From Verrucomicrobiota bacterium (GTDB lineage: Bacteria > Verrucomicrobiota > Verrucomicrobiia > Chthoniobacterales > UBA10450): a stretch of DNA of 33,031 bases. Location of the stretch: contig QHNV01000079.1 in NCBI GenBank assembly GCA_003218535.1, forward strand, positions 1 through 33,031. Direction: 5' to 3'. The translations under genes and the position numbers were made by a program. The notes below the pieces were generated by a model, which worked only from the letters and a program-made list of their open reading frames with translations, did not search any database and had not been told where the DNA came from. Below, piece after piece: positions 1 to 33,031 of the stretch; positions within the stretch are counted from its first letter, which is position 1, and each line of letters opens with the position of its first letter.

Positions 1-336
1 TTCCTCGAACGCGGAATAAAAAATAACCCCGATCGCTACAAGCTTTACGAAGCGTTGGCACGTCTCTACAAAGAGAAATATAAAGACCACGAGCGCGCCG
101 CAGAATTTTACGGCAAAGCAGCGGCGTTCCCCGACGCACCTAGCTACGAGCAGCGTTTTTCCGCCTATGCGCTTTCGTATTGCGACGGACGCGAACAGGA
201 AGCTTATGAACGGCTGCGTCAGCTTTACGATGAAGGACCACAAGAACGATTACCCACGTTGATCACCAGGCTGAAATTTCTCGAAGATAAACTTGGAATC
301 CCGAAGGATCAGCGAATTCCAGACAAAGAACGGTGA
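1..336 (+). CDS. C-terminal part of a TPR-like protein (5' end outside window)
   Basis: The reading frame is open from the first base of the window to a TGA at 334-336, so this is the end of a longer gene. The visible 111 residues are helical and rich in Tyr, Ala, Arg and Glu. They contain TPR-like pairs such as YKLYEALARLYKEKYKDHERA and AAEFYGKAAAFP. A TTG at 55 could serve as a start, but the frame continues upstream with the same character, so I treat it as internal. The likely role is a protein-interaction scaffold; nothing catalytic is visible. The family is inferred from residue pattern only, and no specific function can be given. Confidence 0.6.
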   Translation, partial: FLERGIKNNPDRYKLYEALARLYKEKYKDHERAAEFYGKAAAFPDAPSYEQRFSAYALSYCDGREQEAYERLRQLYDEGPQERLPTLITRLKFLEDKLGIPKDQRIPDKER

Positions 337-338
337 CA

Positions 339-370
339 CGTTAGATCGTTAAAGCGTTGAAGCGTTAACG
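339..370. repeat. Octamer tandem spacer, 4 x CGTTRRAG-like
   Basis: Four consecutive 8-base units fill the gap after the TPR gene: CGTTAGAT, CGTTAAAG, CGTTGAAG, CGTTAACG. The last unit lies in the 10-base palindrome GCGTTAACGC at 362-371. A related GAAGCGTT and a TTGTAACG follow before the next start codon at 434. This is one of several short-period spacers in the window. Confidence 0.7.
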
Positions 371-433
371 CGCCTCCCTTGTGAAAGATTCGGAGTTGAA
401 GCGTTTTCATTGTAACGTTGTGACCGCTGCGCC

Positions 434-1159
434 ATGCGTTTTGCAATTTTGAGTGACGTTCACGCCAACCTCGAGGCGCTCGAAGCCGTGTTAGCAGATG
501 CGCGCGGGCGCAACTGCACGGATTTTGTCTGCCTCGGCGACGTGGTCGGCTACAATGCAAACCCGCACGAGTGCGTGGAACGGATTCGCGAACTGGATTG
601 CCCGATTGTGAAAGGCAATCACGACGAGCAGGCCGCACTCCTCGAATCTTCGAGCGACTTTAACCCGGTGGCCGAGCGTGCCATCCAATGGACACGCGAC
701 AATCTCAGCGAAGAAGACCGAAAGTGGTTGCGCGATTTGCCATTACAAAGGCAGGTGCGCGATTTCACCATCGTCCACGCAACGCTCGATACTCCATCCC
801 AATGGGGCTACGTTTTTAACAATCTGGACGCCGCTGCCAGCTTTGCTTATCAGCATACCGGCGTTTGTTTTTTCGGGCACACGCATGTGGCAATGGTTTT
901 TATGCGGGAAAATGGCGAGATCAAACGGGAGCGAATGGAGTATGTCCGGATTAAGCCTAACACGAAATATTTCATCAACACGGGCAGTGTCGGCCAACCG
1001 CGGGACGGAGACTGGCGCGCAGCGTATTGCATTTACGATTTTGAAAGAAACCTCGTCCAGCAATTGCGCATCAAATACGATTTGGAGGCGGCGCAAAAAA
1101 AAATCATTAAAGCCGGTTTGCCTCCATTACTCGCCGAGCGGCTGGCTATTGGCCGCTAA
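434..1159 (+). CDS. Calcineurin-like metallophosphoesterase
   Basis: A 241-residue single-domain phosphoesterase of the calcineurin-like (Metallophos_2) superfamily. The metal-binding set is complete: LSDVHAN (D8, H10), CLGDVVGY (D36), KGNHDE (N62, H63, D64), H115 in the IVHATLD segment, and FFGHTH (H149, H151). Such proteins use two metal ions to hydrolyse phosphomono- or diesters; the substrate cannot be told from sequence. No signal peptide is visible, so it should be cytoplasmic. The start is the ATG at 434, immediately before the first motif. A run of nine A at about 1094-1103 encodes QKK near the C-terminus. It is followed on the same strand by a heptosyltransferase, but nothing ties the two functionally. 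Confidence 0.88.
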   Translation: MRFAILSDVHANLEALEAVLADARGRNCTDFVCLGDVVGYNANPHECVERIRELDCPIVKGNHDEQAALLESSSDFNPVAERAIQWTRDNLSEEDRKWLRDLPLQRQVRDFTIVHATLDTPSQWGYVFNNLDAAASFAYQHTGVCFFGHTHVAMVFMRENGEIKRERMEYVRIKPNTKYFINTGSVGQPRDGDWRAAYCIYDFERNLVQQLRIKYDLEAAQKKIIKAGLPPLLAERLAIGR

Positions 1160-1226
1160 CGCAGACCATTGACTATGAGACAACTGATGACCGACGCTCT
1201 AACGATTTAACCTTTCAGCGCGGGCC

Positions 1227-2228
1227 CTGAATCCGAAATCGATCCTAATCATCAAGCCGAGTTCGCTCGGAGACATCGTCCACACCATTCCGGCGGTGGC
1301 GCTGGTTCGCGACGCGCACCCCGATGCCGAGATCACCTGGGTGATTAACTCCGAGTTTGTGTCGCTGCTGCGCGGCAATTCTGATGTGAATCACGTTTAC
1401 ATTTTTCCGCGAGGCGAATTTCGCGGCCTCAGCGCGCCAAAGAGCCTGCTCCCGTGGTTAAGGCAGACGCGGCGCTTGCGGCCTGACCTGGCACTGGATT
1501 TTCAGGGGCTTCTACGCAGTGCGCTGATCGCCAAAATCTCGTGCGCAAATCAGATTTATGGAATGAGCGATGCCCGCGAAGGCTCGCGTTGGTTTTACCA
1601 CCGCGTCGCCAAGGTCGATCGCCGGGCACATGCGATCGAGCGCTACCTCAAGCTCGCCGAATTAGCTGGAGGCGCCGTCGGTCCGGCAGCTGCCGGACTT
1701 CGCTGTCCAATTCCGACAGGAGACCCGCTTCCGCGTTTCGATCAATATCCGCCGTTCATTCTTCTTCACCCTTTCGCGCGCGGCGCAGGTAAATCGCTCT
1801 CGACGACAGTGATCAAGGAATTTTGCCACGCGTTTGCGCCCACGCGCGTGGTGGTGGTGGGCCAATCGCGTCGCGGGATCGACAATCCACCTGAAAACTG
1901 CCTTGATTTGACCAACCAGACTTCACTGTTGCAATTGATCTGGCTCATTCGGGCCGCGCACTTCATCGTCAGCGTGGACAGCGGCCCGATGCATATTGCC
2001 GCGTCACTCACCGATCGCCTGCTGTCGATCCATACCTGGACCGATCCACGCCGGGTCGGCCCTTACAACCCGAATGCGTGGATCTGGAAAAACGGCCTGC
2101 TCTGCCGGGTCAACAAACTCGCCACCACCAAAATGCGAAAGCGCGGGCGGCCCTTTAAACGCAAGGACATTCCCGCCTTGACCGAACTGATCCGACCGCT
2201 CGTCCCGCTGGATTCAATGGTCGCTTAG
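1227..2228 (+). CDS. Glycosyltransferase family 9 (heptosyltransferase-like)
   Basis: GT9 enzymes transfer heptose or a related sugar from an ADP-sugar to the LPS core at the inner face of the cytoplasmic membrane. The hallmark N-terminus ILIIKPSSLGDIVHTIPAV is encoded from about 1242, upstream of the first ATG/GTG/TTG in frame (GTG 1296). A start at 1296 would remove the conserved glycine loop. The frame is open back to a stop at 1200-1202 and contains no ATG, GTG or TTG before 1296. The best candidate is therefore CTG at 1227, giving 333 residues, the normal family length. The C-terminal half carries the second conserved block, SVDSGPMHIAASL, followed by a TDP-R-GPY segment. An 18-base perfect palindrome sits in the middle of the gene at 1681-1698. 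The family call is firm; the start codon and exact acceptor are uncertain. Confidence 0.85.
   Translation: MNPKSILIIKPSSLGDIVHTIPAVALVRDAHPDAEITWVINSEFVSLLRGNSDVNHVYIFPRGEFRGLSAPKSLLPWLRQTRRLRPDLALDFQGLLRSALIAKISCANQIYGMSDAREGSRWFYHRVAKVDRRAHAIERYLKLAELAGGAVGPAAAGLRCPIPTGDPLPRFDQYPPFILLHPFARGAGKSLSTTVIKEFCHAFAPTRVVVVGQSRRGIDNPPENCLDLTNQTSLLQLIWLIRAAHFIVSVDSGPMHIAASLTDRLLSIHTWTDPRRVGPYNPNAWIWKNGLLCRVNKLATTKMRKRGRPFKRKDIPALTELIRPLVPLDSMVA
1681..1698. repeat. 18-base perfect palindrome inside the heptosyltransferase gene
   Basis: The 18 bases from 1681 to 1698 read the same on both strands (half-site GTCCGGCAG). They encode the linker VGPAAAG between the two halves of the GT9 protein. It could be chance in GC-rich coding DNA, a protein-binding site, or the remnant of a palindromic insertion. 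Confidence 0.6.
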
Positions 2229-2229
2229 C

Positions 2230-2934
2230 TCACGCTAGCTTTTCAATTCTCGGCGAGTGCTTGCGGTGCTTCAAAACAAATTCGGCCACTGGTAAATCTC
2301 GCGGATAGGTGATTTTGAAATTGAAGTCGCCGTTGAGAACGAGAGCGACCTTGCGGCCGAGTCGTTCGACTGCGGAAACTTCGTCGGTCACTGAAACATT
2401 TTCCGCATACACGGAGCGATAAGCGTCTTCGATCAGCGCGCATTCGAAAATCTGCGGCGTTTGCATTGCGTATAGTTGATGTCGATCCACAGAACCGGTG
2501 ACGATCAGATTGGCATCAGCGCGTTTTAGCGTGTCGTTGATTGGCTCTGCCAACGCGGCTGCGTCATGGATCCGACATTGCTCGAAGACGCGCTCGATCT
2601 GCTCCGGAGTAATCAGCGGGCGCGCGGCATCATGCACCGCGACATATTTTGCGTCAGCGCTCAAGTGCGTCAGGCCAGCGCGCACAGAATCCTGCCGGCG
2701 TTCACCACCGGGGATGATGGTTCGAACCTTCGTAAGGTTGTGATCACGGGTGAGCTTTTTGATTTCGGCATGTCGATCCTCACAGGCAACAATGATGATA
2801 TCACTGACAGAACCAGCCTGCTCAAACGCGCGAATCGTATGCGCGATCACCGGCGCGCCGCCGATTTCCGTAAACAATTTATTAAACCCCATGCGCCGGC
2901 TACTGCCTGCGGCGACAATAATTGCTGAAAGCAC
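2230..2934 (-). CDS. ispD: 2-C-methyl-D-erythritol 4-phosphate cytidylyltransferase
   Basis: IspD catalyses the third step of the non-mevalonate (MEP) isoprenoid pathway, joining CTP to methylerythritol phosphate in the cytoplasm. The 234-residue protein has the expected length. It begins with the nucleotide-binding loop AIIVAAGSSRRMG and has the KLF segment just after it, VHDAARP in the centre, and a conserved TPQIF block. The start is a GTG at 2932-2934, which places the glycine-rich loop at residue 6 as in the family. It is the last gene of the - strand set, 78 bases after yqeY, with a terminator-like hairpin between them. Its stop lies one base from the stop of the converging heptosyltransferase gene. 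Confidence 0.93.
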   Translation of the reverse strand: MLSAIIVAAGSSRRMGFNKLFTEIGGAPVIAHTIRAFEQAGSVSDIIIVACEDRHAEIKKLTRDHNLTKVRTIIPGGERRQDSVRAGLTHLSADAKYVAVHDAARPLITPEQIERVFEQCRIHDAAALAEPINDTLKRADANLIVTGSVDRHQLYAMQTPQIFECALIEDAYRSVYAENVSVTDEVSAVERLGRKVALVLNGDFNFKITYPRDLPVAEFVLKHRKHSPRIEKLA

Positions 2935-2944
2935 AGTTAAAAAA

Positions 2945-2999
2945 GTTACAAAGTTACAACACGGGTACCCCGTTGGTCAGCAATCTGTGACTTTGTAAC
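2945..2999 (-). terminator. Terminator-like hairpin between yqeY and ispD
   Basis: GTTACAAAGTTAC at 2945-2957 pairs with GTGACTTTGTAAC at 2987-2999: a 13-pair stem with one G-T wobble and a 29-base loop. Read on the - strand, the stem is followed by six T, as in an intrinsic terminator, just after the yqeY stop. Both arms are themselves short tandem repeats: AAAGTTAC twice at 2942-2957, and CTTTGTAAC/CCTTGTAAC at 2991-3008. The structure may therefore be a by-product of repeats. The stem is AT-rich and the loop long, so strength is doubtful. Confidence 0.45.
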
Positions 3000-3012
3000 C
3001 CTTGTAACGTTT

Positions 3013-3471
3013 TCAGCTTAACGGCAACTGTCGTGCCACTTCTGCACTCAGCGTTTTCCCGTCCGCGCGGCCAGCCACTTTCCCCTGCAACGCTTTCATT
3101 ACCGCACCCATCTGCGCTTTTGATGTCGCGCCCATTTCAGCAATCGTTTGCCGCACCACCTTGACCAGCTCATCGCTAGTGATCGGTTGCGGCAAATACG
3201 CATTCAAGATCGATAATTCTTCTTTCTCCTTATTGGCCAGTTCAGTCCGCCCGCCCTTTTCGAAACTCTCGATCGAATCCTGGCGTTGCTTGACCTGCTT
3301 CCGAATGACCTGAGCGGCTTCGGCATCGCTGAGTTCGGCTTCCGTTCCTGACTTTGCAATCGCCGCATATTTCAAAGCTGATTTGAGCATGCGCAGTACG
3401 CCAAGCTTTGTGTTGTCCCTGGCGCGCATGGCCTCTTTCAAATCTGAATCAATGCGCTCCTGCAATGTCAT
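3013..3471 (-). CDS. yqeY: GatB/YqeY domain protein
   Basis: A 152-residue helical protein of the YqeY family, which shares the C-terminal tRNA-binding fold of the GatB amidotransferase subunit. Typical segments are LKEAMRARDNTKLGVLRMLKSALKYA at the N-terminus (seen as separate conserved blocks), SIESFEKGGRTELANKEKEE in the middle, LPQPITSDEL, and a C-terminal GAVMKALQGKVAGRADGKT block. The free-standing family has no established biochemical role; tRNA-related function is only inferred from the GatB relationship. The start is ATG 3469-3471. It lies 77 bases downstream of the deacetylase gene on the same strand. Confidence 0.88.
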   Translation of the reverse strand: MTLQERIDSDLKEAMRARDNTKLGVLRMLKSALKYAAIAKSGTEAELSDAEAAQVIRKQVKQRQDSIESFEKGGRTELANKEKEELSILNAYLPQPITSDELVKVVRQTIAEMGATSKAQMGAVMKALQGKVAGRADGKTLSAEVARQLPLS

Positions 3472-3497
3472 TTGCGCAAAACTACGTTACTGCTGCG

Positions 3498-3511
3498 CGA
3501 TTGTCGATTGT
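3498..3511. repeat. Heptamer tandem spacer, 2 x CGATTGT
   Basis: Two perfect heptamers, CGATTGT at 3498-3504 and again at 3505-3511, lie in the gap upstream of yqeY. A second heptamer pair, TTGCCTA twice, occupies 3538-3551 and runs into the stop codon of the deacetylase gene. Confidence 0.6.
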
Positions 3512-3513
3512 GT

Positions 3514-3542
3514 GGCAACCGCCATCGCGACGGCGAGTTGCC
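3514..3542. repeat. Hairpin in the deacetylase-yqeY gap
   Basis: GGCAAC (3514-3519) plus CGCC (3520-3523) pair with GGCG (3532-3535) and GTTGCC (3537-3542), with a single A bulge at 3536 and an 8-base loop. That is a GC-rich 10-pair stem. No T run follows on either strand, so it is not a classic intrinsic terminator; it may be a transcript-stabilising or palindromic repeat element. Confidence 0.5.
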
Positions 3543-3548
3543 TATTGC

Positions 3549-4712
3549 CTAATGAATCGCTAGCAGGCCAGCTTCTGTCGCACGGTGTTCCAGTTCTGCG
3601 ACCTGACCATCCGGCGTTGGCGAAACATCCAGCCAGCCCGCTTCATCAAAGAACCACGAGCGCCGTTCCAGTTTAACAAAAATGGCGTGCGCAGATGAAA
3701 AAATGGACAGCGGAATTGTGAGCTGGCCGATGAAAGCGTTGCCACGATACTGTGCCATGGCAACACGGTCCAGCGAGGCCGGGTCCACCATTTCAACAGA
3801 CGAAGATCGGGCAGGTACTCGCATCGTCACGCAACGCAATGCGCCACCTTCGTTGCGCCCCAACACAAATAGTATCGGCTCGGACGTTCGGATAGTCTTA
3901 GGCGAGAGCCGAACTTCCACGCGAAGCGAATGAGGCAACCCGGAAATTGAAACGATTGAGCCCTCGGCAATGATCTTGTCATCCGCACCAAGCCTGAGCA
4001 AACGCTCGGGCCGGTGGGCGTATCCGAGAAATCGTTTTCGCGATAATTTGAGTTGCGTTTTGTGACAGCGAATCGCCCGAAGCTTGGTGGCCGTTTCAGG
4101 TTGGGATTGGCGGATCGCCTTTGCACGATCAAAGAATGCGGGACTTCTGCCGTGAACAGTATAAGTCCAAACACCCATCCGTTCGGTCGTTGAAGAAGCT
4201 GAAAAAGACTCGCTCAAGACAAGCCGCAGCATTACGGCAAGAGCGCTATGGTCGGGATGGGTATCGGAAATCGACGGCACGACCAGGTCCGTTGGCGACC
4301 AATCTGCTATGATTGCCGCCAACCGTTCAAGTGCAGATTGACAATCACACATCAGCATCGCGGTCAATTTCTGGTCCGGCAGAGCCAGAAAACGCACCGC
4401 GGAACCGTTCACGCCGAGAACGCGCAATGCCGCGAGCGCTTCTGTGCGTCGCAATCTTCCCCAGCGTCTGCGGTCAGTTGCATTTAGGCGCCACCTGCGT
4501 TCGAGCACGCGTTGCGGCCATGGATTGTCATCGCCATCCGTTACATAAACGACACGAATCGCTGCACGCGCGTGAACCGCTTGCTGTAGGAGAATGCTGC
4601 ACGCGAGCGATTCATCGTCAGGATGCGGCGCGAACAGCATTAAGCGAGAGCGCGAACTAAAGGCTGGAACAGGCACGGGTAAGTCTTCTAGCAGAAGACC
4701 AACCAAACGCAA
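3549..4712 (-). CDS. PIG-L/LmbE family N-acetyl sugar deacetylase-like protein
   Basis: PIG-L family enzymes are zinc-dependent deacetylases of N-acetylglucosamine-type groups in glycolipids, cofactors or polysaccharides. The zinc motif PHPDDE is at residues 29-34 and the partner motif HPDH at 152-155, both intact. The deacetylase domain takes up roughly residues 20-190. The remaining 190 residues have beta-rich character and no motif I recognise, so the 387-residue protein is longer than a minimal family member. The start is TTG at 4710-4712; no ATG lies close enough upstream of the zinc motif. It begins 12 bases after the stop of the membrane glycosyltransferase gene, so joint transcription is likely. 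A role in modifying a surface glycan is inferred from this neighbour only. Confidence 0.82.
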   Translation of the reverse strand: MRLVGLLLEDLPVPVPAFSSRSRLMLFAPHPDDESLACSILLQQAVHARAAIRVVYVTDGDDNPWPQRVLERRWRLNATDRRRWGRLRRTEALAALRVLGVNGSAVRFLALPDQKLTAMLMCDCQSALERLAAIIADWSPTDLVVPSISDTHPDHSALAVMLRLVLSESFSASSTTERMGVWTYTVHGRSPAFFDRAKAIRQSQPETATKLRAIRCHKTQLKLSRKRFLGYAHRPERLLRLGADDKIIAEGSIVSISGLPHSLRVEVRLSPKTIRTSEPILFVLGRNEGGALRCVTMRVPARSSSVEMVDPASLDRVAMAQYRGNAFIGQLTIPLSIFSSAHAIFVKLERRSWFFDEAGWLDVSPTPDGQVAELEHRATEAGLLAIH

Positions 4713-4723
4713 TGCCAGAACTC

Positions 4724-6490
4724 TTATCCTTTTACCCGTGGGTGGGTGAATTTTTCAGGGATAAAATTTCGATCCACCGCCTGGGCCCAGAGAAGAACGA
4801 GTCCCGTTCCGGACGACGTTTGCACGAAAGTGTGTCTGCCCGGCGCGAGAAACCGCGCACCATCATATTGGGTGCCATCGAGCGTCCCGCCAACCTGGCC
4901 GTCGCGCGCGACGATCTTGTAAGGTGCCGGGATCACAACTTCGAAGTCCATCCGCATGCTGTCCGCCTCAGACGGCTGCAAGAATCTGCCTGCCACCCGC
5001 AAGTCGTCCCCGACAGGAATATAATTTGCCCAGATAAACTTCTTCGCATGTATGGGCATCCGCCCTTTCATGACCGCGACACACGTGTGAGTCTCAACAG
5101 CTCGCTCGGCTGCATTATCGGTTACAAGACGTCGGTTGAGACGCTCCATCATGATCGATTCCGTCACCGGCCAAAAACAGCGTTGCCGAAAGATGGTTTC
5201 GCCTTTGCAATCCAGAACGTAATCGCTGGGGTCGGTCAATTTCAAAACTCCACGGAGAAGATTCGTCTCAGTTTCAGTGCGATTGATCCAGAATGGACGC
5301 GTGACAATCACTAGGAAAAGTTCCAATAGACCGACAAATGCCGGCAAAGGAATCCGGTACAGATAGTGGCTAACACTCAGCTTGTATTTCGCTAAGCGAG
5401 GCGAAACAGCAAGCAAAGCTCCGCTAACGAGGACGAATGCGAGAGGATAATAAGGAAGGTAATCCTGGCGGGTCAGCAGGTTCCAAAAACTGCGCAGGGC
5501 CAGCCCATAAAAGCCGCAGATTAGCAAGATGAAAACGCGCCGGAACGCCACTCCCGGCTCGGGAGTCGCCCGAACGATTAGCCGCGCAGCGTAAATCACA
5601 AATGGAAAGACGACCGGGAAAACCATGATCCACCAGGCTGGATGATTTTTGGTATTGAGATGCGGCAGAATGTTGTGCTCCAAATTGCAATACCGAAAAT
5701 CACGCCAGAGACCAGCGAGCGCGAATGCAGTCGCGCTTGCGCCTGGAGCCAGCGGGATCGCAGCAAAGAATGCTAGCGTACAACGCGCTAGATGTACCCA
5801 TGATTGGCCAAGTTGTTTCCTCCCAACGAGAAACAACGCAATTGGTGCGCTGACGAAAAGCGTTAGTAACAACAGAACTGACTTCAGCGAGACGCTGAAA
5901 GAAAGTCCCAATAGTAAGCCGGCAACCAAAGCCCGTGGCACTGTCAGCGGGCCACTGATCAGTACTGTAATACATAGAAGCCAGAGCGGCGCCCAAAGGT
6001 TATCGGTTCGAAATTCGAACGAAATAAAATGATACTTGGGATAGAGGCCGGCCAGAATCACCGCCCAAACCCCGACGCGCCGAGAAAAAAGCGACTCCCC
6101 AATTCGGTAAGTGCACCACGCTCCCACAAAGTACATCGGCAAAAGGATGAATCGCATCCAGTAAAGAATGGTCGCCCGGTCTCCAATCAGTCCGAAAATC
6201 GGGGTAAACATTATCTGGAAAAGGGGCATGTGATTATCGAACACGTCGCGATATTGAACGAAACCGCGCGCCCACGCCCAAATCACATGCATGTGCTGCG
6301 ACTCATCACTGTCGAATCGGTAGCTCGTGATATTCACAAGTTTGAGCACGACCATAAGCGCGAAAAGAATTGCGGCTACCACGGCCTCTGCTGAGCCGGA
6401 CATGTTGAAGTAATCGGCGCTGCGTTGTGCAAGCGATCTGCTTTGTGAGAATGCAGGTCGGCTTGTCGATACTGTAGATTCCAGCGCCAT
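4724..6490 (-). CDS. Polytopic membrane glycosyltransferase, GT-C / ArnT-PMT-like
   Basis: A protein of about 588 residues with many hydrophobic helices across its N-terminal two thirds and a soluble C-terminal part of about 170 residues. Just after the first helix is the acidic loop FDSDESQHMHVIWAW, followed by an YRDVFDNHMPLFQI segment. This is the pattern of GT-C enzymes (GT39/GT83, PMT_2), which use polyprenyl-phosphate sugars and act on the periplasmic side. The start is ATG 6488-6490, 13 bases after the fabD stop, with AAGG upstream. A TTG at 6529 would overlap fabD and is less likely. Substrate and acceptor are unknown. The adjacent PIG-L deacetylase suggests glycan or lipid modification, but that is inference. 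Confidence 0.75.
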   Translation of the reverse strand: MALESTVSTSRPAFSQSRSLAQRSADYFNMSGSAEAVVAAILFALMVVLKLVNITSYRFDSDESQHMHVIWAWARGFVQYRDVFDNHMPLFQIMFTPIFGLIGDRATILYWMRFILLPMYFVGAWCTYRIGESLFSRRVGVWAVILAGLYPKYHFISFEFRTDNLWAPLWLLCITVLISGPLTVPRALVAGLLLGLSFSVSLKSVLLLLTLFVSAPIALFLVGRKQLGQSWVHLARCTLAFFAAIPLAPGASATAFALAGLWRDFRYCNLEHNILPHLNTKNHPAWWIMVFPVVFPFVIYAARLIVRATPEPGVAFRRVFILLICGFYGLALRSFWNLLTRQDYLPYYPLAFVLVSGALLAVSPRLAKYKLSVSHYLYRIPLPAFVGLLELFLVIVTRPFWINRTETETNLLRGVLKLTDPSDYVLDCKGETIFRQRCFWPVTESIMMERLNRRLVTDNAAERAVETHTCVAVMKGRMPIHAKKFIWANYIPVGDDLRVAGRFLQPSEADSMRMDFEVVIPAPYKIVARDGQVGGTLDGTQYDGARFLAPGRHTFVQTSSGTGLVLLWAQAVDRNFIPEKFTHPRVKG

Positions 6491-6503
6491 TTCCAGTTGA
6501 ACC

Positions 6504-7451
6504 TTAGGGGCGCTGATCCTGCACAACAATTTTCTCAGCGCACTTGCGCACAGATTCCGCGTCTCCCACAGACATCATATCCGCTCCCGGGCGCGTGCGT
6601 TTAAACAAACTAGCCAGCACGTTACCGGGACCAAGCTCAACGAAGTAATCGCACCCAAGATTAACAAGGCGCTCTACGCAATCTGTCCAACGAACTGTTC
6701 CGGTCACCTGATCGCGGAGAGTCCGCCGGATTTCCTCGGGCGTTTTTACTTCTTCGCCGCTCACGTTGCTAATTACTGGGAATCGCGGCGTTTGGATCGG
6801 CACGTGGGCCAGCGCTTTCTCGAGTTTCTCGTACGCGCTCTGCATCAGGCGCGAATGATATGCCCCCGCGACGTTCAGCATCATCGCGCGACGAATTCCA
6901 TACTCTTTCGCCACGCCGATGGCGACCTCGACTTTCGCTAATTCGCCAGAAACAACAATCTGGCCAGGCGCATTGATGTTGGCGACATCGATATCTTCAT
7001 CTGCAGCAAGCTGGCGCACGTCGTTCTCCTTACCGCCAATCATCGCCGCCATACCGCCCTGCGTGGCCGTGCAGGCTTCATCCATGAATTCGCCGCGCCG
7101 TTGGACAAGCTTCAGGCCTGTTGCAAAATCGAACGTGCCAGCAGCTGCATGGGCGGTCATTTCTCCAAGCGACAGGCCGGCTGCACCGCCGATCGGAAAT
7201 TCGCCCGCGAGATCGCGCAACACTGCCAGCGCTGCCAGCGAGTGAATATAAAGTGCTGGCTGACAATTGCTCGTCTTGGTCAGTTCATCAATTGGGCCGT
7301 ACCACGCAATCTCGCTCAAATTGCGGTCGAGAATTTCATTCGCTTGCTGGAACAAATCTCCCGCCACAGGAAACTGCTCCGCGAGATCACGTCCCATTCC
7401 AACCCTTTGTGCGCCTTGACCAGCAAAAAGCAGTGCGACTTTTTTGGGCAT
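6504..7451 (-). CDS. fabD: Malonyl-CoA:acyl carrier protein transacylase
   Basis: FabD loads malonyl groups from CoA onto acyl carrier protein to supply fatty acid synthesis. The 315-residue protein has the normal length. It shows FAGQGAQ at residues 9-15, the nucleophile elbow GLSLGE with S94, the arginine pair in QRRGEF near 117-118, and the catalytic histidine in AGAYHSRLM (H197). It ends with the ELGPGNVLASL block. The start is ATG 7449-7451. It is the first gene of the - strand set and is not beside the usual fab partners (fabH, fabG, acpP). A gap of 199 bases separates it from the divergently transcribed nuoD. Confidence 0.95.
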   Translation of the reverse strand: MPKKVALLFAGQGAQRVGMGRDLAEQFPVAGDLFQQANEILDRNLSEIAWYGPIDELTKTSNCQPALYIHSLAALAVLRDLAGEFPIGGAAGLSLGEMTAHAAAGTFDFATGLKLVQRRGEFMDEACTATQGGMAAMIGGKENDVRQLAADEDIDVANINAPGQIVVSGELAKVEVAIGVAKEYGIRRAMMLNVAGAYHSRLMQSAYEKLEKALAHVPIQTPRFPVISNVSGEEVKTPEEIRRTLRDQVTGTVRWTDCVERLVNLGCDYFVELGPGNVLASLFKRTRPGADMMSVGDAESVRKCAEKIVVQDQRP

Positions 7452-7511
7452 AATGCAGGCACAGTTAACAAGCTTTGCCTAGGTTCGCGAGCGGATTTCT
7501 GTTGCACGGGA

Positions 7512-7532
7512 GCATAGGCTGCCAGCCTGTGC
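7512..7532. repeat. Short hairpin in the fabD-nuoD gap
   Basis: GCATAGGCT (7512-7520) pairs with AGCCTGTGC (7524-7532) around a GCC loop, with one T-G wobble. It lies in the divergent gap 7452-7650, which otherwise shows no coding region and no promoter that I can call confidently. It may be a REP-like palindrome or an operator. Confidence 0.5.
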
Positions 7533-7619
7533 TTGCCTGAAAACGCCTGCGCTAGGCCGATTCACTTTGCGCTTGCACCCGATGGTTCACTCGCCAGCGT
7601 AAATCAATCCCCGTTAACG

Positions 7620-7644
7620 TTGTAACATTTTTAATTTTGTAACG
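7620..7644. repeat. TTGTAAC direct repeats upstream of nuoD
   Basis: TTGTAAC at 7620-7626 recurs at 7638-7644 with an AT-rich segment between. The second copy ends six bases before the nuoD start codon, where no Shine-Dalgarno-like purine run is visible. The same TTGTAAC core appears near 412 and at 2993-3008. Confidence 0.5.
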
Positions 7645-7650
7645 CTTCCG

Positions 7651-8907
7651 ATGCCCTTTACGACGCGCGAAATTGAATCGCCCGATGCGGTGACGCGATT
7701 AACTGCCGCCGACGCGCAATTGCGCGAGGGGGACCACGACATTGGCGAGAAAATGGTGCTCAACATGGGGCCGTCGCATCCAGCCACACATGGCGTTTTA
7801 CGGTTGGTGCTCGAACTCGATGGCGAGATCATTACCAAGGCCACGCCAGACATCGGTTTTTTGCATCGCGGCGATGAGAAAATCGCCGAGAATATGCAAT
7901 ACAACCAATTTGTGCCGTACACCGACCGGCTCGATTATCTCGCGCCGCTTTCAAACAACGTGGCGTACGCGCTAGCGGCGGAAAAATTGATGGGCTGGGA
8001 CGTTCCACCGCGTGGAAAAGCGATTCGCACCATTTGCTGTGAAACGTCCCGTATCTCATCGCATCTGCTCGGTCTCGGAGCGATGGCACTCGATCTCGGC
8101 GCGATGACGGTTTTTCTGTACACATTCACTGAGCGCGAAAAATTGTATGACCTTTTCGAACTGCTAACCGGCGCGCGCTTCACCACCTCGTACACGCGCG
8201 TGGGCGGGCAAATCCGCGACTTGCCCGATCGCTTCATTCCGCAACTGAGAAAATTCCTCGACGATTTCGAGCCAAGCTTGAACGAGTGCGACAAGTTGCT
8301 GACCCGAAACAAAATCTTTGTTGATCGAACAAAGGACATTGGCGTCATCTCGAAAGAGCGGGCGATTGCTTACGCCATTTCCGGTCCGAATTTGCGCGGG
8401 AGCGGTATCGAACATGATTTGCGGCGCAAACATCCGTATCTTGATTATGAGAATTACGATTTCGATGTGGTGGTCGGCAGTGCGGGCGATTGTTATGATC
8501 GTTATTTGGTGCGGATCGAGGAGATGCGCCAAAGCGTGCGAATCTTGCGCCAAGTAATCGATAAACTCCCCAGTGGAGCCATCAATGTCGCGGACTGGAA
8601 AAATATGACCCCACCGAAATCGCACGTGATGACGAAGATGGAAGAGCTCATTCATCACTTCATTGTGGTAACAGAAGGACTCGACGCGCCACCGGGCGAG
8701 ATTTATTTCGCGGCAGAAAATCCAAAGGGTGAGCTTGGCTTTTACATCAACAGCAGAGGCGGCGGCGTGCCATATCGGCTAAAGATTCGCGCGCCGTCCT
8801 TTGTCAACCTAAGCATTCTGCCGGAGCTTCTCCCGGGCTCCATGGTAAGCGACGTACCGGCCGTGTTGGGCAGTCTGGACTTCGTCATGGGAGAATGCGA
8901 CAGATGA
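7651..8907 (+). CDS. nuoD: NADH-quinone oxidoreductase subunit D
   Basis: NuoD is the 49-kDa-type peripheral subunit of complex I that helps form the quinone-reduction cavity at the junction with the membrane arm. The 418-residue protein shows the family signature LNMGPSHPATHGVLRL, GFLHRGDEKIAE, YTDRLDYL, the SRISSHLL block, and near the C-terminus GEIYFAAENPKGELGFY and the terminal DFVMGECDR. It has a 32-residue N-terminal extension before the first conserved block. It is not fused to NuoC. It is the first gene of the cluster here; nuoA, nuoB and nuoC are not upstream, where fabD is divergently transcribed. The stop overlaps the next start as ATGA. Confidence 0.96.
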   Translation: MPFTTREIESPDAVTRLTAADAQLREGDHDIGEKMVLNMGPSHPATHGVLRLVLELDGEIITKATPDIGFLHRGDEKIAENMQYNQFVPYTDRLDYLAPLSNNVAYALAAEKLMGWDVPPRGKAIRTICCETSRISSHLLGLGAMALDLGAMTVFLYTFTEREKLYDLFELLTGARFTTSYTRVGGQIRDLPDRFIPQLRKFLDDFEPSLNECDKLLTRNKIFVDRTKDIGVISKERAIAYAISGPNLRGSGIEHDLRRKHPYLDYENYDFDVVVGSAGDCYDRYLVRIEEMRQSVRILRQVIDKLPSGAINVADWKNMTPPKSHVMTKMEELIHHFIVVTEGLDAPPGEIYFAAENPKGELGFYINSRGGGVPYRLKIRAPSFVNLSILPELLPGSMVSDVPAVLGSLDFVMGECDR

Positions 8908-9194
8908 TTATGCCGATGTTCAAGCGGATCTCTCGCCTCTTGCTCATATTCTCGCTCGTGTTCGGCGTGGGCTGTTCAGGCAAACGCATCACCAAAGCAA
9001 ACGTCGATCAAGTGACGGAAGGAATGTCGAAAAAACAGGTGGAATCAATTCTGGGCCCGCCGACTTCGCTTACGAACGAGGATTTGGTGATCATGAAAAA
9101 AACGACCTACGTTTACCGACAGGGAAAGGACAGGGTCACGGTCGTTTTCAAGGACGATAAAGTGCAGTCGAAAGACAGCACATTATCTGATTAA
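8904..9194 (+). CDS. Small lipoprotein, SmpA/OmlA/BamE-like, inside the nuo cluster
   Basis: A protein of about 96 residues with a basic N-terminus, a hydrophobic helix and a cysteine at residue 24 in FGVGCSG, consistent with a relaxed lipobox and lipid anchoring. The mature part has the SmpA/OmlA (BamE-type) pattern: ITKANVDQVTEGMSKKQVESILGPPTS, then a beta-rich YVYRQGKDRVTVVFKDDKV ending. This fold occurs in BamE and in many small envelope proteins of unknown role. I chose ATG 8904, which overlaps the nuoD stop as ATGA with GGGAG about 10 bases upstream; ATG 8895, 8910 and 8916 are alternatives. Being translationally coupled between nuoD and nuoE, it should be co-expressed with complex I, but it is not a known subunit. 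Confidence 0.72.
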   Translation: MIMPMFKRISRLLLIFSLVFGVGCSGKRITKANVDQVTEGMSKKQVESILGPPTSLTNEDLVIMKKTTYVYRQGKDRVTVVFKDDKVQSKDSTLSD

Positions 9195-9207
9195 TCGGGC
9201 GCTTTCG

Positions 9208-11193
9208 GTGGACTCGATAAGCATACGTGTCCCGCTTGAGCTGGAGCGGAAAATGGATGAAGCCATTCGGCGATATCCGCAGGACCACCGAAGGAGCGCG
9301 GCCATGCCGCTGTTGCATCTCTGGCAGGAACACTTCGGGTTCATCAGCGACGAGGCCGTGCTTTCGATCGCGGAAAAGCTTGGCTTGCAACCGATCAACA
9401 TCCTCGAGCTGGTCACGTTTTACCCAATGTTTCGCCAGAAGTCGCCGGGCAAAACGCATATTCGCATCTGTCGGACACTCAGTTGCGCAATGGCTGGCAG
9501 TTTCGAGCTGATGAAAAATTTATGCGCGACCCTTGGGATTCAACGTCCACCTGATGGTGAGGGAACTCATAATCCCATTTCGGTCAGCTCCGACGGAAAT
9601 TGCAGCGTCGAGTTCGTGGAATGCCTGGCCAGCTGCCATACCGCGCCAGTGTGCATGGTGGGCGAACAGTTGTACGAAAACGTGGATGTAAATTCGGTTG
9701 CCAATCTACTGCGAAATCAAACATCAAACATCAAACATCAAACATCTCCGCACCCTCTCGAACACCGCTTAATTTACAAAAACTTCGGGCGCTCAGATTG
9801 GACGACTGATATCGATTGTTACCTGCGCGATGGCGGTTACGAACAATTGAAGCAAGCGCTGAGGATATCGCGCAGCGAAATTGTCGATAAGGTCAAAAAC
9901 TCGGGCCTGCGCGGCCGCGGTGGAGCCGGATTTTCCTGCGGCTTGAAATGGAGCTTCATCAAGCCGGACGAAAAGCGGCCGGTCTATCTGATCTGCAACG
10001 CTGATGAATCTGAGCCAGGTACATTTAAGGATCGCTACATCATCCATGAGGACCCACACCAACTGCTCGAAGGAATTTTGATCTCGTGTTACGCGCTCAA
10101 TGCGCGCACCGCGTATATTTATGTCCGCGGCGAATTCCCGGAAGGCGCGAAGATTCTCGAGCGCGCTATCGAAGAAGCACGTGCGCACAATTTTCTTGGG
10201 AAAAATATTCTCGGCTCCGGATTTGATGTCGAGGTTTACATTCATCGCGGTGCGGGCGCCTACATTTGCGGCGAAGAAACGGGCTTGATTGAATCGCTGG
10301 AGGGCAAGCGCGGCTACCCGCGGATCAAACCGCCTTACTTCCCGGCGGTGCTCGGTCTCTACATGTGCCCGACCATCGTCAACAACGTCGAGACACTCTG
10401 CCACATCAAACACATTATCGCCATGGGCGGTGCGGAGTATGCTCGTCTCGGCCGGCCTAACAACACCGGGACGCGCATCGTCTGTGTAAGCGGTGACGTC
10501 CAGCGACCGGGCTATTTCGAAATTGAAGTCGGCGCAGTGACGATGGGCCAGTTGATTTACGAAATGGCTGGCGGACTGCGAGCGGGCCGAAAATTAAAAG
10601 CAGTCATTCCGGGCGGGAGTTCTGCCAAGGTTTTGCGTGCAGATGACCGATTCAAGCTTAAGCAGAGACAGCCCAATGGATCGACCATCGAACGAGAAAT
10701 ATCGATTGACGAGATCCCGATGGATTTCGATTCGCTGACTGCCGCAGGCTCCATGGCTGGTTCCGGCGGCGTGATCGTGCTGGACGATTCTCGCGATATG
10801 GTCTGGGTGTTGAACAACATCAACGAGTTTTATGCACACGAAAGTTGCGGCCAGTGCACACCCTGTCGGGAAGGCTCGCTCTGGATGAAGAAAATCACCG
10901 ATCGCATGTTGCGCGGCGGAGGTGTAGTGGAGGATCCGGACACACTCAAGACTATTGGCGACAATATCGCCGGGCGGACAATTTGCGCGTTTGGGGAAGC
11001 ATGCGCGTGGCCGACCCAGAGTTTTATCCAGAAATTTCCTGAAGAATTCGCGTCGCGTGCGCAGAAGCCCGTTCCCCCGCCGCTTCCACCTGAATATACG
11101 CCAGAGGAATTAGTCGAGGAAGAATCGATTCCCACTCTTCCCATGGCACACGACCCCGGCTGGGAAAAAGCCGGCGCCAAAGGAACGATCTGA
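9208..11193 (+). CDS. nuoEF: Fused NADH-quinone oxidoreductase subunits E and F
   Basis: This single 661-residue frame contains complete NuoE and NuoF, which oxidise NADH and pass electrons through FMN and iron-sulfur clusters. NuoE (residues 1 to about 168) has the 2Fe-2S ligands C88, C93, C139 and C143. NuoF (about 183-661) has GLRGRGGAGF near 234-242 for NADH/FMN binding, ADESEPGTFKDR near 265-276, and 4Fe-4S ligands C547, C550, C553 and C593. The linker (residues 171-180, QTSNIKHQTS) is encoded by four AAACATC heptamers. No ATG, GTG or TTG lies in frame between the repeat and the conserved start of NuoF, so NuoF seems to have no start of its own. The start is GTG 9208, 13 bases after the lipoprotein stop. 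Confidence 0.92.
   Translation: MDSISIRVPLELERKMDEAIRRYPQDHRRSAAMPLLHLWQEHFGFISDEAVLSIAEKLGLQPINILELVTFYPMFRQKSPGKTHIRICRTLSCAMAGSFELMKNLCATLGIQRPPDGEGTHNPISVSSDGNCSVEFVECLASCHTAPVCMVGEQLYENVDVNSVANLLRNQTSNIKHQTSPHPLEHRLIYKNFGRSDWTTDIDCYLRDGGYEQLKQALRISRSEIVDKVKNSGLRGRGGAGFSCGLKWSFIKPDEKRPVYLICNADESEPGTFKDRYIIHEDPHQLLEGILISCYALNARTAYIYVRGEFPEGAKILERAIEEARAHNFLGKNILGSGFDVEVYIHRGAGAYICGEETGLIESLEGKRGYPRIKPPYFPAVLGLYMCPTIVNNVETLCHIKHIIAMGGAEYARLGRPNNTGTRIVCVSGDVQRPGYFEIEVGAVTMGQLIYEMAGGLRAGRKLKAVIPGGSSAKVLRADDRFKLKQRQPNGSTIEREISIDEIPMDFDSLTAAGSMAGSGGVIVLDDSRDMVWVLNNINEFYAHESCGQCTPCREGSLWMKKITDRMLRGGGVVEDPDTLKTIGDNIAGRTICAFGEACAWPTQSFIQKFPEEFASRAQKPVPPPLPPEYTPEELVEEESIPTLPMAHDPGWEKAGAKGTI
9719..9746. 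repeat. (AAACATC)x4 heptamer repeat at the NuoE/NuoF junction
   Basis: Four perfect tandem copies of AAACATC run from 9719 to 9746, preceded by a degenerate GAAATC. The array is read as codons in the linker of the NuoE-NuoF fusion. Seven is not a multiple of three, so gain or loss of one or two units would break the fusion frame. Confidence 0.92.
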
Positions 11194-11195
11194 CT

Positions 11196-11651
11196 ATGTC
11201 TGAGGAAAGCAGGAATGCAGGAAAAGAGTTGAGGGATTCAGAAATTACAGACGCGATTATTTCCGCGGCGTTTGCAGTGCATCGCGAACGCGGTCCGGGT
11301 TTTTTAGAATCGATCTACGAGCAGGCTTTGGCGGTCGAGTTCGCTCTCCGTGGAATTGCGTTTGTTCGACAGAAACTGATACCGCTTTTTTATCGCGATC
11401 ATCAGATTGGCGAACATCGGCTGGATTTCCTTGTAGACGAGAAGATCGTGGTCGAGCTCAAGGCGATTGACGCGTTCGAAAATGTCCATTTTGCAATTGT
11501 TCGCAGCTATCTGAAGGCTAGTGGGCTGGCGGACGCGCTTATTCTGAATTTCTCGAGCATGCCATTGACAATTAAGCGAGGTCCCTCGAGAACGCGGATT
11601 TCAACCACCCGATTTGCACCTCTAAAATTCCTGGGTTCCTGCTTTCCTTAG
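11196..11651 (+). CDS. GxxExxY family protein (PD-(D/E)XK nuclease-like)
   Basis: A 151-residue protein with the family signature G35-x-x-E38-x-x-Y41 in GPGFLESIYEQAL. The PD-(D/E)XK-like core has D77 in RLDFLVDEKIVVELK, with E87 and K89. GxxExxY proteins are widespread in environmental bacteria and have no established function; the nuclease-like fold is the usual prediction. The gene sits between nuoF (gap 2 bases) and nuoG (gap 2 bases), so it is co-transcribed with complex I although no link to respiration is known. The C-terminal 20 residues (after about 130) look unlike the rest and may be poorly conserved. The start is ATG 11196. Confidence 0.85.
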   Translation: MSEESRNAGKELRDSEITDAIISAAFAVHRERGPGFLESIYEQALAVEFALRGIAFVRQKLIPLFYRDHQIGEHRLDFLVDEKIVVELKAIDAFENVHFAIVRSYLKASGLADALILNFSSMPLTIKRGPSRTRISTTRFAPLKFLGSCFP

Positions 11652-11653
11652 AC

Positions 11654-13420
11654 ATGGCTGATCCGACTACGCAAATATTCAACGTGCAGATTGATGGTGT
11701 CTGGCATCAGTTTCCCAAGGGGACGCGTGTGATTGAGGCGTGTGAAAAGGTCGGCAGCTATGTGCCGCGATACTGTTACCACAAGAAGCTCAGTTCTCCT
11801 GGCAATTGCCGGATGTGTTTGATCGAAATGGGATTCCCCAGGCTAGGCCCGGATCGCAAGCCCGAGCTCGGTACCGACGGTAAACCGATCACCAATTGGA
11901 TGCCGCGTCCGCAAATTTCCTGTGCGCAGGATGTATCCGAAGGCATGGCCGTTCGCACCAATTCGCCGCTGGTAAAGGAATGTCAGCGCGGCGTAATGGA
12001 ATTTCTCCTTATCAATCATCCACTCGATTGCCCAATCTGCGATCAGGCCGGCGAATGCCGTTTACAGGAGTTCAGTGTCGATTTCGGCACGAGCAAATCG
12101 CGCTTTCTTGAGAACAAAGTCAAGAAACCGAAGAATGTTCAACTGGGCCCGCGAGTTACCCTTGACGATGAGCGGTGCATTCTCTGCTCGCGTTGTATTC
12201 GTTTTTGCCAAGAAGTCGCACACGACGACGTGCTCGGTTTCGTCGATCGCGGGAGTTACACCGTGCTGACCGCTCATCCGGGCAAGCGGCTGGAAAACAA
12301 TTACTCTCTGAACACCGTCGATATATGCCCGGTCGGCGCGCTTACTTCCACCGATTTTCGTTTCAAGATGCGCGTCTGGTTCCTGAAGGAAACGAAAAGT
12401 ATCTGCACGAGTTGCGCTACCGGTTGCAACACTGTCATCGGCAGTCGCGAGGACGTGATCTACAGGCAAACGCCCCGCGAAAACGATCACGTCAATTCCT
12501 GCTGGATGTGCGACTACGGGCGGCTGAATCTCAAATTTCTTGAAGCCGAAGATCGTCTGCTCGAGCCGCAGATTCGCTCCGAGGGAAAATTGGTGCCCGC
12601 GAACTGGCCAACTGCCATCGCGCAGGCAGCGCTTCAATTGAAGCAGTTTGCCGGATCTGAAATCGCCATCGTTGCCTCGGGCCGGATGACCAACGAAGAA
12701 CTTTGGTTAACGTCTCAGTTAGCGAAGTCGTTAGGCACACAGTGGATCGACATCGTCCCACGCCGCGGCCCCGGCGACGACATTCTGCTAAGCGAGGATC
12801 GCAATCCAAACACGAACGGCGCGCGTTTGATTCTTGGATCGACATCCGAACCGGGCGCAAAACTTATGGCGATCGCTGAAGCTGTGAAATCCGGACAAAT
12901 CAAAGCGCTGGTGATTTTGAAGGAAAACACGATGCATTTGGGCATACCCGCTGAACAGCTCGCGCAGCTCCCCGCGTTTATCGCGATGAATATTTTGTCA
13001 AATGAGGCGATCGAAAAAGCGACCGTCGCTCTGCCCGCTTGCGGTTTTGCGGAAAAACGCGGCTCAATGATCAGCGGCAAAGGTCGCTTGCAACGATTGA
13101 ATCGCGCCGTGCGCCCGCCTGGAAATGCACGCGATGATTGGGAGATCTTGCGTGATTTGCTGAGAGAAATTGGCGGAGGCGATTCGCTTCCATCAATCGA
13201 CGATATTTTTCGCCGGATCAGCGAGACAATCCCGCAATTCGCCGGGTTAAGCCTGAGCAAAATCGGCGATCTCGGTGTGCACATTTTGCAAATTGATGAA
13301 TTACCGCCGATGCATCCCAGCGACGAAGAAGCAATCGAGCAAGCGATCGCGCTCCAAGCCGCACGCCGCGCCGTCCGGCAGCAGCTCCATGACGCTGCTA
13401 AAGCTGTTGAAACGCACTAG
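11654..13420 (+). CDS. nuoG: NADH-quinone oxidoreductase subunit G (short form, N7 ligands present)
   Basis: NuoG carries several iron-sulfur clusters of the electron wire in the peripheral arm. Visible ligands are: 2Fe-2S at C41, C52, C55 and C90; the His-Cys cluster N5 at H122, C126, C129 and C135; N4 at C175, C178, C181 and C225; and the extra cluster N7 at C251-x2-C254-x3-C258-x27-C286. N7 spacing matches the pattern known from E. coli, whereas many NuoG proteins lack it. After about residue 300 a molybdopterin-oxidoreductase-like domain follows. It is short: the whole protein is 588 residues, against more than 750 in well-studied long forms. The gap to the GxxExxY gene is 2 bases and to nuoH 15. 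Confidence 0.95.
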   Translation: MADPTTQIFNVQIDGVWHQFPKGTRVIEACEKVGSYVPRYCYHKKLSSPGNCRMCLIEMGFPRLGPDRKPELGTDGKPITNWMPRPQISCAQDVSEGMAVRTNSPLVKECQRGVMEFLLINHPLDCPICDQAGECRLQEFSVDFGTSKSRFLENKVKKPKNVQLGPRVTLDDERCILCSRCIRFCQEVAHDDVLGFVDRGSYTVLTAHPGKRLENNYSLNTVDICPVGALTSTDFRFKMRVWFLKETKSICTSCATGCNTVIGSREDVIYRQTPRENDHVNSCWMCDYGRLNLKFLEAEDRLLEPQIRSEGKLVPANWPTAIAQAALQLKQFAGSEIAIVASGRMTNEELWLTSQLAKSLGTQWIDIVPRRGPGDDILLSEDRNPNTNGARLILGSTSEPGAKLMAIAEAVKSGQIKALVILKENTMHLGIPAEQLAQLPAFIAMNILSNEAIEKATVALPACGFAEKRGSMISGKGRLQRLNRAVRPPGNARDDWEILRDLLREIGGGDSLPSIDDIFRRISETIPQFAGLSLSKIGDLGVHILQIDELPPMHPSDEEAIEQAIALQAARRAVRQQLHDAAKAVETH

Positions 13421-13435
13421 AATCACAAAGTCGCG

Positions 13436-14500
13436 ATGGATTCTTTTTTCATCATCACCTCGCTGCTGAAAATCGTCGGCGTCCTCTTTGTGGTGATTCT
13501 GCCGATGGTTTCCTACGCGGTTTACGCCGAGCGACGGGTGAGCGCGTTCATTCAAGACCGGCTGGGGCCGAATCGCGTTGGGCCAGCGGGTCTGTTGCAA
13601 CCTATCGCGGACATGTTCAAGCTTTTGCTAAAGGAAGATTTCACCCCGCGAAACGTAAACACGCTTTATTACTGGCTGGCGCCGTGCCTCGCGGTAATGC
13701 CGGCCATTATTACCATCGCCGTAGTCCCATTTGGCAGCACGCTGTTCGGCATCCCGATGGTAATCGCCGACGTGAACATTGGAATTCTGTATGTGTTTGC
13801 TATCGCCTCACTGGGCGTTTACGGAATCGTTATTGGCGGATGGGCATCGAATTCCAAATATCCGTTCCTCGGCGGAATTCGTTCCAGCGCGCAAATGCTT
13901 TCGTACGAGCTTTCGCTCGGACTCGCCGTAATTCCTATTTTTCTGGTCGTCGGGAATCTGCGGTTGACGAGCGTTGTGCGTTACCAGATCGAGCACGGCT
14001 GGTTCATCGCGCCTTTTATCGGCGATTGGACGAATCCATCGAAATGGTTGCTCGCCATTCCGATGATCGTTTCCTTCCTCATATTCGTGATCGCAATCTT
14101 TGCCGAAACAAACCGCCTGCCGTTCGATCTGCCGGAAGCGGAACAGGAGCTGGCTGGCGGTTACAACACCGAATACAGCTCCATGAAGTTCGCTCTCTAT
14201 TTTCTCGGTGAATATGCAGCGATGATCACCGGCTCGGCTGTGATCGTCACATTACTTTTTGGCGGCTGGCATTTTCCCGGGATTCCCGACGGCTCCCATG
14301 GATGGATCTTCGGCGTGATCAACATCGCAGTCTTCTTTGCAAAAGTCGCCATCATGATTTTCCTATTCATGTGGGTACGCTGGACATTGCCGCGCTTCCG
14401 TTACGATCAATTGATGCGACTTGGCTGGCTGTTCTTCTTTGAAATCGCGCTGGTGAACATTTTCGTCGTCGCCTGGATCCTCGCTTATTATCCAGCTTGA
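13436..14500 (+). CDS. nuoH: NADH-quinone oxidoreductase subunit H
   Basis: NuoH is the membrane subunit that joins the peripheral and membrane arms and helps form the quinone channel. The 354-residue protein is almost entirely hydrophobic helices. It shows YAERRVSAFIQDRLGPNRVGP, QPIADMFKLLLKEDF, a GGIRSSAQMLSYELSLGL block, and the characteristic acidic loop FAETNRLPFDLPEAEQELAGG followed by YSSMKFALYFLGEY. The acidic residues of that loop are all present. It is the last gene of the first nuo block; nuoI does not follow and is found 5.2 kb further on. Confidence 0.96.
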   Translation: MDSFFIITSLLKIVGVLFVVILPMVSYAVYAERRVSAFIQDRLGPNRVGPAGLLQPIADMFKLLLKEDFTPRNVNTLYYWLAPCLAVMPAIITIAVVPFGSTLFGIPMVIADVNIGILYVFAIASLGVYGIVIGGWASNSKYPFLGGIRSSAQMLSYELSLGLAVIPIFLVVGNLRLTSVVRYQIEHGWFIAPFIGDWTNPSKWLLAIPMIVSFLIFVIAIFAETNRLPFDLPEAEQELAGGYNTEYSSMKFALYFLGEYAAMITGSAVIVTLLFGGWHFPGIPDGSHGWIFGVINIAVFFAKVAIMIFLFMWVRWTLPRFRYDQLMRLGWLFFFEIALVNIFVVAWILAYYPA

Positions 14501-14516
14501 TAATGCGAGTGGGACG

Positions 14517-14532
14517 GAGTTGAGGACAACTC
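14517..14532. terminator. Possible small bidirectional hairpin after nuoH
   Basis: GAGTTG (14517-14522) pairs with CAACTC (14527-14532) around an AGGA loop, exactly between the converging nuoH and aldo/keto reductase stops. The stem has six pairs and no clear T run on either strand, so termination activity is only a suggestion from position. Confidence 0.3.
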
Positions 14533-15528
14533 TTAGCTCGCCAAAGCGTCAATCGCCTTCCATTCTTCCGGCGTTAATATGAGCTTTGCGGCAGCGATAT
14601 TTTCTTCCAAGTGGGGTACCGAGGATGTGCCAGGAATTGGCAACATCACGGGTGATCGCTCCAAAAGCCACGCGATAGCGACTTGGACCGCGCTCACGCC
14701 GTGATCTTTGGCCGCTTTTTCCAATGGATTCTCGGGTTTCAAACCCCTACCTCCACCTATGGGGAACCACGGCAAAAACCCAAGCTTCTCCTTCTCACAA
14801 TAGGCCAGAGTCTTTTCGGTTTTGCGGTCCTCGATGTTGTATCGGTTCTGGACGCTGACGACGGGAACAATTTTGCGCGCCCGTTCGATTTCATCGACGC
14901 TGACGTTCGATAATCCTACGTGACGAATCTTGCCTGCGTCCTGCATTTCTTTGAGCGCCCCGACCGAAGCCTCCAATGGCACTTTGCGATCCACAGTGTG
15001 CAACTGATACAAATCAATGCGGTCCAGTCGCAATCGCTTGAGACTACCTTCAAGGGCTTGTTTCAGGTGTTCAGGTCGGCAATTCGGCACCCAGTCGCGC
15101 GGCCCCGGCCGGGTCAGACCACCTTTTGTCGCAATAACCAATCCTTTGGGATAAGGATGAAGCGCTTCCGCTATAAGCAGTTCGCTTGTGTCCGGGCCGT
15201 ATGCGTCAGCCGTGTCGATCAAGTTGACGCCCAGATCGACTGCGCGTCTGAGAACTTTGAGGGCATTCTGCCGGTCAGGCGGCCACCCCCAAATCCCTTC
15301 ACCGGTAATGCGCATTGCCCCAAAGCCGAGTCGATTGACTGTGAGATCGCCGCCTAGCGCAAAAGTAGGATTTGAAGCCATTTTCGATGCCGTTGTTGAG
15401 TCAGCTCCGAAGATTACATCGGATTTCCCCACCAAAAGCGCCGCTCCGCTCGCGACGGCTGTGCCAAGAAACTGTCGGCGAGTTACACCCAGCGCTTGCT
15501 CGGGTTTCAGAGATTCATCACCCGCCAT
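14533..15528 (-). CDS. Aldo/keto reductase with Tat signal
   Basis: A 331-residue NAD(P)H-dependent reductase of the aldo/keto reductase superfamily. The catalytic tetrad is present: D105 and Y110 in NLIDTADAYG, K135 in ATKGG, H177 in LYQLHTVD. The N-terminus carries VTRRQFLGTA (residues 15-24), a twin-arginine signal followed by a hydrophobic stretch, so export of the folded cofactor-containing enzyme is predicted. I chose ATG 15526-15528; a TTG at 15549 would add seven residues. Substrate is unknown. It lies on the strand opposite to the nuo genes, at the start of the interruption of the complex I cluster. Confidence 0.85.
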   Translation of the reverse strand: MAGDESLKPEQALGVTRRQFLGTAVASGAALLVGKSDVIFGADSTTASKMASNPTFALGGDLTVNRLGFGAMRITGEGIWGWPPDRQNALKVLRRAVDLGVNLIDTADAYGPDTSELLIAEALHPYPKGLVIATKGGLTRPGPRDWVPNCRPEHLKQALEGSLKRLRLDRIDLYQLHTVDRKVPLEASVGALKEMQDAGKIRHVGLSNVSVDEIERARKIVPVVSVQNRYNIEDRKTEKTLAYCEKEKLGFLPWFPIGGGRGLKPENPLEKAAKDHGVSAVQVAIAWLLERSPVMLPIPGTSSVPHLEENIAAAKLILTPEEWKAIDALAS

Positions 15529-15621
15529 ACGAGAATTATCTTTATGCAAACGGCCTCAAACGCAAGAGCGCTCTCCCGGGGCGCTGCCTTTCGGAGCAGA
15601 AATCGAGGGAGTCAATTCGCT

Positions 15622-16212
15622 TTACCGGCGCTCACGCATCAGAACAGCAAATGCCTCGGCCAGATTTTTCCCGAAAATTACAATCCCGCCTTCATGTCCC
15701 GCCATGATAAGAATCTTTCTGTCTCGCAGATCGGTAAACTTGAAGAGCCGCGTAATTTCGTGCGCCATCTCCGGAGTGCCGTACTCGGCCGACTTCGCGG
15801 TCGTTGGGGCCTGATTTAGAAGGACTGCCCACAGCTTTGAATCGTGACAATGAATGATCGCACCGACCTTTGCATCGGATTCGTAAATCGCAGCGTGCGT
15901 CAGCGACTCGGATGAAGGAATCGCGAATCCTTCGTACTGAAGCCAGTTCCTTTCAAAATCGCAAGCCACTACCCTTGCGCAATCTGCCAGCGCCAGTTCG
16001 GGTATTCCGCCCGTCGCCGAACCAGTGATGTAAAAATTGTTGGTCGCTCCGTCCCTCACGCTCAGGTTGCCGAATCCAGTGCCGTTCAGCTCAAGGCCAA
16101 TGAGTTGAAGGTGCAGGAGTTTCCGCCTGCATGTATTCAATTCGGCCAACTCGTCGAATGCGGTGATGTCGCGAGACGCTCGCTCGTACATGAACTTTAC
16201 GTATTTGCTCAC
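15622..16212 (-). CDS. Class II aldolase/adducin family protein, likely methylthioribulose-phosphate aldolase or dehydratase
   Basis: A 196-residue class II aldolase-fold protein. It shows GFGNLSVRDG (47-55), YITGSATGG (61-69), PSSESLTH with E102, zinc histidines H121 and H123 in IIHCHDSKLW, and a third histidine H173 in AGHEGG. The GTG start at 16210-16212 overlaps the mtnA stop by four bases, so the two are translationally coupled. Next to MtnA it should act on 5-methylthioribulose-1-phosphate. It could be an MtnB-type dehydratase of the classic methionine salvage pathway, or an aldolase yielding DHAP and methylthioacetaldehyde as in the DHAP shunt. The PSSE motif resembles aldolases more than MtnB (which tends to have PSAE), but this is weak evidence. 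Confidence 0.8.
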   Translation of the reverse strand: MSKYVKFMYERASRDITAFDELAELNTCRRKLLHLQLIGLELNGTGFGNLSVRDGATNNFYITGSATGGIPELALADCARVVACDFERNWLQYEGFAIPSSESLTHAAIYESDAKVGAIIHCHDSKLWAVLLNQAPTTAKSAEYGTPEMAHEITRLFKFTDLRDRKILIMAGHEGGIVIFGKNLAEAFAVLMRERR

Positions 16213-17327
16213 GGCACGTGCTCGGGGAAAAGCGAGAAAATGCTTTTCTCGTTTGCTTCACACACGCCTCGCTCAGTAATGAGTGCGGTTATCAGCCTAC
16301 GCGGCGTAACGTCGAAGCCGTAGTTCGCGGCTGGGCTTTCCTCGGGCGCAACGCGCACTTCGACGTGTTGTCCCGCGAGCCAGCCGTCCGCATGCTTTAG
16401 TTCTTCTGCGCACCGCTCTTCGATCGGGATTTCTTTCAGCCCATCCTGCATCCTCCAGTCAATCGAAGACGAAGGCAGCGCTACATAAAAAGGAACATTA
16501 TTATCACTCGCCGCCAGAGCTTTCGGATATGTCCCGATCTTGTTTGCAACATCTCCTGTGTAGGTCGTGCGATCAGTTCCAACAATCACGAGATCCACAT
16601 CGCCATGTTGCATCAAATGCCCTGCTGCACTGTCCGCGATCACCGTATGCGGCACGCCGTGCTGACCTAGTTCCCAGGCAGTAAGTTTCGAGCCCTGATT
16701 CCTCGGCCTTGTCTCAGCAACCCATACGTGGACCAGCAACCCACTATCGTGTGCGGCATAGATTGGCGCGGTTGCGGAGCCGTAGTCTACAAACGCGAGC
16801 CATCCCGCGTTGCAATGGGTGAGCACATTGACAGGCTTTCCCGCCTTTTTTCGAGCAATTTGCTGAATGAGCGCCAACCCATGGTGCCCGATCATCCTGC
16901 AATGTTCCGCATCTTCATCGGCAATCAGTCTGGCAGTGCGCAAAGCAAGCGCGGGCTTTTCCGCTGCGGTTTTCCCTTCGGCAATATTCTTCAGTTGCCG
17001 CTCGATCGCCCACGAAAGATTCACCGCCGTGGGCCTCGTCTCCTTTAGTTGAACCGCCGCTTCTGCGAGGTGCTTATCGAACTCTGCAACTGAAGGACAG
17101 TCCGTCGCTTTAATTGCCGCCAGATACATTCCGTATCCCGCGCTGGCGCCGATCAAGCCCGCGCCGCGAACATGCATTTCACGGATCGCCGTCGCCATCT
17201 GCTCAACGGTGCGGGCTTCTTCAATGACGAATCGCTGAGGCAAAAATCGCTGGTCGATCAGTTGCACAACACATTCATCGTCCGGCTTAAGCCAGATCGT
17301 CCGAAAATGTTGGCCTCTTACTTTCAC
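16209..17327 (-). CDS. mtnA: S-methyl-5-thioribose-1-phosphate isomerase
   Basis: MtnA converts methylthioribose-1-phosphate (and in some organisms related 5-deoxyribose-1-phosphate) to the ribulose form in salvage of S-adenosylmethionine by-products. The 372-residue protein has the two catalytic residues in context: C172 in LTHCNAGWLA and D252 in VGTDRTTYTGDV. It also shows RGAGLIGASAGYG (54-66), ETRPRNQGSKLTAWEL, DSAAGHLM and NKIGTYPKALAA. The start is GTG 17325-17327. No mtnK, mtnN, mtnC, mtnD or mtnE lies in the window. The last codons contain an 8-pair hairpin just before the start of the coupled aldolase gene. Confidence 0.92.
   Translation of the reverse strand: MKVRGQHFRTIWLKPDDECVVQLIDQRFLPQRFVIEEARTVEQMATAIREMHVRGAGLIGASAGYGMYLAAIKATDCPSVAEFDKHLAEAAVQLKETRPTAVNLSWAIERQLKNIAEGKTAAEKPALALRTARLIADEDAEHCRMIGHHGLALIQQIARKKAGKPVNVLTHCNAGWLAFVDYGSATAPIYAAHDSGLLVHVWVAETRPRNQGSKLTAWELGQHGVPHTVIADSAAGHLMQHGDVDLVIVGTDRTTYTGDVANKIGTYPKALAASDNNVPFYVALPSSSIDWRMQDGLKEIPIEERCAEELKHADGWLAGQHVEVRVAPEESPAANYGFDVTPRRLITALITERGVCEANEKSIFSLFPEHVP
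16233..16251. repeat. Hairpin near the 3' end of mtnA
   Basis: CGAGAAAA (16233-16240) pairs perfectly with TTTTCTCG (16244-16251) around a TGC loop. It lies inside the mtnA coding region about 20 bases upstream (in - strand sense) of the overlapping GTG start of the aldolase gene. It could affect translational coupling or be chance. Confidence 0.5.
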
Positions 17328-17371
17328 CCGTTACAGGTATCATCTCAGCGTCTAACGCTTGATTCAACAGG

Positions 17372-17406
17372 CGTTGGACGTTGGCCGTTCGGCATTGGAC
17401 GTTTGT
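17372..17406. repeat. Heptamer tandem spacer, 5 x CGTTGGA-like
   Basis: Five consecutive 7-base units occupy the divergent gap between mtnA and the amidohydrolase: CGTTGGA, CGTTGGC, CGTTCGG, CATTGGA, CGTTTGT. The gap 17328-17447 shows no other structure that I can name and no clear promoter. Confidence 0.75.
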
Positions 17407-17447
17407 CTTCCCGCCGGAGAAATGTTTTTTCGATTCTTAACCTAATT

Positions 17448-19121
17448 ATGAAACGTAAACTTGCGGTTTATTTTTTGGCATTTATGAGCGGAGCGTACGC
17501 AAACGCACAGCTGAAACCAACGGCAACGTTGATCATCACTAATGCGGCTATTTACACCGTAGATAAACAGCATCCCAAGGCGGAAGCAGTGGCCGTAATC
17601 CGGGAACGCATTGTGGCTCTCGGCTCAAGCGCGGAAATTGATTTGTGGCGCGGCCCGCAAACCAAGGTAATTGACGCTGACGGCAAGCTAGTGCTGCCCG
17701 GATTCAACGACTCGCATGTGCATTTCATCCAGGGCGGCGCGCAACTGGATCAAGTTAACCTGACGGATGTGGCAACCCCGGAGGAGTTCACAAGGCGTAT
17801 TGCGGCGCAGGCGACCAAGACCCCGAAAGGCGAATGGATTCTGGGCGGCCGCTGGGACGAAACCAAATGGCCGACGGCGCAGCTTCCCACTAAGGAGCTC
17901 GTGGATCCAGTGACCGGGGATACGCCAATTTTTGTCGAGCGCTACGATGGACACGAAGCGCTTGCTAACTCGGCGGCGATGAAGCTAGGCGGCGTCAACG
18001 CGAAAACTCCCGATGTTCCCGGAGGAGTAATCGTGCGCGATGCGAGTGGAAATCCGACTGGAATTTTCAAGGATGCAGCTCAGGAGCTGATCAACAAGGC
18101 GATTCCAGCCATGTCGCATGAGCGACGAATGCGGGCTGCGCGCCGGGCCCTGGAACACGCGGCATCACTAGGCGTAACCAGTGTGCAGCACATGAATCCG
18201 GAGTTTGCTGATGTGGCAGTCTATTCCGAGCTCGAGGAAAAAAGTGAACTCACCACACGCATCTACGCAGTGCCGATGGAAACCAATTGGCAGGATCAGG
18301 CAAAGGTTGGCATTCGTCGCGCGTGGGGCTCGAGTTATCTGCGACTCGGTGCGGTCAAAGGCTATGCTGATGGCTCGTTAGGCTCACGAACGGCGTACAT
18401 GTTCGAGCCGTTTGCCGATGATTCAGGTAACCGCGGACTATTGAGTGATGAAATGCATCCGCCCAGCGCCATGCGCGACCGGCTGATGCAGGCCGATGCG
18501 GCAGGATTGCAGCTTCGCATTCATGCAATCGGCGACCGCGCGATCTCGATGATTCTCGATATTTTCAGTGATATCGAAAGAGAGCACGGTTATCACGACC
18601 AGCGTTTTACCATCGAGCACGCGCAGCACATGGCGCCGAAAGATTTTGAGCGATTTGCGAAACTCCACGTCATCGCTTCGATGCAGCCCTATCACGCCAT
18701 CGACGACGGTCGCTGGGCGGAAAAACGTCTCGGTCGCGAACGGGCGCGTTACAGCTATGCGTGGCGCAGCTTCCTCGATCACAGCGTGACGCTCGCCTTC
18801 GGAACGGATTGGCCCGTGGCTCCGCTCAACCCCATGCTTGGACTTTACGCCGCAGTCACCCGCGCAACACTCGATAGCAAGAATCCCGGCGGCTGGATTC
18901 CGGAAGAAAAGATCACGCTGCCGGAGGCGGTAGAAGCCTATACCATTGGCTCAGCGTTCGCCGAATTTCAGGAGCACGAGAAAGGCTCGATCACACCCGG
19001 TGAACTGGCTGACATGGTCATCCTGAATGACAACATCTTTGACCTCAAGCCGGAAGCCATTCAAAACACGAAAGTGGAAACGACGATTGTGGGCGGCAAG
19101 GTGGTATATGGAGGGCGATGA
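17448..19121 (+). CDS. Exported YtcJ-like amidohydrolase
   Basis: A 557-residue metal-dependent hydrolase of the amidohydrolase superfamily (Amidohydro_3, YtcJ-like). The start ATG 17448 yields a signal peptide (MKRKLAVYFLAFMSGAYANA), so the enzyme is probably periplasmic. An earlier in-frame start at 17172 would cross the mtnA 5' end on the other strand and the heptamer spacer, and is rejected. Metal-site motifs are in order: GFNDSHVHF with H90 and H92, LRIHAIGDRA, FTIEHAQHM and LAFGTDWPVAPLNP. The C-terminal KGSITPGELADMVILN is typical. These enzymes hydrolyse amide or related bonds in small molecules; the substrate is not predictable. It lies inside the region separating the two nuo blocks. 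Confidence 0.87.
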   Translation: MKRKLAVYFLAFMSGAYANAQLKPTATLIITNAAIYTVDKQHPKAEAVAVIRERIVALGSSAEIDLWRGPQTKVIDADGKLVLPGFNDSHVHFIQGGAQLDQVNLTDVATPEEFTRRIAAQATKTPKGEWILGGRWDETKWPTAQLPTKELVDPVTGDTPIFVERYDGHEALANSAAMKLGGVNAKTPDVPGGVIVRDASGNPTGIFKDAAQELINKAIPAMSHERRMRAARRALEHAASLGVTSVQHMNPEFADVAVYSELEEKSELTTRIYAVPMETNWQDQAKVGIRRAWGSSYLRLGAVKGYADGSLGSRTAYMFEPFADDSGNRGLLSDEMHPPSAMRDRLMQADAAGLQLRIHAIGDRAISMILDIFSDIEREHGYHDQRFTIEHAQHMAPKDFERFAKLHVIASMQPYHAIDDGRWAEKRLGRERARYSYAWRSFLDHSVTLAFGTDWPVAPLNPMLGLYAAVTRATLDSKNPGGWIPEEKITLPEAVEAYTIGSAFAEFQEHEKGSITPGELADMVILNDNIFDLKPEAIQNTKVETTIVGGKVVYGGR

Positions 19122-19191
19122 ATCCGTAAGACCGGTAAGCTTTGAAGACGTTAGGGAGAAAATTCAACAAGTAAGAACGGGCTTGGGAAAG

Positions 19192-19590
19192 TCAGGTTGA
19201 AAACTGCTCGCGTACTTCGGTGGGCACACGCATTGGACGGCCAGTCCGGACATTGATGGGACACCAGAGTGTGCGCGCTTGCGACAAAAGCTGGCGATCA
19301 TTCTTGCGGCGGATTTCAGTGAAACGTTCGAACGAGAGCCGAGCGGCTTTGCCTACCCATGTGCGAAGCACGATCTCGTCCCCTAGCGTGGCTGCCGCCT
19401 TGTAATCAATCTCGTGTCGCAACACCACCCAGCCGATGATTTCTTGCGCTTTGGCGTTGGCGATTGCTCGCCAATGCGCCGTTGCAACGTCCTGCACCCA
19501 GCGAACGTAAACCGTGTTGTTCACGTGATTTTGCTGGTCGATATCGGCCGCAACGACCGGCACAACCATTTCGAAAGCCAAGGAGGACAT
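19192..19590 (-). CDS. 4HBT-fold acyl-CoA thioesterase
   Basis: A 132-residue hotdog-fold protein of the 4-hydroxybenzoyl-CoA thioesterase family. The active-site region is DIDQQNHVNNTVYVRWVQD (residues 16-34), with D16 and the HVNN segment, and the length is typical for the YbgC/FcbC group. Such enzymes hydrolyse acyl-CoA or acyl-ACP thioesters in the cytoplasm; chain specificity cannot be read here. The start is ATG 19588-19590. It is divergent from nuoI across a 119-base gap holding two 9-base repeats, and convergent with the amidohydrolase. Confidence 0.85.
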   Translation of the reverse strand: MSSLAFEMVVPVVAADIDQQNHVNNTVYVRWVQDVATAHWRAIANAKAQEIIGWVVLRHEIDYKAAATLGDEIVLRTWVGKAARLSFERFTEIRRKNDRQLLSQARTLWCPINVRTGRPMRVPTEVREQFST

Positions 19591-19634
19591 CGAGAGTCGG
19601 TAATCAGTTTACCTTTCTCTCGTCTTGCAATCGA

Positions 19635-19652
19635 TTGTAATCCTGTAAATCC
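19635..19652. repeat. Nonamer tandem spacer upstream of nuoI
   Basis: TTGTAATCC (19635-19643) is followed by TGTAAATCC (19644-19652), then TGTTTGGAG as a decayed third unit. It lies in the divergent gap between the thioesterase gene and nuoI, where a promoter for the second nuo block must lie if the block is transcribed independently. I cannot call -35/-10 boxes with confidence. Confidence 0.5.
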
Positions 19653-19709
19653 TGTTTGGAGATCACTGACCCAAACTCTTCCTCTCCTTTTTGATTCGGA
19701 TTTTTGATC

Positions 19710-20240
19710 ATGGCCATCACTGTTCCAAGACCGAAACTCAACTGGCGCGAGCGGCTGTATTTGCCCGCGATCGTGGCAGGGCTCGCCATCACGATCAAAC
19801 ATTTTAAGAACATGCTGCTCGGACGCACCAAGGTGACCATGGAATATCCCGAGCAGAAATGGGACAACAGCCTGCCAGATCATTATCGCGGTGCGCCAGC
19901 GCTTGTGCGCGATGCTGATGGCCGCGTGCGCTGCGTGGCCTGTCAGCTCTGCGAATTTATTTGCCCGCCGCGCGCGATCAAAATTATTTCCGGCGAAATT
20001 CCTGCGACCGACCGCTTCTCCAAAGTCGAAAAATATCCTGAAGAATTCGATATCGACATGATCCGCTGCATTTTCTGCGGCATGTGCGAAGAGGTCTGTC
20101 CCGAGCAGGCGATTTTTTTGCGGAAAGACTACGCGATCACTGGTTTTACGCGCGCGGAGATGGTGCACCACAAAGAAAAACTTCTCGAAATCGGCGGCGT
20201 GATGCACGGCGTCGTGTTGAAATGGAACGAGAAGAAATGA
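19710..20240 (+). CDS. nuoI: NADH-quinone oxidoreductase subunit I
   Basis: NuoI carries the two 4Fe-4S clusters N6a and N6b that lead electrons towards N2 in NuoB. The 176-residue protein has two ferredoxin motifs: C75, C78, C81 and C85 (CVACQLCEFICP) and C120, C123, C126 and C130 (CIFCGMCEEVCP). The N-terminal amphipathic/hydrophobic part (LPAIVAGLAITIKHF) fits the membrane-proximal helix of the family. I chose ATG 19710 over the TTG at 19704. It is the first gene of the second complex I block. Confidence 0.95.
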   Translation: MAITVPRPKLNWRERLYLPAIVAGLAITIKHFKNMLLGRTKVTMEYPEQKWDNSLPDHYRGAPALVRDADGRVRCVACQLCEFICPPRAIKIISGEIPATDRFSKVEKYPEEFDIDMIRCIFCGMCEEVCPEQAIFLRKDYAITGFTRAEMVHHKEKLLEIGGVMHGVVLKWNEKK

Positions 20241-20243
20241 ACC

Positions 20244-20278
20244 AGATTCGAAATTCCAAATTCCAAATTGGAAATTAC
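20244..20278. repeat. Heptamer tandem spacer between nuoI and nuoJ, 5 x AAATTCC-like
   Basis: Five consecutive 7-base units fill almost the whole 43-base gap: AGATTCG, AAATTCC, AAATTCC, AAATTGG, AAATTAC. The centre also forms the small palindrome CCAAATTGG. The array ends five bases before the nuoJ ATG and displaces any normal Shine-Dalgarno site. Confidence 0.85.
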
Positions 20279-20283
20279 GTCTG

Positions 20284-20787
20284 ATGCCTCCGTTGCTGTT
20301 CTGGGTCTTTGCGTTGTTGATGCTGATCTTCGGCGTGGCCGTCGTCGTCAATCGCAATCCGGTGGCGAGCGCGCTCAGTCTCGTCGTTTCCTTCCTCGGA
20401 CTGGCCGCGCTATTCATGTCGCTCGACGCTTACTTTGTCGGAATCATCCAGGTGCTGGTGTACGCGGGCGCGGTAATGGTCCTTTTTCTTTTCATTATCA
20501 TGCTTCTCAACCTGCCGGCTGAGGAACGGCGCCAGATCAACTGGCTTGCTGCCGCGGGCGGCATCGGCGTTGCGCTTATCTTGCTCGTTCAGATTTGCGC
20601 TGTGATTGGGCATTTCCAAGCTGCACACCAGACTCTTCCGCCTCTTCCGAGATCGACGACTGACGATGTCTGGAACATCGGCGCGTTACTTTTCAGCAAT
20701 TACAATCTTCCGTTCCAGATCATAGGTGTCCTAGTCCTCGTGGCGACGATAGGTGTGGTCCTCCTAAGCAGACGCGAACCTCGATAA
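20284..20787 (+). CDS. nuoJ: NADH-quinone oxidoreductase subunit J
   Basis: NuoJ is a five-helix membrane subunit next to NuoH and NuoK. The 167-residue protein has the conserved features NRNPVASALSLVVSFLGLAALF (split over helices 1-2), FVGIIQVLVYAGAVMVLFLFIIMLLN, and a last helix IIGVLVLVATIGVVLL. The GxxQxLVYAGAVMVLFLF block is the diagnostic pi-bulge helix region of the family. The start is ATG 20284. No clear Shine-Dalgarno site is seen because the heptamer array runs up to the start. Confidence 0.94.
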   Translation: MPPLLFWVFALLMLIFGVAVVVNRNPVASALSLVVSFLGLAALFMSLDAYFVGIIQVLVYAGAVMVLFLFIIMLLNLPAEERRQINWLAAAGGIGVALILLVQICAVIGHFQAAHQTLPPLPRSTTDDVWNIGALLFSNYNLPFQIIGVLVLVATIGVVLLSRREPR

Positions 20788-20790
20788 ACA

Positions 20791-21111
20791 ATGGTCACGC
20801 TCGGCGATTATCTAATCGTAAGCGGCATTCTTTTCGCGATCGGTTTCGCCGGCGTCATGCTGCGCCGCAATCTTATCGTGATTCTCATGTCGCTCGAGCT
20901 CATGCTGAACGCAGCAAATCTGTCCCTCGTTGCATTTTCGAGGTTTCGCCTACAACCGAGTGGCCTGCCCGATTATAACGCACAAATTTTCGTCTTTTTT
21001 ATCATCACCGTCGCCGCCGCCGAGGTTGCACTCGGACTTGCCATCTTGGTCGCGCTGTTTCGCGCACGCCAAACAACGGACGTCAAGGACATCACTCAAC
21101 TAAGGTTTTGA
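20791..21111 (+). CDS. nuoK: NADH-quinone oxidoreductase subunit K
   Basis: NuoK is the small three-helix antiporter-related subunit. The 106-residue protein shows the two conserved membrane glutamates, one in IVILMSLELMLNAANLSLVAF and one in FFIITVAAAEVALGLAI, which are required for proton translocation in studied complexes. It has normal length and starts at ATG 20791, three bases after the nuoJ stop. Confidence 0.95.
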   Translation: MVTLGDYLIVSGILFAIGFAGVMLRRNLIVILMSLELMLNAANLSLVAFSRFRLQPSGLPDYNAQIFVFFIITVAAAEVALGLAILVALFRARQTTDVKDITQLRF

Positions 21112-21123
21112 GCCGGGAATCTA

Positions 21124-22911
21124 ATGAAGTCAATCTTACCTTGGCTCATTCTTCTCGCGCCGCTGTGTAGTGCAGCGGTCATCACTTTGTTCACGCTTCG
21201 GTTGAGCAGCTTCATTTCGATCGCGGCCGTTTTCATAAGCTTTATTTGCAGTTGCTTCGTGTTCACGCGAGCAGGCATGCTCGCGCCACAGTTTACTTGG
21301 ATCGACGTCAGAGGCGTCTTGACGATACCGCTCGGTCTTACGTTGGATCAATTAAGCCGGATGATGCTCGTTCTGGTCTCCGGCGTTGGAGCAGTCATCC
21401 ACGTCTATTCGCTCGGTTACATGCGAGACGACGAGGGCAAGTCTCGCTACTTCGCAGCGCTGTCCCTCTTTATGTTCGCGATGCTCGGGATCGTTCTGGC
21501 GAACAATTTCGTGATGCTGTTCATCTTTTGGGAGCTGGTTGGATTCACCTCATACGTGCTGATCGGTCACTGGTTCTACCGCGACGCCGCAGCGGCTGCT
21601 GCGAAAAAGGCATTCATCACCACGCGTATCGGCGATTTCGGATTCATGGTTGGGATTCTAATGCTTTGGATGGCCACTGGCTCCGTGGTTTTCGCTGAGA
21701 TCACCCCGCGGATGTCAATGCTCACGGGTCACCCCACGTTTCTCACAGCCGTGGCGTTATTAATCTTCTGTGGCGCGGTCGGCAAGTCGGCCCAGTTTCC
21801 GCTGCACGTTTGGTTGCCGGACGCGATGGAAGGTCCCACGCCGATTTCCGCATTGATTCACGCCGCGACCATGGTTGCAGCGGGTGTTTACATGCTTGTC
21901 CGCGTTGCCTTCATTATTCAAGGTTCGCAAACCGCGCTTCTGATTATTGCGTGGATCGGCACCATCACCGCTGTACTTGCCGCGTTGATCGCGACCCAAC
22001 AAAACGACATCAAGCGAATCCTGGCCTACTCCACGATGTCGCAACTCGGTTACATGGTGATGGCGGTCGGTCTCACCTCAAATGACGCGGCGATATTTCA
22101 CCTTTTTACTCACGCATTTTTCAAAGCGCTCCTTTTCCTCGCCGCGGGCTCTGTAATCGTGATGCTGCATCACGAGCAAGACATTTGGAAAATGGGCGGT
22201 CTTTCGCGAAGCCTTCCGATCACATTTGTCACCTTCATCGTTGGCGCGCTGGCGTTAATGGGATGCCCGCCTTTCAGCGGATTTTTCAGTAAGGACGCGA
22301 TTCTTGCGCTTGCGTACAAACGCAATATGCCGATTTTTGCGGTGGCGTTATTTACCGCCTTTTTGACGGCGTTTTACGTCATACGCCTACTCGTTGTCGT
22401 CTTCTTCGGCAAATCCCGGAGCGACATTGCGCGCCAAAGCCGCGAATCACCACTGGTCATGACAGGGCCATTAATCGTGCTCGCGTTCTTGACAACATTC
22501 GGCGGATTTGCATTTTTTGCGCGAAATTTCCTCGCACTCCCAATCGAAAAGGAAGCTGCAATCTTTGTTCCGGCGTTAGCGATCGTTGCGTTGATTCTGG
22601 GAAGTGGATTGGCGATTACTGTTTACCGCAACCGGGCCGGTGAACCGGTAGATCTAGAGTTACTACGCAATAAGTTTCATTTCGATGAGTTTTACAGCTG
22701 GTTGATCCACTGGACACAGGAGCTGCTGGCACATATCGCTGCGTTTTTTGATCGCTGGATCATCGATGTGGGCGCGGTAGGTGGAAGCAGCCGCGGAACT
22801 TTGGGAATCGGTGCGCTCTTACGATTGATTCAGGTGGGGAACCTCCAGGCTTACCTCTTTCTGTTCGGCCTGGGAATTGTCGCGCTCATTTATTTTGCCG
22901 TTTTCCGCTAA
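21124..22911 (+). CDS. nuoL: NADH-quinone oxidoreductase subunit L
   Basis: NuoL is the distal antiporter-like proton channel with the long lateral helix. The 595-residue protein has the key TM5 glutamate E137 in FWELVGFTSYVLIGHW and the TM7 lysine K221 in GAVGKSAQFPLHVWLPDAM, followed by EGPTPISALIHAATMVAAGVYM. The C-terminal part is hydrophobic and ends in a transmembrane segment, consistent with the lateral helix. The start is ATG 21124, 12 bases after nuoK; the stop overlaps the nuoM start by one base (TAATG). Confidence 0.96.
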   Translation: MKSILPWLILLAPLCSAAVITLFTLRLSSFISIAAVFISFICSCFVFTRAGMLAPQFTWIDVRGVLTIPLGLTLDQLSRMMLVLVSGVGAVIHVYSLGYMRDDEGKSRYFAALSLFMFAMLGIVLANNFVMLFIFWELVGFTSYVLIGHWFYRDAAAAAAKKAFITTRIGDFGFMVGILMLWMATGSVVFAEITPRMSMLTGHPTFLTAVALLIFCGAVGKSAQFPLHVWLPDAMEGPTPISALIHAATMVAAGVYMLVRVAFIIQGSQTALLIIAWIGTITAVLAALIATQQNDIKRILAYSTMSQLGYMVMAVGLTSNDAAIFHLFTHAFFKALLFLAAGSVIVMLHHEQDIWKMGGLSRSLPITFVTFIVGALALMGCPPFSGFFSKDAILALAYKRNMPIFAVALFTAFLTAFYVIRLLVVVFFGKSRSDIARQSRESPLVMTGPLIVLAFLTTFGGFAFFARNFLALPIEKEAAIFVPALAIVALILGSGLAITVYRNRAGEPVDLELLRNKFHFDEFYSWLIHWTQELLAHIAAFFDRWIIDVGAVGGSSRGTLGIGALLRLIQVGNLQAYLFLFGLGIVALIYFAVFR

Positions 22912-24389
22912 TGATTTTGTTCGTCATTTTCTGCCCAATCATTGCGGCCATTCTAATCATGGTTGGCGCGCCAGCGCGCAAGACGGCCTTGGCGGCATCG
23001 GTGCTGACGCTGGCAGCGGCGTTATTTCTCCTCGCTTCATTCCAGCTCTTGCAGCGCGATTTCCAGCACGTCACCTCGTTCACCATATCACCCGAGTGGC
23101 ATTTGAGCTTCAGCACAGGAGTCGATGGCTTAAGCCTGGCGATGGTCCTGCTCGCTGCGATCGTTACGCTGGCGGCGGTCTGGTTCGCGGGAAAGATCGA
23201 GAAGTATGAAAAGGCCTTTTATGCCTGCCTTTTATTTATTTCTGGCGGTGCAATCGGCGCATTTGCCTCAATCGATTTGTTTTTCTTTTATGCATTTCAC
23301 GAGCTCGCACTCATTCCCACGTTTTTGCTGATTGGAATTTGGGGCAGTGGAAATCGCATTGCGGCAGCTTGGAAAATCACGATTTACCTTGCGGTCGGAA
23401 GTTTCATTTTGCTGCTCGGCCTGATCTTGCTTTACCAAAGTGTACCGGCGGCATCCCGCAGCTTCGACATTCGTGCGTTACAGGCGGCAGCCAGCTTGGG
23501 GCAGATCTCAGCGGACGCACAACGCCACATCTATCTGCTGCTGCTTATTGGCTTTGGAATTCTGACTTCGCTCTTTCCGTTTCACACGTGGGCGCCGGAA
23601 GCGTATGCCGCCGCTCCGGCACCGGCGGCAATGTTGCACGCTGGAATCCTAAAAAAATTCGGTCTCTACGGTTTATTGCGCTTGGCCATTCCAATGCTTC
23701 CAGAAGGTGCGCGGCATTGGACAAATCTGCTCGTTGTGCTGTTGCTCGCGAACATCATTTACGTAGGTCTAGTCACGATCGCCCAAAAACGACTCGATTG
23801 GATGCTGGGTTACTCGAGCGTGATGCACATGGGTTACATTTTTCTGGGAATCGCTAGCGCCGGCATTCTCGGCGTGACCGGCGCCGCTACTATGATGTTT
23901 GCCCATGGCCTTTCTATCGCGTTGCTATTTGCGCTCGCGGGCGAATTGCGCAAGCGAACCGGCACACTGATTTTCGATGAGCTCGGCGGCCTGGCGAAAG
24001 TAATGCCTTTCGCCGGGCTCGCTTTTGGCCTCGGCGCATTCGCTGCGATTGGCCTTCCTGGCTTCGCAAATTTTGCTGGCGAAATCATGATCTTTTTCGG
24101 CGCATTTAAGAACGGCTGGGAAATCGGGAGATTTCACATTTTCCAAGTCGCGACAGTGCTGGCGCTGTGGGGCGTGGTGATCTCGACCGTCTATATGCTG
24201 CGCGCCTATCGCAAAGCATTCATGGGCATGCTGAATGAGCGCTGGAACGGACTTGTCGATCTTCGAACCGGGTTACGTGTGCCCGTGGCGTTGCTCGTCG
24301 GCGCACTGCTTTGGTACGGATTTTTCCCGCAATCATTCGTGCGAATGATCACGCCTGCGTTTCGCACTTATCTCACCGCAAACAAATAG
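22911..24389 (+). CDS. nuoM: NADH-quinone oxidoreductase subunit M, variant lacking the TM7 lysine
   Basis: NuoM is the middle antiporter-like subunit of the membrane arm. The 492-residue protein has TM5 glutamate E131 in FHELALIPTFLLIG, the lysine pair K248-K249 in LHAGILKKFGLYG, and the TM12 glutamate in FANFAGEIMIFFGAF. The usual TM7 motif (VK-P--P-H-W-PDAH in E. coli) reads GFGILTSLFPFHTWAPEAY here. The conserved lysine is replaced by L218, and the PDAH by PEAY. NuoL and NuoN in the same operon keep their lysines, so the change is specific to NuoM. I believe similar sequences occur in related bacteria as a subfamily. The start is ATG 22911, overlapping nuoL. Confidence 0.93.
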   Translation: MILFVIFCPIIAAILIMVGAPARKTALAASVLTLAAALFLLASFQLLQRDFQHVTSFTISPEWHLSFSTGVDGLSLAMVLLAAIVTLAAVWFAGKIEKYEKAFYACLLFISGGAIGAFASIDLFFFYAFHELALIPTFLLIGIWGSGNRIAAAWKITIYLAVGSFILLLGLILLYQSVPAASRSFDIRALQAAASLGQISADAQRHIYLLLLIGFGILTSLFPFHTWAPEAYAAAPAPAAMLHAGILKKFGLYGLLRLAIPMLPEGARHWTNLLVVLLLANIIYVGLVTIAQKRLDWMLGYSSVMHMGYIFLGIASAGILGVTGAATMMFAHGLSIALLFALAGELRKRTGTLIFDELGGLAKVMPFAGLAFGLGAFAAIGLPGFANFAGEIMIFFGAFKNGWEIGRFHIFQVATVLALWGVVISTVYMLRAYRKAFMGMLNERWNGLVDLRTGLRVPVALLVGALLWYGFFPQSFVRMITPAFRTYLTANK

Positions 24390-24391
24390 TC

Positions 24392-25810
24392 GTGATCACA
24401 GCGCCACAACTGGAGATAGCCGTCCTGTTACTCGGGATGGCGATTCTGATGTTTGAGGCCTTTGCAACGAGGGTCGACAAGAGAGTTTTAGCCTTCGCGG
24501 CAATCGTAGGTCTCGCACTGATCCTTATCGCGAGCTTCTTCGTCTCTCCAACTCCCTCGCCTGATCGGGCAACCGGTTTATGGAATTTTTACACGGCAGA
24601 TAAGCTCTCAGTCTTCTTCAAACAGTTCGCGCTGCTAACGACGATCTTCGTGCTCATCATGATGATAGATTATGCGCCAGTGGTGCGCGCTTCCTTTCCC
24701 GGTACGACCGATGGATTGGGCGAGTTTTTCTCGGTGCCAATTTTCACGTGCGTCGGACTGATGTATCTGGTATCGGCAGTCGATTTCATCTTCATCTTCG
24801 TTTCGCTGGAGTTGGTAACCGTTTCGTTTTACGTGCTTGTCAGTTTTACGAGGAAAAATCCCGTCACGCTTGAAGCCGGCGTGAAATATCTGGTGCTGAG
24901 CGCTCTTTCCACGGCGTTTCTCGTGTATGGAATCGCCTGGATTTTCGGAGCGACCGGCCAGACAAATTTGCAACGAATCACCGAGGCGTTGGCTAATCCG
25001 AATACGGATCACAGCGCAGCGCTCCTAGGGGTGGTGCTGGTTCTGGTCGCGCTCGGGTTCAAGATCGCGGCCGTGCCATTCCAGATCTGGGTACCTGATG
25101 TTTACCAGGGCGCGCCCACGCCCGTGACTGCGTATCTCTCGGTCGGCTCGAAGGCTGCAGGTTTTGTCGTACTGCTACGTGTATTACGTCCGTTCGTAAC
25201 GCTTCCGCAAATGCAACGGCTGCTCGTTTTAATTGCGTTGCTGACTTTGATCTATGGAAATCTGGCCGCCCTGCCACAGGGAAATCTGAAACGGCTGCTC
25301 GCCTATTCCAGTATCGCGCACTCGGGTTATTTGCTCATTGGTGTTGTCTGCTTGGACGGTAACGCGGTCGTTTTCTATCTCGCTGCTTATTTCCTTATGA
25401 CGCTGCTAAGCTTCGCGGTCCTGGTAATTGTCGCTCAGCAAACTGGTGAACAAATTTCAGATTTCGACGGATTGGCAAAGCGCTCGCCTTTCCTTGCATT
25501 CGCCATGCTGATCGGAATGGTCTCGCTTGCTGGTGTCCCGTTCACCGCCGGCTTTTTGGGAAAATTTTTCATTTTCTACGCCGCGATTTTGCAGCGCCAG
25601 ATTGCGCTGGTCGTCATCGGTGTGATCACCGTGGGCTGCGGATTTTATTATTACCTGAAAGTCGTTCGCGCGATGTATTGGCAGCCTGCGAACAAGGCCG
25701 AGGATATTCCGATCAGCGGTCTATCGCGTCTCGCCATCAGCGCTTTGATCGCCGCAACGATCTGGCTCGGCGTCTATCCGCAGCCAATTCTAAATATGTT
25801 GAAACGTTGA
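24392..25810 (+). CDS. nuoN: NADH-quinone oxidoreductase subunit N
   Basis: NuoN is the proximal antiporter-like subunit. The 472-residue protein has the TM5 glutamate in FVSLELVTVSFYVLVSF, the TM7 lysine in LGFKIAAVPFQIWVPDVYQGAPTPV, the lysine in VGSKAAGF, and the GNLKRLLAYSSIAHSGY block. I chose GTG 24392, two bases after the nuoM stop, which starts at the first hydrophobic helix (ITAPQLEIAVLLLGM). The frame extends upstream to 24311, but that part overlaps nuoM and is hydrophilic and unlike the family. It is the last gene of the second nuo block; the broken HNH gene converges on it. Confidence 0.94.
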   Translation: MITAPQLEIAVLLLGMAILMFEAFATRVDKRVLAFAAIVGLALILIASFFVSPTPSPDRATGLWNFYTADKLSVFFKQFALLTTIFVLIMMIDYAPVVRASFPGTTDGLGEFFSVPIFTCVGLMYLVSAVDFIFIFVSLELVTVSFYVLVSFTRKNPVTLEAGVKYLVLSALSTAFLVYGIAWIFGATGQTNLQRITEALANPNTDHSAALLGVVLVLVALGFKIAAVPFQIWVPDVYQGAPTPVTAYLSVGSKAAGFVVLLRVLRPFVTLPQMQRLLVLIALLTLIYGNLAALPQGNLKRLLAYSSIAHSGYLLIGVVCLDGNAVVFYLAAYFLMTLLSFAVLVIVAQQTGEQISDFDGLAKRSPFLAFAMLIGMVSLAGVPFTAGFLGKFFIFYAAILQRQIALVVIGVITVGCGFYYYLKVVRAMYWQPANKAEDIPISGLSRLAISALIAATIWLGVYPQPILNMLKR

Positions 25811-25816
25811 GCGACG

Positions 25817-26241
25817 CTAATCGCTCAATTCCACGTTCCAGTACGCAAGATCAACGAAGTGCTTCCAGAGGTCGTGCTGCGGCGCGGAAAAGGTGATCTG
25901 GACAAACGGCCGCCACTTGGGTCGTTTCGGTTTGCGGATGAGACTCATGTGCGCTTCTCGCGGGAGGCGGTTGCCCTTTTGCGTATTGCAAGCGATGCAT
26001 GAACAAACCACGTTTTCCCAAGTGGTCGTACCACCGCGGTCGCGCGGCACGACGTGATCGAGATTGAGATATCGCGCCAGCTATTGAAATCATGCGTCAA
26101 GAAATTGTTCGCTTCATCAGAGGAAACAATGTGGGCATGCCCCGCATATACCAGCGCAAAGGCGCGGCGGGCCGTGCAGATGTTGACCGCCTGCCAGAGG
26201 CGGTTCAGCACCAAAACCTGGCTGTTTAACAATGTATGCAA
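25817..26241 (-). pseudogene. HNH endonuclease, inactivated by internal deletion with frameshift
   Basis: Two frames on the same strand together make an HNH endonuclease. The first, from ATG 26239-26241, encodes LVLNRLWQAVNICTARRAF and continues to HDFNSWRDIS. The second frame encodes LNLDHVVPRDRGGTTTWENV, CSCIACNTQKGNRLP, and the family C-terminus WKHFVDLAYWNVEL. The frames meet near 26060-26070, where SWRDIS is joined directly to LNLDHV out of frame. Intact family members as I know them have about 60-70 residues between these blocks, including the first CxxC zinc knuckle. The HNH histidine region and the second CxxC remain, but no single frame covers the domain. A product from GTG 26048-26050 would lack the N-terminus and catalytic histidine, so loss of function is likely. 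Confidence 0.82.
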
Positions 26242-26452
26242 AGTTCTGTCGTCTATATTGTTGCCATCTGCCTTTTGCGGACTTCCACGTAAATTTGCGC
26301 GACGGTACCACTCGTATTTTTTGTTGTCAATTTGTGCCGGTCGTGATCCAAGGTTAACGAGCGTCTCATTTTTTTAGCGTGGCCGACAAACAGCGCGTTG
26401 CGACGTGCACAGTTGCACACGTAAATAGCTCATTTCCGATTAACTCATTCTT
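26242..26452. other. Divergent intergenic region, regulatory content uncertain
   Basis: These 211 bases separate the broken HNH gene (-) from the adenylate cyclase gene (+). They are more AT-rich than the flanking genes, with T runs at about 26317-26322 and 26369-26375. Near 26403-26422 there is an imperfect palindrome with GTGCA and TGCAC arms around CAGT. A TTGTCA at 26324-26329 resembles a -35 box, but no good -10 follows at the right distance. I see no RNA gene. Confidence 0.4.
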
Positions 26453-28465
26453 ATGCCAGATGCGCCTCCTGAACATCGCCGACTCGCTGCCATCATGTTT
26501 ACAGACATGGTGGACTACAGCGCGCTGGCTCAGCGCGATGAAACCCTCGCCTTGAAATTACTAGAGGAGCACCGGCAAATTCTCCGCTCGTTATTCTCTC
26601 GCTTTAACGGCGCTGAAATCAAAACCATCGGCGATGCATTTCTAGTCGAATTCCACAGTGCACTCGAAGCGGCCGAATGCGGAATCGAAATCCAACGCAC
26701 GCTCGCCAAGCGTAACCACGATGTAGCGGCTGACCGACGCATTGAGGTCAGAATTGGAATTCATATCGGTGACGTAGTGCATCGCGGCGGCGATGTATAC
26801 GGCGACGGGGTGAACATCGCCTCGCGTATCCAGGCCGTGGCCGGAGCGGGCGGGATTTGCGTGTCGATGGACGTGGAGCGGCAAATTCACAACAAACTCG
26901 AAGCTCGCTTGAGAAAATTAGCCCCGATAGAATTGAAAAATATTCACGTGCGGATGGAGCTGTATCGGATCGTGCTGCCGTGGGAGAAAGATGTTCAATC
27001 GATGCAAGCTCCGCGCGGTGTTGCCGTTCTGGTGCGGCGGAAACGCTTCCTCATCTGGGCTGCCGCCGCTTTGTTAGCGCTCGCCTTAATTGGCGGTCTC
27101 ATCTGGTGGCAACAGTTAAAGACCACAGCTCAGACGCCCTCCGTTAAAGCAGCATCAATCACCAAATCGGTCGCGGTACTGCCATTCGTAAACATGAGTG
27201 CGGAAAAAGAAAACGAATATCTGAGCGACGGCATTACCGAAGATTTGTGCACCGCGCTGAGCCAGATAAAAGGACTACATGTTCCGGCGCGTACTTCCTC
27301 ATTTGTTTTCAAGGGTAAGACTGAAGACATTCGAAAGATTGGCGAACAACTTAACGTAGGCACCGTTCTGGAGGGCAGCGTCAGCAAAGCCGGAAACAAA
27401 CTTCGGATCAGCGCCCAACTAGTCAACGTTGCGGATGGCTTTCATTTATGGGCGGCCAATTACGACCGGGAAATGACCGATATCCTGGATATCCGCAGCG
27501 ATATTTCCCGTCGCGTGGTCGAAGCATTGAAAGTTCAGCTTGGTGTTGGAGAGACACAGCGCCTTGTCAAAAAACCGACCCAAAACTTGAAGGCTTACGA
27601 CGCTTATTTGTTAGGTCGGTTTGAATTGAACAAGTTTACTGAAAAAGGCTTTACCAACAGCCTCGCCCATTTCAAACAAGCAATTGCTTTGGATCCGAAG
27701 TTCGCGCTCGCCTACGCGGGCTTAGCGGAAGCCTATAACATGCTTGGATATTGGGGATACCTGGCGCCTAAAGAAGCCTTTCCCGAAGCGAAGCGAGCGG
27801 CCGAGAACGCATTGAATATTGATCCCGATCTGGCAGAAGCTCATGGCGCACTCGCCTACACCGAATTTCAATACGAATGGAAATTTAAGGAGGCGGAGGC
27901 TGAATTCAGAGAGGCCATTCGGCTCAACCCCAATTCCGTGAGTGCACGTCTCCGATTTGCCGAATATCTTTCTGATTTTCAACGCGGCCAGGAAGCTCGC
28001 GAGCAACTGGAACAAGCAAGTGCGTTGGATCCGCTCTCCGTTGAGATCAATTTCTTTTTCGCTGGCCAGTCATTCTTCGAACGCGACTTTGACCGCGCGA
28101 TAGAGCAGCTCCAGAAAACCACTTCGATGGATTCAACTAATGCCTGGACCTATCATCTTCTGGCCGTGGTGTTCTATCAAAAGCGGATGCTGGCCGAAGC
28201 ATTTATCGCGAACGAAAAGGCCGATAGTTTGGAAGGCATATTTAACGATCCAGAAATGGCCGAGATGAGGAAGGCCTACGAAACTGCAGGCCTGGCAGCC
28301 TATTTCCGGAAAGAAAATGAACTCCGGCAAAGATGCATTACCGAGGGAAAATACCAATCGCCATTAAACATTGCCTTGAACTATGCGATGGCAGGCGCCG
28401 ACTCGGAAGCGCTGGATTGGCTCGAACGGGCGGTTGACGAGCGCACTCCTGGTTGCCAGAATTGA
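26453..28465 (+). CDS. Class III adenylate/guanylate cyclase with TPR domain; C-terminus frameshifted
   Basis: A 670-residue signalling protein. Residues 1 to about 185 are a class III cyclase domain: metal aspartates D18 (FTDMVDY) and D61 (TIGDAFLVEF), the lysine in EIKTIGD, and N121/R125 in GDGVNIASR, all intact, so cAMP formation is plausible. A basic stretch and one transmembrane helix follow (about 198-218), then a FlgO/TolB-N-like domain (SVAVLPFVNMSAEKENEYLSDG as adjacent blocks) and several TPR repeats (about 390-600). The frame stops at 28463-28465 after DERTPGCQN. One base later in phase, codons from 28453 encode LPELKADPNWD to KRVGLEK, the usual family ending, with a stop at 28543-28545 overlapping the next start. 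A single lost T after 28450 explains this. Confidence 0.88.
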   Translation: MPDAPPEHRRLAAIMFTDMVDYSALAQRDETLALKLLEEHRQILRSLFSRFNGAEIKTIGDAFLVEFHSALEAAECGIEIQRTLAKRNHDVAADRRIEVRIGIHIGDVVHRGGDVYGDGVNIASRIQAVAGAGGICVSMDVERQIHNKLEARLRKLAPIELKNIHVRMELYRIVLPWEKDVQSMQAPRGVAVLVRRKRFLIWAAAALLALALIGGLIWWQQLKTTAQTPSVKAASITKSVAVLPFVNMSAEKENEYLSDGITEDLCTALSQIKGLHVPARTSSFVFKGKTEDIRKIGEQLNVGTVLEGSVSKAGNKLRISAQLVNVADGFHLWAANYDREMTDILDIRSDISRRVVEALKVQLGVGETQRLVKKPTQNLKAYDAYLLGRFELNKFTEKGFTNSLAHFKQAIALDPKFALAYAGLAEAYNMLGYWGYLAPKEAFPEAKRAAENALNIDPDLAEAHGALAYTEFQYEWKFKEAEAEFREAIRLNPNSVSARLRFAEYLSDFQRGQEAREQLEQASALDPLSVEINFFFAGQSFFERDFDRAIEQLQKTTSMDSTNAWTYHLLAVVFYQKRMLAEAFIANEKADSLEGIFNDPEMAEMRKAYETAGLAAYFRKENELRQRCITEGKYQSPLNIALNYAMAGADSEALDWLERAVDERTPGCQN

Positions 28466-28545
28466 AAGCCGATCCCAACTGGGATGCCGTTCGCTCGCAG
28501 CCTCGCTTCATTTTAGTGTTGAAGAGGGTCGGTTTGGAGAAATGA
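28466..28545 (+). pseudogene. Out-of-frame remnant of the cyclase C-terminus
   Basis: Read in the frame that ends at TGA 28543-28545, these bases (with 28453-28465) encode the terminal TPR-protein tail LPELKADPNWDAVRSQPRF and LVLKRVGLEK. Restoring one T after 28450 would give WLPELK and extend the cyclase protein by about 31 residues after DERTP. The restored stop would overlap the start of the downstream GST gene as ATGA, supporting an original two-gene operon. Confidence 0.75.
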
Positions 28546-29636
28546 AACCACAGTTTCCCATCGAGCAAACTGAGTCCGGCGAATTCCAACGTCAGGAAGA
28601 CACGTTCCGCGAATGGATATCCAATGATGGATCGACACCGTATCCAGCCGTCGTTGGCCGCTATCATCTTTACGTTTCGCTCGCGTGCCCTTGGGCAAGT
28701 CGCACCATCATTTTCCGAAAGTTAAAGGGACTCGAAGAAGCGATCGGCATGACAATTGTCGATCCCATTAGGGATGAGAAAGGTTGGGCGTTTCGCGATC
28801 CATCCGGGGAAATACTGCCTGGCGCGCCGTTTGAGTCCACGGATCCAGTCAACCGCTTTCACTTTCTCAGGGAAGCTTACAAAGCAACGGATCCAAGTTT
28901 CGACCAGCGCGTTACAGTGCCGGTGCTTTGGGACACGGAGACGAAGAGGATCGTGAATAATTGCGAGGACGACATCTGTCGCATGTTCAACGACGTGTTT
29001 AATGAGTTCGCCAAAAATAAAGACGTCGCCGGACCCGGCAAAGCCGGGCAGCCCCTTCAATCGGAGCGGGGCGATGCAAGCAATCAGACCGAGCGAAGGG
29101 GCTGGGCGATCCAGCCAGTTGATGCAACTGGCTGCCCTCAGGGTGCAGAGCGGATCGATTTTTTCCCGAAAGAGATCGAAGCCGAGCACGCGAAGCTCGC
29201 CAATTTTCTGCACGACAACGTAAACAATGGCGTTTACAGAGCCGGTTTCGCTACGCGTCAGCGGCCATACGAGATTGCCTGCCGCAGACTTTTTGAAGCG
29301 CTCGATGAACTGGAAGAGCGTTTATCGAAAAGCCGTTACTTGTTTGGTAATCGAATCGTCGAAGCTGACTGGCGATTTTTCTGCACGCTCGTCCGGTTCG
29401 ACGTGGTCTATCACGGCCATTTCAAATGCAATCTGCGTCGCATTATCGATTACCCGAATCTGCAAGAGTATTTAATGGATTTGTATCAGGAGCCAGGGAT
29501 CGCTGATACCGTGAACTTCGATCACATCAAACGCCATTATTACATGACGCACACCGAAATTAATCCGACACGCATCGTCCCTATCGGCCCCGCAATCGAT
29601 CTTACGAAACTACACGGACGCGAGAAATATTCATAG
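28542..29636 (+). CDS. Glutathionyl-hydroquinone reductase-like GST (ECM4/YqjG family) with in-frame insertion
   Basis: A 364-residue Xi-class glutathione transferase-like protein. Family enzymes reduce glutathionyl-hydroquinones with glutathione in the cytoplasm. The catalytic cysteine is C49 in LACPWASR. Other family blocks are VDPIRDEKGWAF, VPVLWDTETKRIVNN, VNNGVYRAGFA, SRYLFGNRIVEADWRFFCTLVRFD and YPNLQEYLMDLYQ. The start is ATG 28542, overlapping the ancestral stop of the cyclase gene; an upstream extension of the frame to 28383 is only cyclase sequence in another phase. Between FNEFAKNKD and IDFFPKEIE there are about 43 extra codons encoded by hairpin-forming DNA (29025-29153). Without them the length would be about 321, the family norm. 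The insertion falls before the C-terminal helical domain, so function may be retained. Confidence 0.88.
   Translation: MKPQFPIEQTESGEFQRQEDTFREWISNDGSTPYPAVVGRYHLYVSLACPWASRTIIFRKLKGLEEAIGMTIVDPIRDEKGWAFRDPSGEILPGAPFESTDPVNRFHFLREAYKATDPSFDQRVTVPVLWDTETKRIVNNCEDDICRMFNDVFNEFAKNKDVAGPGKAGQPLQSERGDASNQTERRGWAIQPVDATGCPQGAERIDFFPKEIEAEHAKLANFLHDNVNNGVYRAGFATRQRPYEIACRRLFEALDELEERLSKSRYLFGNRIVEADWRFFCTLVRFDVVYHGHFKCNLRRIIDYPNLQEYLMDLYQEPGIADTVNFDHIKRHYYMTHTEINPTRIVPIGPAIDLTKLHGREKYS
29025..29153 (+). repeat. Hairpin-rich palindromic element inserted in frame in the GST gene
   Basis: Within about 129 bases lie three perfect inverted repeats: CCCGGC/GCCGGG (29034-29039 and 29043-29048, AAA loop); CAGCCCCTTC/GAAGGGGCTG (29049-29058 and 29095-29104, 36-base loop); and CAGCCAGTTG/CAACTGGCTG (29112-29121 and 29125-29134, ATG loop). 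A further imperfect CTGC-CC/GG-GCAG structure follows at 29132-29148. The encoded residues (from VAGPGKAGQPLQSERG to CPQGAER) match nothing in the GST family that I know. The length keeps the frame open, which resembles the behaviour of Rickettsia palindromic elements. Exact ends are estimated. Confidence 0.8.
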
Positions 29637-29689
29637 CGGCACTCCCCCGCCCCCAGCTGAAACGTACGCTGTTTTCCGCAGACCACGGA

Positions 29690-30052
29690 TCAGCAGCCTA
29701 TAACCCCTAACTCACGCACCACGACTTCCAGTTTTATTTCCTGAAATGCGAGTTGATCGTGAATCATACCGAGCAATTCGAGCGCGCGTGTATCGGGCAT
29801 CTGCGAGCAGCGTAACTCGATCCGCGCCCGTTTTCCGGCAAGCTCGGGATGTTCGCTTGCCATTTCGCCGTCGAGCAAGAATGAAACATAAGTGTTGAAG
29901 CGCTCTTGCAACGCGAGCAATCGCTCGTCCGATCCGTCCCATGGGTCAGGCTCGTCCATTCGTAGCACGATTTCGCCCCTCTTCGTGTCCTGCGCGATCA
30001 TATCGATCATGCCGACCCGATCTTGAGTCTTTATGCCTCGATGTTCGTCCAT
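29690..30052 (-). CDS. Small conserved hypothetical protein (DUF6572-like)
   Basis: A 120-residue soluble protein of unknown function. The core IDMIAQDTKRGEIVLRMDEP followed by DPWDGSDERLLALQERFNTYVSFLLDGE reminds me of the DUF6572 family; this is from memory and not checked. Predicted character is alpha/beta with an acidic loop (MDEPDPWDGSDE) that could bind a partner or metal. No signal peptide or membrane segment is seen. The start is ATG 30050-30052. It follows lptB by 28 bases on the same strand and is probably the last gene of the kdsA-lpt operon, but that does not show a role in LPS transport. Confidence 0.65.
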   Translation of the reverse strand: MDEHRGIKTQDRVGMIDMIAQDTKRGEIVLRMDEPDPWDGSDERLLALQERFNTYVSFLLDGEMASEHPELAGKRARIELRCSQMPDTRALELLGMIHDQLAFQEIKLEVVVRELGVIGC

Positions 30053-30080
30053 TTGCTGCCTTCGGTCGAAACAAGTGGCC

Positions 30081-30863
30081 CTACATCTTGAAGCGCTCGC
30101 CGAGATAAAGCTGCCGACTAATGGGATCGTTGATCAGAAAATCTTTCGTGCCTTCGCTTTCGACGCGGCCGTCAAAAATCAAATAGGCGCGGTCTACAAT
30201 CGACAACGTCTCGCGAACATTGTGGTCGGTAATCATGATGGCCAGCCCTAACTTGCGGAGATTTACAATAATCTGTTGCACGTCATAAACAGCAATTGGA
30301 TCCACGCCGCTAAAAGGCTCATCGAGCATTAACAATTTCGGTTTTGTCACGAGCGAACGCGCAATGGTTAGACGCCGTTTTTCGCCGCCACTCAAGGTCA
30401 GCGCGATGTTTTTCGCGATCCGCTCAATGCCAAACTGGTGCAACAACTGATCGCAACGATTGCGCCGTTCCACTTTGCTCAGGGGCAGCGTCTCCAAAAT
30501 CGCCATGATGTTTTGCTCTACAGTCATCTTGCGGAAAATAGATTCTTCCTGCGGCAAATAACCCATGCCAAGTCTTGCCCGTTTGTACATTGGATAGTCC
30601 GTAACGTCGGTATCCGAAAAAATGACGCGGCCACTGTTTGGCCTGATTAAGCCGACGATCATATAAAAACTGGTCGTTTTGCCTGCACCATTAGGTCCGA
30701 GAAGTCCGACGATCTCGCCCGCACCGACATGCATGTTGATCCCATCTACGACGGACCGGCCCCCATAAATCTTCACCAAATCCTCGGTGAGCAGGACATT
30801 TTCTTTCTTTGCTGGCGGCGAAGCGACTTTCGCCGCCGGAACAGGCGCAGTTTGGCTGATCAT
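30081..30863 (-). CDS. lptB: LPS export ABC transporter ATP-binding protein
   Basis: LptB is the cytoplasmic ATPase that drives LPS extraction from the inner membrane with LptF/LptG. The 260-residue protein has Walker A GPNGAGKTT (56-64), signature LSGGEKRR, Walker B LLMLDEPFSGVDP, and the switch histidine in ITDHNVRET. It carries the family-typical LPQEESIFRKMTVEQN segment. A 20-residue N-terminal extension rich in Ala and Pro precedes the ATPase domain. The start at 30861-30863 overlaps the lptA stop as ATGA. lptF and lptG are not in the window. Confidence 0.95.
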   Translation of the reverse strand: MISQTAPVPAAKVASPPAKKENVLLTEDLVKIYGGRSVVDGINMHVGAGEIVGLLGPNGAGKTTSFYMIVGLIRPNSGRVIFSDTDVTDYPMYKRARLGMGYLPQEESIFRKMTVEQNIMAILETLPLSKVERRNRCDQLLHQFGIERIAKNIALTLSGGEKRRLTIARSLVTKPKLLMLDEPFSGVDPIAVYDVQQIIVNLRKLGLAIMITDHNVRETLSIVDRAYLIFDGRVESEGTKDFLINDPISRQLYLGERFKM

Positions 30864-31546
30864 GGTTTTGGCAACGGTGGAGTCAGACTGGGCGAGGGTG
30901 ATGGACTTGCTTCGCTCTTTTTTTCCTCCTTCGGCTCCTGCCGAATCTCGGTGCGACTCGGGCCGTGCGTCGTCAGTTGGCTATTCTGGTTGATGATCAT
31001 GACTGTATCGGGGCTGGTCGCTACGTGCATGTTTGGTCCTTGCTGCACACGCGGCGTTCCCGTCAATTCAACATTGCCGGTCGCAATGGTATAGACAGCT
31101 TTATCAGCACGACCGACTGCGCGGGTGGGCGGCCCGCCACTCGGATCGGGGTGATCGCGAACCAATCCCACATTGCCTTCGGCAATCGCTTTCTCGAGGC
31201 TCTGACTTTGTCCCTTCGTAATAAACACGGTTAACTTGTCGGATTGAAGATTGAAACGCGGATCCGTCACCTTCACTCGACCGCTAAAGATGCCCATGTT
31301 CTTTGTTGAATCAAAAAACGCTTCATCTGCGTAGATTTCCGTTGTGGTTGGTTCGTTAGATTGCAGGCCGGTCGCAAAGGGATTGGCTGATTTAGTTGCT
31401 GATGGTTTTTTTTCTTTTTCGGCAACTCGTTTTTCCGCCGTCTTTGCGCGCGTAGGAGAAGCAACCGGCGCTGCGGCGACCTGCCCGTGCGACTGCAGCG
31501 TCGTAGCGCTAGCGATAAACAGAATGCACACAGTCAATTTTCTCAT
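30860..31546 (-). CDS. lptA: LptA/OstA-like periplasmic LPS transport protein
   Basis: LptA forms the periplasmic bridge for LPS between the inner and outer membranes. The 228-residue protein has a signal peptide (residues 1 to about 22), a Lys/Ala/Glu-rich linker (about 30-60), then an OstA beta-jellyroll domain. That domain includes TEIYADEAFFDSTKNMGIFSG, GRVKVTDPRFNLQSDKLTV, and KAVYTIATGNVELTGTPRVQ. The end is a low-complexity Pro/Ser/Lys tail. The family is recognised from these repeats and from the neighbours: it overlaps lptB (ATGA) downstream and the LptC-like gene upstream. The low-complexity ends are unusual compared with compact LptA proteins. Confidence 0.83.
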   Translation of the reverse strand: MRKLTVCILFIASATTLQSHGQVAAAPVASPTRAKTAEKRVAEKEKKPSATKSANPFATGLQSNEPTTTEIYADEAFFDSTKNMGIFSGRVKVTDPRFNLQSDKLTVFITKGQSQSLEKAIAEGNVGLVRDHPDPSGGPPTRAVGRADKAVYTIATGNVELTGTPRVQQGPNMHVATSPDTVMIINQNSQLTTHGPSRTEIRQEPKEEKKSEASPSPSPSLTPPLPKP

Positions 31547-32109
31547 TCGCTCGTCTCTGATTTCCGCTCGAAATGCGATCGGTCAGTGATTACCATTTTA
31601 ACGTTGCCGATCAATCGGCCGGTTTTCGAATTTGGATCGAACTGGACTGAATCGCCGACAATATTGAAATCTGCGCGATGAATTGTGCTGCGCTCTTGCG
31701 AACTCAGGATGTGGGTCTTCAAGTCAAGCACCGAAGTGTGCATGTCGATTTGTAGATCGAGCTGCTTCTCCGGTGTGTAGGTCGTGATTTTAAGATGCTC
31801 AAAGCCGACGTGTCCCTCGTCAATGCGTCGCGCCGTTCCCGCTTCAAATCTTCCACGCAGATGGCCTTCGCCATCGAAGTCCGGTAATACGAGACCTTTC
31901 GCTTCGTGGCCTATCGGCAGCGGAATATTGGCCAGAGTCTGCTCGCTTGGAGAAACGGTGGGACTCGCCGCACCACCAGCCTGTTTCCTTTTGCGAGCTT
32001 TGGATTGAGCGGACACCTGCGCCGCCGTTATCAAAATCGGCACCAAGATCGCCAACAACCAAACCAAACAGCCGCCGGTTGCAAAACGGCCGCTACGAAA
32101 CAGCAGCAT
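31543..32109 (-). CDS. lptC: LptC/OstA-like LPS transport protein
   Basis: A 188-residue protein with an N-terminal hydrophobic segment (about residues 12-34, VWLLAILVPILITAAQVSAQ). That segment is either a signal peptide or the membrane anchor expected of LptC. A Lys/Ala/Ser-rich linker follows, then a beta-rich OstA/LptC-like domain ending in GRLIGNVKMVITD. LptC receives LPS from LptB2FG and passes it to LptA. The position between kdsA and lptA is the usual place for lptC, which supports the call; sequence alone would also fit a second LptA-like protein. The start is ATG 32107-32109, overlapping the kdsA end by 17 bases; the stop overlaps the lptA start (ATGA). Confidence 0.72.
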   Translation of the reverse strand: MLLFRSGRFATGGCLVWLLAILVPILITAAQVSAQSKARKRKQAGGAASPTVSPSEQTLANIPLPIGHEAKGLVLPDFDGEGHLRGRFEAGTARRIDEGHVGFEHLKITTYTPEKQLDLQIDMHTSVLDLKTHILSSQERSTIHRADFNIVGDSVQFDPNSKTGRLIGNVKMVITDRSHFERKSETSE

Positions 32110-32911
32110 GGATAGCCTTTAACATGCGCAGGTGCTTGGGCAAATCCTTTAGCGGGATCTGGCTCGGCCCGTCCGATAATGCGTACGTTGGATTTTTGTG
32201 TACCTCCATAAAGATCGCGTCGCATCCGGCCGCCATCGCTGCGCGCGCCAGAACCGGCGCCAGAACGCTTTCGCCGGAAGTAGAGTCCCCCGCCCCGCCC
32301 GGCCGTTGAACAGAATGCGTCGCGTCAAAGATGACGCGATATCCCGCGTCGCGCATCCAATAAAGCGACCGCATATCGGCTACGAGATTATTGTAGCCAA
32401 ACGTGGTACCGCGCTCAGTGAAGCAGAAGTGTTCATTGCCAAAGGCCAGCAGTTTTTCGGCAATGTTTCGCACATCCCACGGTGCAAGAAATTGGCCCTT
32501 CTTCACATTGATGGCGCGACCGGTTTCCGCCGCGGCACGGAGCAGATCGGTTTGCCGGGAAAGAAACGCCGGGATTTGCAACATATCGATTTTCTCGCCA
32601 GCAATCTTGGCTTCTCCAGCCGTGTGCACATCAGTTGTGACGGAGATTTTCAGGCTGCGGCCAATGGCCGAAAGAATCTCGCAACCCTCATTCACGTCGA
32701 CCCCTCGAAACGAGCGGACTGAGGTTCGGTTTGCCTTGTCATATGAGGCTTTAAAAATAAAATCCACATCTTCGTTGTTACAGAGCTCCGCGATCTTTTC
32801 CGCCATCCGCCAGGCGAACTTCTCCGACTCGATTACGCACGGCCCGAGAATGAACACCGGGCGTTTCCCGCCGATCATGGCTCTGCCAACTTTCAGGGGC
32901 TTCGCTTTCAT
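32093..32911 (-). CDS. kdsA: 3-deoxy-8-phosphooctulonate synthase
   Basis: KdsA condenses phosphoenolpyruvate with arabinose-5-phosphate to make Kdo-8-phosphate for LPS inner core synthesis. The protein of about 272 residues shows FILGPCVIES, FKASYDKANRTS, RGVDVNEGCEIL, TTDVHT, QIPAFLSRQTDLL, KKGQFLAPWD, FDATHSVQRPGG and FMEVHKNPTYALSDGPSQ. The C-terminal residues match the family. I chose ATG 32909-32911; a GTG at 32918-32920 would add three residues and is also possible. It leads the kdsA-lptC-lptA-lptB operon and overlaps lptC by 17 bases. Confidence 0.95.
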   Translation of the reverse strand: MKAKPLKVGRAMIGGKRPVFILGPCVIESEKFAWRMAEKIAELCNNEDVDFIFKASYDKANRTSVRSFRGVDVNEGCEILSAIGRSLKISVTTDVHTAGEAKIAGEKIDMLQIPAFLSRQTDLLRAAAETGRAINVKKGQFLAPWDVRNIAEKLLAFGNEHFCFTERGTTFGYNNLVADMRSLYWMRDAGYRVIFDATHSVQRPGGAGDSTSGESVLAPVLARAAMAAGCDAIFMEVHKNPTYALSDGPSQIPLKDLPKHLRMLKAIHAAVS

Positions 32912-32947
32912 TAATTGCACACACTCTCGCGATATGGGCGATTGAGG

Positions 32948-33031
32948 TCAATTGCCTCTACCCCGGTATTCCGCGCGCTCACGTCGCTGCGGTTTTACCT
33001 TCGGCTGCCCGCTTCGCACGAGGTCGACAAT
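32948..33031 (-). CDS. Possible C-terminal end of a gene upstream of kdsA
   Basis: A frame on the - strand is open from the right edge of the window to a TGA (32948-32950), giving 27 residues that end VRSGQPKVKPQRRERAEYRG plus RGN. The basic character resembles the tail of an RNA- or nucleotide-related protein, but the piece is too short to assign. If real, it would precede kdsA by about 36 bases and belong to the same operon. Confidence 0.3.
   Translation of the reverse strand: MVDLVRSGQPKVKPQRRERAEYRGRGN

Follow-up and report, generated by a model that had tools for sequence, protein, structure and literature searches.

A dispersed palindromic element, very probably mobile, lies in frame within protein-coding genes of Udaeobacter-like Verrucomicrobiota

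The analyzed window, a 33,031-nt stretch of DNA, is contig C5 of a 2.69-Mb genome consisting of 269 contigs. An intact gene of 364 codons at 28542–29636 encodes a glutathionyl-hydroquinone reductase (GHR; Xi-class GST) with the Pfam domains GST_N_2 and GST_C_2; this gene and all features described within it are on the forward strand. Elsewhere in the window, a single ORF of 661 codons at 9208–11193 looks by eye like a NuoE-NuoF fusion, and a small ORF at 11196–11651, by eye GxxExxY-family-like, separates the NuoF-like from the NuoG-like gene in the NADH dehydrogenase cluster.

The original prediction described an in-frame insert of 129 bp (43 codons) at 29025–29153 of the GHR gene, composed of three consecutive inverted repeats. 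The repeats were found exactly as described, and the reading frame is kept across them without a stop codon. As had also been stated, removal of the insert leaves a protein of 321 aa, which matches the family length. A matching GHR was identified in 57 other genomes of the family and the 43 residues were missing in all of them, the alignments breaking off near residue 162 and restarting near residue 204. They were likewise missing from the GHRs of relatives in public genomes and from solved homologues such as Escherichia coli YqjG; PDB relatives (e.g., YqjG, 3r3e) align on either side of the insert. The empty sites in relatives read GACGTCGATTTT or GATGTCGATCTT, and the empty-site stretch of the public Candidatus Udaeobacter sequence L043 was identical to that of L214 from genus member G034. 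In the predicted GHR structure, residues 163–203 are the sole segment with pLDDT below 50 and sit in the linker that joins the N-terminal thioredoxin-like part to the helical domain, while the remainder is predicted confidently and agrees with the solved GHRs.

A nucleotide search, which the original prediction had proposed, revealed diverged copies of the insert in the same genome and in 11 further genomes from the genus, both in coding and in intergenic positions. A covariance model built from 23 extracted and aligned copies had matches in 31 of 83 genomes of the family, representing 5 of 14 genera; part of the weak matches were copies of a sister family described below. In a phylum-wide sample of 388 genomes the model matched the genome of origin only (0 of 387 others). 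Within the sampled genomes the repeat is thus confined to one family of Verrucomicrobiota, the relatives of Candidatus Udaeobacter, a name that rests on the labels of public relatives. No Rfam matches at the gathering score were found within the window, and DNA resembling the element was not found in phages and plasmids.

In total, 71 distinct full copies were catalogued, including about a dozen each in genomes G080 and G017. About half of them are located between genes and about half are inserted in frame in some 25 unrelated genes. The genic copies occupy several reading frames and both orientations, and their hosts include Rho, Mfd, RNase D, NuoN, Fmt, and PxpC. Pfam domains span the copy in RNase D, Mfd, RmlD, methionyl-tRNA formyltransferase, the agmatine-deiminase-like PAD_porph, and the PxpC-like CT_A_B, as well as in a haem-oxygenase-like enzyme, laccase, VanZ, an acyltransferase, a metallo-beta-lactamase fold protein, and the Rho ATPase. 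Further copies, among them those in NuoN, rhomboid, and HisC, adjoin a domain but remain within the ORF. In Rho the copy is in the opposite orientation, at ATCGAT, and the insert was absent from the matching Rho of all 70 other genomes, as far as the matches extend. The exact absence of 43 residues was found in orthologues of GHR, a glycosyltransferase, and Rho, and exact empty sites are known for these three genes and for a glycogen debranching enzyme.

Two rival explanations can be dismissed. A native, lineage-specific loop of GHR, present without any insertion, would be compatible with the intact gene and its preserved frame, but it is refuted by the absence of the segment in the 57 other family genomes, by the copies in unrelated genes, and by the duplicated target, leaving this reading practically no weight. 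The conservation of these residues in distant homologues without other genomic copies, which would have overturned the original prediction, failed on both counts. An artefact of metagenome assembly might be suspected in a genome of 269 contigs; for the element family it is refuted by orthologous copies that recur at equal positions in independent genomes (Mfd, n = 3; RNase D, PxpC, and NuoN, n = 2 each), and its probability is negligible. The best explanation (probability about 0.93) is that Udaeobacter-like Verrucomicrobiota carry a palindromic mobile element that is non-autonomous and protein-coding, and that the insert is one of its copies; its dispersal and precise insertion are shown by the sequence comparisons. 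A comparable coding palindromic element in another phylum, as originally inferred, is supported by the coding and intergenic copies and the in-frame interruption of unrelated genes; the lineage restriction, the defined target, the 3-bp duplication, and a longer sister family had not been foreseen.

Empty sites enabled the borders of the element to be defined. The insertion is best read as an element proper of 126 bp (CCGGACCC...GAGCGGA, 29029–29154) together with 3 bp of duplicated target, as inferred from the triplets repeated at empty sites. The left copy of the duplication, TCG at 29026–29028, was identified by comparison with the empty site of relatives, and the right copy, TCG at 29155–29157 followed by the AT of the TCGAT target, is supported by empty sites, target consensus, and duplication statistics. 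Of the border clue noted originally, the TCGAT at the right border stood, being the target, while the resemblance of GAGCGG-GGCGAT at 29064–29075 to that border (GAGCGGGGCGAT / GAGCGGATCGAT) proved incidental and falls in a variable loop. The triplet duplicated at empty sites is TCG, with GCG and CCG at variant sites: the glycosyltransferase empty site AGCGAG corresponds to GCG at both ends of the insert, and the glycogen debranching enzyme site GCCGAA to CCG at both ends. Identical non-TCG triplets at both ends were found in 4 independent copies versus 0.69 expected (p = 0.0015). A 4-bp duplication was rejected, since the base before TCG does not follow the left flank; the glycogen debranching enzyme alone would permit four. 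The flank consensus is AAGATG-TCG-ATCTT, a dyad-like sequence of the form AAGAT(4)ATCTT. The left-flank and right-flank positions vary independently of each other, which indicates that the target is recognized as a sequence and not as a hairpin; pairing between the flanks, considered as a possible hairpin target, was only as frequent as expected.

A 3-bp duplication and a dyad-like target AAGAT(4)ATCTT would also be left by a miniature inverted-repeat transposable element (MITE) of a DDE insertion sequence, with a DDE transposase acting in trans through a 3-bp staggered cut. However, the element termini share merely a 3–4 bp inverted repeat, with no terminal inverted repeat (TIR) of at least 7 bp, conservation lies instead in an internal multi-hairpin fold, and no longer insertion sequence sharing the 3' end was found in the 83 genomes. 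This origin is possible but rather unlikely.

The fold itself exceeds what chance would give. RNA folding of a 141-nt stretch gave −68.2 kcal/mol (z = −3.58), and none of 200 shuffled sequences was equally stable. The consensus fold of the 71 copies comprises seven short helices. Hairpin 1 (CCCGGC-AAA-GCCGGG, 29034–29048; 6 bp, AAA loop) corresponds to consensus helix 2 and shows covariation in 5 of 6 pairs. Hairpin 2 (CAGCCCCTTC / GAAGGGGCTG, 29049–29104) has 10 bp and a variable 36-nt loop and represents helix 3, while hairpin 3 (CAGCCAGTTG-ATG-CAACTGGCTG, 29112–29134, ATG loop) is helix 5, with covariation in 6 of 9 pairs, and the short hairpin 4 (GCCC/GGGT, 29134–29144) is helix 6. The element is more than a series of three independent hairpins: the central segment GGCGATCC (29105–29112) pairs with both the 5' TCGCC (29026–29030) and the 3' GGATC (29152–29156), forming helices 1 and 4, or, in the consensus, 5' (T)CGCC with central GGCGA and 3' GGRTC with central GAYCC. 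Since both ends pair with the central segment, they meet at one junction. Double changes were observed in 22 of 38 pairs; double-changed cells numbered 143 versus 41 in shuffles across the 71 copies, and the signal collapsed when the partner was slid.

In a strand test for selection as RNA, G.U and A.C cells were equally common, with no G.U excess. This is the expectation for copies decaying after insertion, with no sign of ongoing selection as RNA, and the fold therefore matters before or during movement and not as a present-day RNA. Whether the recognized form is DNA or RNA remains undecided by the fold data. The covarying cloverleaf-like fold, together with a 3-bp duplication and no terminal repeats, could suggest a bacterial SINE-like retroelement, in which a structured transcript is copied by a reverse transcriptase supplied in trans and integrated at a staggered nick. 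This is improbable, given the absence of G.U excess over A.C, no reverse transcriptase having been linked to the element, and the fact that neither poly-A nor a 5' truncation pattern was seen.

The central segment, which joins both element ends, also has a guide-like match to the target. Folded ends and a guide-like center complementary to the target are features on which an IS200/IS605-derived element of the PATE or REP type can be proposed, whose single-stranded DNA is moved by a Y1 tyrosine transposase and whose central segment serves as a target-pairing guide. Y1 transposases are indeed abundant in the genus, being present in 32 of 35 genomes; in genomes G001–G034, those of the IS200/RAYT type reach up to about 10 per genome. 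On the other hand, the four best Y1 genes have no copy of the element nearby, and the duplicated triplet tracks the host site (GCG, CCG). The standard IS200/IS605 mechanism leaves no target duplication, and the duplication therefore argues against this route, which we regard as doubtful.

For the non-autonomous palindromic element favored here, the intermediate and the mobilizing enzyme are inferred. The conserved fold, with both ends paired to one central segment, would be the form recognized during movement; copying may proceed via a folded single strand of the element, which an enzyme acting in trans would insert following a 3-nt staggered cut. Selection would then remove copies at intolerant protein sites or with a stop codon in the host frame, and the proposed consequence of losing harmful copies is that intergenic and surface-loop copies remain. 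Neither an autonomous partner nor a mobilizing enzyme was found. In a search of the 83 genomes for a longer version with a model of the 3' half, all strong matches were known full copies, with only a weak unexplained rest. No transposition was observed, and since even the closest copies at sites that are clearly unrelated share only about 80–87% identity, recent activity is not demonstrated.

An insertion of this kind adds 129 bp and does not shift the reading frame. All 34 genic copies have lengths divisible by three, and 31 of the 34 add exactly 129 bp, versus 17 of 37 non-genic copies with lengths divisible by three; the non-genic copies are open in a given frame in only 27%–38% of cases. 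Genic copies were partly defined by their open frame, so the frame statistic is fair only in the empty-site test. In this test, the element was removed computationally at the duplication; 40 of the 71 resulting empty sites fell well within ORFs of 150 codons or more, and 35 of these 40 ORFs stay open through the filled site. The frames mainly used are +0 (14 genes), −1 (5), and +2 (5), so the element does not encode one conserved peptide. Conservation of frame and absence of stops in genes argue against removal by splicing or ribosome bypass, which would tolerate stops and frameshifts.

In orthologous inserts dN/dS was 0.85 versus 0.19 in the flanks, and by this sequence measure the inserted peptide appears to drift almost neutrally. 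The sample is small, three of the pairs being Mfd, and the pair L195/L165 may represent two independent insertions. The dS of the inserts, about 0.25, was below the 0.71 of the flanking genes despite the nearly unconstrained peptide, an unexplained observation made in Mfd, RNase D, and phosphodiesterase genes (L128, L132, L134, L192, L024, L129, and L159). In GHR the 43 residues very probably constitute a nearly neutral linker in a tolerant loop, and the enzyme is very probably made with the insert; its cellular translation is inferred from frame and stop conservation, with no peptides available.

The weak model matches revealed a second structured repeat family, 205–213 bp long, with an equal plan of end-center-end pairing (5' TTAGCCC, central GGGCTAACCC, 3' GGGTTAG), with the addition of a terminal hairpin and with a longer loop. 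Its copies include L292:2064–2272, L293:2049–2257, L298:2029–2234 (minus), and L304:2054–2266 (minus). The covariance models of both families match each other's copies. The sister family duplicates TAG, with coordinated variants CAG/CAG, TGG/TGG, and TAA/TAA, and its copies are mostly intergenic, some being located at a stop codon. In both families the central segment is complementary to the target triplet, which suggests the idea of a guide to the target, although covariation within the families is only partial. More speculatively, the TCG- and TAG-target families could form a new superfamily in which the center pairs with both ends and, as an internal guide, with the target triplet, so that swapping the center triplet swaps the target; the TCG branch would thereby have become able to colonize coding genes, while the TAG branch, bringing stops, stayed at gene ends. 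We offer this scheme as a tentative hypothesis that may well be wrong. Weak sister-model matches in another family of the same order, L313:1488–1654 (minus) and L314:1486–1601 (minus), contain a similar 3' terminal hairpin (GATTTCTCAC..GTGAGAAATC) and possibly represent a third family.

Palindromic elements that insert in frame into coding sequence are commonly treated as peculiar to Rickettsia and Wolbachia, and neither a rule for their targets nor a mechanism is known. Their occurrence in a second lineage, this time in soil bacteria, where dozens of copies, precise empty sites, a defined target, a measurable duplication, and a sister family are available, opens the question of how they move to testing. 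Natural insertions in essential proteins (Rho, NuoN, RNase D) are a further benefit, and annotation calls for caution, since 43 extra residues in one enzyme can reflect selfish DNA rather than function. Nothing comparable was found in the literature on Udaeobacter and Verrucomicrobia; subscription papers were outside the scope, so this absence is not proof.

Among known systems, the REP sequences of the GTAG/CGTC families associated with RAYT transposases are 20–40 bp long with a GTAG/CGTC tag at the stem, and the verrucomicrobial Opitutus terrae is rich in GTAG repeats (PMC3733652). The element resembles them as a hairpin repeat found partly inside genes of a genus with Y1 transposases, but differs in its 126-bp length, target duplication, the lack of a conserved GTAG/CGTC tag in the alignment, and the four best Y1 genes without a nearby copy. 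The enterobacterial RU/ERIC and Neisseria Correia repeats are MITE-like, and the reviewed ones have terminal inverted repeats or a TA-type terminus (PMC2229807, PMC2759123). They are similarly small, structured, and non-autonomous, some with open frames fused to genes, whereas the Verrucomicrobiota element lacks such repeats or a TA-type terminus; of the MITE criteria, it meets the target-site duplication (3 bp) but not TIRs in common with an autonomous insertion sequence. Descriptions of the in-frame way of life concern Rickettsia and Wolbachia and, to a lesser extent, the enterobacterial and Neisseria repeats.

By analogy, the protein-coding palindromic elements of Rickettsia (RPE) and Wolbachia (WPE) appear to be the nearest known kind. 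WPE (Ogata 2005) occur in frame in addA, addB, and priA (PMC4224334); they too are palindromic, free of stop codons, and inserted into conserved genes, but their hosts are alphaproteobacterial endosymbionts. RPE (Ogata 2000, 2002) are strongly base-paired sequences of 105–146 bp located in frame in many unrelated conserved genes and between genes (PMC2229807, PMC10969869); their target duplication is unknown, and they have 12-bp terminal inverted repeats (PMC2229807), a criterion not met by the 3–4 bp ends found here. The shared features are a short, strongly paired insert in both in-frame and intergenic positions and its tolerance by the protein. Unlike RPE, the Verrucomicrobiota element belongs to another phylum, to free-living soil bacteria, and has a defined 3-bp duplication, a dyad-like target, and a multi-hairpin fold with ends paired to the center. 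As a way of life, the criteria of a protein-coding palindromic element are met (126 bp plus 3, stable folding, in-frame location in about 25 genes and also between genes). Although no sequence comparison with RPE or WPE underlies this statement, the Verrucomicrobiota family is separate from both, with its own fold, target, and duplication.
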